DNA from: an uncultured Ignavibacteria bacterium | Lineage (GTDB): Bacteria; Bacteroidota; Ignavibacteria; Ch128b | DNA: 64,000 nt | Assembly: GCA_937944105.1 (NCBI GenBank) | Contig: CALDZP010000007.1 | Span: 1-64,000, forward strand | Direction of reading: 5' to 3' | Shown: piece by piece, positions 1 through 64,000 of the stretch | How positions within the stretch are numbered: the stretch's first letter is position 1 | How the letters are laid out: each line of letters begins with the position of its first letter | Program-made: the position numbers and the translations under genes | Notes under the pieces: model-generated | Database searches by the model: none | What the model saw: only the letters and a program-made list of their open reading frames with translations | What the model was told of the DNA's origin: nothing

Positions 1-3000
1 AAAGATTTTGGTGAACTTCAAATTAATACAACTTCACAACCACAAAACTTTTCATTATTAAACAGTGGTGCAGGGACATTGATTATTAATTCAGTGGCTT
101 TAACGGGTACAGATTTTTCTCAATTTGTTTTAACGGATAACAATACATATCCCGTCTCTCTGAATCAAGGACAATCTATTTCTGTTTCAGTTCGTTTCTC
201 TCCTACTTCGCTTTCGAACAAAAATGCTTTCTTGACAATCACACATAATGCTGATGGTTCACCTACAAACATTCCTCTTACTGGTAAAGGAGTTGATTTT
301 ACTATTACAACTTTCCCATATGTGCAGGATTGGGAAGCTACAACATTTCCACCAGGAGGATGGTTGAATGTTCAGATTGCTGGTACAGGATTATTTGATC
401 GAGTAACTACCGGTACTAATCCAACTGTTACTCCGAAATCTGGATCTGCGATGGTAAGATTTAATAGCTATTCATTTTCAAGTGGAGTTTCAGCGGCTTT
501 AATCTCTCCACCGATTAATTTTCCACATGCCAATTTTAGACTAAAATTCTATATGTATAGAGATGGCGGTTATGCATCCTATCTGGATAGAATATTGGTT
601 TATTTCAACAATCAACCTAATCTTGAGGGTGCTGTATTAATTGATTCAATTCATCGTTCTCGTACTCAATATCCAGTGGTAGATGCAGATGGTTGGTATC
701 TATATTCATTTATGATTCCTGAAAGTGGAGCTGGAACTGGAAAATATATCATACTAAGAGCTATTAGTGCTTTCGGTAATAATATGTTTTTAGACAGTCT
801 TGCAATTGAAGCTCTGCCAGATGTTGGATGGTGTAACTTGCAATGGCCTCCAAATGCTACGATCACGGTTGGTGATTCCACTTGGGTTTTCGCTCAAGTT
901 TGGATTGATGGTCTAACTTCAAATCCTGGAGTAACACCGGGTTTGCAAGCGTGGATTGGTATTAATTCGCAAAATACAAATCCAAATACATGGACAAATT
1001 GGGTTCCTGCTACCTTCAATGTAGATGTTGGAAATAATGATGAGTTCATGGCATATATAGGTCAAAATTTACCTCCAGGCACTTACTATTATGCAAGTAG
1101 ATTTAAATATTTACAAGGTAATTACAATTATGGAGGTTATAGCGCTGGTGGTGGCGGATTCTGGGATGGGACTAATTATGTCTCAGGTGTTTTAACTGTC
1201 AATCCAGCTGTTGGTCCATTGAGTGGTGATTATTATATTCCACAGGGAACACATCCAAAAGGATTTCCTACTTTAGCCGATGCATTCAAAGCTCTGGACA
1301 CTTTAGGTGCTTCTGGACCTGTTAGATTCTTAATTGATGATAATTTAAATGAAGTAGGCGCTAATCTTGTTCTGAATAGAAATGATCTTTCAAGTTCAAC
1401 TCCATTAATGATCAAACCGGCACCAGGTAAAACTCCAACAATAACAATAACAGGATGTGATACTGCTGCTGGTGTAAAACAATATTCAGGTATTACATTT
1501 AATGGTGCAAGTCATATAGTAATAGATGGTTCTAATACTCCTGGAGGTAACACTAGAGATTTAACAATAGCGATGAATGATAGTATTAACGGTAGAATTG
1601 GAATTCAGTTATATGGTAATGCAGATACAGTTTCGATCATGAATGTTGTCATTAAATTTTTGAAGATGAATCCTGGACTTACAACAACTCGTGGAATATA
1701 TGTTAATGGCCAATCTTCCGGTGTGACAAATTTCTTTATGGTTAATAACTGTAAAATTGGTGATGATATTTATCAACCTGCATATGCAATATCAGTTACT
1801 GGATTCAGTACCACTAATACATACGCAACGGATATTTATATAAGTAATAATGAACTTTATGGTCATATGAGAACTTTGTACTTCTTCTTGGCTGGTTCAT
1901 TTATCGAGATAAAGGGAAATGATATAAAAGGAACTGTACCGCCACCAAGCGGTAATGTAAGATGGGGAATATTATTTAATAATTACAATGGATTAATTCA
2001 AATTTTCAATAATAAATTACAAATTTTGAGAATGGCTACAACAGGAACGCAAGGAATATATGGTATTGGAACCTTAAATGGTCAAACAGGAACTGAAATG
2101 TTAATTTATAATAACTTTATTGGTGGGGATTACACACATACTGGTACCGGAATTCCAGCATCGGTGGATTTAATTTCTTTCCAGGATAATATTTCATCAG
2201 CCAAGATTTATCATAATACAGTTGTCTTAAATAATCCAGGAAAATTGGCTTCTGGAAGAATGACTTGTGTTAGAATGGGCGGAACAGCAAATGTAGAAAT
2301 GAAAAACAATATCTTTGTTTCACAGGTTGATGCATCTGTTGTTTATGCGATCTATAATGCTGGAGGAACTTTATTATCAGATTATAACGCAATTTATGTT
2401 CCACCAACAAATGCAAATGTTGGATATTATAATGGTGCTCGTAAAACATTACAAAACTGGCGAGACTCAACAGGTCAGGACTTAAATTCATTTATTGAAC
2501 AACCTCCATTTGTAGGTGGACTCGATTTTCATATAATTCCAGGTTCTATTACATATTTAGAATCGGGTGGAATACCAGTCCCAGTTGGATTTGATATTGA
2601 CTTTGAACAAAGAAGTATTCCACCGGACATTGGTGCAGATGAATTTGAAGGGTTTAATCCTGGATTCTTACCCGATACTGTTAGCATAGCATACAGGAAA
2701 AATTGGAATATCGTTTCAGTTCCAGTAAGTGCTGCAAATATGACAAAAGGTGAGTTATTCCCGAATGCAACATCGAATGCTTTCTGGTTCAATGGGCAGG
2801 AATATGTCGTAAAAGATACCCTTGAAGTTGGTAAAGGATACTGGTTGAAATTTGCATCAGATAGTATGATAACAGTTATTGGACCTAAGAAAGATTCGCT
2901 TGTGATTCCAGTAATGTCAGGATGGAATTTAGTTGGAACTTTAAGTATTGATATACCAGCTACAAATGTATATACAGTTCCATCTGGTATCCTTGCATCC

Positions 3001-3777
3001 AACTTCTTTGGTTTTAGAAATAGATATTATGCAGCTAACACTTTGAAGAAAGGTGAAGGTTACTGGATTAAAACAAATGCATCGGGTAGTCTTGTGATGA
3101 AGAAAACAGCTCTTTCTAAAGGTGGTGATGATGTATTTTATGTTGAGAATATTGATCCAACCTGGAGGAAGATTGTGATCTCAGATGCACAGGGTATTTC
3201 ACAAGAATTATATCTAGCAGATAAATTTGATGAAGCAAAGTATCAATTACCACCATTACCACCATCATCAATGTTTGATGTAAGATTTGATTCTGATAGA
3301 TATGTCGAGATTGATAATTATCCACATAAGATTGAATTGCAAGGAGTAAAGTATCCAGTAACAATAACTATTACAAATGCTGAAAAAGGATTCTATCGTA
3401 TAAAAGATGCAATTGATGGTTCATTATTAAATGTTGTTTTGAAGAATGGTCAACCAGTTACAATTACAGATCCAAATATAAAGACTATTTTAGTTGAAGG
3501 TGCAACTGTTCCAAAAGCATTTGAATTAATGCAGAATTACCCGAATCCATTTAATCCAAGCACTACGATTAGGTACGCAATTGCAGAACCAGTGAAAGTG
3601 AAACTAGTGGTTTATAATGCTGTTGGTCAGAAAGTGAAGGAATTGGTTAATTCTGAGCAAGAAGTTGGATATTATAGTGTTGAATTTAATGCATCAAATC
3701 TTGCAAGTGGAATGTATTTGATAAGACTTGAAACACCGAAGTATACAAAGACAATAAAAGCATTATTGATTAAATAG
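1..3777 (+). CDS. Type IX-secreted multidomain surface protein, 5'-truncated by the window edge
   Basis: The frame is already open at base 1, so the true start lies upstream; the TTG at 79 is only the first internal start-like codon. In order the protein shows an ASH/choice-of-anchor D-like beta-sandwich (about nt 1-300), a choice-of-anchor J-like domain (310-810), a WPPNATI beta domain (820-1200) and a long asparagine-rich stretch that resembles a right-handed parallel beta-helix (1230-2640). Next is a duplicated WN[IL]..GYW[LI]K module (2700-3110) and a segment with a P-rich PPLPPSS motif (3120-3320). It ends in a type IX sorting domain with QNYPNPFNPS and a terminal LLIK (about 3510-3774). 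It is probably exported and anchored or released at the cell surface; the substrate is unknown. A strong hairpin follows the stop. Domain names come from pattern recognition only. Confidence 0.85.
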   Translation, partial: KDFGELQINTTSQPQNFSLLNSGAGTLIINSVALTGTDFSQFVLTDNNTYPVSLNQGQSISVSVRFSPTSLSNKNAFLTITHNADGSPTNIPLTGKGVDFTITTFPYVQDWEATTFPPGGWLNVQIAGTGLFDRVTTGTNPTVTPKSGSAMVRFNSYSFSSGVSAALISPPINFPHANFRLKFYMYRDGGYASYLDRILVYFNNQPNLEGAVLIDSIHRSRTQYPVVDADGWYLYSFMIPESGAGTGKYIILRAISAFGNNMFLDSLAIEALPDVGWCNLQWPPNATITVGDSTWVFAQVWIDGLTSNPGVTPGLQAWIGINSQNTNPNTWTNWVPATFNVDVGNNDEFMAYIGQNLPPGTYYYASRFKYLQGNYNYGGYSAGGGGFWDGTNYVSGVLTVNPAVGPLSGDYYIPQGTHPKGFPTLADAFKALDTLGASGPVRFLIDDNLNEVGANLVLNRNDLSSSTPLMIKPAPGKTPTITITGCDTAAGVKQYSGITFNGASHIVIDGSNTPGGNTRDLTIAMNDSINGRIGIQLYGNADTVSIMNVVIKFLKMNPGLTTTRGIYVNGQSSGVTNFFMVNNCKIGDDIYQPAYAISVTGFSTTNTYATDIYISNNELYGHMRTLYFFLAGSFIEIKGNDIKGTVPPPSGNVRWGILFNNYNGLIQIFNNKLQILRMATTGTQGIYGIGTLNGQTGTEMLIYNNFIGGDYTHTGTGIPASVDLISFQDNISSAKIYHNTVVLNNPGKLASGRMTCVRMGGTANVEMKNNIFVSQVDASVVYAIYNAGGTLLSDYNAIYVPPTNANVGYYNGARKTLQNWRDSTGQDLNSFIEQPPFVGGLDFHIIPGSITYLESGGIPVPVGFDIDFEQRSIPPDIGADEFEGFNPGFLPDTVSIAYRKNWNIVSVPVSAANMTKGELFPNATSNAFWFNGQEYVVKDTLEVGKGYWLKFASDSMITVIGPKKDSLVIPVMSGWNLVGTLSIDIPATNVYTVPSGILASNFFGFRNRYYAANTLKKGEGYWIKTNASGSLVMKKTALSKGGDDVFYVENIDPTWRKIVISDAQGISQELYLADKFDEAKYQLPPLPPSSMFDVRFDSDRYVEIDNYPHKIELQGVKYPVTITITNAEKGFYRIKDAIDGSLLNVVLKNGQPVTITDPNIKTILVEGATVPKAFELMQNYPNPFNPSTTIRYAIAEPVKVKLVVYNAVGQKVKELVNSEQEVGYYSVEFNASNLASGMYLIRLETPKYTKTIKALLIK

Positions 3778-3800
3778 AGAAGATTTGAAACTATAATAGA

Positions 3801-3833
3801 AAAGGCTGTCAAATTGACAGCCTTTTCTTTTTT
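3801..3833. terminator. Bidirectional-looking intrinsic terminator between convergent genes
   Basis: A 10-bp stem, AAAGGCTGTC with GACAGCCTTT, encloses a 5-nt loop. It is followed by a T-rich tract on the plus strand, and the stem itself begins with A residues that give U residues on the minus strand. It lies between the end of the type IX cargo gene (3777) and the end of the minus-strand tyrA (3860), so it could terminate both. Confidence 0.85.
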
Positions 3834-3859
3834 AAAGTAGCAATTAAAAAGAAATAACT

Positions 3860-4576
3860 TTATTCCTTTAAAAGATTATCGATTTTAATAAAACTCTGAA
3901 TTAACTTTTTTCTCATAAGTTTTGAATATGGATTATATCTGTTCATATCTATAAACAATTGAAGTGTATCGTTGTTAGTTCTTTTAATTATATTTAGCAG
4001 ATCAAAATATCCTTTTGTGCCTGTAGAATTATCGGGTAATTTTAATTTTCCAAGGGCTCTTCCAATAAATTGAGTTAAACAAAGAGTATATGCCATTAAT
4101 TCATCGTGTTCTCTTGAATTCAAATATTTAATTTCAACTCCTTTTTTCATGAATGAATTAATGACATAATTTATTTTCTTATCAATTTTAGTTTCGTTTA
4201 TCACAATTAATTGATGTCCTCTTAATGAACGTTTAACAGAGTCAGGTCCAAAAAGGGGATGTATGCCAAGAATTTTATTTTTGGGGAAATACTTTTTTAG
4301 AATCTTAAGAGGATAAATTTTAATTGAGCTTAATTCAACAATTAACGTGTTTGGTTTAATCGTTTGTCTTATTGTTTCAGAAGTTTCTTTGAAAGACGAA
4401 ATTGGTATAGCAAAAAAAATTATATCTACCTCGTAATTGAATTTAGATAAATTTTTAATTTTAATACCATTAAATGTGGACTCATTTTTATCATAGATTT
4501 GGAGATTATAATCATTCTTAAAAAATTTATAGAATAATTTTCCAAATCTACCAAAACCAATTAAAGCTGAATTCAT
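3860..4576 (-). CDS. tyrA: Prephenate dehydrogenase (TyrA)
   Basis: Oxidative decarboxylation of prephenate to 4-hydroxyphenylpyruvate, the tyrosine branch. The N terminus has a Rossmann NAD(P) motif, ALIGFGRFG, and residues near 100-110 carry the family signature HPLFGPDS. At 238 aa it is on the short side, with no chorismate mutase and no ACT domain, so it cannot make its own substrate and shows no built-in allosteric domain. Its ATG shares one base with the aroC stop (TAATG), implying translational coupling. It is the last gene of the aroF-aroC-tyrA transcript and ends before the hairpin at 3801. An arogenate dehydrogenase is a possible alternative, since substrate choice cannot be read from the sequence. 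Confidence 0.88.
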   Translation of the reverse strand: MNSALIGFGRFGKLFYKFFKNDYNLQIYDKNESTFNGIKIKNLSKFNYEVDIIFFAIPISSFKETSETIRQTIKPNTLIVELSSIKIYPLKILKKYFPKNKILGIHPLFGPDSVKRSLRGHQLIVINETKIDKKINYVINSFMKKGVEIKYLNSREHDELMAYTLCLTQFIGRALGKLKLPDNSTGTKGYFDLLNIIKRTNNDTLQLFIDMNRYNPYSKLMRKKLIQSFIKIDNLLKE

Positions 4577-5919
4577 TAAAAAGATTCCTGTTGTTTTTTT
4601 CTAGATTGATCAATTATTAGCTTCAAAAGTTGTTGAATAAAATCTTTATCAAGATTAAGTTCTTCAGCACTTTTTAGCCATTTGTCTTCTAAAAACTTTT
4701 CTCTCTCTTTATTGTAAATATCATATCCATTTATCTTTTTTAATTTTCCAATTTTGGATACGAATTCATTCCTTGCATGTAATAAGAGTAACATTTGTAA
4801 ATCGATCAAGTTGATTTTTTCCCTTAGCGCGTCAATATTATCAATATCTGATTGAATCTGTTCTTGCATGAGAATATGATCAATTAAAACAAGGGAAGTC
4901 ATAGCTTCAGCAACAGGAACAATTCTCGGGCAAATACATGGGTCGTGTCTACCTTTAATTTCAATTTCAACTTCTTCACCAAAATAATTCACAGTTTTCT
5001 GTTTTTTCGAAATTGAAGATGTTGGTTTAACAGCAATTCTCATTACTACTTCTGAACCATTGGATATTCCTCCTTGTATTCCTCCGCTGTGATTAGTTAT
5101 TGTTTCAATTTCATTGGTCTCAGGATTTATACGAAATTGATCATTACATTCACTACCTTTCATAAATGCTGATTTAAATCCACTTCCGATTTCAAAACCT
5201 CTTACTGCACCTATTGAAAGCAGAGCTTTTGCAAAATCAGCTTCAAGTTTATCGAATACCGGCTCACCATAACCAGCCTTTAAACCATTAATTTTAATTT
5301 CAACAATTCCCCCGATAGAATCCCCCTCACGTTTTACTGATTCAATGAGTTCAATCATTTTTTTTGCAGCATCAGAATCGGGACATCTAACTGGATTTTT
5401 TTCAATTTCGTTTTCATCAAAATTTTCTATTTCAATATTTCCTATTCGTCTTGTATAGGCAATTACTCTTATTCCTCTCTCACGCAGTAATTGCTTAGCA
5501 ATAGCACCAGCAATAACACGAGAGGCAGTTTCTCTACCGGAAATTCGACCGCCACCCCTATAATCATAAATACCATATTTCTTTAAAAAAGTATAACCAC
5601 CATGTCCAGGTCTAAATATTTCTTTAATATTATCATAATCATGGGATTTATAATCTTCATTTTTAATTAAAATACAAATTGGTGTCCCAGTAGTTTTACC
5701 TTCAAAAATTCCCGAGACAATTTGAATTGTATCCGATTCTTTTCTCTGAGTTGTTATTGAACTTTGTCCTGGTTTTCGTCTATCTAACTCTTTCTGGATA
5801 TCTTCAACATCAATTTTTAAGTTTGGTTTAAGTCCATCAATAACAACTCCAATCATATTTCCATGACTTTCACCAAAAGTTATAATTTTAAATAATTCTC
5901 CAAATGAATTACCTGCCAT
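4576..5919 (-). CDS. aroC: Chorismate synthase fused to a C-terminal AroQ chorismate mutase
   Basis: Residues 1 to about 350 are a full chorismate synthase. Motifs are [56 protein letters not shown] and [10 protein letters not shown]; this enzyme makes chorismate from EPSP using reduced FMN. Residues from about 357 to 447 form an all-helical AroQ chorismate mutase. Its expected catalytic positions are present: Arg in ALREKI, Arg in HARNEF, Lys in KKING, Arg-Glu in KEREKF, and Ser and Gln in DQSRKKQQ. The fusion would convert chorismate straight to prephenate. This matters because neither PheA nor TyrA here has a mutase domain. The gene follows aroF by one base and overlaps tyrA by one base. 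The domain boundary is approximate. Confidence 0.93.
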
Positions 5920-5920
5920 T

Positions 5921-6934
5921 TTAACCCCATGATTTAATTAAGTTTTCGAGTGCTTTTATTTTTGACATTAACTCAGCAAATTGTTCAGGTGAAATAGTTT
6001 GATCGGCATCAGAAATTGATTTATTTGGTTCAGGGTGCATTTCAACTATTATACCATCGGCACCAGCAGCAATTGCTGCGAGAGAAAGAGGGATAACAAA
6101 ATCTCTTTTTCCTGTTCCATGACTCGGATCAACAATTATGGGTAAATGAGATAATTTTTTCACTGCAGGAATAACATTAAGATCGAGTGTATTTCTTGTA
6201 TAATCAACAAATGTACGAATTCCTCTTTCACACAAAATAACATTATAATTCCCTTCAGATAAAATGTACTCCGCACTCATAAGAAATTCTTGTAAAGTTG
6301 CCGACATACCTCGTTTTAACAAAACTGGTTTATTTATTTTCCCCACTGCTTTCAATAGTCGATAATTCTGCATATTTCTCGTTCCAATTTGTAGAACATC
6401 AGCAAATTCTGCAACCTCTTCAACTTCGGAAGTTTCCATAACTTCAGTTACAATGGGTAATCCTGTAATTTGTTTTGCTTTTTGCAAAAGTTTTAATCCT
6501 TCAATTCCTAATCCTTGAAAGGAGTAGGGACTGGTTCTTGGTTTGTAAGCACCACCTCGCAAAAGATTAGCACCATATTTTTTTGCAATTTTGGCTGACT
6601 TAATAATTTGTTCTTCGTTTTCAACCGAACATGGTCCAGCGATTATAACTCGATGACCATTTCCTATTAAAACTCCATCGATATTTATAATTGTAGATTC
6701 TTTTTTAAATTCTCTACTTACAAGTTTATAAGGTTTAAGTATTGGAATTACATTTTCTACACCTGGAAGAGATTTAAATAAAGATTCATTTAGTTGTCTT
6801 TCATCACCAATTACACCAATAATAGTTTTTTCTTCGCCATAAGAAATATGCGGTCTGAATCCAAGTTTTTTTACAGTATTGACAACATTTTCAATTTGCT
6901 CATGGGAAGAATTTGATTCCATAATAATTATCAT
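5921..6934 (-). CDS. aroF: 3-deoxy-7-phosphoheptulonate synthase, type I-beta with N-terminal ferredoxin-like domain
   Basis: First step of the shikimate pathway: PEP plus erythrose 4-phosphate gives DAHP. Residues 1 to about 70 form a ferredoxin-like regulatory domain, as in the Thermotoga-type enzyme, where it mediates Tyr/Phe inhibition. The barrel has GPCSVEN, LRGGAYKPRTSPYSFQG, KRGMSAT and DPSHGTGKRD. The length of 337 aa matches that subfamily. There is no chorismate mutase fusion here, unlike many Bacteroidota DAHP synthases. The start at 6934 is preceded by GAGGAG at good distance, favouring it over the internal Met five codons in. It is the first gene of the aroF-aroC-tyrA operon and sits directly behind a Phe/Tyr attenuator. 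Confidence 0.93.
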   Translation of the reverse strand: MIIIMESNSSHEQIENVVNTVKKLGFRPHISYGEEKTIIGVIGDERQLNESLFKSLPGVENVIPILKPYKLVSREFKKESTIINIDGVLIGNGHRVIIAGPCSVENEEQIIKSAKIAKKYGANLLRGGAYKPRTSPYSFQGLGIEGLKLLQKAKQITGLPIVTEVMETSEVEEVAEFADVLQIGTRNMQNYRLLKAVGKINKPVLLKRGMSATLQEFLMSAEYILSEGNYNVILCERGIRTFVDYTRNTLDLNVIPAVKKLSHLPIIVDPSHGTGKRDFVIPLSLAAIAAGADGIIVEMHPEPNKSISDADQTISPEQFAELMSKIKALENLIKSWG

Positions 6935-6968
6935 TTTTATCTCCTCTTAATTAAAAACTGTTTAAACT

Positions 6969-7003
6969 AAAAAACCCCTTGCCGGCAGTTACCAGCAAGG
7001 GGT
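6969..7003 (-). terminator. Attenuator terminator ahead of aroF
   Basis: On the minus strand, CCCCTTGCTGG pairs with CCGGCAAGGGG: 11 bp with one G-U pair and a 6-nt loop (positions 6992-7002 with 6975-6985). A run of six T follows (complement of the A residues at 6969-6974). It lies between the leader peptide and the aroF ribosome-binding site, within the operon's own 5' leader, which is where an attenuator terminator belongs. Confidence 0.9.
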
Positions 7004-7025
7004 GTAAAAAACTGATAACTACCGG
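6982..7025 (-). promoter_or_regulatory. Antiterminator hairpin competing with the aroF attenuator
   Basis: On the minus strand, CCGGTAGTTATCAG (7025-7012) can pair along all 14 positions with CTGGTAACTGCCGG (6995-6982), using two G-U pairs. The second arm covers the loop and the inner part of both strands of the terminator stem, so the two structures exclude each other. The first arm begins at the base directly after the leader-peptide stop codon. A ribosome finishing the leader would cover it, while one stalled at the earlier Tyr/Phe codons would leave it free. Confidence 0.85.
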
Positions 7026-7088
7026 TTAAAAGTAGCCGTAAGTGAAATAAAAATAAAAGTAAAATAAATCTACAAATCTAGAGTTCAT
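7026..7088 (-). CDS. Phe/Tyr-rich leader peptide of the aroF-aroC-tyrA attenuator
   Basis: A 20-codon frame starting ATG at 7088 and stopping with TAA at 7026-7028. Eleven of the 20 residues are Phe or Tyr, with the core LFYFYFYFTYGYF. An in-frame ATG two codons upstream (7094) would give 22 residues. Its stop abuts the antiterminator arm, and the terminator hairpin follows. This is the layout of amino-acid-sensing leader peptides such as pheL and trpL: stalling for charged tRNA-Phe or tRNA-Tyr would favour antitermination. No strong Shine-Dalgarno is visible before the ATG, only an A-rich stretch, as is common in this lineage. The role is inferred; the codons and pairings are seen directly. 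Confidence 0.85.
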   Translation of the reverse strand: MNSRFVDLFYFYFYFTYGYF

Positions 7089-7142
7089 TTGCATTTTTTT
7101 TTATATTTAATTGTTCATTTTTAAGTAATAATTTAATTATCA

Positions 7143-7150
7143 TAAATTTG
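7143..7150 (+). promoter_or_regulatory. TAnnTTTG-type -7 element before pheA
   Basis: TAAATTTG matches the Bacteroidota primary-sigma -7 consensus. It ends 9 bases before the preferred pheA ATG at 7160, so transcription from it would give a very short leader or none. No convincing TTTG -33 element is seen at the usual spacing. In A+T-rich DNA the motif can arise by chance. Confidence 0.4.
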
Positions 7151-7159
7151 AATATCAAG

Positions 7160-7993
7160 ATGGTTACTAAAAAATTTTATTTTCAAGGTGAACACGGTGC
7201 TTTTTCAGAAGAAGCAGGCTTAAAATTTTTTGGTAAAAAAGCATTTGGTATTCCCGTTAAGGACTTTGAAGATGTAGTTATTAGTGTTCTAAAGGAAAGG
7301 AATGCATATGGTATTCTACCGATTGAAAATTCTACAATTGGTAGCATTCATTCTAACTATGACTTACTTTTAAAATTTAATGTCTTTATTGTAGGTGAAG
7401 TAAATTTAATCGTAAAGCAACATTTAATTGCATCAAAAAAGTCAAAAATAAGTGGTATAAAAAAAATAATTTCACATCCTGCCGCACTCCAACAATGTCA
7501 AAATTTTATTAAAAAACTAAAAAATGTAAAAATTGAAATAAGTTACGATACTGCAGGTAGTGTAAAACTTATAAAAGAAAATGGATTAAATGATACTGCA
7601 GCTATTTCATCTGAAATTTCTGCAAAGATTTATGGTATGAAAATTTTGAAAAAGAATATACAGGATACAAATACAAACATTACTCGATTTATTCTAATTT
7701 CAAATAAAAGTGTAAAGCCAAAAAAAAATACCAAAACTTCCATAGTTTTTACATTAAGAAACTTTCCTGGTGCATTATTTAGAGCATTGAGTGTTTTTGC
7801 CTTAAGAGATATAGATCTTACAAAAATAGAATCTCGTCCTATCCCTGATAAACCATTTGAATATTACTTTTATCTGGATTTTCGAGGTTCTATTCACGAT
7901 ATTAAAAGCATAAATGCGCTAAATAACTTACAAGAGATTTCAACATTTTTAAAGATTTTGGGATCATATGAAGAGGACCTAAATCAAAAATAA
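7160..7993 (+). CDS. pheA: Prephenate dehydratase with ACT domain (PheA)
   Basis: Converts prephenate to phenylpyruvate, the phenylalanine branch. Residues 1 to about 180 are the dehydratase domain, with FQGEHGAFSE, GILPIENSTIGS, HPAALQQC and the catalytic-loop motif TNITRF. The C-terminal 80 or so residues are an ACT domain with NFPGALFRALSVFA and IESRP, the Phe-binding signatures, so feedback inhibition by phenylalanine is expected. No chorismate mutase domain is present. A TTG at 7148 is a possible longer start, but the ATG at 7160 fits homologous N termini better. The gene is divergent from the attenuated aroF operon and so escapes that attenuator. Confidence 0.92.
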   Translation: MVTKKFYFQGEHGAFSEEAGLKFFGKKAFGIPVKDFEDVVISVLKERNAYGILPIENSTIGSIHSNYDLLLKFNVFIVGEVNLIVKQHLIASKKSKISGIKKIISHPAALQQCQNFIKKLKNVKIEISYDTAGSVKLIKENGLNDTAAISSEISAKIYGMKILKKNIQDTNTNITRFILISNKSVKPKKNTKTSIVFTLRNFPGALFRALSVFALRDIDLTKIESRPIPDKPFEYYFYLDFRGSIHDIKSINALNNLQEISTFLKILGSYEEDLNQK

Positions 7994-8007
7994 CTAAAGA
8001 GGTTTTT

Positions 8008-11000
8008 ATGAAAAAGTTTTTATCATTAATAATGTTATTAGTTTCAAATCTATTTTCTCAGAATTTATACATAAACGAATTTATGGCTCTAAACAATTCA
8101 ACTATTAAGGACAATTTTGATAAATATGAAGATTGGATTGAGATTTATAACGCTGGTAATTTACCAGTTGATTTAACCGGTTTTGGTTTAACCGATGATA
8201 AAAATTTACCATATAAATGGGTTTTTACTGGGAATGTTGAAATCCCTGCAAAAGGTTATTTGCTTATCTGGGCATCTAATCGAGACACTATAATAGGTGA
8301 TTTTATTCACACAAACTTTGCTTTAAGTGGAGCAGGAGAATTTATTGGATTGAGTTCACCAAGTCAAATTTTTATTGATTCAATTACTTTTGGACCACAA
8401 ACTGCCGATAAAAGTTTTGGAAGAAAACCTGATGGAAGTTCAAATTGGTTTATTTTTCTTTCTCCTACACCCGGACAATCAAATGACAGTCTCTCTCCAT
8501 TACCACTACCAACACCTACATTTTCTCATGCTTCAGGAATTTATAATTCAGCTTTTAATTTAAATCTAACACATCCTATTTCTGGGGTTCAAATTTATTA
8601 CACTTTGGATGGTTCTCATCCCACCATAAATTCTAACCTGTATACAAATCCAATTTTTATTGATTCAAACCGAGTAGTAAGAGCAATCGCTTATTTAAGT
8701 GGTAGACCTCAAAGCAAAATAGGAACTCGTTCTTACTTTATATCTCCTTCCGGTAATTTACCAATTTTGTCAATTGTTACAGACCCTAATAATCTTTACT
8801 CACCGGATTCGGGAATCTATATACATTATGATTCAACAGGGGATAAATGGGAAAGGTATTCAACAATAGAATATTTTGAGAGAGATGGTATTAATAAATT
8901 TTCAATTGATGGTGGTTTAAGAATACATGGTGGATATTCGCGTCCAAAGCCCAAAAAATCATTTCGAATTCATTTTAGAAAAGAATATGGGTATAGCGTC
9001 TTAAACTATAAACTTTTCCAGGATGTAAATTCAAATACTTTTGACCAATTCATTATTCGTTCTGGATCAAATGATATGTCACAATTAGCATCAAGATGGA
9101 CGATGTTAAGAGATCATTTAGCTTCGAACCTTTTTGCCCGTTACAAAGGTTTAGTTTCTCATGGTTTTTATACTCGATTGTATTTGAACGGACAACCATT
9201 TGGAATTTACAATATTAGAGAACACATTGATTCTCTATACCTTAAAACTCATCTTGGAATAAAATATCCCGAACTTAGAGAGAACTGGTATCAGAAATTA
9301 GGAAGCTCTGCTAATTGGGACTCAATCTGGAGTTTTATTTATAATAAACCTCAACTTGATTCAATTCAATTTAAATTTGTGGAAGATAGAATTGACATAG
9401 ACAATTATATTGATTACTTCGCATTTGAGATTTATGCAGGGAATTTTGATTGGCCACATAATAATCAGTTTTTTGCAAGAAATTCTCTGGGTGGTAAATG
9501 GAAATGGATTTTATGGGATACTGATCAAGGGTTTGCATGTTATAGATTTGGACCATTGAATACACTAGAATGGGCTTTAAGAGATACCGTGAGAACAGAT
9601 CTTTTATATTATGATTATCAAGATCTTGTTGAAGGTACAAGGTTTCCAAGGAGATTATTTAGCAATTCAAGATTTAAAGAAAAATTTATTTCCAGATTTA
9701 CAGATTTATTAAATACAGCTTTTCAACCATCAAATGTATTACCTATTCTTGATTCCCTTAAACTTCATCTAATTAATGATATTTCTTTTGAAATCTCAAA
9801 GTGGGGTAGTTCTTTTGGTAGATGGTTAGCTAATGTCGATACAGTTCGTCAATTCGTATTAACTCGTGTTGATAGTTTAAGGTTATATACTATGGAGAAA
9901 TTTGGCTTTGCAGGATTAAATAATATTACTGTAAATTTAATTCCTTCAAAAGGTAAGGTTTTTATCAATGATCTTGAAATTTCATCTCAGCAATTTCAAG
10001 GTCAATATTTTAATGGAATGAAAATCACAGTTTCTGCTGAACCGGGCATTGGCTTTAAATTTTCTCATTGGAGTGATTCAACACTCCCTCAATCTAAAAC
10101 TTTTACAACAATTGTTAATAGGGATTTCTATATAGAGCCTGTTTTTATCGAAGATATTTCTCCAATTGCAATCCAACCTAATGATGTAATTATTAATGAA
10201 TATTGGGTAAATGATAATGGCACTTTTTATCCTTCAATTAAAAGACCAATACATGGTGATTGGGTCGAATTACTCGTAACAAAAGATGGAAATGTTGACT
10301 TAAGAAACTGGAGATTAACTAATAATTCGAATAAGACAAAATTAGATTCTTCTGATTTGAATGAAGGATCAGTTTTCTTTAAAAATATTCCTCAATTAGC
10401 AAGTGTGCCAAAGGGTACACATATTCTTTTAATATTAAAGAAACATCCTTCCAATGATTATTTCTTTAGCTCTGATGACCTTGATTATTCAGATAGCACA
10501 ATGATACTATATATTGGAAATGGTAATTTAGATGGAAATTTCGATCCAGGATTTGGGATTAGAACACAAAACGATAGACTTGTTTTATTGCATCCAAATA
10601 AGCAATTAGGATATTCTGACGACATTGGAGTGGATTTTATTTCTGAAGGGTCAGATGTAACTCCAGCAACATTTGGTGTTTCGAATGATGGTGTTAATTT
10701 TATCAATCCTTTTGTTGGAATAGGAGATGACGATGGTGCAATTTTTGCTTTTTCAGCATTAAATAATTTTAACAATGATAATGGAATTGATGAAACTTTA
10801 GGAGATGATAAACCTGGAAGTGGTGGCTGGATCGTAGATCCATCTAAAGAATTTACCGGGGATGATCCTGGTAATCCATTACAGAGAAATATTCTAACGC
10901 CCGGAAAGAAGAATTACACAGGCACAAGTGATGTAGTAGATTTAACTATTCCAGAAAAATTCCAATTGTACCAAAACTATCCAAACCCATTTAATTCACA

Positions 11001-11223
11001 AACAAAAATTCGTTTTGCTTTACCTAAAACAAGTAAAATTAACCTCAAAGTTTATAACATACTAGGTCAGCAAATAGCTGAATTAATAAATGAAGAAAAA
11101 CAGCCTGGTTTTTATGAAATAATCTTTGATGTTTCAAAATATAACTTATCTTCAGGTGTTTTATTTGTGCGTTTCGAATCAAAGGAATTCAGTCACACAA
11201 TTAAAATTTTGCATCTTAAATAA
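8008..11223 (+). CDS. Type IX-secreted CotH-kinase protein with lamin-tail and chitobiase-like domains
   Basis: The signal peptide is MKKFLSLIMLLVSNLFS, with likely cleavage before Gln18. Then come a lamin-tail domain (about 19-160), a chitobiase/hexosaminidase C-terminal-like domain with YYTLDGSHPT (165-245), a CotH kinase-like domain (255-610), a cell-wall-repeat-like beta segment ending near 715, a second lamin-tail-like stretch (730-980) and a type IX sorting domain with QNYPNPFNSQ (985-1071). The CotH region has GGLRIHGGYSRPKPKKSFRI, SRWTMLRDHLA and WKWILWDTDQG. CotH proteins are atypical kinases that phosphorylate secreted proteins, known from Bacillus spore coat; activity here is inferred. 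GAGG lies ahead of the ATG. It follows pheA by 14 bases but its function looks unrelated. Confidence 0.87.
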   Translation: MKKFLSLIMLLVSNLFSQNLYINEFMALNNSTIKDNFDKYEDWIEIYNAGNLPVDLTGFGLTDDKNLPYKWVFTGNVEIPAKGYLLIWASNRDTIIGDFIHTNFALSGAGEFIGLSSPSQIFIDSITFGPQTADKSFGRKPDGSSNWFIFLSPTPGQSNDSLSPLPLPTPTFSHASGIYNSAFNLNLTHPISGVQIYYTLDGSHPTINSNLYTNPIFIDSNRVVRAIAYLSGRPQSKIGTRSYFISPSGNLPILSIVTDPNNLYSPDSGIYIHYDSTGDKWERYSTIEYFERDGINKFSIDGGLRIHGGYSRPKPKKSFRIHFRKEYGYSVLNYKLFQDVNSNTFDQFIIRSGSNDMSQLASRWTMLRDHLASNLFARYKGLVSHGFYTRLYLNGQPFGIYNIREHIDSLYLKTHLGIKYPELRENWYQKLGSSANWDSIWSFIYNKPQLDSIQFKFVEDRIDIDNYIDYFAFEIYAGNFDWPHNNQFFARNSLGGKWKWILWDTDQGFACYRFGPLNTLEWALRDTVRTDLLYYDYQDLVEGTRFPRRLFSNSRFKEKFISRFTDLLNTAFQPSNVLPILDSLKLHLINDISFEISKWGSSFGRWLANVDTVRQFVLTRVDSLRLYTMEKFGFAGLNNITVNLIPSKGKVFINDLEISSQQFQGQYFNGMKITVSAEPGIGFKFSHWSDSTLPQSKTFTTIVNRDFYIEPVFIEDISPIAIQPNDVIINEYWVNDNGTFYPSIKRPIHGDWVELLVTKDGNVDLRNWRLTNNSNKTKLDSSDLNEGSVFFKNIPQLASVPKGTHILLILKKHPSNDYFFSSDDLDYSDSTMILYIGNGNLDGNFDPGFGIRTQNDRLVLLHPNKQLGYSDDIGVDFISEGSDVTPATFGVSNDGVNFINPFVGIGDDDGAIFAFSALNNFNNDNGIDETLGDDKPGSGGWIVDPSKEFTGDDPGNPLQRNILTPGKKNYTGTSDVVDLTIPEKFQLYQNYPNPFNSQTKIRFALPKTSKINLKVYNILGQQIAELINEEKQPGFYEIIFDVSKYNLSSGVLFVRFESKEFSHTIKILHLK

Positions 11224-11323
11224 TTGAAGTAATTCAATTATATATTTAAATTGTAAGTTAAGATTTTGTTAAAGTAAATATTATTTCAAATAATTTTCGA
11301 GTTACTTTTAGTGGAGTCGTTTT

Positions 11324-12490
11324 ATGAATTATATTTTTATTTCACCTCATTTCCCTGTCAATTATTATAATTTTATACCCCATTTAAGAAGTTTTGGTAT
11401 TAATGTTTTAGGAATCGCTGATGAAAATTATGAAAATCTAAGACCCGAATTAAAATATAGTTTAGTTGAGTATTATAAAGTCAATGATTTACACAATTAC
11501 GACGAATTGGTAAGAGCGATTGGGTTTTTCACTTTTAAATATGGAAAAATTAATAGACTCGAATCATTTAATGAATACTGGTTAGAACAAGATGCTCTTC
11601 TTAGAACTGAATTTAATATTCCAGGTGTGAAAATAGATCAAATCGAATTTTATAAGAACAAATCGAGAATGAAAGAATTATTCAATAAAGCAGGTGCAAA
11701 TATTGCAAAGGGTAAAGTTATTAAATCATTGAATGAAGCTAAGTCGTTTATTGAAGAAGTTGGTTATCCAGTAATTGCTAAGCCTGATAAAGGAGTGGGT
11801 GCTGCACAAACTTTTAAGCTAGAAAATGACAACGAACTAAAAAATTTCTTTAAGAGTAAACCAGATTTTGATTACATATTCGAAGAATTTATAGAAGGTG
11901 ATATCTACTCATTTGATGGACTAACCGACCAAAACGGTAAAATAGTCTTTTACACATCCCATAAATATCAACGTGGAATAATGGAAACAGTTAATAATGA
12001 TTTACACATTTTTTACCATTCTTTAATCGAAATCCCTGAAGATCTATATGAAATTGGAGAAAAAATAGTGAATGTTTTTAATGTAAAAGAGAGATTTTTT
12101 CATTTTGAATTCTTTAAAAGATTTAAGGATAAAAAATGGTATGCTCTTGAAGTTAACATGAGACCTCCTGGAGGGTTTACTTTGGATATGTTTAATTATG
12201 CTTGTGATTTTGATATTTATCGAGAATACGCAAGTATAGTGGCAGAAAATAAACTAACACAGAATTATGAGAGAAAGTATTTTGTTTGTTACATTGGGCG
12301 TAAGTTTAGTAAGAATTATGTTTATTCACACGACCAAGTATTAAATGAACTACAAAGTATAATTGTTATGCATTCACCAATTAGTTCTGTGTTAAGTGAT
12401 GCATTGGGAAATTACTGTTATATAGTGCGTTCTAAAGACTTTTCTCAAATAGAAAAAGCTATTGAATTTGTACATAAAATCAGGAATTAA
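11324..12490 (+). CDS. ATP-grasp carboxylate-amine ligase-like protein
   Basis: 388 aa, cytoplasmic. The central region (about 110-290) has ATP-grasp features: a lysine-rich YPVIAKPDKGVGAAQTF segment for ATP binding, the hinge-like YIFEEFIEGDIYSFDG and the metal-binding ALEVNMRPPGGFTLDM. These enzymes activate a carboxylate as acyl phosphate and join it to an amine or thiol. The substrate is not evident. It precedes the esterase gene by two bases, so the two are almost certainly co-expressed and may act in one small-molecule or peptide pathway. GGAG sits about 9 bases before the ATG. The preceding 100-nt gap has a weak TTTG...TAATTTTC promoter-like pair. Confidence 0.82.
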   Translation: MNYIFISPHFPVNYYNFIPHLRSFGINVLGIADENYENLRPELKYSLVEYYKVNDLHNYDELVRAIGFFTFKYGKINRLESFNEYWLEQDALLRTEFNIPGVKIDQIEFYKNKSRMKELFNKAGANIAKGKVIKSLNEAKSFIEEVGYPVIAKPDKGVGAAQTFKLENDNELKNFFKSKPDFDYIFEEFIEGDIYSFDGLTDQNGKIVFYTSHKYQRGIMETVNNDLHIFYHSLIEIPEDLYEIGEKIVNVFNVKERFFHFEFFKRFKDKKWYALEVNMRPPGGFTLDMFNYACDFDIYREYASIVAENKLTQNYERKYFVCYIGRKFSKNYVYSHDQVLNELQSIIVMHSPISSVLSDALGNYCYIVRSKDFSQIEKAIEFVHKIRN

Positions 12491-12492
12491 AA

Positions 12493-13233
12493 ATGAATGT
12501 TGAATATCATAAATGGTATAGTCCCAACCTTAATAAAGAAATGGAATTAAAAGTCTATGGTTATTTTGGAAAGCCTTTGATAATTTTTCCCTGTCAGGAT
12601 GGTAGATTTTATGATGCTGAAAATTTTGGAATGATTCATTCAATTAGCCATTTTATCGATGAAGGAAAAATAAAGGTTTTTGCAGTTGATGGGATAGATT
12701 GGGAATGCTGGACAAATTATTCAACTCATCCATCTGAAAGAGGGAAAAGATATGAACAATACCATCATTACCTATTAAATGAAGTTATTCCTTTCATTAG
12801 AAATCATTGTAGAGATAGTCAAATTAAAAGTTTTGTTACTGGTGCAAGTATGGGAGCTTATCATGCAGCCAATTTCTTTTTCAGACATCCTTATGTTTTT
12901 GATGGTGTTATAGCTTTAAGTGGAGTATATCAATTAAAAATGTTTATAGGCAATTATTATGATAATTATGTTTATTTCAATTCCCCGCTACATTTTCTGC
13001 CAAATTTGAACGATCAAGAGTTATTAAATTTATATCGTCAAAGCAAAATTATTATAGCTTGTGGTCAGGGTGCATGGGAAGATGAGATGCTTGTGGATAC
13101 TTATGCATTAAAAAGAATTTTAGAACAAAAAGAAATTAATGCTTGGGTAGATTTTTGGGGACATGATGTAAATCATGATTGGCCGTGGTGGAATAAAATG
13201 CTGCCATATTTTTTAAGCAAGATTTTAGGTTGA
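12493..13233 (+). CDS. Alpha/beta-hydrolase, esterase D-like
   Basis: A 246-aa alpha/beta-hydrolase of the putative-esterase (EstD/FrmB-like) type. The nucleophile elbow is GASMGAYHA with Ser near residue 119. A late HDVNHDWPWW provides candidate catalytic His, and an acidic residue lies in ACGQGAWEDEM. No signal peptide is visible, so it is cytoplasmic, unlike secreted antigen-85-like relatives. It is tightly coupled to the ATP-grasp gene upstream. The pair suggests formation and trimming, or activation and release, of an ester- or amide-linked compound, but no substrate can be named. It ends convergent with the DUF190/crcB pair. Confidence 0.8.
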   Translation: MNVEYHKWYSPNLNKEMELKVYGYFGKPLIIFPCQDGRFYDAENFGMIHSISHFIDEGKIKVFAVDGIDWECWTNYSTHPSERGKRYEQYHHYLLNEVIPFIRNHCRDSQIKSFVTGASMGAYHAANFFFRHPYVFDGVIALSGVYQLKMFIGNYYDNYVYFNSPLHFLPNLNDQELLNLYRQSKIIIACGQGAWEDEMLVDTYALKRILEQKEINAWVDFWGHDVNHDWPWWNKMLPYFLSKILG

Positions 13234-13252
13234 TTAAAATTAAAGTAACTCT

Positions 13253-13600
13253 TTATTTTCTTCCTGTATATTTGATTACTTCAGCTTTTTCAATTGTTAC
13301 AAGTCCGCCGCAATTTGCTTCTTCAAAAATTTTGTCAAGTATTGGTAGGAATTTATCAATTTTGTAATACTCATCAACGATTTCAATTATTATTGGTAAA
13401 TCTTCAGAAAGCCTTAAAATTTTAGTTGTATGTAAACGACTAGATTGACCAAATCCCATGAATCCTTTAAAAACGGTTGCACCAGCTAATCCAATTTTTT
13501 TTGCTTCTAAGACAATTTTTTCATAAACAGATATATTTCCAATTTTATCTGAATCACCAATAAAAATACGGAGTAATTTTGCTTCGCGTTTTAATTCCAT
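13253..13600 (-). CDS. DUF190 family protein, PII-like
   Basis: A small 115-aa soluble protein matching the DUF190 family, recognised by MELKREAKLLRIFIGDSDK, a GLAGATVFKGFMGFG loop and the LSEDLPIIIEIVD strand. The family has a ferredoxin-like, PII-like fold and is commonly found beside crcB. Here it follows crcB by 9 bases on the same transcript, which suggests a role in fluoride tolerance or channel control. That role is inferred from neighbourhood only. Confidence 0.85.
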   Translation of the reverse strand: MELKREAKLLRIFIGDSDKIGNISVYEKIVLEAKKIGLAGATVFKGFMGFGQSSRLHTTKILRLSEDLPIIIEIVDEYYKIDKFLPILDKIFEEANCGGLVTIEKAEVIKYTGRK

Positions 13601-13609
13601 TTTGACCTC

Positions 13610-13990
13610 TTAATAAATTAGTTTTTGAGAAATTATATACGCAAATGAAATCGCAATAAATGTCAAAAATAAATTTGAACCAATGTTAATAAAAGCCAGA
13701 ACAAATTCCGAATTTCTTATCATTTGAAAAGTTTCATAAGTAAAAGTAGAAAATGTTGTTAATCCACCACAAATTCCAATGGTCAGAAAAATTCTCATTT
13801 CAGCACTTATTAATTTTTCTGCGTCAAGATAAAAAATGATTAAACCTATTAAGAAAGACCCTGTGATATTAACTAGAAGTGTCCCGTAAGGAAATATTGG
13901 GTTTAAAAATTTATAAACAAAATTTGATAAAAAATATCTTGCAATTCCACCAATCATAGAACCCACAGCTACAAACAAATAGTTTTTCAT
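13610..13990 (-). CDS. crcB: Fluoride efflux channel CrcB/Fluc
   Basis: A 126-aa protein with four predicted membrane helices. Fluc hallmarks are GGIARYFLSN near residue 15, the GTLLVNITGSFLIG segment with the pore-lining Asn, and GICGGLTTFSTFTYET. Fluc channels work as antiparallel dimers that export fluoride passively. It is the first gene of a two-gene unit with the DUF190 gene. The 93-nt upstream gap shared with the S9 peptidase gene was checked for the crcB-type fluoride riboswitch core and none was seen. Confidence 0.92.
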   Translation of the reverse strand: MKNYLFVAVGSMIGGIARYFLSNFVYKFLNPIFPYGTLLVNITGSFLIGLIIFYLDAEKLISAEMRIFLTIGICGGLTTFSTFTYETFQMIRNSEFVLAFINIGSNLFLTFIAISFAYIISQKLIY

Positions 13991-14083
13991 TTATACCTCA
14001 ATTTAATTTTTTTAACTTAAAAGATTATTCTATTTTTCTTAATTTAGTTTTGTTTTATAAAAATAAAAAAACAGAGGTAACAT

Positions 14084-16168
14084 ATGAAAAAATATTTTTT
14101 GATTTTCATTTTAATTTGGACTTCTTTAAATCACGCTCAAAAACGAGCCTTTGAAATTGAAGACCTTTATAAATTAAAATATATAAGTGATATAAATTTA
14201 TCGGAACAAAATGATAAAATTTCATATACCTTGAGTTCATATAATCTTAAAGAAGGTAAATCAAATTCAGATATTTATTTATTCAATCTATCTGATAGAT
14301 CGGTAAGACAGTTAACATATTTTAATGGTGCTGATTTTCAAGCCAGATTTTCACCAGATGGGAGATACATCTTTTTTATCTCAACTCGTTCTGGTTCAAC
14401 ACAGATATTTCAATTATCTCTTTCTGGAGGTGATCCAGTTCAACTAACCAATATATCAACAGGAGTGAATGATCTTGTGATTTCACCTTCTGGAAAGTAT
14501 ATAGCTTTTACAACAAAAGTTTTTCCCGAATGTGGTGATAACGATGAATGTAATAAAAAAATTAATGACAAAATTGAAAAAGGCCCAATTCAAGCGATCT
14601 TAGCGGATGAATTATTATTCAGGCATTGGGATGAATACTCAGAAGGTAGAAGATCTCATATATTTATTTTGAATACTGAAACTAAGGAAATTAAAGACAT
14701 AACTCCTGGCGATTTTGAGAGCCCTATTTTTTCACTCGGTGGTATGATTAATTATGATTTTTCACCAGACGAAAAAGAATTATGTTTCGCTTCAAATCGA
14801 GATAAATCAACATCAATTTCTCAAGCATTGACAACAAATTCAGATTTATGGATTGTAAATCTCGAAACACTTGAAACAATCAATATAACACAAAACAATT
14901 TAGCCTGGGATGGTTCTCCAAGATATTCACCTGATGGAAAATATATAGCATATCGTAGACAATCAAAACCCGGATACGAATCGGATCTTTTTCAACTCGC
15001 GCTTTACGATAGAACAAAAAGATCTCACGAAATAATTTCTATTAATTTTGATAATTGGATTAATGATTTTGAATGGTCAAAAAATTCTAAATCAATATAT
15101 TTTACTGCCGAAGAAATGGGCAGTACGCCAATCTATAAGCTTGATATTCAAACTAAGAAAATATCTAAAATACTCGATGCTAATGCTATTGACGATTTCA
15201 AAGTTACAAAGAATGAACAGAAAATATATTTAATTAGAAGGTCTACTGGTGAACCTTCAGCTCTTTATGAATTTGAAATAAATTCAAAAAGACTTACCAG
15301 ATTAACTTTTGATAACAAACAACTTGAAGACGAAATTGACATTAGGCCTGCTGAAAGCTATTGGGCAATTTCAAAAGATGGAACAAAAATCCACTATTTC
15401 ATGGTCAAACCTCATAACTTTAATCCTGATAAAAAATATCCTGTAATTTTGAATGTTCATGGTGGTCCTCAATCTCAATGGATGGACGCATTTCGTGGTG
15501 ACTGGCAGGTTTATCCGGGCAAAGGTTATATTGTTATATTTCCAAACCCTAGAGGCTCAACTGGATATGGACAAAGATTTACTGAAGAGATTTCAAAAGA
15601 TTGGGGAGGAAAAGTTTTTGAAGATTTAATGTCAGTCATGGATGAAGTAGAAAAATTTCCTTTTGTAGATAAAGAACGAATTGGAGCAATGGGGTGGTCT
15701 TATGGTGGTTACATGATGAACTGGTTTCAAGCTAAAACAGATAGATTTAAATGTCTTGTTTCGATGATGGGGGTTTATGATTTACGTTCAATGTACAGTA
15801 CTACTGAAGAACTCTGGTTTCCTGAATGGGATTTAGGAGGAACTCCCTGGAATTCAAAAGAAATTTATGAAAAGTTTTCACCCTCTAATTATGTAGAAAA
15901 CTTTAAAACTCCTACTTTAATTATAACAGGTGAAAAGGATTACAGAGTATCATATAATCAAAGTTTAATGTATTTTACAGATTTACAGAGGCTTGGTATT
16001 CCATCACGATTAATTATTTTTAAGAACGATGGTCACTGGCCCAATTTTGTTAAATCCATGCCATTATATTATAATGCTCATCTCGAATGGTTTAATAAAT
16101 ATTTAGGTGGAGAACCTGCTCCCTGGAACACAAAAGAAATGGTTAGAAATTCATATATAAAAGAATGA
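14084..16168 (+). CDS. S9 family (prolyl oligopeptidase-like) serine peptidase, exported
   Basis: 694 aa with a signal peptide ending near NHAQ (residue 19). The N-terminal two-thirds is a beta-propeller of WD40-like/TolB-like blades, with repeats of the type FSPDGRYIFF and YSPDGKYIAY. The C-terminal alpha/beta-hydrolase has the triad Ser in GWSYGGYM, Asp in ITGEKDYRVS and His in NDGHWPN. It resembles acylaminoacyl or dipeptidyl peptidases that cut short peptides in the periplasm. GAGG precedes the start. The IMPDH/GMPR-family gene follows after 11 bases and may share the transcript. Confidence 0.9.
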   Translation: MKKYFLIFILIWTSLNHAQKRAFEIEDLYKLKYISDINLSEQNDKISYTLSSYNLKEGKSNSDIYLFNLSDRSVRQLTYFNGADFQARFSPDGRYIFFISTRSGSTQIFQLSLSGGDPVQLTNISTGVNDLVISPSGKYIAFTTKVFPECGDNDECNKKINDKIEKGPIQAILADELLFRHWDEYSEGRRSHIFILNTETKEIKDITPGDFESPIFSLGGMINYDFSPDEKELCFASNRDKSTSISQALTTNSDLWIVNLETLETINITQNNLAWDGSPRYSPDGKYIAYRRQSKPGYESDLFQLALYDRTKRSHEIISINFDNWINDFEWSKNSKSIYFTAEEMGSTPIYKLDIQTKKISKILDANAIDDFKVTKNEQKIYLIRRSTGEPSALYEFEINSKRLTRLTFDNKQLEDEIDIRPAESYWAISKDGTKIHYFMVKPHNFNPDKKYPVILNVHGGPQSQWMDAFRGDWQVYPGKGYIVIFPNPRGSTGYGQRFTEEISKDWGGKVFEDLMSVMDEVEKFPFVDKERIGAMGWSYGGYMMNWFQAKTDRFKCLVSMMGVYDLRSMYSTTEELWFPEWDLGGTPWNSKEIYEKFSPSNYVENFKTPTLIITGEKDYRVSYNQSLMYFTDLQRLGIPSRLIIFKNDGHWPNFVKSMPLYYNAHLEWFNKYLGGEPAPWNTKEMVRNSYIKE

Positions 16169-16179
16169 GGTAAACTTAT

Positions 16180-17196
16180 ATGAAAGTATATTCAAAAGAT
16201 GAATTAAACAACTTTTTTTATTCACTGACTTACGACGATATTTCTCTGGTGCCACGAACAATTTCTGAAATTCGTTCGCGCACTTTGATTGAATTAAAAG
16301 ATAATTTTTTAGGACTCGAACTTATAATACCAATTATCTCGAGTCCAATGGATACAGTCACAGGCTTGGAAATGTGCAAAGAACTTGATTCCCTTGGCGC
16401 TTTAGGTATTCTAAATCGCTTTGATTCATCACTTGAAAAAGTTTTGAATAACGATAATTATATTAATGGACTTAAAGCTGTTTCAATTGGTCTTGATACA
16501 CCTGATGATATTATTGATAAATTAGCCGAGAAAAAATTTATTATATGTATTGACACAGCAAATGCAAATAACATTTTTGTTTTGAAGAAAACTGAGGAAA
16601 TAAAAAAGAAATATGGTTTAAAAGTAATAATTGGAAACATAGCTTCTGGCGATACTCTTGAAACACTTGAAAATTCGGGAGCAGATGCTGTAAGAGTTGG
16701 TATAGGCGGTGGCAGTGTCTGTACAACATCAATACAAACTGGCATAGGTATAGGGCAAGTATCAGCAATTTTGGATACAGTAATTAAGAAAAAAGAGAAA
16801 AAATTAAAAATAGGAATAATCGCTGATGGAGGAATTAAACATCCAGGTGATATTGCAAAGGCTATTGCGTTAGGTGCAGATGCTGTTATGCTTGGTAGAA
16901 TGCTTGCCGGAACTAAAGAAACACCTGGAGAAGTAATTAAATATAATGGTATGTTGTGGAAAAAGTATAGAGGCAGTGCAAGTTTTGGTGTAAAACTAAA
17001 AAATGTTTTTGTTGAAGGTGAAGAAACAATGGTTCCTTATAAAGGAACTGTAAAAAATGTTATTGATTCAATTATGGATGGACTTCGAAGCTGTATGAGT
17101 TACATGAATTGTAAGTCGTTAGATGAATTAAGACAATGCGAATCTTTTGCAGTATTAAGTAATAGTTCATATTTAGAAAGGTTGCCGAAAGTTTAG
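16180..17196 (+). CDS. IMP dehydrogenase/GMP reductase family protein without CBS domains
   Basis: A 338-aa TIM barrel. It has [11 protein letters not shown] at the N terminus, [12 protein letters not shown], the catalytic loop [17 protein letters not shown] with the active Cys, [27 protein letters not shown] for phosphate binding, and [13 protein letters not shown]. The two CBS repeats found in typical IMPDH are absent, which together with the length points toward GMP reductase. The loop reads CTTS rather than the usual CTTR of both families, so substrate direction is uncertain. It converts between IMP and XMP or GMP in purine metabolism. The NCS2 purine permease about 4 kb away may be related in theme but is not in the same operon. 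Confidence 0.8.
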
Positions 17197-17265
17197 ATAT
17201 TTTTTATTCAATAAAAATTAAATTATTAATTGAGAATTCTATTAGAAAATTTTTAAGAACATTGT

Positions 17266-20043
17266 TTAATTAAACATTTTTAAGTTATAAGTAAAACTTA
17301 AAATAAAAAATCTTTCAAGTTGTTGAGTTATTCTATCTTCGTAATAATCTTCTCTAATTATTCGCATGAGTTTTTTTCGTTGGTTCAGTAAATCAATTAT
17401 CTCAAGTTTTAGTTCACCAGATTGATTATTCAGAAAATAATAACTTAAAGCCATATTCCAGATTATATTTGATTTGTCATTATTAGAAGCAGCGGTATTT
17501 TTATAATAATTCACCCTTGAACTTAAATAAAGATTTTCAAAGATATTGGCTTTAACTGAAAAGTTAGCTCGATGAATTAGTATTCGTGATATTTTTTTAT
17601 TTAAAGAATTAATTGAATAAGTAAAGTCGGGGGAGTAATTCACTCGATAATCTAATTTTGGATCACTACTGTTTAAAGCAACATTTTCTGAGACACCATA
17701 TTGAGTTGTAATGTTGCTTTTACCACTTATTAAATTCGGAACCCTCGAATATCTAACTGAAGTTGAGAAACTCAAATTTGATTTTAAGAAAGGTAGTCTA
17801 AAACTATTAGTAGAGTTTAGTCCGAGAAAAAGAGCATTACCTACATTTACTGGATAACTTAATTGTGTACCTCGAGAAATAATAATGTTTCTTTCAAGAA
17901 CCGTATCTTGTGTGAAAACTATTACATTATTGCTAATATTATTAAGAGAATATGTCATATTGAAAGAATAAGCATTAAAAGTCCCTGCTGAAAGATTTGT
18001 CTTAAAATATTTCAGATTAAGATTGTTCGTTAAAATCATATTGAGTTCGGGATTCCCTGTTCTGAGAAAATTGGGATTTGAAAAATCGATTGTATTTTGT
18101 AATTGTGAAATTGTTGGTATTTGGATCCGTGTATTAAAATCAATTCGCAGTCTTTCAAATTCAGTTGGTCTGTAAGTAAATTCAAATGAAGGTAAAAGAG
18201 CTTTAAATCTTTTGGTTGTTTCATTCATTTCGGGAAATCTCTGTATTCCCAATCTAGATTGATTTTGATACATCAAATCAAACTCGAAGTTATAAATCTC
18301 AGAATTGTATCTGTAAGATGCTGAACCACGAATTGCTAAGTTTTGAGTTTTGTATGAGTTTGAAAATAGAGAATCAAAAATTATCTGGTTTGTAAAAAAT
18401 GAATCCGATTTATAAGTATCTCTCATTCTTTCTTCGTTGATTAATTGGGGATTAAATCTTAACCTTATAAGACTATTATCTCCAAGTTTTTCTGTAAAAG
18501 ACAAATTAAGTGTTGAATTCAATCTTTTATTGATATAATTAGAAATTTGATTAAGTGTATCCCTGATAAATATTGAATCCTCGATTGCAGAGTTCTGTGA
18601 AAGTAATTCGTAATCGGATGATCTTTTGCTAAATGATGTATTCAATCCAATTGTAAAACTTCGACCAGGTTTAGAAAATCGGTGACTATAAACGGCATCG
18701 GTGTTTAATTCGAAATTTTCAATCTCATTTACTCTATGAAAGTAATTCGAGTTTAAAGGATTTTGGTCAAGTAAAAAGTTTTCGGAGAATGAATGAATTG
18801 AATTATTTGAAGTGGAAAATTGTAAATCCGGCTTTATTCGTATAATATTAATTGTATCAGGTTTGTAATCAATAAAGAGATTTAACAGATGATTAAAACT
18901 TTTCCCATTTGAATTAATTGTTTCGTTATAACTATCAAGGCCGGATAATTCACTCAGATATTTTCGGTTAGTTTTGGTATTATTCTGGTTATCGAGTCGG
19001 TTAAAAAAGTAACTTCCATTCAATTCTAATTTTTGTTTGAAAATATTTGAATAATTTAATCCGAATGCATAAACATTATTGTTACCTTCATCTGCAGGAA
19101 TTTGAATATTTAAAAGAGGATTTTGATTTCTATTGCCCCTTCCTCTTTGCCATCTTCCACCAGGAGAAGTAATAAATTGTTCAGAACCAGTTAATCCATC
19201 AGCTGAAAAACTTACCTGATTTACATTATTTGCAATCCCAAGAAACGATAATCTTTCTTCAGCATTAAAAGAATTAAAATTAATTCCACTGTTAAATCTG
19301 TCAGATGATCCATATCCACTATAAAATTTTCCAAAAAGTCCTTTCCGTTTATCTACTCTTGTTATAACATTAAAAGTTTTCTCAGTTTGATCATCTTCAA
19401 ATCCAGTCAGCTCTGCTTGTTCACTTTTCTTATCAAACAATTGAATTTTTTCAACGATATCAGCTGGTAAGTTTTTCAAGGCAATCTCAGGATCATTACC
19501 AAAAAATCTTCTTCCGTCTACCAGTATCCTTTTAACTTCTTCACCCTGGACTTTTATAACATTTTCTTCTTTTTCAACACCGGGAAGTTTTAAAACTAAT
19601 TCTTCTAGTGAAGAGTTAGGTGCAGTTCGGAAAGCCATTGCATTAAATTCTAGAGTATCTCCCTTTTGTTCAACTGGAGGAGTCTTATCTATCACATAAA
19701 CATCACCGATGTTAAGAAAAGTTTGTTTGAGAAAGATTGTGTCTAAATTCTTGCCAGACCAATTTACAAAAATTGTATCTACATATTTTTCATAACCAAT
19801 AAATGTTATTTCTAGAAGATATTTACCTGCAGAGATTCTTCTGAATTCGAAATAACCTTTTTCATTTGTGGTTGTATATAGTGGAAAATCTATAAAAGGG
19901 ATTGGACTTAAAACTACATGTGCATAAGATAAAGGTTTTTTATCAATAGAATCATAAACAATTCCTCGCAAACTTCTTTGCTGAGCAAATAAACTTAGTG
20001 ATAAATAAATTAATAAGAAAAATGAAGTAAAATAGATTTTCAT
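17266..20043 (-). CDS. TonB-receptor-like outer-membrane beta-barrel protein
   Basis: 925 aa. Signal peptide (1 to about 21, ending LFAQ), then a carboxypeptidase-regulatory-like beta-sandwich (about 22-105: RGIVYDSIDKKPLSYAHV, GYFEFRRISAGKYLL). Next is a plug-like region with KLPGVEKEENVIKVQGEEVKRILVDG, then a long barrel rich in alternating aromatic strands ending in FNLKMFN-type residues. It belongs to the outer-membrane barrel family common in Bacteroidota. A classic TonB box is not evident, so it may be a non-transport barrel. It stands alone, divergent from the cytidylate-kinase-like gene. The ligand cannot be told. Confidence 0.85.
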   Translation of the reverse strand: MKIYFTSFFLLIYLSLSLFAQQRSLRGIVYDSIDKKPLSYAHVVLSPIPFIDFPLYTTTNEKGYFEFRRISAGKYLLEITFIGYEKYVDTIFVNWSGKNLDTIFLKQTFLNIGDVYVIDKTPPVEQKGDTLEFNAMAFRTAPNSSLEELVLKLPGVEKEENVIKVQGEEVKRILVDGRRFFGNDPEIALKNLPADIVEKIQLFDKKSEQAELTGFEDDQTEKTFNVITRVDKRKGLFGKFYSGYGSSDRFNSGINFNSFNAEERLSFLGIANNVNQVSFSADGLTGSEQFITSPGGRWQRGRGNRNQNPLLNIQIPADEGNNNVYAFGLNYSNIFKQKLELNGSYFFNRLDNQNNTKTNRKYLSELSGLDSYNETINSNGKSFNHLLNLFIDYKPDTINIIRIKPDLQFSTSNNSIHSFSENFLLDQNPLNSNYFHRVNEIENFELNTDAVYSHRFSKPGRSFTIGLNTSFSKRSSDYELLSQNSAIEDSIFIRDTLNQISNYINKRLNSTLNLSFTEKLGDNSLIRLRFNPQLINEERMRDTYKSDSFFTNQIIFDSLFSNSYKTQNLAIRGSASYRYNSEIYNFEFDLMYQNQSRLGIQRFPEMNETTKRFKALLPSFEFTYRPTEFERLRIDFNTRIQIPTISQLQNTIDFSNPNFLRTGNPELNMILTNNLNLKYFKTNLSAGTFNAYSFNMTYSLNNISNNVIVFTQDTVLERNIIISRGTQLSYPVNVGNALFLGLNSTNSFRLPFLKSNLSFSTSVRYSRVPNLISGKSNITTQYGVSENVALNSSDPKLDYRVNYSPDFTYSINSLNKKISRILIHRANFSVKANIFENLYLSSRVNYYKNTAASNNDKSNIIWNMALSYYFLNNQSGELKLEIIDLLNQRKKLMRIIREDYYEDRITQQLERFFILSFTYNLKMFN

Positions 20044-20066
20044 ATCATACTCACATCATGGTTAGA

Positions 20067-20074
20067 CAAAAATA
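20067..20074 (-). promoter_or_regulatory. TAnnTTTG-type -7 element before the outer-membrane barrel gene
   Basis: On the minus strand the sequence is TATTTTTG, a full match to the Bacteroidota -7 consensus. It lies 23 bases before the ATG at 20043, which would give a short 5' leader. No TTTG is seen at normal -33 spacing, so support is moderate at best. Confidence 0.35.
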
Positions 20075-20194
20075 GTTCATTTAAGTTTAATTAGATTATC
20101 TTTAATGACAAATCGCAATTAATTTTCAAAATGGTACTTTAACTTCTTTTTTTCCTTTATTATTTTTCTAATGTAAAGTGAAAGGAAATGTAAA

Positions 20195-20926
20195 ATGCTT
20201 ATCAGTGGTGCTTATGAAAAAGCAAAATTATACATCGAATCACACTCCAGAGAAAAGGAGGCTCTTGAAAAAATAAGAAAAGTAGTTGAACCAGGTCCAT
20301 GTATAACGATTTCAAGACAGACTGGAGCTGCAGCAGGGGAGATTTCCGATCTGCTAATTGACATACTTAAATCAAATGCAAAAAATAGCAAAATGGAATG
20401 GGCAATTTTTGATAAAAATCTGATTGAAAAAGTAATTCAAGATCATAATCTCCCTGAAAAGTTATCTAGCTATCTTACAGAAGAGAAACATTCTTTCTTA
20501 AATTCAATTATGAATGAACTCTTTGGAATTCATCCTTCTCCACTTAGACTTGTTTATAAAACTACACGGACAATTCTTCAACTTGCTCAAATTGGAAACT
20601 GTATAATTGTAGGAAGAGGTTCTAATATCATTTTAAGAAATTTGGATAATACTTATCATATAAGAATCATTGCTCCACTCAAAAAGAGAATTGAACAGGT
20701 TAGGAAGTATTATAATTTTTCTGAAGAAGAAGCAAAAAAATTCATTGAAAGTGAAGATCAAAAACGAAAAAATTATGTTAAACATTACTTTCATAAAGAT
20801 ATTGATGATCCATCTCTATATGATATAGTTATAAATACTGAGAGATACACTCTTGAAGAAACAGCAAAAATTTTAAGTCATGCAATTATGATAAAATTAA
20901 AAAAATTTTTTAAAGAGGTAACTTAA
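20195..20926 (+). CDS. Cytidylate kinase-like family protein
   Basis: A 243-aa protein of the cytidylate-kinase-like family. It starts with a helical segment, then ITISRQTGAAAGEISDLL where a P-loop would be, FDKNLIEKV, and later CIIVGRGSNIILR and a lid-like KRIEQVRKYYNFSEEEAKKFI. The P-loop position lacks the usual GKS/GKG lysine, as in this divergent family. Whether it phosphorylates CMP or another small molecule is not known. A GAAAGGAAATG stretch precedes the start. It is convergent with the NCS2 permease and overlaps its end by four bases. Confidence 0.8.
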   Translation: MLISGAYEKAKLYIESHSREKEALEKIRKVVEPGPCITISRQTGAAAGEISDLLIDILKSNAKNSKMEWAIFDKNLIEKVIQDHNLPEKLSSYLTEEKHSFLNSIMNELFGIHPSPLRLVYKTTRTILQLAQIGNCIIVGRGSNIILRNLDNTYHIRIIAPLKKRIEQVRKYYNFSEEEAKKFIESEDQKRKNYVKHYFHKDIDDPSLYDIVINTERYTLEETAKILSHAIMIKLKKFFKEVT

Positions 20927-22221
20927 TAGGGATAAAAAATATAAAATAACATTGATAAAATAAATAAAACCCACATTCCAGTTTTTACTTCATTCAAACG
21001 ATTATCAAAAATTTTCATTAAAGGATAAAATAAAAAGCCTGCGGTCATTCCGATTCCAATGTTGAAAGAAAAACTCATCAGAAAAATTACAATAACTGCA
21101 GGAATAAACTCGCTGAAATCTTCGAAATTCAGCTTACTGATTGGTGTTATCATTAAAATCCCAACTATTATCAAAGCTGGACCGTATGCATAAGATGGAA
21201 TAATCGATATTACTGGAACGGTAAAAATTGAAATTAAAAATAGAATTGAAATAACGATTGCTGTTAATCCAGATTTACCGCCAGCTTGAATACCTGCAGC
21301 TGATTCTATGTAAATACCAGATGTCGTAGTGCCTAAAAGAGAACCAATACATGTTGATAATGCATCACACAACATTGGTTTTTCGATTTCAGGAAACTCA
21401 CCATCACTTGTTATCATATTTGCTTTGTAGCCAAGCCCAATTAATGTTCCTAAAGTATCAACAAAATCTAAAATAAAAATGGTCAAGATTACGGAGAAAA
21501 ATCCCCAACTTAAAGCACCAATAATATCAAGTTTTAAGAATATTGGATCAATTGATGGAGGCAAACTAATTATTTTTTCAGGCAGATTAATCAATCCAGA
21601 TATCAATGCAAGACCTGTTACTGAAAAGATTCCAATTAGAATTGCACCGTTAATTCTTTTTATCATAAAGAATATTGTTATTATAACACCAAAAACTGAA
21701 AGTAATATTTCAGGATTATGCAAGTTCCCAATTTTAACTGGTGCTCCTTGTACGCCAAGCTGAACGATTCCGCATTCATTCAGTCCAATAAAAATTAGAA
21801 ATAAGCCAATACCAACAGCAAAGCTTATCTTTAAATTTTCTGGAATTGACTTTGCTAACCAAATGCGAATTTTAGTCAAAGTCAAAATCACGAAGAATAT
21901 TCCTGAGATAAAAATTGCACCTAATGCTGTTTGCCAGGAATAACCGAGTACTTTTACAACTGTGTATGCAATAAATGCATTTTCTCCCATATAAGGAGCA
22001 ACAGCAAATGGCTTTTTGGCATAGATTCCTATTAATAGAGTGCCTAAAGCTGCAGTTAGAGCAGTTGCAACAAGAGAAGGTCCAAAAGGCATTCCAGCTA
22101 TTTCAAGTATCTTAGGATTTACAACAATTATATATGCCATTGTAACAAAGGTTGTAAATCCTGCGACAACTTCCTGTTTGTAATTCGTTTTTAACTCTTC
22201 GAATTGAAAGAATTTTCTCAT
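20923..22221 (-). CDS. NCS2 family (AzgA-like) purine permease
   Basis: 432 aa with about 12-14 hydrophobic segments. Family signatures are TTFVTMAYIIVVNPKIL near residues 25-40, GENAFIAYTVV, FVDTLGTLIGLGY and the TTTSGIYIESAAGIQAGGKSGLTA motif. The closest type is the AzgA/PbuG group that imports adenine, guanine or hypoxanthine with protons. The leader was checked for a purine riboswitch and none was seen. It lies downstream of the terminator that ends the 27926-22356 operon, so it needs its own promoter in the 22222-22300 gap. Confidence 0.9.
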   Translation of the reverse strand: MRKFFQFEELKTNYKQEVVAGFTTFVTMAYIIVVNPKILEIAGMPFGPSLVATALTAALGTLLIGIYAKKPFAVAPYMGENAFIAYTVVKVLGYSWQTALGAIFISGIFFVILTLTKIRIWLAKSIPENLKISFAVGIGLFLIFIGLNECGIVQLGVQGAPVKIGNLHNPEILLSVFGVIITIFFMIKRINGAILIGIFSVTGLALISGLINLPEKIISLPPSIDPIFLKLDIIGALSWGFFSVILTIFILDFVDTLGTLIGLGYKANMITSDGEFPEIEKPMLCDALSTCIGSLLGTTTSGIYIESAAGIQAGGKSGLTAIVISILFLISIFTVPVISIIPSYAYGPALIIVGILMITPISKLNFEDFSEFIPAVIVIFLMSFSFNIGIGMTAGFLFYPLMKIFDNRLNEVKTGMWVLFILSMLFYIFYPY

Positions 22222-22300
22222 GATTTTTTTATAAGATTTTATTAAGAAATTTTATTTAAAGATTTAATCGAGCTTCATTAGGTTTTTACTTAAACAAAAT

Positions 22301-22335
22301 AAAAAACCCCGATAAGTTATAAAACATTCGGGGTT
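22301..22335 (-). terminator. Intrinsic terminator after the 22356 outer-membrane gene
   Basis: On the minus strand AACCCCGA (22335-22328) pairs with TCGGGGTT (22312-22305) around a 15-nt loop. A run of T follows (complement of the A residues at 22301-22304 and beyond). It lies 21 bases past the stop of the minus-strand gene at 22356 and would separate that operon from the NCS2 permease. Confidence 0.85.
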
Positions 22336-22355
22336 GCAGTAAATAAATTAGTTTT

Positions 22356-23279
22356 TCAAAAGGTGAATTTTAATCCTATCGAATAAATATCATAAGTTAA
22401 AGGTTGGACAGTTTTGAAAGGCCAGTTCATCCTGTCTTTTTTGAATTCATAAAGCAGATAATTTAGACTTGATTGCAAAACAAAATTTACAACGGGTCCC
22501 ATTGCTGGTCTCATTGAAAAAACTTTTTCGATATAATTATCTAATAAACTTCTAATAGCTTCTTCAATAACATAACTACCAAGGTGTTTCCAGAATAGAT
22601 GACGAGGAAATATCATTCCATATTTATAGTTGATTTGAAAACTTATAAAATCAAATAATTGCAAAGAAAACTCAGAATTATAAGCGTCTCCAAATCGAAC
22701 TGCATCAAGGTAAAAATCAAGAATAGATGTATCTGCAAAGACGGTATTTTTGTTAAATGAAGTTTTTGTCCAATTAAATTCTTTACCATTTCCGAAAGTT
22801 ATCAAAACCTTACCTGCACGATAGCCGTAGTTTTCAAGAGAACCAATCGATAACTGGTAATTAGAAATTTCATTTGATATACTTGAAGAGGATTTATAGA
22901 TATTTTTGTTATTTAAACTAAAACCTGCAAAATTATCCTTTGTTGATACAATATAACTTCTTGATTTTCTAAAACTTCGAGAATAACCCAGTTGAAGTTC
23001 AAGATTTCCAAGTTGCCTGAAATTTTGTGTTGCAGAACGATGAGCAAATTGATTTATACCACCTCGAATTCTTAAGAATGGATGAGATTCTTTTTTAAAA
23101 CGAAACTTAAATTCCTTATAGTCAAAAAAATCATCTTCTGTTTCATCAATATTTATTTCTCTATCTTCGTCAATGTAGATAGTTGTGTCTTTTATTGTTT
23201 CTTCTTCCTGCGAAAAAAGACAAATGGGAGAGAATAATAATAGGGATAGAAAAACTAAATATATTAAATTGAGTTTCAT
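22356..23279 (-). CDS. Predicted outer-membrane protein of unknown function
   Basis: 307 aa. A signal peptide (about 1-23, ending CLFSQ) is followed by an acidic segment rich in Glu and Asp (24-50) and a region with alternating hydrophobic and polar residues ending in YSIGLKFTF. A C-terminal aromatic residue after beta strands is typical of outer-membrane barrels. No known family is recognised. It is the last gene of a minus-strand run behind the acetyltransferase (21-nt gap) and before a clear terminator. The SD-like AGGAG before the ATG supports the start. It could be a small porin-like or periplasmic protein; no substrate is implied. Confidence 0.7.
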   Translation of the reverse strand: MKLNLIYLVFLSLLLFSPICLFSQEEETIKDTTIYIDEDREINIDETEDDFFDYKEFKFRFKKESHPFLRIRGGINQFAHRSATQNFRQLGNLELQLGYSRSFRKSRSYIVSTKDNFAGFSLNNKNIYKSSSSISNEISNYQLSIGSLENYGYRAGKVLITFGNGKEFNWTKTSFNKNTVFADTSILDFYLDAVRFGDAYNSEFSLQLFDFISFQINYKYGMIFPRHLFWKHLGSYVIEEAIRSLLDNYIEKVFSMRPAMGPVVNFVLQSSLNYLLYEFKKDRMNWPFKTVQPLTYDIYSIGLKFTF

Positions 23280-23300
23280 ACAAACTCCTTTTTTAATTAT

Positions 23301-23870
23301 TTATTCGTTGGCAGAAAAATTTTGTTTCATTGAATAAAATTCTGATCTGAGAATTGCCATTAAATGAAAATCGCAATATCGATTATGATGATACATAGCC
23401 TGACGAAGAGTTCCTTCAGTTTTAAAACCACACTTCTCATAAGCTTTAATAGCATTTTGGTTTTCCACTGCTACATGTAGTTGAATTCGATTTAAGTTTA
23501 ATATATCAAAACCGTATTCAACCATTAGTCGAGTTGCCTCTGTTCCATAACCTTTAGACCAGTATCCGGGATTCCATATCGCAAGAAAAAAAGTAGCCAT
23601 TCTACTTACATAATCAATTCTAACAAATGAAGTTTGACCTACAGGAATATCAGTTTTATTTTCAACGATTGTGAAGGTAAGGTTTTCTTTAGAACTGAAA
23701 ATGGTTTGAATTTCGTTTTTTACCTGTTCATAAGTCATTGGAAAAAATAAAAATAAAGTTTCACGTACATCTGGATTATTTTTTCCGAAATAAAAAAGTT
23801 CAAGGTCTGTTTCTTCAACTGGTCTTAGATATATTTTTTCACCTTTGGCGAATTTCACAGAATATTTCAT
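23301..23870 (-). CDS. GNAT N-acetyltransferase (RimJ/RimL-like)
   Basis: A 189-aa GNAT fold protein. The N terminus KIYLRPVEETDLELF is the usual first strand. The acetyl-CoA site is near NPGYWSKGYGTEATRLMVEYGFDIL (Gly-rich loop), followed by LNRIQLHVAVENQNAIKAYEKCGF and a closing YCDFHLMAIL strand. The RimJ/RimL-type group acetylates N termini of ribosomal proteins or small molecules. The substrate cannot be fixed here. It follows rqcH by 13 bases in the same transcript. Confidence 0.87.
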   Translation of the reverse strand: MKYSVKFAKGEKIYLRPVEETDLELFYFGKNNPDVRETLFLFFPMTYEQVKNEIQTIFSSKENLTFTIVENKTDIPVGQTSFVRIDYVSRMATFFLAIWNPGYWSKGYGTEATRLMVEYGFDILNLNRIQLHVAVENQNAIKAYEKCGFKTEGTLRQAMYHHNRYCDFHLMAILRSEFYSMKQNFSANE

Positions 23871-23883
23871 TTTATCACCTCAA

Positions 23884-25455
23884 TTAATTTTGTGGAATTT
23901 TCGGCTCAACCATTATAACTTTTTCTTTTTGTAATTGAACTGTGCCTGGAGGCATATTTTTTCTTTTAATAACATATTTTTTCTCTGTATATGAAACAGG
24001 AACAAGTTTAGAATGTTTTGCTTTACTAAAGTAAGCAGCTATTGAAGCTACCTGTTCAATTACCTTTTTGGGTATCAGTTCTTTTTTACTGGAAATTTTT
24101 ATTATAACATGGGAACCACTAACACCCCGCGCATGAAACCATAAATCGTTTGGGTTGGCAAACTGAGTTGTTAGTAAATCATTTGATTTATTGTCTTTAC
24201 CAACATATACATCATATTTACCATCTATGACGAAATGTCTAAAATTTTTTGTTATATCTTTTTCTTTAGTTTGTTGATTTTGTTCATTCATATATTTCAA
24301 TAATTGTTTTCGATTTATGGAGTTTTCTATCTCTTCAATTTGTAGTTTGATTTTTTCAAGATTTTTTTCTTCCAGAATTATTAATTTTCTAAGAGAATTC
24401 AGTCTTGATTCTTCTTCTCGTGCCTTTTCAAAATATTCCTCTGCATTTTGAAAAGGGGTTTTTGAGGGGTCAAGTTTAATTTTATATTCCTTTTCATTAA
24501 AAAGTATTTTAACAGATTTATCTCCCTTTTTAATTTCATTAGCTTTCATTAAAATTAAATTACCTGATTGACGGAATTCTTCTGTTCTATCGATAAAATT
24601 TTCTGGTTTTTTTAGTTCCTGTAATTTAAGAAAATGGCGTTCATAATCAGCTTTAAGATTTTTGATTAATCTTTCTTTTAAGGTTTGAATCTCTTCATTT
24701 CTTTGAATAGAAAAATAAATGCGACTTAAGTCATTAAATATATTTTGAGAAAGTACGGGTTGTGAACTTAAATGGTGAAGTTTATAAAAAGAGATTATCT
24801 CATTATTGTAAATGTATAGTGGTGACGTTTGAAGTTCGTTTTGAATTTCTTTAAATGCGCCAAAATAATTTTGAGAAAGTTTTTCCGCCCTAAATTTTAT
24901 TTCTTCTAACAATAAATTTCCAAGAATTCTAAAATATATTTTTCTTTCATTAGATTGATCTTGAAAAAGTGAATTGAATTTATTTTCATCTTCAAAAAAA
25001 GAATAGTCAATTTGAGAAGGGGGAAAAACATCATTTAAATTTTTGTTTATTACTTCATCAGATTTTTTAAAACTATCAATTATCGTTTGATTATTATCAA
25101 CAAGAACTACATTTGAATGAGAACCTCTTACCAGAAATATCATCGAAAAATCCTGAAACTTCAATCTAATGTTTCTTTCATAGGAATCAATTGTAATGGC
25201 TTTAATCTGATTATCATTAAGCTTCTCAAAAAACCTGGCATAATTCTTTTTAGCAAAAGTGAATTCATCTTTGATGTATAGAAACGGGGGAAGTTTCTGA
25301 AAAGTAAAAATTAAAAATTTTTCTCTGTTATCATTATAAAAATTAATAACCAATTCATTTCTGGATTGACTGATAGCTTTATGAAATCGAAAATCACTTA
25401 GTTCAATCTCTAATTCCTTAGCTAATCTTTTTAGAAAAAAATAATTATCAAACAT
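23884..25455 (-). CDS. rqcH: Rqc2/NEMF homologue RqcH (NFACT family)
   Basis: 523 aa. NFACT-N domain (about 1-250), a long charged coiled coil (about 255-400, with KADYERHFLKLQELKK) and an NFACT-R RNA-binding domain (about 405-505) with HFVIDGKYDVYVGKDNKSND, DLWFHARGVSGSHVII and VSYTEKKYVIK. RqcH proteins bind stalled 50S subunits carrying peptidyl-tRNA and add C-terminal alanine tails that mark the chain for degradation. Some older annotations call this fibronectin-binding protein A. The start overlaps the end of the transporter gene by 8 bases, so translation is probably coupled. Confidence 0.9.
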   Translation of the reverse strand: MFDNYFFLKRLAKELEIELSDFRFHKAISQSRNELVINFYNDNREKFLIFTFQKLPPFLYIKDEFTFAKKNYARFFEKLNDNQIKAITIDSYERNIRLKFQDFSMIFLVRGSHSNVVLVDNNQTIIDSFKKSDEVINKNLNDVFPPSQIDYSFFEDENKFNSLFQDQSNERKIYFRILGNLLLEEIKFRAEKLSQNYFGAFKEIQNELQTSPLYIYNNEIISFYKLHHLSSQPVLSQNIFNDLSRIYFSIQRNEEIQTLKERLIKNLKADYERHFLKLQELKKPENFIDRTEEFRQSGNLILMKANEIKKGDKSVKILFNEKEYKIKLDPSKTPFQNAEEYFEKAREEESRLNSLRKLIILEEKNLEKIKLQIEEIENSINRKQLLKYMNEQNQQTKEKDITKNFRHFVIDGKYDVYVGKDNKSNDLLTTQFANPNDLWFHARGVSGSHVIIKISSKKELIPKKVIEQVASIAAYFSKAKHSKLVPVSYTEKKYVIKRKNMPPGTVQLQKEKVIMVEPKIPQN

Positions 25456-26749
25456 TCTGTTGAGATTTTTTTACTATTTTATCATAAATGAACATCAGAG
25501 CAGTAGCAACCATTCCAATTCCAAAAAGAATTAAAAATAATGTATCATGCCCATCACTAACTTTACCAAAAGTTTTATAAAGCCATCCACCAAAAGTTCC
25601 TCCAACTAACCAACCGATAGAAATTGGTAAAAAAGCAAAACCTTGAAATAAGGCTTCTTGTCCTTTTGGAGCTAAATCTGCAATATATTCATAGTATCTT
25701 GGGGCTTGAGTCATTTCACCAATCGAAAACACAACTATACCAGCAATTATCGTTGGGATTGAAGGATATAAAAGCATTACTATCCAGCTAAAACTTGATA
25801 AAAAGAAACCTGAAATTATTGCTTGAATGGTTGGAATATTTTTGGTTAAACGATTAATTATTAATTGCAAAAATATTATTGACCATGCTCCCATAGATTC
25901 GATAATTTCAAAAGGAGCATTTTTATCAATATGATCAACTATAAAGTAGGGGACAATAATGAAAATTTGCCAAAACATAATCCAGTAAAGTGAAAAGATG
26001 AGAAGAAAAATCATAAATCTGAAATTTACAATAACTTGGAAAAGATTTTCTACTTGTTTAAGCAATGAGGGTTGTTTTTCATTTAGTTTACCCTCTGGCT
26101 CTTTGAAAAAAATTAAAGTTGATATAAGCATAAGAAAACAACTTATAGCAGAAACGAGGTAAACAAACTCAATTCCAAATTTATCTCTAACAAGAAATGC
26201 AATTGCAGGACCCAATGCTGCACCAATATTAACCAGCCAATAATAAATTGCATAACCCAATGATTTCGTTTCTTCTCTTGATGTTAAAGCAATTGTTCCA
26301 AGAACACTTGGTTTTATAAACGAACCGCCAATAGCTGTGAAAATTAAAATCACAAGAAGCAAATAAAATTTATCAAAACCAGAATATAATTGATTGAAGC
26401 CACTCATACCTGTTGACCCAATTAAAAAGTAACCTAAGGCAAGCACAGAGAAGGCAAAAGAGAATGATTTTCTAAAACCAAATTTATCCGCCAATGCACC
26501 GGCAAAAATTGGGAGAAAATAAATTAATCCACCAAAAGCTGAAGAGAGTTTTCCAGCTGTAACTTCGTCAAATTTCAAATGATCCCTGAGAAAAACACTC
26601 AAAATAGTTGCCTGACCATAGTAAGCAACCCTTTCAAATAACTCCATAATATTAGCAACCCAAAAGGGCCTCTGAAAACCATTTACAATATTCGTAATTT
26701 TATTGTTTAGGTTTTGTGGTAAAATTGTATTTTTCACATCATACCTCAA
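25448..26749 (-). CDS. MFS transporter of the POT/PTR peptide-transporter type
   Basis: 433 aa with about 12 transmembrane segments. Near residues 36-44 it carries ELFERVAYYG, matching the ExxERxxYYG motif of proton-coupled oligopeptide transporters. The cytoplasmic loop motif GALADKFGFRKS follows. It is probably a peptide/proton symporter, though the divergent sequence leaves other MFS roles open. It follows an Xaa-Pro peptidase gene by 7 bases, which fits import followed by cleavage of peptides, and overlaps rqcH by 8 bases. Confidence 0.83.
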   Translation of the reverse strand: MRYDVKNTILPQNLNNKITNIVNGFQRPFWVANIMELFERVAYYGQATILSVFLRDHLKFDEVTAGKLSSAFGGLIYFLPIFAGALADKFGFRKSFSFAFSVLALGYFLIGSTGMSGFNQLYSGFDKFYLLLVILIFTAIGGSFIKPSVLGTIALTSREETKSLGYAIYYWLVNIGAALGPAIAFLVRDKFGIEFVYLVSAISCFLMLISTLIFFKEPEGKLNEKQPSLLKQVENLFQVIVNFRFMIFLLIFSLYWIMFWQIFIIVPYFIVDHIDKNAPFEIIESMGAWSIIFLQLIINRLTKNIPTIQAIISGFFLSSFSWIVMLLYPSIPTIIAGIVVFSIGEMTQAPRYYEYIADLAPKGQEALFQGFAFLPISIGWLVGGTFGGWLYKTFGKVSDGHDTLFLILFGIGMVATALMFIYDKIVKKSQQNV

Positions 26750-26756
26750 ATTTGTT

Positions 26757-27926
26757 TTAGATTAAAATTAATTCATTTTGAATTTCACCTGTAACTTCAG
26801 CCTGGTAGTTTTCGTGTATGTATACATTAACTTCAGTTCTAACTGCCATCTCTCCTGGTAAATATATTCCAGGTTCAATTGAAAACAAACAACCTGGCAT
26901 TAAAACTCTTTCATCTTTTGTTTCAAGGTTGTCAATGTTTGGACCATTACCATGAGTTTCTTCACCAATCGAATGTCCCGTTCGATGAATAAAATATTTT
27001 CCAAACCCAGCTTTTTTTATAACATTTCTACAAACATCATCAACCTGCCAGCCGTAAATTTTTTTCTTTTTAGCAAGATTTTCTTTAATAAAATTTATCG
27101 CCGTATCACGAGCACTCCTGGCAATTTCAAAAATCTGTAAATATTTTTCTGGTGGATTTTTACCAACAAAACCAACCCAAGTAATATCGTAGTAAATTCC
27201 ACCTGGAACATTTTTCTTTGCCCATAAGTCAATTAAAACTGTATCGCCTTCTTTGAAATAGTATCCATCAGGTTTTGGTTCAAAATGAGGATCAGATGGA
27301 TGATCATTGATTCCTACAATTGGTTCAGCGTTAGTGTATAAATTTTTTTCTCTAAATTTTTCCATAATAAATTGCTGAAGATCATACTCACTTAATTTTT
27401 GATTTAAATCTATTGCTTCACGAATTTTTCGAAAAGCGAGTCTTCTTATTTCATCAATATCTTTTTGTGCTTCTTTATGAAGTAAATAGCCTTTTTCATC
27501 GACAAGAGCTTCAAATATTGAAATCAAATCTGCCGAAGAAACAATCTTATAACCTAAATTTTTAAGTAATTCAATTGTTCCAGCATCTACTAATGAAACA
27601 TAAGGGATATTGTTTTTAGGTGAGTATTGCATTGCAATTTTTTTAGAATTACCAAGAATTTTCTTCAAAAGCTTATGTTGCTGTTCATAGGGCAAATAGA
27701 CAAATTTTTTACCTGGTAAAGAATCTAATTTTGTTGATTCAACTGCAGAAACAAGTTTTTTAGGTTCACCTTTTGCTGGTATGAAATAATACCACCTTCG
27801 TGTAGTGTGTTTATTTTCAAGTCCAAGAATTTTGTATGCCAGCGGATCACGATTATGAAAATCATAAAAAAGCCATCCATCAATTCTGGCTTTTTTTAGT
27901 TCTGATTGAATTTTTTTGATATCCAT
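26757..27926 (-). CDS. M24 family metallopeptidase, Xaa-Pro aminopeptidase-like
   Basis: 389 aa. A creatinase-like N-terminal domain (1 to about 150) precedes a pita-bread catalytic domain (about 160-385). Metal ligands appear intact: Asp in DTVLIDLWAKK, Asp in YYDITWVG, His in FIHRTGHSIGEETHG, Glu in FSIEPGIYLPG and Glu in RTEVNVYI. It would remove N-terminal residues before proline using Mn or similar metals. No signal peptide is present, so it acts in the cytoplasm. It is the first gene of the peptidase-transporter-rqcH-acetyltransferase-barrel operon. An AGGAG-like site precedes the start. Confidence 0.9.
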   Translation of the reverse strand: MDIKKIQSELKKARIDGWLFYDFHNRDPLAYKILGLENKHTTRRWYYFIPAKGEPKKLVSAVESTKLDSLPGKKFVYLPYEQQHKLLKKILGNSKKIAMQYSPKNNIPYVSLVDAGTIELLKNLGYKIVSSADLISIFEALVDEKGYLLHKEAQKDIDEIRRLAFRKIREAIDLNQKLSEYDLQQFIMEKFREKNLYTNAEPIVGINDHPSDPHFEPKPDGYYFKEGDTVLIDLWAKKNVPGGIYYDITWVGFVGKNPPEKYLQIFEIARSARDTAINFIKENLAKKKKIYGWQVDDVCRNVIKKAGFGKYFIHRTGHSIGEETHGNGPNIDNLETKDERVLMPGCLFSIEPGIYLPGEMAVRTEVNVYIHENYQAEVTGEIQNELILI

Positions 27927-28227
27927 GTTTTGGCTCCTTTATCTGTTCAAAATATAAAGAACTTTTTCAAAGTTACTAATTGAATTAATTTGTAGAAAAT
28001 AACCAATAAGTATTCTGATTTTTTTATGGAATCCCAAAATTTTCAAATGCATATATTATAATGGACATTAAAATAAATTAAAGTAATTTATCATTGCTTA
28101 ATGCCATCTCTAATAAACGATGAATTATTAAGTTAATAACTCTTGTTAATTTGGTTTTTGCACTAAAACATTTGATAAGTCTTCAATTATGATTTATTTT
28201 TAATTTTTCAACTTTTAATTTGAATAT
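27927..28227. other. Divergent intergenic region, 301 nt
   Basis: This A+T-rich gap separates the minus-strand M24 operon from the plus-strand M1 operon and must hold both promoters. No reading frame with a credible start, no strong hairpin and no recognisable RNA motif was found. A TTAATTTG sequence about 11 bases before the M1 ATG is close to, but does not match, the TAnnTTTG consensus. Confidence 0.6.
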
Positions 28228-29904
28228 ATGATAAGAGCTTTTGCTATCATTTTGTTGAATTTAATTTTCTTGATTCATCTAAATTTTTTCTCCTTAAGAT
28301 CGATGGATTTAGATTTCATTAAAAATGAATTGATTGGATATCTAAATGACAGAATTAAAGCATTTGTTTTTCAAATTAATATGAATGACAAATATGCTTC
28401 GCATAAAGCACTTTATGATATTGAAGAATTAAAACTAAAGTTATTTGTGCAGCCGGAGAAAGAAAAAGTCATCGGTTTCGAATTAGTGAAATTGAGATTT
28501 AAAGATTTATATCCTTTTGAATACATAATTTTTGATTGTGGAAAAAACATTAAAGTGAAAAAAATTTCAGATAGTTTGGGGTTATCTTTATTCTTTTTTC
28601 AAAAGAGTAAGTATCTTTATGTAAAGAAAAACTCTAAATCTTTATTTCAATCATTATACATAGAATATGAATTTGTATTTGAAGATAAATTTTATAAGGG
28701 TTTTATTTATGATAAAAAACGGAATCATTTTTATACATTGAGTGAACCAAATTTTTCTAAATTTTGGTTTATATGTAAAGAAGACCCCTCAGAAAAATTT
28801 CAATCTGAAGTTGAAATAATTATTCCAGAGAGTTTGCTGGCTGTTTCTAATGGTTTGTTAATTGATTCAACGACCTACTTGAAAAACTTGAAACTTTATA
28901 AGTATAAAACTCAGTATCCAATCAACCACTATCAACTTTTTGTTGCGGGGGGAAATTATAAAATAATTGAAGATTATTACTTCAATAAGAATAGGAAATC
29001 ATTAAAATATGAACACTTTGTTTTCAATGAAAATCTCGAAAAGGCAAAGGAAGATTTAGAATTACATAAAATCATATATTCAAGATTGAAAAATTTAATT
29101 GGTTCCTATCCATTTGAAGATGAAGTTTATGGAATTGTTGAAATTTCCTGGCCCTTTGGTGGTATGGAACACCAAACAAGAAGTGCCATTAGTTTAAATG
29201 CATTTAAAGGGTTGTTTGCAAGTTATGGTTTATTTGCTCATGAATTTGTACATCAATGGTTTGGCAATTATGTGACATGTAAAAGCTGGAAAGATATATG
29301 GCTTAATGAAAGTTTCGCCACTTATTTTGAAAATTTAAGCTACGTTTCGGAAACCAATCGACATGATTTTAAACTTGATTTTCCGGAAGATTATTATTAT
29401 GGAAGTGTTTATAAAACGGATGGTTATATATTTTCTAATACAGTCTATAATAAAGGTGCTTGGATTCTGGAAATGTTAAGAAATGAAATTGGTAACGATA
29501 AATTTTTTGAATGTATTAATAGATATTTATCCTCATTTAAATTTTCTTCTGCCTCAACTGAAGATTTTATAAAACTTTGTAATCAAGTCTCTGATAAAAA
29601 TTTAGATTGGTTTTTTGATCAGTGGATATATTCAAAAACTGAAAGACCAGTCTATGAAGTTTTTTTTAAAAACGAAAATAATAATAATGATTATTTTTGC
29701 AGCATAATGATAAAGCAAATTCAACCAAAACAAATTTTTAAGAATCGTCTTTCACTCGAAGTTATATTTGAAGATAACTCGTCTAAATCATTTGAGATTT
29801 TTAATGAAGGTGAACAGATAATTTCATTTAGCTCATCATCAAAGATTAAAGAAATTTTGATAGATCCAGAAAATCGAATCTTGAAAAAAGTATTTTACCG
29901 ATAA
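28228..29904 (+). CDS. Short M1 family (gluzincin) aminopeptidase
   Basis: 558 aa with an N-terminal hydrophobic segment (about 3-24) that is a signal peptide or anchor. Catalytic motifs are GGMEHQ (the GxMEN-like substrate motif), HEFVHQWFG near residue 338 (HExxH zinc site) and LNESFATYFE about 22 residues later with the third ligand. It lacks the long C-terminal helical domain of classical M1 enzymes of about 850 aa, as do other compact bacterial members. It would trim N-terminal residues in the periplasm or at the membrane. It is the first gene of an operon with lpxH and a class A penicillin-binding protein. Confidence 0.87.
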   Translation: MIRAFAIILLNLIFLIHLNFFSLRSMDLDFIKNELIGYLNDRIKAFVFQINMNDKYASHKALYDIEELKLKLFVQPEKEKVIGFELVKLRFKDLYPFEYIIFDCGKNIKVKKISDSLGLSLFFFQKSKYLYVKKNSKSLFQSLYIEYEFVFEDKFYKGFIYDKKRNHFYTLSEPNFSKFWFICKEDPSEKFQSEVEIIIPESLLAVSNGLLIDSTTYLKNLKLYKYKTQYPINHYQLFVAGGNYKIIEDYYFNKNRKSLKYEHFVFNENLEKAKEDLELHKIIYSRLKNLIGSYPFEDEVYGIVEISWPFGGMEHQTRSAISLNAFKGLFASYGLFAHEFVHQWFGNYVTCKSWKDIWLNESFATYFENLSYVSETNRHDFKLDFPEDYYYGSVYKTDGYIFSNTVYNKGAWILEMLRNEIGNDKFFECINRYLSSFKFSSASTEDFIKLCNQVSDKNLDWFFDQWIYSKTERPVYEVFFKNENNNNDYFCSIMIKQIQPKQIFKNRLSLEVIFEDNSSKSFEIFNEGEQIISFSSSSKIKEILIDPENRILKKVFYR

Positions 29905-29910
29905 TGTGAT

Positions 29911-30639
29911 ATGCCAGAACTTAAAAAAGCATTTTTTATATCTGATACTCATTTTGGCTTTCATGAATATGAAAGAGAAAAACCATTAATTGAAAAATTT
30001 GAATTTCTTTGTAATGTAATAACAGAAGCAGGTGGTGATTTTTACATACTTGGTGATTTATTCGATTACTGGTTTGAATATAAAACAGTTATTCAAAAAT
30101 ATTCTTTCCGCATTTTAACAAGTCTTGAAAAAATGAGTGAGAAAGGAATAAAAATAACCTATTTAATTGGCAATCATGATTTTGCACATAGAGATTTGTT
30201 TGAAAAAGAATTTAAGGTGAGAGTTCTTGATAAGCCATTAACAGAAATAATTAACAATAAAAAGTTTATGCTTGCTCATGGTGATGGTTTAATTGGCAAT
30301 GATAAAGGATATATAGTTTTGAAATCAATTGTAAGAAATAAAAAATTACAATCACTTTATTCGAAACTTCACCCTAACGTCGGTATTGGACTGGCAAAAT
30401 ATTTTTCAAAAAAATCCAGACATTACACAAGTGAAAAAGATTTTGGAGAGAATGATTACTTGCTTCAATTCTCAAGACAAAAAATAAAAGAAGGTTATGA
30501 TTATGTTGTAATGGGGCATTCTCATAAATTTTTATTCGAAAAAATCGGGAATGGTTACTACATTAATCTTGGTAGCTGGCTGATTAAACCCCTTTATGGT
30601 GTTTTTGACGGAACTAAATTTGATTTTGTAGAATTATAG
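29911..30639 (+). CDS. lpxH: UDP-2,3-diacylglucosamine diphosphatase (LpxH-like)
   Basis: A 242-aa calcineurin-like metallophosphoesterase. The five metal-site blocks are all visible: SDTHFG, GDLFDYW, GNHDF, AHGDGLIGND and MGHSHK. LpxH removes UMP from UDP-2,3-diacylglucosamine to give lipid X in lipid A synthesis at the inner membrane. The length fits LpxH and its Bacteroidota homologues. Other UDP-sugar or nucleotide pyrophosphatases of the same fold are possible. It is spaced 6 bases after the M1 peptidase and 13 before the penicillin-binding protein. Confidence 0.85.
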   Translation: MPELKKAFFISDTHFGFHEYEREKPLIEKFEFLCNVITEAGGDFYILGDLFDYWFEYKTVIQKYSFRILTSLEKMSEKGIKITYLIGNHDFAHRDLFEKEFKVRVLDKPLTEIINNKKFMLAHGDGLIGNDKGYIVLKSIVRNKKLQSLYSKLHPNVGIGLAKYFSKKSRHYTSEKDFGENDYLLQFSRQKIKEGYDYVVMGHSHKFLFEKIGNGYYINLGSWLIKPLYGVFDGTKFDFVEL

Positions 30640-30652
30640 CAGGTTTAAAATT

Positions 30653-32959
30653 ATGGCAAAAAGAAAAATATCAAAAGATGAAATTTATCGATACATAAAG
30701 AATGGTGAATTTAGAAAAGAAGCCCATAAAAAATTTTATCAACGACATAAAAAAGTTATTTTAACTTCTTTATTAATCTCCTTAATTCTTTTTATTGCTT
30801 TTGTTATATATATATTTAGAGGATTACCATCTTTTGAAGAACTCGAAAATCCAAAACCTTTTTATGCTTCAAATGTTTACGCTTCTGATGGTAGATTAAT
30901 TGGACAATTCTTCATTCAGAATAGAATAGAAGTTGGCATTGATTCAGTTCCAAAACATCTAATCGATGCTTTAATTGTAACAGAGGATAGAAAATTTTAT
31001 CGCCATTGGGGATTAGATATTGATCGAATTGCAAAAGCAATATTCTGGAATATTATTACATTATCTCGTAAAAGTGGTGGCGCAAGTACCATAACTCAAC
31101 AATTAGCCAGAAATTTGTATAAACTTGTTGAGAAAGAACAAAATCCAGTTGATCTTGCATTGAGAAAATTTAGAGAAATGATTACAGCAATTCAGCTCGA
31201 AAGAACTTTTACAAAAAATGAAATACTTGAGATGTATTTAAATATAAGTTATTTCGGTAGGGGAAATTATGGCATCGAAGCTGCAGCTAGAAATTATTTT
31301 GGAAAAACAGTTAAACAATTAACTCTGAGAGAATCGACTATATTAATTTCATTGCTAAGAAATCCTGTATTTTACGATCCTATTCGAAGACCAGAAAATT
31401 CCTATGGGCGTTCAAAATTGATCTTAAAAATTATGCTTGATCAGGGCTACATAAATGAAAACCAGTATTATTCTGCATTAAAGGAACGAGTTGAATTTAA
31501 AAAAGCACCAGAATTTAAATCTTCTATCGCTCCACATTTTCTCGAATATGTTCGTCAACAATTAATACAAAGGTCAGAGAAATACGAAGTAGATATTTAT
31601 CGTGACGGTCTAAATATTTTTACAACTTTAGACTACGATATGCAGCTTCATGCAAATGAAGCTGTGAAAGAACATCTAAAAGAGTTTCAACCTTTATTTG
31701 AAAAATCATGGGATTGGAAAAAAAACAAAGATAAATTGGAATACTATATCAATAAAGCAATTAGATCTAATGAAGAATACCTTTCAGCAGAAACCGAAGA
31801 AGAGAAAAAATTTATTGAAATAAGATTAAGAAATAATCCTCATTTTGTAGATTCTGTTAAACAAAACGCCCTAAAAATTGAAGTTGGTTTTGTTGTTATT
31901 GATCCAGGTAACGGACATATAAAAGCGATGATAGGTGGGTCAAATCCAAACTTTATGTATGGGTTGAACCACGTAACTCAAATTAAAAGACAACCAGGAT
32001 CTGCATTTAAACCTATAGTTTACACCGTCGCTGTTGATAATGGTTTTCCCATCGCTGGGCAAATTTTAAATGAACCAATTACAATCCGAATTGGTTCACA
32101 AGTTTATAGTCCAAAAAATTCTGATGGTAAATATGGAGGATATTTAAGTCTGAGAAATGCTCTCGCTCAATCAGTTAATGTTGTATCAGTTAGATTAATT
32201 TATGAAGGATTAGCTCCATTAAATGAAATACCAATTTATGCTCAGAGGCTGGGAATCAAAAGCAAAATTAATCCCTTTTATTCAATTGCATTAGGAACTT
32301 CTGAAGTATCACCACTAGAATTAACCTCAGCATTTGCAACTTTTGCCAATCTTGGTGTATATAATGAACCAATTGGTATTTTGAAAATTGAAGATAAGAA
32401 TGGGCTTTTAATCGAAGAATTTAATTCTGATATGCGTTTTGCAATTTCGCCACAAACTGCATATCTGATGACTGAGCTAATGAAAGGTGTTGTTAATTAC
32501 GGAACAGCAACCGGGATACGAAGATTTTTTAATTTACCAGCTGCTGGAAAAACAGGAACTACACAAGATTTTACTGATGCCTGGTTTATTGGTTATACTC
32601 CAGCTCTTTGCGCTGGTGTATGGGTAGGTTTTGATGATCAAAATACAAAATTTACGGGATGGTATGGTCAGGGAGCACGTGCTGCCGCACCTATTTGGGC
32701 TCGATTCATGCAAAAAGTTTATAATGATAAAAAAATTAATCTGCCGTTCCGTGATTTTAATGAACCCGATGGAATTGAATATGCAACTTTTTGTGTTGAA
32801 ACTCTCAGAAGTGGAACTCCTAAACTCGCAACAGAGAATTGTCCCGAAAAAGTAACTGATTTAATTAACTCCAAATTTGTTTACGATTATTGCGATTTAC
32901 ATCACGGTGAATACTTACCCGTTGAGGTAGATACAACTAAGGTTAAAATTGATTGGTGA
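30653..32959 (+). CDS. Class A penicillin-binding protein (PBP1A-like transglycosylase/transpeptidase)
   Basis: 768 aa, a type II membrane protein with one helix at about residues 38-60. The GT51 glycosyltransferase (about 80-250) has VTEDRKFYRHWGLD with the catalytic Glu, and GGASTITQQLARNLY. The transpeptidase (about 410-720) has the Ser nucleophile in RQPGSAFKP, the SxN motif in SVNVVS and KTGTTQDFTDAW. It polymerises and cross-links peptidoglycan in the periplasm. A C-terminal CP-rich tail (CPEK, then YDYC) follows the catalytic fold. It ends the M1-lpxH-PBP operon; the 223 nt that follow, up to the convergent phosphatase gene, hold nothing recognisable. Confidence 0.93.
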   Translation: MAKRKISKDEIYRYIKNGEFRKEAHKKFYQRHKKVILTSLLISLILFIAFVIYIFRGLPSFEELENPKPFYASNVYASDGRLIGQFFIQNRIEVGIDSVPKHLIDALIVTEDRKFYRHWGLDIDRIAKAIFWNIITLSRKSGGASTITQQLARNLYKLVEKEQNPVDLALRKFREMITAIQLERTFTKNEILEMYLNISYFGRGNYGIEAAARNYFGKTVKQLTLRESTILISLLRNPVFYDPIRRPENSYGRSKLILKIMLDQGYINENQYYSALKERVEFKKAPEFKSSIAPHFLEYVRQQLIQRSEKYEVDIYRDGLNIFTTLDYDMQLHANEAVKEHLKEFQPLFEKSWDWKKNKDKLEYYINKAIRSNEEYLSAETEEEKKFIEIRLRNNPHFVDSVKQNALKIEVGFVVIDPGNGHIKAMIGGSNPNFMYGLNHVTQIKRQPGSAFKPIVYTVAVDNGFPIAGQILNEPITIRIGSQVYSPKNSDGKYGGYLSLRNALAQSVNVVSVRLIYEGLAPLNEIPIYAQRLGIKSKINPFYSIALGTSEVSPLELTSAFATFANLGVYNEPIGILKIEDKNGLLIEEFNSDMRFAISPQTAYLMTELMKGVVNYGTATGIRRFFNLPAAGKTGTTQDFTDAWFIGYTPALCAGVWVGFDDQNTKFTGWYGQGARAAAPIWARFMQKVYNDKKINLPFRDFNEPDGIEYATFCVETLRSGTPKLATENCPEKVTDLINSKFVYDYCDLHHGEYLPVEVDTTKVKIDW

Positions 32960-33182
32960 AATATTAAGTTTTTTGATGCAAAAGTATTTCATTTTTGCCA
33001 TAATCAGTTAGAACATTCTTATTATAACAATTTAAAATCAATTAATATAAATCCTAAATCTTTTTCAGTTTTAATTTTTAGTTTATAACCAACTTTTAGA
33101 AATAACTGGACGCCATTCTTTTTTTTTCAGGATATTAACTTCTAATCAGCTTTTTGTAAAAAAATTATTTCAAATTTTAATG

Positions 33183-34805
33183 TTAAGGAATTAATGATTT
33201 TCCAATTGAAGAAAAAGGTTCACTTATTTTCAATAATGTAGCAATAGTTGGTGCAATATCAACAATAAAAACTTTTTCATTAATAGTCTTAGGCTCAATA
33301 TTCCAACCATAAAATAATAATGGAATATGTGTGTCATAAGTATAAGGTGAACCGTGTGTGGTTCCTTTCTGCAAAAATCGATATAAATAGCCGGGTCTTA
33401 ATGTATAAATTATATCGGCTGATTTTGAGGGGTGCCAGCCATTCAATATAAAATTAGGATTTTCTCTTGAAGCAACCTGTTTCTCTAATTCTGTTCTTGT
33501 ATTAATGATTTGAATTTCAGGGAACATTTCTCGTAGGAATTGTGAAATTTCCAATTCAACCTGAACTCTATTGATGTTATTTTCTCTTAAATAATTGTAA
33601 TTAAGAAAAATATTACCACTAGAAAAATGTTCAATTATCTTATCTGAATTATATTTTTTCTTTGTAAAGTTCATCAAACTATCTGCTACAACTTTTGAGT
33701 TTAATTCACCAGTAGGTATTCTATTTTTCAATAAATAACCTGGAGTTTCAATGGCTGCGTGATCAGAGGTTAGAAAAACAAGAAAATTATTTTTCCCAAT
33801 TTTATTTTCAAGAAAAGTAATTAGCTTAGCAATTTCCAAATCTAATCTTAGATATGTATCCATTAATTCAAAAGAATAATTTCCCCAGGTATGACCAATT
33901 AAATCGGTTGATGAATAGCTAATTGCTAAAAAATCTGGTACTCTGTTTTTTCCGAGATTTTCATTATCAATTGCTGTTTTTGCCAATTCAGTTAATAACT
34001 CGTTTGCAAAAGGAGTAAATGCAAACTTATAAAATTTCTCTTCTGGTTTAACATTTTTAAGTGAATGAGGGAATGAAGTTTTTCCTTCATTAAAAAAGTC
34101 ATTTTCGTAGTCAACCTCATCGGGAGAATTAATTTCATAAAATTTATGATCCAGTAAAAGATTCCATGTTTGATTAGATAATTTATCCACGAGTCTTGAT
34201 TCATTAAATTTTTTTAACCATTCGGGCAAGTCTTTTCTGTAATATGTAGATGTGATAAAATCACCAGTTTTGAAATTATACCAATAAACTCCATCAGCAG
34301 TATGACCGGCTGGTAATATTGCACCACGATCCTTTATTGATACTGAAATAACTTTCGATTGATTATTTGTAAAAAGTTTTAGTGCATCTGTAATAGTTGT
34401 TGTCCACAGTTGTTTTGGTGATCTCTTGCCTTCATCATCATTGCTTCCAATAGATGAAACACTCTCATCTAAAACACAATTAATTGTTTTTTTACTAAAC
34501 CTGTCATAAAAATCGTTGTTTATAATTCCGTGGTAGTAAGGTGTTGTTCCTGTATAAATGGTTGCATGTCCAGGACCAGTGTTGGTTGGAATATAATTAA
34601 AATGAGCATTAGTAAAATTAATTCCAGAATTAATTAATTTTTTAAATCCACCATCTGAGTATAAATCATAATATCTATATAAATCATTATATCTCATCTG
34701 GTCAATTACTATTCCGACAATCAATTTTGGCCTTTCGATATCTTTAGCAAAAGATATTATTGATAAAAGAATTATAATAAACATAATTTTTTGTAAATGT
34801 CTCAT
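33183..34805 (-). CDS. PafA-like alkaline phosphatase family protein
   Basis: About 540 aa. The start at 34805 (MRHLQK) gives a clean signal peptide and is preferred over the in-frame ATG at 34835. The alkaline-phosphatase-superfamily core shows IVGIVIDQMRYND for the first metal site and TNTGPGHATIYTG with Thr as nucleophile. SIKDRGAILPAGH supplies the Lys and Arg that mark PafA phosphate monoesterases, and TSDHAAIETPG and THGSPYTYDTHIPLLFYG are the late metal sites. It is probably a periplasmic phosphate monoesterase. It follows the subtilase gene by about 115 bases on the same strand, separated by an inverted repeat. Confidence 0.88.
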   Translation of the reverse strand: MRHLQKIMFIIILLSIISFAKDIERPKLIVGIVIDQMRYNDLYRYYDLYSDGGFKKLINSGINFTNAHFNYIPTNTGPGHATIYTGTTPYYHGIINNDFYDRFSKKTINCVLDESVSSIGSNDDEGKRSPKQLWTTTITDALKLFTNNQSKVISVSIKDRGAILPAGHTADGVYWYNFKTGDFITSTYYRKDLPEWLKKFNESRLVDKLSNQTWNLLLDHKFYEINSPDEVDYENDFFNEGKTSFPHSLKNVKPEEKFYKFAFTPFANELLTELAKTAIDNENLGKNRVPDFLAISYSSTDLIGHTWGNYSFELMDTYLRLDLEIAKLITFLENKIGKNNFLVFLTSDHAAIETPGYLLKNRIPTGELNSKVVADSLMNFTKKKYNSDKIIEHFSSGNIFLNYNYLRENNINRVQVELEISQFLREMFPEIQIINTRTELEKQVASRENPNFILNGWHPSKSADIIYTLRPGYLYRFLQKGTTHGSPYTYDTHIPLLFYGWNIEPKTINEKVFIVDIAPTIATLLKISEPFSSIGKSLIP

Positions 34806-34857
34806 CTTTCCAAATTCCTCATTAAATTTTTTCAAAAATAATCATATAATATTAAAG

Positions 34858-34892
34858 AATTGTTAACCTTCCATTTTGAAAGGTTAACAATT
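34858..34892. terminator. Perfect 13-bp inverted repeat between the subtilase and phosphatase genes
   Basis: AATTGTTAACCTT and AAGGTTAACAATT form a perfect 13-bp stem with a 9-nt loop. It lies just after the minus-strand subtilase gene, so a terminator is likely. The downstream minus-strand tract (CTTTAATATT) is only partly T-rich, so a role as a protein-binding palindrome or mRNA-stabilising hairpin is also possible. Confidence 0.5.
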
Positions 34893-34919
34893 CTAAAATT
34901 AGAATAAGTATTATGCTAA

Positions 34920-37900
34920 TTATTTGATTAAGGTAAGCTTCTTAGTCCCTGTAAATTCACCAGCAACAATTTTATAGATATAGATACCAGAAGAAAGATT
35001 CGAACCATCAAAATCTATTTTGTGATTTCCTTCATCCATCTCTCTGTTCACCAGTTCAATTAATTTTTCTCCTAATAAATTAAAGATTGATAGATTGACA
35101 AATGTTTTATATGGTAAAGTGAATTGTATAGTAGTTTTAGGATTAAATGGATTAGGATAATTCTGTAGAAGCTCAAAATTAAATTCAGGGTTTAATTCTT
35201 TAATATTAATAACATTAATATTTTTATCTATTTTTATAATGTCATTTTCACTTATTTCAGCTTTCATAAGTTTATTGTTCAATCCATCGGTGATTAATAA
35301 TTTTTTACCATTGGCTTTTTTCAACCTTAAACTAATATCGTGATCAGAATTTAATATTACCATCGGTTGATTTTTGAATGAAGAAACAAAAGTATTATCA
35401 CTAAAACGAATATCTAAAATATTTGATGGTGGAACTGGAGGTAGTTCATATTTTGAGTTATCATTTTCATTATTTAGATAGAGTTTTGTCACACCATCAG
35501 GTCCAATAAATTCTAACTCAATCCATTTGTCACTTATGACAGGTTCACTAAATATTTCATCAATTTTATAACTGGTCAAGTTGAGCGTTAAAGTTCCATT
35601 ACCAGATGATTTGACCCAATATCCTTTTCCTTTTTCTAATGTAGTTGCAACATAATAATTTGGGCCATATCCATATACAAATCCACTTAGTAAGTTAGGT
35701 GGATTTGTTATCAATGCATTCACAGGTATTGAACCATTCAAAGAACCAATTAAATTCCAACCAGTTTTTATAGGTATTGTTACGCTATTGTTTTGACTCC
35801 CAATTAAATTAACATTTTGACTTGAAGGAAATTTCAACCAATAACCAAATCCATTAAGCAATGTATCTTGAATTACATATCCATTATTATAACCATATGC
35901 AAATGAATTAGATGTTGGAAATAAATCCACTTTTCTTTGATTTACTGCCTGAATAGGAACGGAAATAAGATTCCAACCCTCAAAAACTGAAAATGACGAT
36001 GTTACTAACAAATTAGTATCTGTTATAGTCAAATTAACTGGAACAATAACTGTACTTTTTGTAGAATCATTGCTTCGGATGTTTAATTCCATTCGATAGT
36101 TACCATTATTCAAATCATTTGAATTCATCAATAACTTAACAGCTATTGAGTTTCCATTTGAAATAATTCCATTAAGAGTGGTAACATTTAACCAATCAGG
36201 TTCTTTTTGGATTTTTACAAGCAAACTATCGCCAACATAGTTAGAGTTATAAGCAATCAGTAATCCATCTGTACCAGTTTGATTTTCAATACCAATTGTA
36301 GCACTGTTTAGAGTTCCAACCATTGATTTATATCTAAAATAAATCGTTCCACTTTTTTGCAATTCAATCTGGAAAGTGACTCTTGTTGTTGCGTCATTAT
36401 ATCTTGGAACATTATTAAATTCAACAATAAATTTATCTGAAGTTTTTAGAACGTATACATTTCCACCTGCACCTGGATTTAAGTCATCCCAGAAACCATA
36501 TATAGCATTATTTGGAAGAGATGTTGATGGTATTAATCCATTAGTCGGATATGTACTTGAAAAATTTGTAAATCTTAAATAACCATTACTAACAACTTCA
36601 ACTGTATTGTAATTTGTTCCGTAAAATGGGAATGAAAAATTTAGAGTTTGTGTGGAATATGAATCATCTGTTAAAGTAATTGGTGTACCATTTTCTGAAA
36701 TTGATGTCCAGGAAAATTGAGGTCCCCCTGGTTCTCTACTATCTTTCCATCTATAACCAAACAAATCAGGTCCACCACTACCAAAAATTGAAAATCCATC
36801 TCCTTCAGGGTTATAATTTTTCGATTCATTTAGCACTTTTTCGTTTACGATAGGTTCAAGTTTTAAGTATGAATTTTTAGCAGGAAAAGAATGATTTTGT
36901 AATTCTATACTAAATTCAAGCGTTGATGGATATATTGAATTATTTCTAATAATAACCGAGTCTTGAAATGTAATATTCTTTGGTTTAATAAGTCTTATAG
37001 AATCTGGTGTAACCACAATATCTGGTTTATTAAGAGTTGTTCCCACGGCTGTATTAGAAATTTCACTCCAGTTATTCCAAACATCTCTTGAACGAATTGC
37101 AAAATAATAAGTTGTATTAAATGCAAGATTTTTTACAACTAATGATTGCAATCTACCAGCGCTATCTGGAACAGGAATATTTGGAACCTGAATTGAGTTA
37201 TAAAAAGAAGTAGAATCTGTAATTGGACCAGAAGTTCTGTACCTGATGTCATAGGCTGCAACACCTCCAGGTGAATTATCAAAAGGAACTGTCCAGGTTA
37301 AAGTGAGTTGATTTGAACCAATCGAAGAAACATTGAGATTAGTAATTTGTGTTGGCGGAACAGAATCTCGATTAGCTAAATATAAAAATGCTGCGTAAAC
37401 ATCAATCAATCCCTTACCGTAAGTATTATCTTCACCATCCTGTCCTAAATCAACTGCAGTGTTATAAAGCGCATATTTAATTTGAGTTCCTGTTAAATTG
37501 GGAAAAACTTGTTTTAATAAAGCAATAGCACCAGCCACATGTGGCGATGCCATTGAAGTTCCAGACATCGTAGCATAACCACCACCACGAACTGAAGAGC
37601 GCACAGATGTTCCAGGTGCAACTACTTCTGGTTTAATGAGTAGAGAACCTGTTCCACCACATGTAGATGGACCTCGACTGGAAGAATTCGCTATGGGATA
37701 ACCTGCTGTGTTGCCATTTATATTACCAACACAAAAAACATTTACTTCGTTGGTATTTATATTTTTTGGTTTTGTGATGGTTGAAGCATTTGGTCCATTA
37801 TTTCCAGCTGAAAAAACAATTGCAATTCCTGCTGCTTCTACTGCATCAAAAGTTGTTTTATAAATACCCGTGCATTCATCTGTTGCATTGGGATCATACC

Positions 37901-38783
37901 ACGAATTACTGATTACATCAGGCATATCATTAATAGTATTAGGATTGCCATCGGGATTCATAGCCCATTGAAATGCAGAGATAGATTTACTCGTATGTGG
38001 AGATGAGCATATTGTTTTTGCAGCAATCCATTGAGCATCAGGGGCGACACCTATCGTATCAGATCCAGATCTTCCGCACATAATTCCCATTGTATGAGTT
38101 CCGTGATTATCACAATCAGTGGGTGTAGTGGTATTAGTTTCTGGATCAAACCATGCCTGATTACTGGGAACAAAATTACCACGCCATCTCGAATTCAATG
38201 CCGGATGAGAACCTTCAACACCTGTGTCAATATTCATTACTAATCTTCCCGACCCTGTGATTCCTAATTTCCATAGTTTATCAGCATTAATCACTTTTAA
38301 ACCAATCTCTGCACTTTCAGTTTTGGCTGGAGAATTTCCTTCAAAAGTATAGGGATCCAGATGTAAAATTGCATCAAGATCAATTAATTCAATTTCCGGA
38401 TTATTTGCTAGTTCAAGAATAATATTTCTTGTCCCTTCAACCATTATAAGATTTGTAATCCAGAATGTTTGATAGGATTTTACTTCACCAGCAGTTAATT
38501 TTTGATTTAAGAAGTTTATGAGTTTTGATTGTGTGTTTAATGCTTTTTCCTGTAAAGTGGTGATAACAATATAAGCTCTTTCCTGAGGCGTTGCTTTTAT
38601 ATCGCTTAAGAATTTATCAAGTTCATTTATGTCAACTCTATCTTTGAGCAGACATAGAACTCGAGTAAATTCAATATTTGACATCTGATTTATTTTAAAT
38701 TGAAGTCTTGATGTAATTTTCGTATTTGAATATACTTCAATTGTTGCAAATAGAATTATCATTATTATAAAGAATTTTTTCAT
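34920..38783 (-). CDS. Type IX-secreted subtilisin-like (S8) serine protease
   Basis: 1287 aa. Signal peptide (1-19), a propeptide-like segment (about 20-145), then an S8 domain with Asp in MNIDTGVEG, His in HGTHTMGIMCG, the oxyanion Asn region in FSAGNNGPNAS and Ser in GTSMASPHVAGA. A fibronectin type III domain (about 475-580) follows, then a jelly-roll-like domain (about 660-830), the duplicated WNLI..GYWLK module also found in the protein at 1-3777, and a type IX sorting domain with QNYPNPFNPKTTI ending KLTLIK. A secreted protease is the clear function; targets are unknown. It reads as a single unit ahead of the PafA-like gene. Domain limits are rough. Confidence 0.93.
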   Translation of the reverse strand: MKKFFIIMIILFATIEVYSNTKITSRLQFKINQMSNIEFTRVLCLLKDRVDINELDKFLSDIKATPQERAYIVITTLQEKALNTQSKLINFLNQKLTAGEVKSYQTFWITNLIMVEGTRNIILELANNPEIELIDLDAILHLDPYTFEGNSPAKTESAEIGLKVINADKLWKLGITGSGRLVMNIDTGVEGSHPALNSRWRGNFVPSNQAWFDPETNTTTPTDCDNHGTHTMGIMCGRSGSDTIGVAPDAQWIAAKTICSSPHTSKSISAFQWAMNPDGNPNTINDMPDVISNSWYDPNATDECTGIYKTTFDAVEAAGIAIVFSAGNNGPNASTITKPKNINTNEVNVFCVGNINGNTAGYPIANSSSRGPSTCGGTGSLLIKPEVVAPGTSVRSSVRGGGYATMSGTSMASPHVAGAIALLKQVFPNLTGTQIKYALYNTAVDLGQDGEDNTYGKGLIDVYAAFLYLANRDSVPPTQITNLNVSSIGSNQLTLTWTVPFDNSPGGVAAYDIRYRTSGPITDSTSFYNSIQVPNIPVPDSAGRLQSLVVKNLAFNTTYYFAIRSRDVWNNWSEISNTAVGTTLNKPDIVVTPDSIRLIKPKNITFQDSVIIRNNSIYPSTLEFSIELQNHSFPAKNSYLKLEPIVNEKVLNESKNYNPEGDGFSIFGSGGPDLFGYRWKDSREPGGPQFSWTSISENGTPITLTDDSYSTQTLNFSFPFYGTNYNTVEVVSNGYLRFTNFSSTYPTNGLIPSTSLPNNAIYGFWDDLNPGAGGNVYVLKTSDKFIVEFNNVPRYNDATTRVTFQIELQKSGTIYFRYKSMVGTLNSATIGIENQTGTDGLLIAYNSNYVGDSLLVKIQKEPDWLNVTTLNGIISNGNSIAVKLLMNSNDLNNGNYRMELNIRSNDSTKSTVIVPVNLTITDTNLLVTSSFSVFEGWNLISVPIQAVNQRKVDLFPTSNSFAYGYNNGYVIQDTLLNGFGYWLKFPSSQNVNLIGSQNNSVTIPIKTGWNLIGSLNGSIPVNALITNPPNLLSGFVYGYGPNYYVATTLEKGKGYWVKSSGNGTLTLNLTSYKIDEIFSEPVISDKWIELEFIGPDGVTKLYLNNENDNSKYELPPVPPSNILDIRFSDNTFVSSFKNQPMVILNSDHDISLRLKKANGKKLLITDGLNNKLMKAEISENDIIKIDKNINVINIKELNPEFNFELLQNYPNPFNPKTTIQFTLPYKTFVNLSIFNLLGEKLIELVNREMDEGNHKIDFDGSNLSSGIYIYKIVAGEFTGTKKLTLIK

Positions 38784-38980
38784 AAAGATTCCTCTTTTAA
38801 TTGTTAAAAAATTTTCTTACAAAATAATGTATTTAGATTAAGTTAATCAATACTATACTATGTCAATTGACTCAATTAATATTTTTAAGAAAAATAAACT
38901 GGAAATAAGATTGACCCATCTTATTGTTATTGCAAATCTTATATTTAGAAGTCAAAATTTTATTTGAACAGTTTGTTTCA

Positions 38981-38988
38981 TAATTTTG
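38981..38988 (+). promoter_or_regulatory. TAnnTTTG-type -7 element before tRNA-Ala
   Basis: TAATTTTG lies 24 bases before the first base of the tRNA, so transcription would begin a short distance upstream of the mature 5' end. A TTTG at 38963-38966 may be the -33 element, though the 14-base spacing is shorter than usual. Confidence 0.45.
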
Positions 38989-39012
38989 CAGTAAGTTATT
39001 CTTTGAAAAAAT

Positions 39013-39085
39013 GGGGCTGTAGCTCAGTTGGGAGAGCACTTCGTTCGCAACGAAGGGGTCGAGGGTTCGAATCCCTTCAGCTCCA
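39013..39085 (+). tRNA. tRNA-Ala (anticodon CGC)
   Basis: A 73-nt cloverleaf. The acceptor stem is GGGGCTG with CAGCTCC, including the G3-U70 pair that specifies alanine. The D arm is GCTC-AGTTGGGA-GAGC, the anticodon arm CTTCG-TTCGCAA-CGAAG with anticodon CGC reading GCG, and the T arm carries TTCGAAT. The discriminator is A, and the CCA end is not fully encoded (the DNA continues ACTTTT). It is followed 5 bases later by the SRP RNA and is probably transcribed with it. Confidence 0.95.
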
Positions 39086-39090
39086 CTTTT

Positions 39091-39187
39091 GCCAGAAACA
39101 CTCGGCAGGAGTTTGCCCAACCCCGTCAGGTCCGAAAGGAAGCAGCGGTAAGCAAATTTCCTGGGTGAGTGTCTTCTGGCTTTTTTT
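39091..39187 (+). ncRNA. ffs: Signal recognition particle RNA, small bacterial (4.5S) type
   Basis: The conserved SRP domain IV core GTCAGGTCCGAAAGGAAGCA is present at 39125-39144, with its symmetric and asymmetric internal loops and GGAA-type tetraloop context. The ends GCCAGAAACACTC and GAGTGTCTTCTGGC pair to close a rod of about 90 nt (39091-39180). A run of seven T (39181-39187) follows as terminator. It binds Ffh and targets membrane proteins to the translocon. It probably comes off the tRNA-Ala transcript. The end is convergent with the L,D-transpeptidase gene. Confidence 0.95.
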
Positions 39188-39191
39188 GTTT

Positions 39192-39968
39192 CTATTTAAT
39201 TGAAAATAATCGTCTGTCTAAATGATAGGGTAAGTGAATTTGTTCTGATGGTAATTGTGGTGGAATCTTATCTTCATCTCCAAGTTCTAGACCAGAATGA
39301 CCCAAATTTTTTTCCGCAATGACTAATTTGTGATGATTCTTTTGATATAAACCTGAGTAAATTGACTTTAAATTTTCTTTTGCTAATTTCAATAACTGTT
39401 TCTTATTAACATTCCTGTAGTGATCGTTTTTATTAGTAAATGTAACAACTCGAGCACTCTTTCCAGAATGAATAAAAACGGGAGTACCAATCGGAATATT
39501 TTCAAAAAAATATTGACTTGCTTCGAAACTTACCCTTATGCATCCATGACTTGATACTCTTCTACCGAGGTATTTGTAATATGATTTTCCTTGGAGAGCA
39601 TGAAATCCAATATTAAAATTAAATCCCATCCAGTTTATCATCAATGTACTATCAAATTGAGCAGAATACACTTTGCGTGCTTTATTTTGGATTACAAAAA
39701 TTCCTTCAGGAGTTGAAACTCCTTTTTCAAGTTTTGGATTTCCAGTGGAACATAAAAATTCCAGAACATTACCATCTCTTGAGTGTAAGTAAATTTTTTG
39801 CTCAGGAATGTAAACTTCAATTATAAAATTTGAGAAGGTGTAAAGTGTATCTCTGATAAACAAATACTTATCAGAAAATTTTTGATTTTTATTTTTAAGC
39901 AATGATTCAGAATAAATTATTTTGTTGAATAAAGTTAAAACAAATAAGATTAAGAAATAATTTTTCAT
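39192..39968 (-). CDS. L,D-transpeptidase (YkuD domain), exported
   Basis: 258 aa with an N-terminal hydrophobic signal (1-20). The YkuD domain (about 50-160) starts at IEVYIPEQKIYLHSRDG and has PEGIFVI, GFHAL and the catalytic SSHGCIRVS with active Cys. It makes 3-3 peptidoglycan cross-links or attaches proteins to peptidoglycan in the periplasm. The C-terminal 80 residues are not recognised. It is the last gene after uvrC (22-nt gap); the functional link to uvrC is not obvious. Confidence 0.88.
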   Translation of the reverse strand: MKNYFLILFVLTLFNKIIYSESLLKNKNQKFSDKYLFIRDTLYTFSNFIIEVYIPEQKIYLHSRDGNVLEFLCSTGNPKLEKGVSTPEGIFVIQNKARKVYSAQFDSTLMINWMGFNFNIGFHALQGKSYYKYLGRRVSSHGCIRVSFEASQYFFENIPIGTPVFIHSGKSARVVTFTNKNDHYRNVNKKQLLKLAKENLKSIYSGLYQKNHHKLVIAEKNLGHSGLELGDEDKIPPQLPSEQIHLPYHLDRRLFSIK

Positions 39969-39990
39969 TATTATACCAGAATTTATACAA

Positions 39991-41811
39991 TTAATTACGA
40001 AAGTAATTAAATATGATTTTTGCCCTTGATTTATTAACTACCTTTTCCAGTTCTTCTAATTCAAGAGTTTTAATTTTATCTATGCTCCCGAATGTTTTGA
40101 GTAATAATTCAATAGTCTTTTTCCCGATGCCAGGAATATTTTCCAGCTCAGTGGTTATTACTCTTTTTTTTCTTTTTTCACGATGAAAAGTAACAGCAAA
40201 TCTATGTGCCTCATTTCTAATCTGCTGGAGTAATTTTAGACTTGATGAAGTTTTCGGAATCATTATTGGTTCTTTTTTTTCTGGCAAAAATATTTCTTCA
40301 AGTCGTTTTGCCAATCCAATTATATTAAAATTAGTTAGCCCAATTTTTTTTAATGATTTTATCGCACTATTTAATTGTCCTTTTCCACCATCTACCATTA
40401 TTAAATCAGGCAAAGGTTTGTTCTCTTTAATAACTCTTTGATAATGCCTTTCAATTACCTCACTAATGCTTGCAAAATCATCCTGTCCTTTGACGGTTTT
40501 TATAATAAATTTTCTATAGTCACTTTTTTTGGGTTTACCATTTTCAAAAACAACAAGTGATGCAACTGTATCTGCTCCCTGCAAGGTTGAAATATCAAAA
40601 CATTCTATACGAAATGGTGGTTTTGTTAAATAGAGATCTCTTTGAAGAGATTTCAAAACAAAAGAGATCTGTCCTTCTTTTTTCATCCTTTGAAGTTTAA
40701 TTTCATTTAAGTCAAAAACAGCATTCTGTTTGCACAAATTCACTAAGGATCTCAAATCTTCATTAACCGGAATATAAATTTTAACTTTTTTACCGGATTT
40801 ATTACTCAACCAATTTTCAATAATTTCATTTTCATCAGGTAATTCTTCAACTATTATTTCAGCTGGAATTTCAATTGGGTTAGAATAAATGCTCCTGATT
40901 AAATCCGAGATAATTTGGGAATCTTGCAATTCAATATTATAACTAAAAGTAAATTTCTTTCTACCAACAAGTTTACCTTTTCTGACATTAAAAATAGCAG
41001 CAACACCATCAGGTATATCAACAGCAAATGTTATTACATCTCTATCTACAATTTCCTGACTTACCATTTTTTGATTATTTGCATAAACTTTAAGCGAATT
41101 GATCTTATTCCTTATTTCTGCTGCTTTTTCAAATTTCAATTGTTCACTGTATTGATTCATTTCATAGGTTAGGTTACTTATCAAACTATCAATATTTCCA
41201 AGTAAAACCTGTTCTACCTCATTTATCATTTTCTTATAAACTTCTTTTGATACCAATCCTTCACAGGGTCCATCACATTTTTTAATGTGATAGTCTAAAC
41301 ATACTTTATATTTACCTTTAGCTATTGTTTCTTCAGTGAGATTATATTTACAACTTCTTATTTTAAATACATCTCTTAAGACTCGTAAAGCCTGCTTCAT
41401 TACTTTAACTTCAGTATAAGGACCGAAATACTTTGAACCATCCTGTATGATCTTTCTTGTTGGATAAACCTGAGGGAAATCTTCATTAGTAATAACTATA
41501 TAAGGATAAGACTTATCATCTTTTAAATTAACATTATAACGAGGCTTATGTTGTTTGATAAGGTTAGCTTCAAGGATAAGTGCTTCAACTTCATTATCGG
41601 TAACAATTACATCCAAATCAAAAATTTTTGATACCAGTGCTTGAGTCTTAGATGAACTTAATTGATTAAAAAAATAACTTTTTACTCTATGAAATAATGA
41701 CTTAGCTTTGCCAATATAAATTATTTTATCGTTTTTGTTTTTAAATAAATATACGCCAGGTAATCTTGGTAAATTTTCAACTTTCTTTTGTAAATCGTTA
41801 CTAATATGCAT
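39991..41811 (-). CDS. uvrC: UvrABC excision nuclease subunit C
   Basis: 606 aa, normal for UvrC. N-terminal GIY-YIG domain (LPGVYLFKNKNDKIIYIGKA) makes the 3' incision. A cysteine-rich cluster (CKYNL, then CLDYHIKKCDGPC) is followed by a UVR motif near EQLKFEKAAEIRNKI for UvrB contact. The RNase H-like 5' nuclease domain starts near RIECFDISTLQGADTVAS, with DGGKGQL. Two helix-hairpin-helix motifs (IPGIGKKTIELLLKTFG) close the protein. It follows glgC by 9 bases and precedes the L,D-transpeptidase. Confidence 0.97.
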   Translation of the reverse strand: MHISNDLQKKVENLPRLPGVYLFKNKNDKIIYIGKAKSLFHRVKSYFFNQLSSSKTQALVSKIFDLDVIVTDNEVEALILEANLIKQHKPRYNVNLKDDKSYPYIVITNEDFPQVYPTRKIIQDGSKYFGPYTEVKVMKQALRVLRDVFKIRSCKYNLTEETIAKGKYKVCLDYHIKKCDGPCEGLVSKEVYKKMINEVEQVLLGNIDSLISNLTYEMNQYSEQLKFEKAAEIRNKINSLKVYANNQKMVSQEIVDRDVITFAVDIPDGVAAIFNVRKGKLVGRKKFTFSYNIELQDSQIISDLIRSIYSNPIEIPAEIIVEELPDENEIIENWLSNKSGKKVKIYIPVNEDLRSLVNLCKQNAVFDLNEIKLQRMKKEGQISFVLKSLQRDLYLTKPPFRIECFDISTLQGADTVASLVVFENGKPKKSDYRKFIIKTVKGQDDFASISEVIERHYQRVIKENKPLPDLIMVDGGKGQLNSAIKSLKKIGLTNFNIIGLAKRLEEIFLPEKKEPIMIPKTSSSLKLLQQIRNEAHRFAVTFHREKRKKRVITTELENIPGIGKKTIELLLKTFGSIDKIKTLELEELEKVVNKSRAKIIFNYFRN

Positions 41812-41820
41812 ATTAATAAA

Positions 41821-43059
41821 TTATTCAAGTATCATGTTTTTGGGTATAACAACTATACCTGTCTCGGATATAGTAAATTTCTTTTTATCCTTTTCTGGAT
41901 CAAAACCAATTTCATAATGCTCCGGAATCCTTACATTTTTATCAATAATAGCTCTTCGAATCCGTGCGTGGCGGCCAATTACTACATTATCCATAATTAT
42001 CGAATCAGTAATGTATGAATAACTATTCACTCTTACACCATGACCAATTATTGATCTTTCAACTAAACCACCACTAATGATTGTTCCATCACAAACAAGA
42101 GAATTTAAGGCTCGGCCAACTCTTTCACCTTCATGTGAAACAGTCTTCATTGGAGGATATTGTGCCTGAAAAGTTCTTATTGGCCAATCACGGTCATAAA
42201 TATTAAACTCCGGGGTCACGCTTATTAAATCCATACTTGCAGCATAATAACTATCTATTGTTCCAATATCTCGCCAATACGGTTTTTCTGTTTTATTCTC
42301 ATCTATAAAATTCCAAGCATAAACTTTTCTTTTTTGATTTATCATTCTTGGTATTATGTCTTTTCCAAAATCATGGCTGGAGTTTGGATTTTTGTCATCT
42401 TCCTCAAGGATTTCGAGTAAAGCATCGGAATTAAAAACATAAATACCCATGTTAACGTTACAAAATCCTGGTTGATCTGGAATTTCTATTGGGACACGAG
42501 GTTTCTCTTGAAAATCAACAACCAGATTGTTTTCGTCAGTAGCCAGAACTCCAAATCTTCTCGATTGATCGGCATCATATTTAATCGTTGCAATTGTTAA
42601 CTCCGCATTTTTATCAATATGATATTGAATTAATTTAAAGTAGTCCATTTTGTAAATATGATCACCACTAAGAATTAAAACCCATTTTGCTTTATCAGGT
42701 GTAATCAAATTTTTATTTTGAAAAATTGCATTTGCCGTTCCAAGATACCAATCGCCTGATAATTTTAATTGTGGAGGAATTGAATAAATAAATTCGCCAA
42801 GTTCAGCTTGAAATATATTCCAACCTTCATAAAGATGTTGATTTAAAGAGTCCGATTTATATTGAGTTAAAACATAAATTTTACGTAATCCCGAATTCAA
42901 ACAATTGGAAAGTGTGAAGTCGATAATTCGATATTTCCCACCAAAAGGAACTGCGGGTTTGCTTCTTACTGCAGTAAGGGGATATAGTCTTTCTCCTTGA
43001 CCACCTGCTAAAATCATTGTAATTGTATTTCGAAGAACAATAGATGCTGAAAGATCCAT
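41821..43059 (-). CDS. glgC: Glucose-1-phosphate adenylyltransferase (GlgC)
   Basis: 412 aa. The nucleotidyltransferase motif TMILAGGQGERLYPLTAVRSKPAVPFGGKYRIIDF is at the N terminus, with LSGDHIYKMDY and a C-terminal left-handed beta-helix (VERSIIGHGVRV, IGRHARIRRAIIDKNVRI). It makes ADP-glucose for glycogen. No other glycogen gene lies in the window. The start is backed by GGGAGGATAAAATG. It is the first gene of the glgC-uvrC-L,D-transpeptidase run. Confidence 0.96.
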   Translation of the reverse strand: MDLSASIVLRNTITMILAGGQGERLYPLTAVRSKPAVPFGGKYRIIDFTLSNCLNSGLRKIYVLTQYKSDSLNQHLYEGWNIFQAELGEFIYSIPPQLKLSGDWYLGTANAIFQNKNLITPDKAKWVLILSGDHIYKMDYFKLIQYHIDKNAELTIATIKYDADQSRRFGVLATDENNLVVDFQEKPRVPIEIPDQPGFCNVNMGIYVFNSDALLEILEEDDKNPNSSHDFGKDIIPRMINQKRKVYAWNFIDENKTEKPYWRDIGTIDSYYAASMDLISVTPEFNIYDRDWPIRTFQAQYPPMKTVSHEGERVGRALNSLVCDGTIISGGLVERSIIGHGVRVNSYSYITDSIIMDNVVIGRHARIRRAIIDKNVRIPEHYEIGFDPEKDKKKFTISETGIVVIPKNMILE

Positions 43060-43536
43060 TTTATCCTCCCATTAAAATTTAATTTATTTGAACAATTCCC
43101 ACCTTATATTCATTTAATTAATCAAATTTTCAATTGCCACTCAAATTATTCATTTCGAAAATAAAAAAAACTTATCGATTTGTAAATTGTAATTACTAAT
43201 AATTGGTTACATATAGTAATAATTATATATTTAATTCTAAGGAACGTCTTTATTCGTCGTTCCTAGATTATAAATTTAATTGACTTTTGATTTTGTTTTT
43301 ATATAATTAAGAATTCAATAAGTTCATTTTCGACTTTAAATCCGTAATACGTTTTTACTCTCACTAAATAAAGACCGAATGATTATTTTATCACTTGAAG
43401 TTAAATAATAAATTACAAGTAAGTGGGAATAAAATTTCTCAATTCTTCATTTCATTGAAACTTTTTTTTGCAAATTTTGTTTTTAAGATGTTAAATCATC
43501 ATTGGTTAATCAATAACATAATTCTTAACTTAAATT
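43060..43536. other. Divergent intergenic region between glgC and mnmA, 477 nt
   Basis: The longest gene-free stretch in the window. It must carry promoters for the glgC operon (minus) and for the long mnmA block (plus). It is very A+T-rich, with no frame bearing a credible start and stop, no tRNA and no recognisable riboswitch core. The only marked structure is the hairpin at 43240-43264. Confidence 0.6.
43240..43264. other. G+C-richer stem-loop in the glgC-mnmA gap
   Basis: AGGAACG (43240-43246) pairs with CGTTCCT (43258-43264) around an 11-nt loop that itself contains a second CGT. This local G+C island stands out from flanks that are almost only A and T. It has no T-tract, so it is not an obvious terminator. 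It could be a protein-binding palindrome or part of an untranslated RNA. Confidence 0.4.
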
Positions 43537-44688
43537 ATGAAAATCTTTAAAAATCTTGAGAGATACGATAAATCTAAACCCGTTGTAGTAGCAATGTCAG
43601 GTGGTGTTGATTCATCGGTGGCTGCGGTACTTTTAAAACTCACAGGTTTTGATGTAATAGGAATTACAATGAAAACATGGGGCTTTATGGAAGTAGGTGG
43701 TGCACCTAAACATGAGAGTGGTTGTTGTTCACTCGATGCAATATTCGATGCTAAAAGTGTTGCCGTGCAATATGATTTTCCTCATTTTACAGTCGATTTT
43801 ACTGAGAACTTTAAAAATGCAGTTATCGAAAACTTTATAGATGAATATTTTCATGGTCGTACACCAAATCCCTGTATTATTTGTAATAGAGAAATTAAAT
43901 GGGGTGATTTGATCAAAGAAGCCAATAAATTGGGAGCTTACTATATCGCAACCGGTCATTATGCAAAAGTAATTTATGATGAATCAAATAATAGATATAA
44001 ATTAAAATCAGATTTTAAAAATCGTAAAGATCAGGCTTATGCGCTCTGGGGTCTAACTCAGGAATTTCTTTCTAGAACAATCTTCCCATTAGAAGATTTG
44101 AGTAAGGAAGAAGTTCGTAAACTAGCGAGTGAATTTAAAATCCGACCTGCCAATAAGCCTGATAGTCAAGAAATCTGTTTTGTCGCTGATAATGATTATA
44201 GCAGATTTTTACGAGAAAAATTTGAGGAAAGAAAGATTGAAATTCCAAAAGGGGATTTAATTTATAAAGGACGTAAAGTAGGTGAACATAGTGGAATTCC
44301 ATTTTACACAATTGGTCAGCGTAGAGGTCTAAATCTGGCTCTTGGAAAACCGGTTTACGTGAAATCAATTTCAATTGAGAATAATACGATAGAGCTTGGA
44401 GATGCTGATGATTTGATTTGTCGTGTCTTTAGTATTAATAAAATCAATTTGGTATCTGTTCCGGAAATTGAAGTTGGTAAAGAGATCTTTATTAAGATAA
44501 GGTATTCAGATTTACCTTCGAAAGCAGTAATCTCAGAATACAAAGACGATCAGGTTATAATTGAATTGATTGAGACAAAACGCGCAGTAACTCCAGGACA
44601 GAGTGCAGTTGCTTACGACGAAGAAGGTTATTTACTTTTTGGCGGTGTAATACACAAGGATTTAACACATGAATCAAAAGATTATTAA
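43537..44688 (+). CDS. mnmA: tRNA-specific 2-thiouridylase MnmA
   Basis: 383 aa. The N-terminal PP-loop ATP site is VVVAMSGGVDSSVAAVLLK. The catalytic cysteines sit in NPCIICNREIKWG and SQEICFVADNDYSRFL, with the GEHSGIPFYTIGQRRGL segment between domains. It thiolates U34 of tRNA-Lys, -Glu and -Gln. It opens the plus-strand block and is followed by a small membrane protein whose start lies inside its last codons (20-nt overlap). Confidence 0.96.
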   Translation: MKIFKNLERYDKSKPVVVAMSGGVDSSVAAVLLKLTGFDVIGITMKTWGFMEVGGAPKHESGCCSLDAIFDAKSVAVQYDFPHFTVDFTENFKNAVIENFIDEYFHGRTPNPCIICNREIKWGDLIKEANKLGAYYIATGHYAKVIYDESNNRYKLKSDFKNRKDQAYALWGLTQEFLSRTIFPLEDLSKEEVRKLASEFKIRPANKPDSQEICFVADNDYSRFLREKFEERKIEIPKGDLIYKGRKVGEHSGIPFYTIGQRRGLNLALGKPVYVKSISIENNTIELGDADDLICRVFSINKINLVSVPEIEVGKEIFIKIRYSDLPSKAVISEYKDDQVIIELIETKRAVTPGQSAVAYDEEGYLLFGGVIHKDLTHESKDY

Positions 44689-44854
44689 TATTATTACATA
44701 CATTACTATGTTTGCCATGGCATTAATAATTGTTTTAATGTGGATAGAAAAATTTCCAATGGAATATTCCTCCTTTGCAATTATTTTTGCTGCAATTGTA
44801 TTAATTTTGCGATTAGGATATAGATTTTATAATTTAATACATAAAAAGAAGTGA
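44669..44854 (+). CDS. Small two-helix membrane protein
   Basis: 61 aa with two hydrophobic stretches (about 7-24 and 33-50), a short MWIEKFPMEYS linker and a basic HKKK tail, so both ends are probably cytoplasmic. It overlaps mnmA by 20 bases in another frame and is in the same direction, as are many neighbours, which supports it being real. No family is recognised and no function is assigned. It could instead be chance coding, but the hydrophobic pattern and dense operon make that less likely. Confidence 0.6.
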   Translation: MNQKIINIITYITMFAMALIIVLMWIEKFPMEYSSFAIIFAAIVLILRLGYRFYNLIHKKK

Positions 44855-44875
44855 GGTTTAAAGTTCGCGGAAAAG

Positions 44876-45400
44876 ATAAAACATACAAACGGCAGGCTAA
44901 ACGCAAAAGTCCTGGTCTTGAATCAAAATTATGAAGCTTTAACTATTTGCAACACCAAGAAGGCTATAATACTTTTATTAACAAACAAAGCGGAAATAGT
45001 TGCCAGGAAAGATGGTCTTGTTTTAAGATCTCCAAGTATAAGTTTGCCTTTCCCAAGTATTATAAGACTTGAGAAGTATGTTCATGTTAAATATAAACGT
45101 GTAATGCTTTCAAGAAAAAATATTTTAAGACGAGATAATCATAAATGCCAGTATTGCGGTAGATCGGATTTGCCATTAACAATTGATCATGTTATTCCAA
45201 AATCGAAAGGAGGTCAGGATAGCTGGGAAAATCTGGTTACAGCCTGCATAAAATGTAATAATAAAAAAGGTGATAGAACCTTAGAAGAAGCTAAAATGAA
45301 TCTAATTAGAAAACCGTTCAGACCCAGCCATATCATGTTTCTCAAAAATTTTGTCGGGCAAGTTGATGAACGGTGGAAGCCATACCTGTATTTAACTTAG
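44876..45400 (+). CDS. HNH endonuclease family protein, start codon uncertain
   Basis: About 160-175 aa. An HNH/zinc core in the second half has HKCQYCGRSDLPLTIDHVIPKSKGG and NLVTACIKCNNKKGDRT, with paired CxxC zinc motifs, and the catalytic DH and N positions are intact. It would nick or cut DNA; members of this chromosomal group lack a settled role. The only standard start is TTG at 44918 (NQNYEAL), but the frame is open upstream to 44855. The preceding residues read NAKVLVLNQNYEAL, and the VLVLN strand is typical of the family N terminus. Translation may therefore begin at the ATA at 44876 or another non-standard codon, so the coordinate given is a guess. Confidence 0.75.
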   Translation: MKHTNGRLNAKVLVLNQNYEALTICNTKKAIILLLTNKAEIVARKDGLVLRSPSISLPFPSIIRLEKYVHVKYKRVMLSRKNILRRDNHKCQYCGRSDLPLTIDHVIPKSKGGQDSWENLVTACIKCNNKKGDRTLEEAKMNLIRKPFRPSHIMFLKNFVGQVDERWKPYLYLT

Positions 45401-45410
45401 ACGAGGAAAA

Positions 45411-46388
45411 ATGAAAAAAGTAGTTTTAAGTGGTATGAGGCCCACAGGAAAACTTCATATTGGTCATTTTGTGGGTGCTCTTGAAAACTGGATTAAACTT
45501 CAAAATGATTTTCAAAATTTTCATTTAATTGCAGATTATCATGTTCTAACAACATCTCTTGATACATCAAATATTGAAAGAGATTCAATAGAAATGGCAA
45601 TTGACTGGATAGCTTCCGGCATTGATCCGGAGAAAAGTCCAATTTTTCGTCAATCAAAAATTAAAGAACATACTGAATTACATTTAATATTTTCAATGTT
45701 GATTACAACATCAAGATTGGAAAGAAACCCAACTGTTAAAGAACAGGTGCGCGATTTAAACATTGAAAATATTACATATGGACATCTTGGTTATCCGGTT
45801 TTACAGGCAGCTGATATTCTCTTATACAAAGGTAACTATGTACCGGTAGGTGAGGATCAGGTTCCCCATATTGAAATTACAAGAGAAATTGCAAGAAAAT
45901 TCAATTCTACATGGGGTGAAGTTTTCCCTGAACCAGAACCATTATTAAGTCAATTTGCAAGATTACCAGGTCTGGATGGAAATGCAAAAATGAGTAAATC
46001 TCTAAATAATGCAATCTTAATTTCTGATGAACCCGATGAAATAAAAGCTAAACTTAGAAAAGCTGTTACCGATCCTCAAAAAATTAGAAAAAATGATCCT
46101 GGTAGACCAGAAATTTGCCTCGTTTTTACTTATCATAAAAAATTCAATCCAGAAGAAACTCAAGAAATAGAAATTGGTTGTCGAAGTGGGGTTCTTGGTT
46201 GTGTTGAATGTAAATTGAAATGCTCTGATAAAATTGCAAAATTCTTTGAACCTGTAAGAGAGAAAAGAAAAGAACTTGAACTTAAACTTGATATCATTAA
46301 AGATATTTTAGTAGAAGGTGAAAAAAGAGCTCGCAAAGTTGCACAAGTTACAATGAATGAAGTCCATGAAAAAATGATGTTTGGTTAA
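45411..46388 (+). CDS. trpS: Tryptophan-tRNA ligase
   Basis: 325 aa, class I aminoacyl-tRNA synthetase that charges tRNA-Trp. The HIGH-type motif is GKLHIGHFVGALENW near residue 16, and the KMSKS loop is NAKMSKSLNNAI near residue 195. The core has YPVLQAADILLYKGNYVPVGEDQ. Four cysteines in the C-terminal part (CRSG, CVECKLKC) suggest a metal site or a structural cluster as in some bacterial homologues. It shares one base with the start of scpA (TAATG), implying coupling. GAGG is present upstream of the ATG. Confidence 0.97.
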   Translation: MKKVVLSGMRPTGKLHIGHFVGALENWIKLQNDFQNFHLIADYHVLTTSLDTSNIERDSIEMAIDWIASGIDPEKSPIFRQSKIKEHTELHLIFSMLITTSRLERNPTVKEQVRDLNIENITYGHLGYPVLQAADILLYKGNYVPVGEDQVPHIEITREIARKFNSTWGEVFPEPEPLLSQFARLPGLDGNAKMSKSLNNAILISDEPDEIKAKLRKAVTDPQKIRKNDPGRPEICLVFTYHKKFNPEETQEIEIGCRSGVLGCVECKLKCSDKIAKFFEPVREKRKELELKLDIIKDILVEGEKRARKVAQVTMNEVHEKMMFG

Positions 46389-47110
46389 TGGCAAATTCTA
46401 CATATAAAGTTTCTTTAAAAGATTTTGAAGGTCCACTTGACCTTCTTTTATTTTTTATTAAAAGAGATGAGCTCAACATTTACGATATTCCTATTTCTAA
46501 AATTCTTAAGGAATTTTTAGAATATCTTCATTTTATAGAAGAACTCGATTTAGAAATTGCCGGTGAATTTATAATGATGGCAAGCACATTAATGCACATC
46601 AAAGCACGAATGCTTTTACCCAGGGAAACTAACGAAAAGGGAGAAGAAATAGACCCGCGAGAAGAACTTGTTAATCGACTTATAGAATATATGCGTTATA
46701 AAGAAATGACCACGCAACTTTCGGAACTTGAAATTCAAAGAAGAAAAATTACTTTCAGAAAATATTTCAAGCATGATGAAGCAGCAGCTCCTCATGACTT
46801 TGAAATCTTATTAAAAAATATTACTCTATACGATCTTGCGAAAGCATTTAAAAAAGTTATCGATTCACTTCCAAAAATAACTGAACATACTGTTGTAAAA
46901 CCTCCAATTAGTACGGAAGAACAATTAGAATATTTAATGAATAAGCTTGAAGCCAAAAATGAAATTGATTTTAAGGAACTTGTTTCTGGAATGACTGAGA
47001 AACTAAGGATTATTGTTACATTTATTGTAATTCTTGAGTTAATTAAAAACAAAGTAATAACTATTATTGGTGGCGAAGATTTTAATAACTTTGTAATCAA
47101 AAAACTATGA
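46388..47110 (+). CDS. scpA: Segregation and condensation protein A
   Basis: 240 aa. Kleisin with the family N terminus KVSLKDFEGPLDLLLFFIKRDELNIYDIPI and a helical middle (EFIMMASTLMHIKARMLLP). The C-terminal winged helix is followed by scpB. Together with SMC and ScpB it compacts and separates chromosomes. It overlaps trpS by 1 base and scpB by 4 bases, so translation is coupled across three genes. Confidence 0.96.
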   Translation: MANSTYKVSLKDFEGPLDLLLFFIKRDELNIYDIPISKILKEFLEYLHFIEELDLEIAGEFIMMASTLMHIKARMLLPRETNEKGEEIDPREELVNRLIEYMRYKEMTTQLSELEIQRRKITFRKYFKHDEAAAPHDFEILLKNITLYDLAKAFKKVIDSLPKITEHTVVKPPISTEEQLEYLMNKLEAKNEIDFKELVSGMTEKLRIIVTFIVILELIKNKVITIIGGEDFNNFVIKKL

Positions 47111-47793
47111 ATTTAGAATTAAAACATATTGTTGAAGCTTTAATTTTTGCATCAGACGAACCAGTTGATACTGCAACGATTGTCAACATCATAAAATCTA
47201 TTGATAAAGAAAAAGAAGAACTTGAACTTTATACACTTATCGAAAATGCGATCGATGAGCTTAATGAATTCTACGATTCAAATGGAACGGCATTTAGAAT
47301 AATAAAAATAGCAAAGGGCTACCAATTCGCTACTAAACCTGCATTCTCCAGATATGTTGGTTTTATGAATACCGAGAGAAAACAAAAAAGACTCTCTCAA
47401 GCAGCTTTGGAGACACTCGCTATAATTGCATACAAACAACCTATTACAAAACCTGAGATCGAAAAAATTCGCGGCGTTAATGCTGATTATATTTTATCAA
47501 CTTTACTCGAAAAAAATCTAATTTGTATAAAAGGTAGAGCTGAAACTGTTGGAAGACCGCTGCTTTACGGTACCACTGATGAATTTCTAAAATATTTCGG
47601 AATATCAGATTTAAGCGATTTGCCTAAACCAAGAGAAATTGAAGAAATATTAAATGATGAATCTTTTCTGGAACAGAAAAAGAGATTACTAATGAATTTA
47701 ATCGAAGATGAAGATCAACTCGAATTAGATTTTAATGAAAATGAAGAAAATGGTTCTGAAGAGAGAAATAACAATGGAAAAGATGAGACTTAA
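47107..47793 (+). CDS. scpB: Segregation and condensation protein B
   Basis: 228 aa. Two winged-helix domains: the first begins LELKHIVEALIFASDEPV, and the second is RLSQAALETLAIIAYKQPITKPEIEKIRGVN with the family-specific GRAETVGRPLLYGTTDEFLKYFG. The last 40 residues are an acidic Glu/Asp/Asn-rich tail. It binds ScpA and SMC. It overlaps scpA by 4 bases and the rluB-like gene by about 20 bases. Confidence 0.96.
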   Translation: MNLELKHIVEALIFASDEPVDTATIVNIIKSIDKEKEELELYTLIENAIDELNEFYDSNGTAFRIIKIAKGYQFATKPAFSRYVGFMNTERKQKRLSQAALETLAIIAYKQPITKPEIEKIRGVNADYILSTLLEKNLICIKGRAETVGRPLLYGTTDEFLKYFGISDLSDLPKPREIEEILNDESFLEQKKRLLMNLIEDEDQLELDFNENEENGSEERNNNGKDET

Positions 47794-48484
47794 TAAATTT
47801 TTGTCTGAAGCAGGAATTGCATCTCGAAGAAAAGCTGATGATTTGATCAAGGAAGGTAGAATCGAAGTCAATGGTTCAGTTGTAACCGAATTAGGATTAA
47901 AAATTGATCCAGCTAAAGATATTGTAAAATACGATGGTGAAGTAGTCAAATTTAAAAAATATGTTTACTATCTCTTTCATAAGCCTGCTGGATATATTAC
48001 CACATTTAAGGACGAAAGAGGAAGAAAAACAATTTTCGACTTAATTAAAATCAATCAGAGAGTTTTTCCTGTGGGAAGACTTGATCGAGATACTACTGGA
48101 GTTATGATTCTAACCAATGATGGTAACTTTGCTAATTTCTTGATGCATCCTAAAAACAAAATTCCCAGAGAATATGTTGTCACGCTCGATAAACAATTTG
48201 TTGAACCATTAAATAAACTAAAAAAAGTTAACCTCGAAGATGGTCCAGTTTATGTTGATTCAATTGAATTTTTAGATTTTAGCAAAAGGAAACTTAAAAT
48301 ACTTCTTCACGAAGGAAGAAACAGAGTAGTTAAGAGAATTTTTTCAAAATTTGGTTATACTGTTAAAGCTTTACATCGAAAAAGTTTTGCTGGTTTTAAT
48401 GTAGATAGAATACCAGTTGGTAAATTAGTGAAAATTCAACCCGCTGAAATAAAAAGGATTTATAAACAATATGATGAAAATTAA
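47774..48484 (+). CDS. rluB: Ribosomal large subunit pseudouridine synthase B-like (RluB/RsuA family)
   Basis: 236 aa from ATG 47774 (MEKMRLNKFLSEAGIASRRK). Upstream in-frame ATGs (47735) would overlap scpB far more and add unconserved residues, so they were not chosen. An S4 RNA-binding domain (about 5-60) is followed by the synthase domain with VGRLDRDTTGVMILTNDG, where the Asp is catalytic, and HEGRNRVVKRIFSKFGY. It isomerises U2605 of 23S rRNA or a near site. RsuA/RluE paralogues share the fold, so the exact target uridine is uncertain. It overlaps dacB by 14 bases. Confidence 0.9.
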   Translation: MEKMRLNKFLSEAGIASRRKADDLIKEGRIEVNGSVVTELGLKIDPAKDIVKYDGEVVKFKKYVYYLFHKPAGYITTFKDERGRKTIFDLIKINQRVFPVGRLDRDTTGVMILTNDGNFANFLMHPKNKIPREYVVTLDKQFVEPLNKLKKVNLEDGPVYVDSIEFLDFSKRKLKILLHEGRNRVVKRIFSKFGYTVKALHRKSFAGFNVDRIPVGKLVKIQPAEIKRIYKQYDEN

Positions 48485-49994
48485 AAATTTATTGTTTTTA
48501 AACTTCATAGTTTTTTCATTAACTCTTTATTCTCAAAACACATCCAGAACTCAAACTGATACTTTACCAAAAGCAAGATATAGTGATTTGAAAGAGTTCT
48601 CTAAGATTCTTGATGATATATTTAACGATCCAGCTTTTTCAAATGCTCATTGGGGAGTCATAATACAATCATTATCAACAGGCGAATATTTTTATAGAAG
48701 AAATGAAAATAAGAATTTTATGCCAGCTTCAAATATGAAGCTATTTACTACTGCACTTGCACTTTTACAACTAGGACCTGATTATACTTACAAAACATCT
48801 CTTTATCTTAATGGAAAGATCAAAAACGAAGAAATTAAAGGTGATTTAATTCTAAGAGGAACTGGAGATCCAACAATTACTGGTAGATTTTATAATGACG
48901 ATGCGTTAACTGTTTTTAATAATTGGGCAGATTCACTCATTAATTTAGGTATTGAAGTTATTAATGGTAATATAATAGCTGATGATGATGCATTTGAAGA
49001 GGAAAATCTTGGTACTGGTTGGTCATGGGATGATGAAACTTATTACTATTCAGCTATTCCTGGTGCTGTTTGCTTCAATGATAATTGTATTGACTTAAAA
49101 ATTACTCCTTCAGATAAGATTGGTAAAAAAGCAATTATTGATTTCTATCCAAAAACTAAATTCGTAACTATATTGAATAATATAATAACCGTTTCCGATG
49201 ATTCGGTAACTAATATTGATTTTTACCGCGAGAGAAACACAAACATTATACAATGCTTTGGAACAATCAGAAAATCTGAAACTGAAATAAAAGAATCAAT
49301 TACTATTAATAATCCAACAAAATTCACTGCACAAATTTTAAAAGAAATATTTGAGAGCAAGGGTATAAAAGTAAAAGGTCAGGCACTGGACAACGATGAA
49401 CTTGGAATCTCCAGAGATTATTCAAAAATGAAATTAATTTTTACTCAAGAATCACCACCATTAAAAGAGATTATAAAAGTTATCAACAAAAGAAGTCATA
49501 ATCTTTATGCTGAACAAATCTTAAAAACAATTGGTTATGAAAAATTAAAATTTGGTTCAATCGAAAATGGATTAAAAGCATCTCAAAATATACTCAAGCA
49601 AATGGGAATTGATCCAGATAACATTCAAATTGTAGATGGTTCTGGTCTTTCAAGATTAAATCTTTTCACTCCAGCTCAATTGAATTCTTTACTAAGATTT
49701 ATGTATCGTTCAAAATATTTCAATGAATTTTATGAATCTTTACCAATAGCTGGAGTTGATGGAACAATTGCAAATAGAATGAAAAACACTCGGGCTATGA
49801 ATAATGTAAGAGCCAAAACTGGATATATTAATGCCGTTAGATCACTTTCAGGTTATGTTACAACCGCTGATGGTGAAATGCTTACTTTTGTTATGATTGC
49901 AAATAATTTTTTAGTTCCACTTAAGTTAGCAGAAAATATTCAAGATTTAATTTGTATTTTATTGTCAAACTTTACAAGAGGAAATACCAGATGA
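48471..49994 (+). CDS. dacB: D-alanyl-D-alanine carboxypeptidase/endopeptidase (PBP4 family)
   Basis: 507 aa. Signal peptide (1 to about 22, ending LYSQN), then the S13 family motifs: SxxK in ASNMKLFT, SxN in SHNLYAEQ and KTG in [14 protein letters not shown]. The long insert between the first two motifs is typical of PBP4. It trims D-Ala from, or cuts cross-links in, peptidoglycan in the periplasm. It starts in the last codons of rluB and its stop overlaps the lysS ATG (ATGA). Confidence 0.95.
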
Positions 49995-51505
49995 ATCAAG
50001 ATCAAAATTTACACATCGAAGATATTAATGTTTTAATCAAGCGAAGAATTGAAGAATTGGAAGAACTTAAAAAGAAAGGGATTAATCCATATCCATATAG
50101 CTATAATGTAACTCATAGTTCAAAAGAAATTTTGGAAAAATATTCCGAATTTGAAGGGAAGGATGTCTCACTTGCTGGCAGAATAATGTCATTAAGAAGA
50201 ATGGGAAAAGCTTCTTTCGCACATATAATGGATTTTAATGGAAAAATTCAAATCTACTTGAAAAAAGATGATTTAGGTGACTCGTATGATATTTTTAAAT
50301 TATTAGACATTGGGGATATCATTGGTGTGATGGGATTTGTTTTCAAAACTAAAACCGGTGAAATATCTATTCATGTAAAAGAATTAACAGTCTTAAGTAA
50401 AGCAATTCGACCTATTCCAATTGCCAAAGAAGTAATTGATGAACATGGGAATAAAATTATATACGACCAGTTTTCTGATAAAGAGTTGCGTTACCGACAA
50501 AGATATGTTGATTTGATTGTAAATCGTGATGTAATGGATGTATTTATTAAAAGAACAAAAATTATTCGTTATTTAAGGGAATATTTAGATTCTTGTGGTT
50601 ACTATGAAGTTGAAACTCCTGTCCTTCAACCAATTTATGGTGGGGCTGCCGCAAGACCTTTTGTAACTCATCACAATGCACTTGATATCGATTTATATTT
50701 AAGAATTGCTGATGAATTATATCTTAAGAGACTCCTGGTTGGAGGATTTGAAGGTGTATATGAGATTGCCAAAGATTTTAGAAACGAAGGAATGGATAGA
50801 GAACATAATCCAGAATTTACAATGCTTGAACTCTATGTTGCATATAAAGATTACTTTTGGATGATGGAGTTTGTTGAAAAACTTATTTCTACAATCGTCG
50901 AAAAACTTCATGGTAAACAGAAAATTATAATTGAAGATAAAGAAATTGATTTTACTCCGCCCTGGAAAAGATTTTCAATGGCTGAACTTATTAAGGAAAA
51001 ACTTGGAATCGATATCTTGAATGATGATTTTCAAAAACTTTACAATTTTGCAAAAACAAAACAAATTGATATTGAACCAAACATATCAAGAGGGAAATTA
51101 ATTGACGAAATTTTTAGTGAATTAGTCCAACCAGAATTAATTCAACCAACAATAATTTATGACTATCCCTTAGAATTATCTCCTCTTGCAAAAAGACATC
51201 GTTCAAGGCCTGATGTGGTTGAAAGATTTGAAGGTTTCGTAATGGGTCGTGAATTATGTAATGCTTTCAGTGAGTTAAATGATCCAATTGATCAACGAAA
51301 AAGATTTGAAGAGCAAATGAAAATGAGAAAAGCAGGGGATGAAGAAGCTCACATGTTCGATGAAGACTTTGTGAGAGCACTTGAATATGGTATGCCTCCT
51401 GCCGCTGGTCTTGGAATTGGCATTGATAGACTTGTTATGCTATTAACAAATCAACATTCAATACGTGATGTTATTCTTTTCCCAACTATGCGTCCAGAAA
51501 AATAA
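49991..51505 (+). CDS. lysS: Lysine-tRNA ligase, class II
   Basis: 504 aa from ATG 49991 ([11 protein letters not shown]); a longer in-frame start at 49952 would run deep into dacB. The OB-fold anticodon domain holds [20 protein letters not shown]. Class II motif 2 is in [23 protein letters not shown] and motif 3 in [19 protein letters not shown]. It charges tRNA-Lys. The start overlaps the dacB stop by four bases. Confidence 0.96.
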
Positions 51506-51506
51506 A

Positions 51507-52706
51507 ATGGAGAAAATCAGTACTCAAGTTTTGAGTATTTTGTTGTTAATACTAGCTATTTATTCAAAAGGGAATTGCAATAACAACATGTTTTCTGAAT
51601 CATTTATTCTTGATTCTGATTATATGGGTAAATTTTCTAATCCATCGATCTGGACATTAACGGAAAAAAAATTACATAGATTACCTTTAAATTTTTCAAA
51701 CTTTAATACCTTAAAAAATTTTTTAATTAACGAAAACATTGAATTAAAACCAGTTGAAAATCCTAATACTGATTTCATAAATAAAAATAATTCGTTTGAA
51801 GATAGAAATTTATTTCCACAATATTTACCTGATTCATCTGAGACTCAAATTAATTCAAAATATGTTTTCATCTACAAACAACTTGAGCCAATTGAAACTT
51901 TCGATTTTAAACCCTTCTCAAAAAAAATTAATTACTTTAAGCTTGGTGTTGTTACAACTGGCTGTGCCACATCAATTGCTATACTGCATCAATATCAGTC
52001 AAAAGCATGGTGGCAAGCAACACGCACAAAATTTCACTTTCAAAATGACTGGGAATATGCACTATGGATTGATAAATTAGGACATTGGTGGGGAGCTACA
52101 GCAATTCAGCATATTTTTTCTTCATCTTTAAGCTGGTCTAATTTTTCTGATCAAACTTCTGTAGTGTTAGGTTCAATTTTAGCTTTTGCATATCAACTAT
52201 ATGTTGAAACTTATGACGGATATGCTTCAAACTGGGGATTTAGCCCTGGTGATGCAGTCTTTGATTTTGGCGGCGCTTTTTATCCATTAGTTCAATATTA
52301 TTTCCCAGGTTTGAAAAACATTAACCTAAAACTAAGCTATTATCCATCGAAACGATTATTAAAGAAAAATCCAGATGATGAATTGTATAAAAATAAATTT
52401 GTTATAGACGATTACGAAGGTCAAAGTTTTTATCTAAGTTTTAAGTTTAATAACTTTCTGCCGAAAGAATTGGAAAAATTCTGGCCTGATTTTTTATGTC
52501 TTGCAGTTGGATATCAAATGCGAAATTGGGATGGATATGGAAAAGCTGATAAAAATTATTATTTAGCCCTTGATTATGATTTAGAACAAATTCCACTTTA
52601 TGGTCAATTCTGGCAATTTTTAAAAAATACATTTAATCTTTTTCATTTGCCAGCACCAGCTTTAAAATTCTCAAATAAAAAAATATCATTTACAATTGCA
52701 TACTGA
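51507..52706 (+). CDS. DUF2279 family membrane-associated protein
   Basis: 399 aa from ATG 51507, one base after the lysS stop; the upstream ATG inside lysS is unlikely. An N-terminal hydrophobic signal or anchor is followed by a linker and then the DUF2279 core. That core has WIDKLGHWWGATAIQHIFSS, LGSILAFAYQLYVETYDGYA and WGFSPGDAVFDFGGAFYPL, with conserved His, Asp and Gly around membrane-dipping helices. The fold resembles VanZ/YfiM-type membrane domains. Function is unknown. It lies in an envelope-biogenesis part of the block, before a glycosyltransferase and a Wzi-like barrel. Confidence 0.72.
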   Translation: MEKISTQVLSILLLILAIYSKGNCNNNMFSESFILDSDYMGKFSNPSIWTLTEKKLHRLPLNFSNFNTLKNFLINENIELKPVENPNTDFINKNNSFEDRNLFPQYLPDSSETQINSKYVFIYKQLEPIETFDFKPFSKKINYFKLGVVTTGCATSIAILHQYQSKAWWQATRTKFHFQNDWEYALWIDKLGHWWGATAIQHIFSSSLSWSNFSDQTSVVLGSILAFAYQLYVETYDGYASNWGFSPGDAVFDFGGAFYPLVQYYFPGLKNINLKLSYYPSKRLLKKNPDDELYKNKFVIDDYEGQSFYLSFKFNNFLPKELEKFWPDFLCLAVGYQMRNWDGYGKADKNYYLALDYDLEQIPLYGQFWQFLKNTFNLFHLPAPALKFSNKKISFTIAY

Positions 52707-53430
52707 ATTGATAAGCATAATAATACCAACCTTGAATGAAGAAAAACTTCTTCCACAATTACTCGATCAATTAAGTGATCAGAAAATAAAATCAAAATAT
52801 AAATATGAGTTAATCATATCCGATGGTGGAAGTAAGGATAATACAATTGAAATTGCAAAAAAATATACTGATAAAATTGTAATTCATCATGAAAATAGAC
52901 GTCAAAAAATTTCAGAAGGTAAAAATCTTGGTTATAGAATTTCAATTGGAGACATATTAGTATTCATTTGTGCCGATTGTCGGCTTGAAAATCCTGAACA
53001 ATTTTTTGATTATGTTAATTCTTTTAGAAACTCAAAATACCTTGCTGCCACATTCTGGTTTGATGTTTTCCCGGAAGAAAAAATTTGGAGTGATTATATA
53101 TTTCATTTTTTTTTCAACTGGTTAATAAAGTTATTAAATTTTGTTGGTAATGGAATGGGTCGAGGTGAATGTCAGGTAATTAAACGAAGTATTTTTAAAG
53201 AACTTGGCGGTTATAATGAAGAATTAATTGCAGGAGAAGATTATGACCTTTATACTCGTATAAGAAAAAAAGGAAAAATCCATGTTAATTTTAAAATTAA
53301 AGTATATGAATCGCCAAGACGTTATAGAAAATTTGGTTACTTAAAAATTTTACTAATGTGGTTTCGAAATTCCTTAAGAGTATTTAATTTAATTAAAACG
53401 CAGGTAGATGAATGGAAAGAAGTAAGATAA
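52696..53430 (+). CDS. Family 2 glycosyltransferase
   Basis: 244 aa, GT-A fold. N-terminal SIIIPTLNEEKLLPQLLDQL, then IISDGGSKDNTIEIAKKY with an Asp pair, CADCRLENPEQFFDYV as the DxD-like site, and later GGYNEELIAGEDYDLYTRIRKKG with the catalytic acidic residue. It transfers sugar from a nucleotide sugar, donor unknown. The start is a TTG (52696, or 52708) overlapping the previous stop; no ATG fits the first strand. It overlaps the Wzi-like gene by 19 bases. Confidence 0.85.
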   Translation: MHTELISIIIPTLNEEKLLPQLLDQLSDQKIKSKYKYELIISDGGSKDNTIEIAKKYTDKIVIHHENRRQKISEGKNLGYRISIGDILVFICADCRLENPEQFFDYVNSFRNSKYLAATFWFDVFPEEKIWSDYIFHFFFNWLIKLLNFVGNGMGRGECQVIKRSIFKELGGYNEELIAGEDYDLYTRIRKKGKIHVNFKIKVYESPRRYRKFGYLKILLMWFRNSLRVFNLIKTQVDEWKEVR

Positions 53431-55031
53431 TTATCATTGCAATTACATTAATGTTAATGATTCAAATTCTTTCTGCTCAGGGTCTTTTCGTTCATTATCA
53501 GCATCCTGTCTATTCATTTCTCGATAGAATGGAAGCCTCAGGAATTATTAGCAACTATGCAAATGAAACTAAACCACTTTTAAGATCTAAGATTGTAAGT
53601 TACTTATCTGAAATTTTTGATAAAAGATTTGAGCTCAATAAAACTGATAGAAAATTTCTTAGTTATTTCATTGATGAATTTTATTTTGACATCACAGGGA
53701 AACTCGACCGATATGAAATTTTGTTTAGTTCGGAGAATTATTCTCCTTTAAGTAATAAAGAAAAATTTATCTATGCTTATTCAATGAATAATGAGTTCTC
53801 AATTTTTGTAAAGTCACACATAAATAGCTTTTTGATAAATTCTAAGGATCAAAGGTTTGCACACTTAATTGAAGGAGGTGGGAGGTTTTATGGAAATTTC
53901 CGGAAAATTTTAGGATTTGAATTTGATGCAACAAATGGATTTGTCTTTGGGTCAAAATCTACTGCACTTAATCTTCACGAACTATCGTATAATTTCAAAT
54001 TACTGGAGAGACCAGAAGAAAGATTCTTTGATAGATCTTATAGTTACGTTATGGTTGAATTTCCATTTTTAAATTTTGGAATTGGGAAAATTAGACAAAC
54101 AATTGGTTATGGAATCAATCAATTAATTTTATCAGATTATGGACCTGAGTTTGAAAAAATTTTTCTGAATTTAAATTATAAAGCCTTTTCAATTGAATTT
54201 TTGCACGGATGGCTTCAAAATTCAAGATTTCATAAAAGCATTCCAGAAATTCCGAAGTTTTTTGCTCATCATCGACTATCATTTTCACCTATTAATAATT
54301 TAAAATTAGGTGTTGGTGAATCAATCATTTATTCCAGAACCTCACCTGAACTGGCGTATCTAAATCCTTTAAATTTTTATAAATCAATTGAGCATCAACT
54401 TCAAGACAAGGATAATGCCTTATTGTATTTTGATTTCGAATTTTTAATCAAAAGAAATGTCAGGCTATATTCCACCTTTCTAATTGATGATATTGATTTT
54501 GCTAAAATTGGAAAAAACTGGTACGGAAATAAGACAGCATTCAGCATCGGTTCAAATTTCTATTACCCAATTCCAGAAATTCCTATCCACTTACAGATTG
54601 AGTATAGCCGAATTGAGCCATATACTTACACTCACAGATTTAATAATATTAGCTATACGAGTTTAGATTTACCTCTTGCAACTGAACAACCTCCAAATTC
54701 CTTCCGAGTAAGTTTTAAATTGGTTTATGAAACAAGTCCAAATTTTAATATTAATTTACTATACTCATTTACAAAACATGGTTCAAACTATTTTTACAAT
54801 AATAAATTTGTAAATGTTGGTGGGGATATAAATTCTGGATTTGATGCAAACAATGATTCCGAACTTGTGCATTTTCTGGCCGGTAAAACTGAAACAATTC
54901 ATGATTTTGAGCTTAATATAGTTTATGAAATTTTAAGAAACATTAAGTTGAATTCTAAAATTGATTACTCAAAAGCAATAAGTAAAAAATCATTTTTGAT
55001 TTTATCTTTTGGTTTTATATCTTTTTTGTAG
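53412..55031 (+). CDS. Outer-membrane beta-barrel, Wzi-like capsule-assembly type
   Basis: 539 aa. Signal peptide ending in LSAQG (about residue 23), then an N-terminal helical segment (YSFLDRMEASGIISNYANETKPLLR) typical of the Wzi-like family. A long antiparallel barrel with aromatic-ended strands closes with the residues FLILSFGFISFL. Wzi is an outer-membrane lectin that helps attach group 1 capsule; here the adjacent glycosyltransferase gives mild support. It could equally be another porin-like barrel. Confidence 0.7.
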   Translation: MERSKIIIIAITLMLMIQILSAQGLFVHYQHPVYSFLDRMEASGIISNYANETKPLLRSKIVSYLSEIFDKRFELNKTDRKFLSYFIDEFYFDITGKLDRYEILFSSENYSPLSNKEKFIYAYSMNNEFSIFVKSHINSFLINSKDQRFAHLIEGGGRFYGNFRKILGFEFDATNGFVFGSKSTALNLHELSYNFKLLERPEERFFDRSYSYVMVEFPFLNFGIGKIRQTIGYGINQLILSDYGPEFEKIFLNLNYKAFSIEFLHGWLQNSRFHKSIPEIPKFFAHHRLSFSPINNLKLGVGESIIYSRTSPELAYLNPLNFYKSIEHQLQDKDNALLYFDFEFLIKRNVRLYSTFLIDDIDFAKIGKNWYGNKTAFSIGSNFYYPIPEIPIHLQIEYSRIEPYTYTHRFNNISYTSLDLPLATEQPPNSFRVSFKLVYETSPNFNINLLYSFTKHGSNYFYNNKFVNVGGDINSGFDANNDSELVHFLAGKTETIHDFELNIVYEILRNIKLNSKIDYSKAISKKSFLILSFGFISFL

Positions 55032-55054
55032 AATAAATTATTAAAGGGTAAAAG

Positions 55055-56659
55055 ATGAAAAACAAAATTTCATATTTTTTTGGATTAACGATACTAATCT
55101 TTGGAATTTTAACCGGGATTCAAATTCAAAAAGCTATCTCAACAGATAATTTTCAAGAACAATTAAGAAAATTTAACGATGTATTAAGTCTAACTCGTAA
55201 ATACTATGTTGATGCCGTAGATACTCCTAAATTGGTTGAAGCAGCAATTAATGGCATGCTATCTGAACTGGATCCACATTCTGTATATATTCCTCCTAAA
55301 CAGCTTGAGCAAGTCGAAGAGGAGTTCAGAGGTAACTTTGAAGGAATTGGAATTGAATTTCAAATCATTAACGATACAATAGTGGTTGTTTCTGCAATTC
55401 CAGGTGGACCAAGCGAAGCACTTGGTATTATGGCAGGTGATAGAATTGTAAAAATAAATGGAGAATCTTATAAAAAAATAACAAACGAAGATGTTCGCAA
55501 AAAACTTCGTGGACCAAAAGGAACAAAAGTAGAAGTAACCATTTACCGCCCATCAATTAAAGAATTTATGGATTTCACAATTGTACGAGATAAAATACCT
55601 TTGTATTCAGTTGATGCTGCTGTAATGATTGACCATGAAACAGGTTATATTAGCTTATCGAGATTTGCCCAAACAACATTTGATGAAGTAAAAGCCGCCA
55701 TGGATAGTCTTGATAAGTTAGGAATGAAAAAGTTGATTCTCGACCTGCGAAACAATTCTGGTGGTTACATGAGTGAAGCTGTCAAAATTTCTGATTTGTT
55801 TTTAGATCAAGGCAAGATGATTGTATACACGAAATCTCGAATACCAGAATTTGAAGAAGAATATCGAGCAGTAAGACCATTTAAATATGAAAATTTACCT
55901 GTTATAATATTGGTTAATAATGGTTCTGCTTCTGCAAGTGAAATTGTTTCAGGTGCAATTCAGGATTGGGATAGGGGATTGATTGTTGGTGAAAGAACTT
56001 TTGGCAAAGGACTTGTTCAGAGACAATTTCAATTAAATGATAATTCTGCGCTTCGTCTTACAATTTCAAGATATTACACACCCGTAGGTCGATTAATTCA
56101 AAGAGATTATTCTAAAAAAGACAAAATTGATTATTACAAAGAATCAATTGACCAGGATACAATTGAAGGTGAAAATATTGAACATACACTTGAACAGGAT
56201 ACTACCAAACCAGTTTACTTTACTCCAAAAGGACGAAAAGTTTTTGGCGGTGGTGGAATTACACCTGACTATATTGTCAAATCTCCTCCATTGACTAAAT
56301 TTACTTCTTCGCTCTTAAGAAAAAATCTTTTTTATCAATATATTCTTTCTTATCTGGATAAAAGTGGTAAATCAATTCAAAGTAAGTACAGGGATTGGAA
56401 AGGTTTCAAAAAAGATTTTCAAATTGATGAATCATTATTAAACGAATTTATAAATTATGCAAAGAAACAGGGAGTTGAATTTAATCAAGATGAATTTGAA
56501 AAAGATAAAGATTACATTAAAGCAAGATTAAAAGCACAGATTGCAAGAAATTACTGGCGAAACGATGGTTGGTATCCAGTTCTATTAGAAATTGATCCAC
56601 AGTTTAAAAAGGCAGTTTCACTTTTCCCTGAAGCAGAAAAATTTGCCAAAGCAAAATAA
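55055..56659 (+). CDS. S41 family C-terminal processing peptidase (CtpA-like)
   Basis: 534 aa with an N-terminal anchor/signal helix (about 7-24). A PDZ domain (about 90-170) contains GIGIEFQIINDTIVVVSAIPGGPSEALGIMAGDRIVKING. The S41 core has SLSRFAQTTFDEVKAAM, the Ser nucleophile in VNNGSASASEIVSGAIQDW and the Lys in GERTFGKGLVQRQF. The C-terminal 130 residues are not assigned. It degrades or processes exported proteins in the periplasm. It is followed by a DUF3108 gene after 6 bases. Confidence 0.93.
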   Translation: MKNKISYFFGLTILIFGILTGIQIQKAISTDNFQEQLRKFNDVLSLTRKYYVDAVDTPKLVEAAINGMLSELDPHSVYIPPKQLEQVEEEFRGNFEGIGIEFQIINDTIVVVSAIPGGPSEALGIMAGDRIVKINGESYKKITNEDVRKKLRGPKGTKVEVTIYRPSIKEFMDFTIVRDKIPLYSVDAAVMIDHETGYISLSRFAQTTFDEVKAAMDSLDKLGMKKLILDLRNNSGGYMSEAVKISDLFLDQGKMIVYTKSRIPEFEEEYRAVRPFKYENLPVIILVNNGSASASEIVSGAIQDWDRGLIVGERTFGKGLVQRQFQLNDNSALRLTISRYYTPVGRLIQRDYSKKDKIDYYKESIDQDTIEGENIEHTLEQDTTKPVYFTPKGRKVFGGGGITPDYIVKSPPLTKFTSSLLRKNLFYQYILSYLDKSGKSIQSKYRDWKGFKKDFQIDESLLNEFINYAKKQGVEFNQDEFEKDKDYIKARLKAQIARNYWRNDGWYPVLLEIDPQFKKAVSLFPEAEKFAKAK

Positions 56660-56665
56660 GTACTT

Positions 56666-57475
56666 ATGAAAAATATTTTAATTATAATTTCTTTGCTCTT
56701 TAAAGTTTTTGTTTTTGCACAAATTGAGGATAAAATTCAAAACCTTAATCCAGTAAATTCCAATGCATTAAAGGTTGGCGAAGAATTAACTTATATTGTT
56801 AGATATACTTTTATTCCTATTGGCGAAATAAAATTGAAAATTTTACGTAAATACAAAAAAGATGGAAGAACTGTTTTTGAAACAAAAGCTAATATAGATT
56901 CTTACGAAGGATTACCTTTTGTAGACTTACATAGCATTTATACAAGTCATGTTACAGATAAATTTTATTCTGAATTTTTCTTCGCACTTGATAAACACTC
57001 TTATGGCTGGACTTTTACAAAATATGATTTTGATTATAAGAACGGATATGTAGTTGCTCAAAGAGGCTTTCGAGATGGATGGCAGGTTCATTTTCATGAT
57101 ACAGTTAAAATTAATCAACCAATTCAGGATGGACTTTCTATTTATTATTTTGCTCGTGGTTTTGCCCGACAACAAAAATCATTCGATATTTTAACTTACA
57201 TTAATGAAAATATGTCAACTACTAAAATTAATTTCTACAAGCAGACTCAACCAATTAAAATCGATGCTGTTGATTATGAGATAGATTGTGTAAGACTTGA
57301 TGGTGTTCTTGGATATACAGGAATTTTTGGGTTATCTGGAAATTACGAAGGTTATTTTACAAATGATGAAGCTTGTATTCCGGTTAAAGCAACATTAAAA
57401 GTTATTATTGGTAATATTAATATAGAACTAAAAAGCTGGAAAAGAGATGGTTGGAAACCGCCAAAAAGGTCATGA
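56666..57475 (+). CDS. DUF3108 domain periplasmic protein
   Basis: 269 aa with a signal peptide ending VFAQ (about residue 18). The DUF3108 fold begins near LKVGEELTYIVRYTFIPIGEIKLKI and continues as beta strands through AKANIDSYEG-like and YFARGFARQQ segments. The protein belongs to an uncharacterised periplasmic family often found near outer-membrane biogenesis genes. The function is not known. It overlaps the carbonic-anhydrase-like gene by 29 bases. Confidence 0.8.
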   Translation: MKNILIIISLLFKVFVFAQIEDKIQNLNPVNSNALKVGEELTYIVRYTFIPIGEIKLKILRKYKKDGRTVFETKANIDSYEGLPFVDLHSIYTSHVTDKFYSEFFFALDKHSYGWTFTKYDFDYKNGYVVAQRGFRDGWQVHFHDTVKINQPIQDGLSIYYFARGFARQQKSFDILTYINENMSTTKINFYKQTQPIKIDAVDYEIDCVRLDGVLGYTGIFGLSGNYEGYFTNDEACIPVKATLKVIIGNINIELKSWKRDGWKPPKRS

Positions 57476-58007
57476 AGCCTTTGAAATTTTAAATTACAAT
57501 GGTAAACTTCCAGAGTTTGATAATGATGTATTCATTGCATCGGGAGTAAAAATAATAGGTGATGTGAGACTTAAAAAATTTGCTAATGTTTGGTATAACT
57601 CTGTTCTACGGGGAGATATAAATTTTATTGAGATTGGAGAGTATACAAACATTCAAGACTTGTGTTTAATACATGTTACAAAGGAACTCCCAGCGATAAT
57701 TGGAAAATTTGTAACAGTAGGTCATAGTGCGGTGATCCATGCTTGTAAAATTAGAGATAATGTTTTAATTGGTATGAAAGCAGTAATTCTTGATAATGCT
57801 GAAATTTCCGAAAATTGTCTAATCGCAGCTGGCTCAGTTGTTACTCCAAATTCTAAAATACCACCTGGAGTTCTCGTAGCTGGCGTTCCAGCAAAAATAA
57901 TTCGCGATTTGAAAGAAGAAGAAATTCAAGCTATCACAAAATCAGCTCACAATTATGTTGAATATGCAAATGAGATGAATAAATCTTTAAATCAGAAAAT
58001 CTTATGA
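57447..58007 (+). CDS. Gamma-class carbonic anhydrase-like hexapeptide-repeat protein
   Basis: 186 aa. A left-handed beta-helix made of hexapeptide repeats (VFIASGVKIIGDVRLKKFANVWYNSVLRGDINFIEIG), with likely zinc-ligand His residues in VGHSAVIHACKIRDNVLIGM and nearby in LIHVTKE. The C-terminal helices are normal. It resembles YrdA/PaaY or gamma-CA; catalysis of CO2 hydration is possible but many relatives have other or no known activity. The ATG sits inside the end of the DUF3108 gene. No closer Met fits, so this start is preferred. Confidence 0.87.
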   Translation: MVGNRQKGHEAFEILNYNGKLPEFDNDVFIASGVKIIGDVRLKKFANVWYNSVLRGDINFIEIGEYTNIQDLCLIHVTKELPAIIGKFVTVGHSAVIHACKIRDNVLIGMKAVILDNAEISENCLIAAGSVVTPNSKIPPGVLVAGVPAKIIRDLKEEEIQAITKSAHNYVEYANEMNKSLNQKIL

Positions 58008-58465
58008 GTATTTTTAAATTTTCCAAAGAAGACATAGAAAAAATATCCAATGCGTTAGATGCAAAATTTAAAGATTATCACAATCATTTTCGATTGGAAG
58101 TAAAAAATTTAGAAAGAAAACTTTCACTTTTCATTGAAATTTATCCCGAATTAGAATTTGGTAAAAATAAAGGGTCTCTTATTTCTGTTTATGGACCATT
58201 GACCCATTTACAACTTCATCATTGTACTGGTTATATTATTAGTGAATTGCTTGGGGAAGTTACATTTATTTCAGAGTTTAATGGTAAAGTATCAGGACTT
58301 ACAATCGAAAGAGAAGGTGGTTGTTCGTTATATGCCAATGTAGATCGCAGTATTTTATCAGGTGATTTTACTAAACTTGGACCAGAGGCAATGTTATCAA
58401 GCATTGCCCTTTCTCTTGCTGAAGATATTTTAAGTAAAAATAATGATCAAAAAAACAAAGATTGA
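58004..58465 (+). CDS. Conserved hypothetical protein, unrecognised
   Basis: 153 aa, no signal peptide, no transmembrane segment, no metal-binding cluster. It contains helical charged stretches (KEDIEKISNALDAKFKDYHNHF) and a beta-rich middle (GPLTHLQLHHCTGYIISELLGEVTFISEF, then GGCSLYANVDRSILSGDFTKLGPEA). A few Cys and His residues are present without a known motif. It overlaps the gamma-CA-like gene by 4 bases and ybeY by 23 bases, which supports it being real and co-expressed. Nothing more can be said about function. Confidence 0.7.
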   Translation: MSIFKFSKEDIEKISNALDAKFKDYHNHFRLEVKNLERKLSLFIEIYPELEFGKNKGSLISVYGPLTHLQLHHCTGYIISELLGEVTFISEFNGKVSGLTIEREGGCSLYANVDRSILSGDFTKLGPEAMLSSIALSLAEDILSKNNDQKNKD

Positions 58466-58913
58466 AATTTATACTGATTTAAATTTTATTGTTTTGAAAA
58501 AGAATTTGAAAGAAATGATTTATCAAATGATTGCTAAATTGAATAAGAATTTTGAAAAAGTGATTATAATATTTCTCACAGATGAGCAACTGCTAGAATA
58601 CAATAAAAAATTTTTGAACCATAATTATTATACTGACATTCTAACTTTTGTTTATAATGAAAAAGAACCTTTCATAGTTGAAATTTATATTTCATATGAA
58701 AGAGCACTTGAAAACTCAAAAAAATATAAATCAACAATTGAAAATGAAATTTTAAGATTAATCACTCACGGTTTACTTCATACGATTGGCTATACTGATT
58801 ATACACGAGTTCAAAAGCAAATAATGCGAAAAGCCGAAAATGATCTAATAACTAACATTAATAAAATTAAATTTGTAAAAAAAATTGATCTGGAGAATGT
58901 AACTAATGGCTAA
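58443..58913 (+). CDS. ybeY: Endoribonuclease YbeY, rRNA maturation factor
   Basis: 156 aa. The metal site is HGLLHTIGYTD, with two His and an Asp in place of the third His, as is seen in Bacteroidota relatives. The surrounding DEQLLEYNKKFLNHNYYTDILTF pattern is typical. YbeY takes part in 16S rRNA 3' processing and quality control. The start lies inside the end of the unknown gene, and the end overlaps topA by 8 bases. Confidence 0.92.
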   Translation: MIKKTKIEIYTDLNFIVLKKNLKEMIYQMIAKLNKNFEKVIIIFLTDEQLLEYNKKFLNHNYYTDILTFVYNEKEPFIVEIYISYERALENSKKYKSTIENEILRLITHGLLHTIGYTDYTRVQKQIMRKAENDLITNINKIKFVKKIDLENVTNG

Positions 58914-61221
58914 GTATATTGTTTTAGTTGAATCACCATCAAAAGCAAAGACTATTAAAAAATATTTAGGAAAAGACTACATTGTTGAAGCAACAATTGG
59001 TCATATTAAAGATTTACCTAAATCTTCTCTTGGCGTTGACATTGAAAATGGTTTCAAACCTAAAATCGTTAGTATAAAAGGGAAGTCAGACATTCTAAAA
59101 AAAATAAAATCTCTGGCAAAAAATTCCGAAAAAATATTTATAGCTACTGATCCTGATCGAGAAGGTGAAGCAATTGCTCAGGATATTTACGATGCAATTA
59201 AAAATGGTGACAAAGAGGTTTATAGAGTTCTATTTCATGAAATAACCGAAAAAGGCGTTAGAGAAGGGATGCAAAACCCAAGAAAAATAGATTACAATCT
59301 GGTAGCATCTCAAAGAGCAAGAAGAGTAATGGACAGAATCATTGGTTATAAAATAAGTCCTCTTTTATGGAATACACTTCATTTAATTGAATCATCTGGT
59401 GATAGTGCCTTATCAGCTGGGCGTGTTCAATCAGTCGCTTTAAGATTAATTTGTGAAAGAGAAGAAGAAATTAAAAATTTTGTTCCAATTGAATATTGGT
59501 CAATTGTTGGAATTTTCCAGAATCCTGAAGGTGCAAAATTTAATAGTAAACTCTTCTCCTATCAAGGTAAACCTTATAAAATACCCGATTCAAAATTTGA
59601 AAATGAAAACGAAAAATCCGAGTTTTTATCACGATATTTTTATATTCCCGATGAACAAACTGCAAACGAAATTCTTGAAAAATGCAAAAAAGAATCATTT
59701 CAGATTACAAGAATTGAGAAAAAGAATGTTTATCGAAATCCAGCCGCACCATTCACTACAAGCACACTACAACAAGAAGCATCAAAAAAATTATCTTATA
59801 GACCGAGGCAAACAATGCAATATGCCCAAAAACTTTATGAAGGTGTTGAGCTTGGAAAAGATGAAATTATTGGTTTGATAACTTATATGCGTACCGATTC
59901 AGTTAGAGTTAGTAACGAAGCAATCCAAGAAGCTCGACAATATATTTTAGAAAATTATGGTAAAGATTATCTACCAGAGTTTCCAAGATCATATCAAAGT
60001 AAAAAACAAAATGTTCAAGATGCTCACGAAGCTATTAGACCAACAAACTTAAAATACACACCCGAGTATGTTAAAAAATACCTCCCAAAAGAATTGTATA
60101 AATTATATGAATTAATCTGGAATAGATTTATTGCCTCTCAGATGAAATCTGCTCAATTTGAACAAGTATCACTCGATGTTAGTGGAGGAGATTTTATTTT
60201 TAGATCAACTGGATCAACTTTACTATTCAAAGGATTTTTAGCCATTTATGATGAAAACGGTGAAGAACAATCCCAGGATGAAGACATTTCTGAAAATGAA
60301 AATAAAATTCCTCAGGGACTTGAAGAAGGTCAAAAATTGGATTTAATCGAATTGATTAAAAATCAACACTTTACAAGACCACCTGCCCGCTACACTGAAA
60401 GTTCATTAGTAAAAGAATTAGATAACTTAGGCATTGGAAGACCAAGTACTTATGCAAGTATTATTAGTACATTATACGATCGTGAATATGTTATTCAAGA
60501 GGATAGAAAATTAGTCCCAACCGATCTTGGTAAAAAAGTAAATGATTTACTTGTTACTAACTTTAATCATATTTTCAATGTAAATTTCACTGCTCAAATG
60601 GAAGAAGAACTTGATGAAATTGCCGATGGCCAAAATAAATACGAGAAAGTTCTTACTGATTTTTATGTTCCTTTCAAAAATGTTCTTGATGAAGTTGAGA
60701 AAAAAATTGAAAAACCAAAATGTGATCTGTGTGGCGCAGACATGGAAATTAAAATGGGTAGATACGGTCGTTTTTTAGCATGTACTAATTATCCTAAATG
60801 TAAGGGTGTAAAATCTTTGAAGAATTTTTCTCAAAAGGAAACCGAAGAAAATTCCAGTGAATTACTTGATGAAAAATGCCCAAAGTGTGGTAGTCAATTG
60901 ATCTACAGAAATTCTAAGTTTGGAAAATTTATAGGATGCAGTAAATATCCAGATTGTGATTATACAAGGCCAATTACTCTTGGTATTAAATGTCCTAAAT
61001 GTAAAGAAGGTGAAATTGTTCCAAGATTTACTAAAAAAAGAAGAATTTTTTATGGGTGTACAAATTATCCCAAATGCGATTATGTTTTATGGAATAAACC
61101 AATCGGAGAAATTTGTCCAAATTGTAAAAATGATTTATTAATTCAAATTAAATCAGGAAAAAAAGTTAAAATTAAATGTAACAGTTGCGGTTATGTGAAA
61201 GAAATCGAGAATGAAACTTGA
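58906..61221 (+). CDS. topA: DNA topoisomerase I
   Basis: 771 aa. Toprim domain with VLVESPSKAKTIKKYLG and the acidic DPDREGEAIA, the LSAGRVQSVALRLI motif and the active-site Tyr in GLITYMRTDSVRVS. The C terminus has four cysteine zinc ribbons (near CDLCGADMEI, CPKCGSQLI, CPKCKEGEI and CPNCKNDLL). It relaxes negatively supercoiled DNA. It overlaps ybeY and the Xer gene by a few bases. Confidence 0.97.
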   Translation: MAKYIVLVESPSKAKTIKKYLGKDYIVEATIGHIKDLPKSSLGVDIENGFKPKIVSIKGKSDILKKIKSLAKNSEKIFIATDPDREGEAIAQDIYDAIKNGDKEVYRVLFHEITEKGVREGMQNPRKIDYNLVASQRARRVMDRIIGYKISPLLWNTLHLIESSGDSALSAGRVQSVALRLICEREEEIKNFVPIEYWSIVGIFQNPEGAKFNSKLFSYQGKPYKIPDSKFENENEKSEFLSRYFYIPDEQTANEILEKCKKESFQITRIEKKNVYRNPAAPFTTSTLQQEASKKLSYRPRQTMQYAQKLYEGVELGKDEIIGLITYMRTDSVRVSNEAIQEARQYILENYGKDYLPEFPRSYQSKKQNVQDAHEAIRPTNLKYTPEYVKKYLPKELYKLYELIWNRFIASQMKSAQFEQVSLDVSGGDFIFRSTGSTLLFKGFLAIYDENGEEQSQDEDISENENKIPQGLEEGQKLDLIELIKNQHFTRPPARYTESSLVKELDNLGIGRPSTYASIISTLYDREYVIQEDRKLVPTDLGKKVNDLLVTNFNHIFNVNFTAQMEEELDEIADGQNKYEKVLTDFYVPFKNVLDEVEKKIEKPKCDLCGADMEIKMGRYGRFLACTNYPKCKGVKSLKNFSQKETEENSSELLDEKCPKCGSQLIYRNSKFGKFIGCSKYPDCDYTRPITLGIKCPKCKEGEIVPRFTKKRRIFYGCTNYPKCDYVLWNKPIGEICPNCKNDLLIQIKSGKKVKIKCNSCGYVKEIENET

Positions 61222-62093
61222 ACAACATTGAATATTTAATAGAAAAGTTTTTAGAATACATTAAAAGCTATAGAAAATTTTCTCAAAATACATTACTTTC
61301 ATATCAGAAAGATCTTGATAATTTTTTAACTTTCTTGAAAGACAATGAAATTTTAGATATTAATCGAATTTCAAAAAGAACTATTCAAAAATTTATGATC
61401 TATTTATCGGAGAAAAATTTAAGCCCACGTTCAATTAGCAGACATCTCAGTTCACTCCGATCTTTTTATAATTTTTTAATTTTTAATGATTTTATAAATA
61501 TTAATCCTATGGAAGAAATTCAAAATCCAAAGTTGCCTCAAAAAATAGTTAAGTATTTTGATGAAGATTCTATAAATGAAATATTGGACCTTATGGAAAA
61601 AGATGGTGAAATATTACAAGACTTCGCAATTATGGAAATTCTCTATGCAACGGGTCTACGAGTGAGTGAAATTTGTGAATTAACGAAATCAAATATAGAT
61701 TTTGAAAGTGAGATTATTAAAGTAAAAGGTAAAGGCAATAAAATCAGAATTATTCCAATGACCACCAGATTATTAGAGATCTTAAAAAAATTAAACATTG
61801 ACAAATTAGAAAATAATCAAACAATATTTCGAACTAAAAGAGGAGGAAAATTATATCCTAAATATATCGAAAGAATAGTTAAGAAATATTTGAGTGATAT
61901 CTCGGAAGATGGAAGAGTTTATCCACATATTATTCGTCATACTTTTGCTACTCACCTCCTGGATAGGGGAGCTGACATTGGAGCAATCAAAGAATTGCTT
62001 GGACACGAAAGTCTGGAAACTACTACCATTTATACACATGTAAGCATTGAACATCTTAAAAAAATATACAAAAAAACACATCCCAAATCATAA
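61218..62093 (+). CDS. Site-specific tyrosine recombinase (XerC/XerD-like)
   Basis: 291 aa. An N-terminal SAM-like core-binding domain (about 1-90) precedes the catalytic domain. Catalytic residues are Arg in ATGLRVSEICEL, Lys in KGKGNKIRIIP, HxxR in PHIIRHTFATHLLDRG, His in LLGHESLETT and Tyr in IYTHVS. It resolves chromosome dimers at dif. Xer identity (C or D) cannot be settled from one copy. The start is a TTG overlapping the topA stop (TTGA); no ATG fits. It is part of the housekeeping block and so not a mobile-element integrase. Confidence 0.92.
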   Translation: MNNIEYLIEKFLEYIKSYRKFSQNTLLSYQKDLDNFLTFLKDNEILDINRISKRTIQKFMIYLSEKNLSPRSISRHLSSLRSFYNFLIFNDFININPMEEIQNPKLPQKIVKYFDEDSINEILDLMEKDGEILQDFAIMEILYATGLRVSEICELTKSNIDFESEIIKVKGKGNKIRIIPMTTRLLEILKKLNIDKLENNQTIFRTKRGGKLYPKYIERIVKKYLSDISEDGRVYPHIIRHTFATHLLDRGADIGAIKELLGHESLETTTIYTHVSIEHLKKIYKKTHPKS

Positions 62094-62108
62094 TCAATGG
62101 AGGAAAAC

Positions 62109-62429
62109 ATGAACGTTCAAGTAACAGCAAGAAGATTTAAAGTCCATGAATCACTAAAGGATTATGCCTTAAAAGAAGTCAAAAGACTTGAAAAATTTAA
62201 TAATGATATTAACAAAGCCGATGTGATTTTAAGCTACGAAAGAGCTCGCGATAGCATAAAAATTGCAGAAATTGTTCTGCACATGGATGGACACAATCTA
62301 TTAGCAAAAGAATCGACTGATGATTTTAAGAAATCGATAGATCTTGCTGTTGCCAAACTTGAACGTCAACTTGATAAACTTAAGACAAAAGTTATTGAAA
62401 AGAAGAGGTCAGCTAAAAAGAAATTATGA
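62109..62429 (+). CDS. hpf: Ribosome hibernation-promoting factor (short HPF/YfiA family)
   Basis: 106 aa from ATG 62109, which has GGAGG six bases upstream; an ATG at 62097 is the alternative but would overlap this SD. The fold is the short HPF type with NVQVTARRFKVHESLKDYALKEVKRLEKF and the ADVILSYERARDSIKIAEIVLHMDG strand, ending in a basic KKRSAKKK tail. It inactivates 70S ribosomes in slow growth. It is next to hprK, as often in bacteria with a hpf-hprK arrangement. Confidence 0.93.
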   Translation: MNVQVTARRFKVHESLKDYALKEVKRLEKFNNDINKADVILSYERARDSIKIAEIVLHMDGHNLLAKESTDDFKKSIDLAVAKLERQLDKLKTKVIEKKRSAKKKL

Positions 62430-63442
62430 AGTTTCTCGAAAACTTAATTGAAATTCGAAAAGACTCAATTGATGTCGGTTTTTTTTATGAAAGTTGCCAT
62501 CGTTTATTCGGCTTAAATCTTATAGCTGAGAACGATGGCTTCTCAAAAAAAATAAAAGATTACAGTATACATCGACCAGGCTTAGCACTGGCCGGTTTCC
62601 TTGAATTATTTAGCTTTAATCGAGTTCAAATTTTTGGAAATACCGAAATTAGATTTCTTCATTCTTTAGAACGTGAAAAAAGAATACAATCATTAAAAAA
62701 ATTCTTTGAATATGATATTCCATGCATTGTTTTTTCTAATGGACATGTTCCAGATGAAGATTTTTTAAATATAACAAGAGATAAAAAGATCTCGGTATTT
62801 AATTCAAATTTACCAACTACAAAAGTTGTTTATTTTTTAAGTGATTTCCTTGATGATCAATTTGCTCCTCAAGTAACAATTCATGGTTCTTTTGTTGATG
62901 TTTATGGAATTGGACTTTTATTTGTTGGAAGATCTGGAATTGGAAAGAGCGAAATTGCTCTCGACCTTGTTGAACGTGGCCACCGACTTGTTGCTGATGA
63001 TCTCATTTTAGCAACAAGGAAAGGTGAAAATGTTTTAATGGGTACAGGTACTAAGTTAATGAAACATTTTATGGAAATTAGAGGTCTTGGCCTTATTAAC
63101 GTCGAAAAGATATTTGGTGTCAGAGCAATTCGCTACCAAAAAAGAATTGAGGTTTTAGTTGTTCTTGAAGAATGGGATTCTCAAAAAGAATATACACGAA
63201 CAGGTTTGGAAAATCATACAACAAACATTCTTGGTGTTAATATTCCAACTATTATTTTACCTATTTTTCCTGGAAAGAACATAACTGTTATTGCTGAAAT
63301 CATTGCACTCAACTATCTTTTGAAACATTATGGTTATGACGCTGCCCAGGATCTGAAAAAAAGAGTTGAGAAAGGGATACAGGATAGAATGAATCAAAAA
63401 TATGAACGGGCAGTAGACTATTTTGAACACGATTTTGAATAA
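62426..63442 (+). CDS. hprK: HPr kinase/phosphorylase
   Basis: 338 aa. N-terminal HprK_N domain (about 1-130), then HGSFVDVYGIGLLFVGRSGIGKSE with a P-loop, the ERGHRLVADD acidic segment and the family signature MEIRGLGLINVEKIFGVRAIR. It phosphorylates and dephosphorylates Ser46 of HPr. No HPr or phosphotransferase gene lies in the window, so its partner here is unknown. It overlaps hpf by 4 bases. Confidence 0.94.
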   Translation: MKFLENLIEIRKDSIDVGFFYESCHRLFGLNLIAENDGFSKKIKDYSIHRPGLALAGFLELFSFNRVQIFGNTEIRFLHSLEREKRIQSLKKFFEYDIPCIVFSNGHVPDEDFLNITRDKKISVFNSNLPTTKVVYFLSDFLDDQFAPQVTIHGSFVDVYGIGLLFVGRSGIGKSEIALDLVERGHRLVADDLILATRKGENVLMGTGTKLMKHFMEIRGLGLINVEKIFGVRAIRYQKRIEVLVVLEEWDSQKEYTRTGLENHTTNILGVNIPTIILPIFPGKNITVIAEIIALNYLLKHYGYDAAQDLKKRVEKGIQDRMNQKYERAVDYFEHDFE

Positions 63443-63481
63443 TTGACATTATAAAAGTTCTTGTTTATTTTTGCGGCACGA

Positions 63482-64000
63482 ATGAGAATAATTATACATT
63501 TTAATAAATCGTCAAAAATAAGAGAGTTAACTCAGGCTCAAATCATAAAATTGATGTCAATAGTAACTCTCATATTCATTGGCTTGCTTGCCACAATTAT
63601 AAGCCTTTTATTAAATAATTCTACTGCTTCAATTGCTTATGAAAATAAAAAACTTAAAAAAACTATAAGTGAGTTAAATAAAAAAATTCTCGAAACTCAA
63701 AACTCACTATCTAAGATTTATGAAAGTGAACGTAAATTGCGAATTGCAGCAGGTCTGGACCTAGGTCAGAATTATGCAACTGGTGGTGAAGAAGAATTTG
63801 ATATTAAATCAATTATTGCTTCGAAGGATGACGATATTAAGACATTAACGACTTTAACTAATGAATTGATTAATCGTGTTAAGTTTGAACAAAACAAATT
63901 TGAACAATTAGTCGAAAAATTTAAGGAAAAAGAAGAATTAGCTAAAAGAATTCCAGCAATAGTACCTATGGATGGCGTTTTCTCGAATCATAGCTTTGGT
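63482..64000 (+). CDS. M23 family peptidase-like envelope protein, N-terminal part, cut by the window edge
   Basis: ATG at 63482; the frame stays open to the window end (173 codons seen). One membrane helix (about residues 24-47) is followed by a coiled-coil region rich in Leu, Lys and Glu (about 55-85) and another helical stretch. The last residues, RIPAIVPMDGVFSNHSFG, are what normally precedes the LytM/M23 peptidase domain, so this is probably a cell-wall DD-endopeptidase or its inactive regulator. The catalytic HxxxD and HxH motifs lie beyond the window and cannot be judged. It is the last gene in the long plus-strand block, 39 bases after hprK. Confidence 0.8.
   Translation, partial: MRIIIHFNKSSKIRELTQAQIIKLMSIVTLIFIGLLATIISLLLNNSTASIAYENKKLKKTISELNKKILETQNSLSKIYESERKLRIAAGLDLGQNYATGGEEEFDIKSIIASKDDDIKTLTTLTNELINRVKFEQNKFEQLVEKFKEKEELAKRIPAIVPMDGVFSNHSFG

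Follow-up and report, generated by a model that had tools for sequence, protein, structure and literature searches.

Alternating Phe/Tyr codons and competing predicted hairpins point to a transcription attenuator upstream of aroF in an Ignavibacteria bacterium

The aroF locus and its leader frame

The DNA analysed here (the window) is a 64,000-nt stretch from the genome of an uncultured Ignavibacteria bacterium, in which a compact minus-strand operon, aroF-aroC::CM-tyrA, lies divergently from pheA (Table 1). Only 1 nt separates aroF from aroC::CM, and tyrA overlaps the aroC::CM stop codon. A preliminary description of the locus had named an aroF-aroC-tyrA operon, in which aroC is really a fusion of chorismate synthase and chorismate mutase. 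The operon covers entry into the pathway, the formation of chorismate and of prephenate, and the Tyr branch, and pheA takes prephenate towards Phe. The divergent pheA is a context gene and does not lie downstream of the attenuator proposed below.

Table 1 Features of the aroF leader region and its neighbours, with window coordinates.
Feature	Position	Strand	Sequence or description	Basis
pheA	7160-7993	plus	prephenate dehydratase with ACT domain	NF008865, PF00800, PF01842
Promoter-like site	7158-7130 (-35, 7158-7153; -10, 7135-7130)	minus	TTGATA-17-TAAATT	consensus scan
Leader peptide gene	7094-7026	minus	MQMNSRFVDLFYFYFYFTYGYF, 22 codons from first ATG, TAA stop	
Putative regulatory codons	7064-7044	minus	FYFYFYF, codons 11-17	sequence and geometry
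Segment 1	7037-7031	minus	GGCUACU, last leader codons; pairs with 7023-7017 as predicted 1:2 protector hairpin	
Segment 2, antiterminator 5' arm	7025-7011	minus	CCGGUAGUUAUCAGU	predicted fold, compensatory changes
Intrinsic terminator before aroF	7003-6969	minus	13-bp stem (7003-6991 with 6986-6974), 4-nt loop, T run	
Segment 3	6996-6982	minus	GCUGGUAACUGCCGG; pairs with segment 2 in the antiterminator and with segment 4 in the terminator	
Shine-Dalgarno-like site of aroF	6947-6941	minus	AGAGGAG	read from sequence
aroF	6934-5921	minus	DAHP synthase of type Ib carrying a ferredoxin-like domain; opening step of the shikimate pathway	NF006421, TIGR01361, PF18152
aroC::CM	5919-4576	minus	chorismate synthase with C-terminal chorismate mutase (AroQ type)	NF003793, PF01817
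tyrA	4576-3860	minus	prephenate dehydrogenase	PF02153; best NCBIfam NF006409, under its cut-off

Ahead of aroF lies a short open frame, which has a second in-frame ATG at 7088 that would give a 20-codon form and that resembles the ATGAAC start in the nearest relative. Phe and Tyr account for 11 codons in the 22-codon and in the 20-codon form alike, and the coordinates, strand, translation, F/Y count and FYFYFYF run given in the preliminary description all proved exact. We compared the composition of this frame with that of the 729 ATG frames of 12–45 codons in the window and found that only the two nested leader frames contained at least 50% F/Y codons, and likewise that only these two held a run of seven. 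At the background frequency of 11% F/Y codons in the window's long frames, at least 11 such codons out of 20 have a probability of P = 2e-6, which corresponds to about 0.002 expected over the 729 frames, and even five consecutive F/Y codons are found nowhere in window frames of at least 250 aa. A seven-codon F/Y run within an ATG frame appeared in 7 of 20,000 dinucleotide-preserving shuffles of the intergenic region, which is 75% A+T. These shuffles and the codon frequencies ruled out a chance frame arising from AT-richness.

The start of the leader frame is preceded by A-rich sequence with no clear Shine-Dalgarno motif, and aroF does have such a motif. Transcription of the leader would begin at the promoter-like site, which precedes the frame and lies immediately beyond the pheA start codon. 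Taken alone, the match of this site in the consensus scan is at chance level. A species of the same genus (G002) carries TTGATT-17-TAAATT at the corresponding place, with equal 17-nt spacing; a weaker promoter-like counterpart was found in a second relative (G003), and no site met the scan criteria in a third (G005).

Elsewhere in the same genome, a second DAHP synthase heads an apparent aroB-aroDE-aroA-aroK shikimate operon, and no F/Y leader was found before it. No TrpE was recognised in this genome: the best match to the TrpE model looks like pabB, with a PabC-like gene after it and no Trp leader before it, and the sole TrpB-model match falls below the family cut-off. As no TrpE was recognised, the branch may serve this bacterium chiefly in the synthesis of Phe and Tyr. 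The genome, which is 99% complete, gave no match for hisG, leuA or ilvB, and hence offered no companion His, Leu or Ilv leaders to examine. Genes for shikimate, Phe and Tyr synthesis are thus accompanied by no hisG, leuA, ilvB or clear trpE, and the bacterium is likely auxotrophic for several amino acids. Elsewhere in the window (39013-39184, plus strand), a tRNA gene is followed by a bacterial small SRP RNA gene, the two being 4 nt apart.

Competing hairpins between the leader and aroF

The preliminary description had placed the frame before a terminator, and this was borne out by the single terminator-like site seen in the leader region, where 0.2 were expected from shuffles. The terminator hairpin is predicted at -24.7 kcal/mol (z = -5.4). 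We further found a predicted antiterminator, formed by segments 2 and 3 through 15 unbroken pairs with a stability of -23.0 kcal/mol (z = -6.2), a value reached by none of 200 shuffles. Segment 2 begins 0 nt after the leader stop codon (7028-7026). Because segment 3 is at once the core of the terminator and the partner of the antiterminator, the two hairpins are mutually exclusive, and the finding of the antiterminator makes the case for an attenuator much stronger. The 1:2 protector hairpin, predicted at -5.8 kcal/mol, is weak, and its form differs partly between species.

The edge of the ribosome footprint lies about 11 nt beyond the A-site codon. Taking this distance, a ribosome on the stop codon would cover approximately the first 11 of the 15 bases of segment 2, and stalls at codons 11–17 would leave segment 2 wholly free. 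When the ribosome was placed at the stop codon, the remaining free RNA was predicted to fold into the terminator with probability 1.0, and when it was placed six codons earlier, the RNA preceding segment 4 was predicted to fold as the 15-bp antiterminator. In equilibrium folds of the full leader the default state varied by species, and that of G002 formed the antiterminator even without a ribosome.

Sequence and modelled folds together suggest that the leader region is very probably a ribosome-mediated attenuator of transcription, like trpL and pheL, that controls aroF-aroC::CM-tyrA. With charged tRNA-Phe and tRNA-Tyr plentiful, a ribosome translating the leader would reach the stop codon, where its footprint would cover most of segment 2; with segment 2 masked, segment 3 would pair with segment 4, and transcription would terminate before aroF. 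If either charged tRNA became scarce, the ribosome would stall within FYFYFYF, at least about 18 bases upstream of segment 2, and free segment 2 could then capture segment 3 in the 15-bp antiterminator before segment 4 exists, which would allow read-through into aroF.

Terminators are common, and one situated between the divergent pheA and aroF might instead be a constitutive partial terminator or a remnant next to a chance frame. We consider this very unlikely, since the hairpin lies on the same strand as aroF and ahead of it, and the unbroken 15-bp competitor is conserved alongside. Searches with Rfam covariance models returned no family at the gathering threshold in the leader, Phe_leader included, and the T-box model gave no match. 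A T-box, a riboswitch or another known Rfam leader was accordingly set aside, as the gathering and relaxed searches yielded sub-threshold matches only, several of them over the terminator hairpin; NsiR1, for example, scored 24.1 bits, where 39 are required. Because no Rfam family reached its threshold, the leader appears to hold no T-box or known riboswitch.

Conservation of the leader-hairpin unit in the family

We compared six species of the family and found the orthologous aroF locus in four, namely the window's genome (G000), G002, G005 and G003. The leader-hairpin unit was present in all four. The counterpart leaders in G002, G005 and G003 read MNINSTFNRSFSFYFYFYFDSYS, MKSMTTKVTKYSIYFKGYFYFTLKL and MKQKKTIKITKYLFYFTGYFYFMLKH, respectively, and the frame of MKSMTTKVTKYSIYFKGYFYFTLKL could extend further upstream. 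The divergent pheA arrangement is the same in these three relatives as far as their available DNA extends, and the aroC::CM fusion is also found in G002 and G005.

The preliminary description had proposed to look for the Phe/Tyr run in related genomes, and it is indeed conserved, with synonymous changes, in G002, G005 and G003. The F/Y-rich stretches of the four species read FYFYFYFTYGYF, FSFYFYFYFDSY, YSIYFKGYFYF and YLFYFTGYFYF, and at least two Phe and at least two Tyr codons are kept in each. Between G000 and G002, the codons for FYFYFYF differ by two synonymous changes and nothing else; between G005 and G003, the shared F/Y codons change synonymously and several other codons change amino acid. 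Third-base changes at aligned F/Y codons are synonymous. The stop triplet varies (TAA, TAG, TGA and TGA in G000, G002, G005 and G003, respectively), but its place is fixed, and the distance from the stop codon to the terminator stem is 23, 23, 24 and 23 nt in the four species.

Conservation extends to both hairpins. The terminator is kept in all four species, with 92% of cells paired and with compensatory changes. In the antiterminator, three pairs have changed on both sides, and 88% of cells are paired, compared with 12–65% when the alignment is slid (four sequences); with these four sequences the covariation exceeds shuffle control (a) only modestly. The antiterminator of G003 is much weaker, at -7.5 kcal/mol.

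These patterns bear on the possibility that the hairpins are real but answer to a sensor other than the leader peptide, with a protein, a metabolite or a tRNA (T-box-like) binding the RNA and the F/Y codons being a mere U-rich tract. UUU and UAU codons are what a U/A-rich tract would be expected to contain, and the leader's want of a clear Shine-Dalgarno motif points the same way. Set against this are the preserved start and stop, the variation of the stop triplet in a fixed place and the synonymous changes at F/Y codons, together with the covariance searches, which gave no Rfam match at threshold and no T-box, and the occurrence in other families of the class of F/Y or W leaders in otherwise dissimilar sequence. 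On this evidence we regard such an RNA-binding sensor as improbable.

The leader could also encode a small functional hydrophobic protein or act in trans, a role compatible with attenuation. It is aromatic-rich, and the action in trans proposed for peTrpL of Sinorhizobium (PMC7298713) offers a parallel. Outside the F/Y stretch, however, the peptide is poorly conserved even inside the family, unlike a functional protein, and we give this alternative very little weight. Attenuation through translation of the leader remains the reading we prefer.

Amino-acid inputs, known systems and parallel leaders

The preliminary description had taken the frame for a likely sensor of both Phe and Tyr. The conserved, mutually exclusive hairpins support an attenuator; that it responds to both amino acids is likely, a judgement we draw from its codons and operon. 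A leader reading two amino acids would suit this operon, which carries carbon from the pathway entry via chorismate to prephenate, the precursor common to Phe and Tyr. Alternatively, the same attenuator might in practice sense one amino acid, most likely Phe, with the other codons as passengers. This finds a parallel in AroR of Corynebacterium glutamicum, whose Phe-Tyr-Phe leader is reported to respond to limitation of Phe and not of Tyr (PMC11802643), and the earlier claim of dual sensing may reach slightly beyond the evidence. In the locus studied here, in contrast, Phe and Tyr codons alternate across the whole sensing stretch, with at least two of each in four species, and the operon supplies both amino acids and includes tyrA, whereas AroR is described with a single Phe-Tyr-Phe. 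We therefore consider a one-amino-acid sensor possible but rather unlikely.

AroR-aroF is the closest described case, and the mechanism itself is known from trpL and pheL. According to the work of Neshat et al. 2014 as reviewed in PMC11802643, AroR likewise is a Phe/Tyr leader before a DAHP synthase operon in which stalling raises transcription; it differs in being actinobacterial, in having a single F-Y-F in place of the alternating stretch and in its reported Phe-only response, the two leaders being compared here by description. E. coli pheL-pheA and pheST (PMC11802643) likewise combine a leader peptide, exclusive antiterminator and terminator hairpins and a charged-tRNA sensor, but their leaders hold Phe codons only, and the genes under their control are pheA or pheST; in the window, pheA points the other way and does not belong to the attenuated unit.

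Leader-peptide systems had been known only from Proteobacteria and Actinobacteria until a 2010 survey added Firmicutes (PMC2965389). The preliminary description knew of no such control of a combined Phe/Tyr operon in the present lineage, and we too found no leader-peptide attenuator for Ignavibacteria in the openly accessible literature, but precedents do exist at the scale of the phylum. In Bacteroides thetaiotaomicron, table 7 of PMC1173090 lists among Merino's predictions a putative attenuator, of unstated kind, before pheA-hisHb-aroAIbeta::aroQ-tyrA. This operon, from the same wider phylum-level group, resembles that of the window in its type Ib DAHP synthase, chorismate mutase and tyrA; its mutase is fused to the DAHP synthase and not to AroC, pheA lies inside the operon, and the passages concerned describe no leader peptide. 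For Flavobacterium psychrophilum, a member of the wider Bacteroidota like the window's bacterium but of a distant class, leader-peptide attenuation of amino-acid operons has been proposed from transcript and structure data (PMC9723704), and the passage concerned names no Phe/Tyr aroF leader.

Three things are new here: the lineage, a sensor of alternating codons for two amino acids ahead of a prephenate-committed operon, and the repeated use of such leaders in the class. The locus adds a well-supported leader-peptide attenuator for Ignavibacteria, whose leader gene would probably escape standard gene calling, and would account for the tuning of flow into prephenate in a bacterium with no recognised TrpE. 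If the two-input reading is true, a single leader regulates an operon dedicated to prephenate, from which Phe and Tyr both derive.

Parallel leaders were found in other families of the class. At least seven F, Y or W per 12 residues, followed by a terminator, occurred in 8 of 113 aroF upstream regions of the class and in none of five shuffled sets. Leaders before aroF in family f18 contain the aromatic stretches FYYYFYF, FYFYYFYF and YYYFYFF. In seven species of one genus (g28, family f16; L088, L171, L177, L178, L180, L183 and L201), the leader before aroF ends in FYAxYFAQWWRNHWA or a close form, combining Phe, Tyr and Trp codons plus one His; the frame is broken by a TGA in L171, and the genes downstream in L088 are aroF-tyrA. 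The WW codons of this genus lie within an inverted repeat, GCCCARTGGTGGCGCMACCAYTGGGC, which occurs at one place per genome, shows a compensatory change in L177 and has no T run after it. Trp leaders before trpE were found in one genome each of families f5 and f10 (L203 and L207), where they read NWAWWWYIYT and ATWFWWWHTEKY and are followed by terminators. No such leader was found in the aroF upstream region of Melioribacter (L192). The leader of L018 might just as well encode a small membrane protein, and the W/R-rich frames of L169 and L194 were set aside as GC-rich artefacts.

Leaders of different families are dissimilar outside the sensor codons, and those of the class may reflect repeated origin or fast turnover. 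We judge it fairly probable that the aroF leader is a two-input attenuator, in which either shortage stalls the ribosome, and that aromatic aroF leaders have evolved repeatedly in the class, including the genus that combines Phe, Tyr and Trp. With its clean alternation of codons, and with comparable leaders in other families, the locus offers a good natural case for studying how a single leader can read two amino acids or three, and at what rate new leaders originate.

Several observations accompany these leaders. Family f18 has tandem duplicate aroF genes (L118, L119, L123, L126 and L143), and the first copy carries an F/Y leader in L118, L119, L143 and L144, the last being from the same genome as L126. 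A possible antiterminator arm lies inside the leader frame of these first copies, where a stretch further down looks able, as judged by eye, to pair with the terminator core. In other phyla, type Ib DAHP synthase genes are preceded by aromatic leaders, reading NFSYYFWYGYF in L030 (Chloroflexi) and AYYWWWRYYWFF in L066 (Desulfobacteraceae), and strong terminators follow in both.
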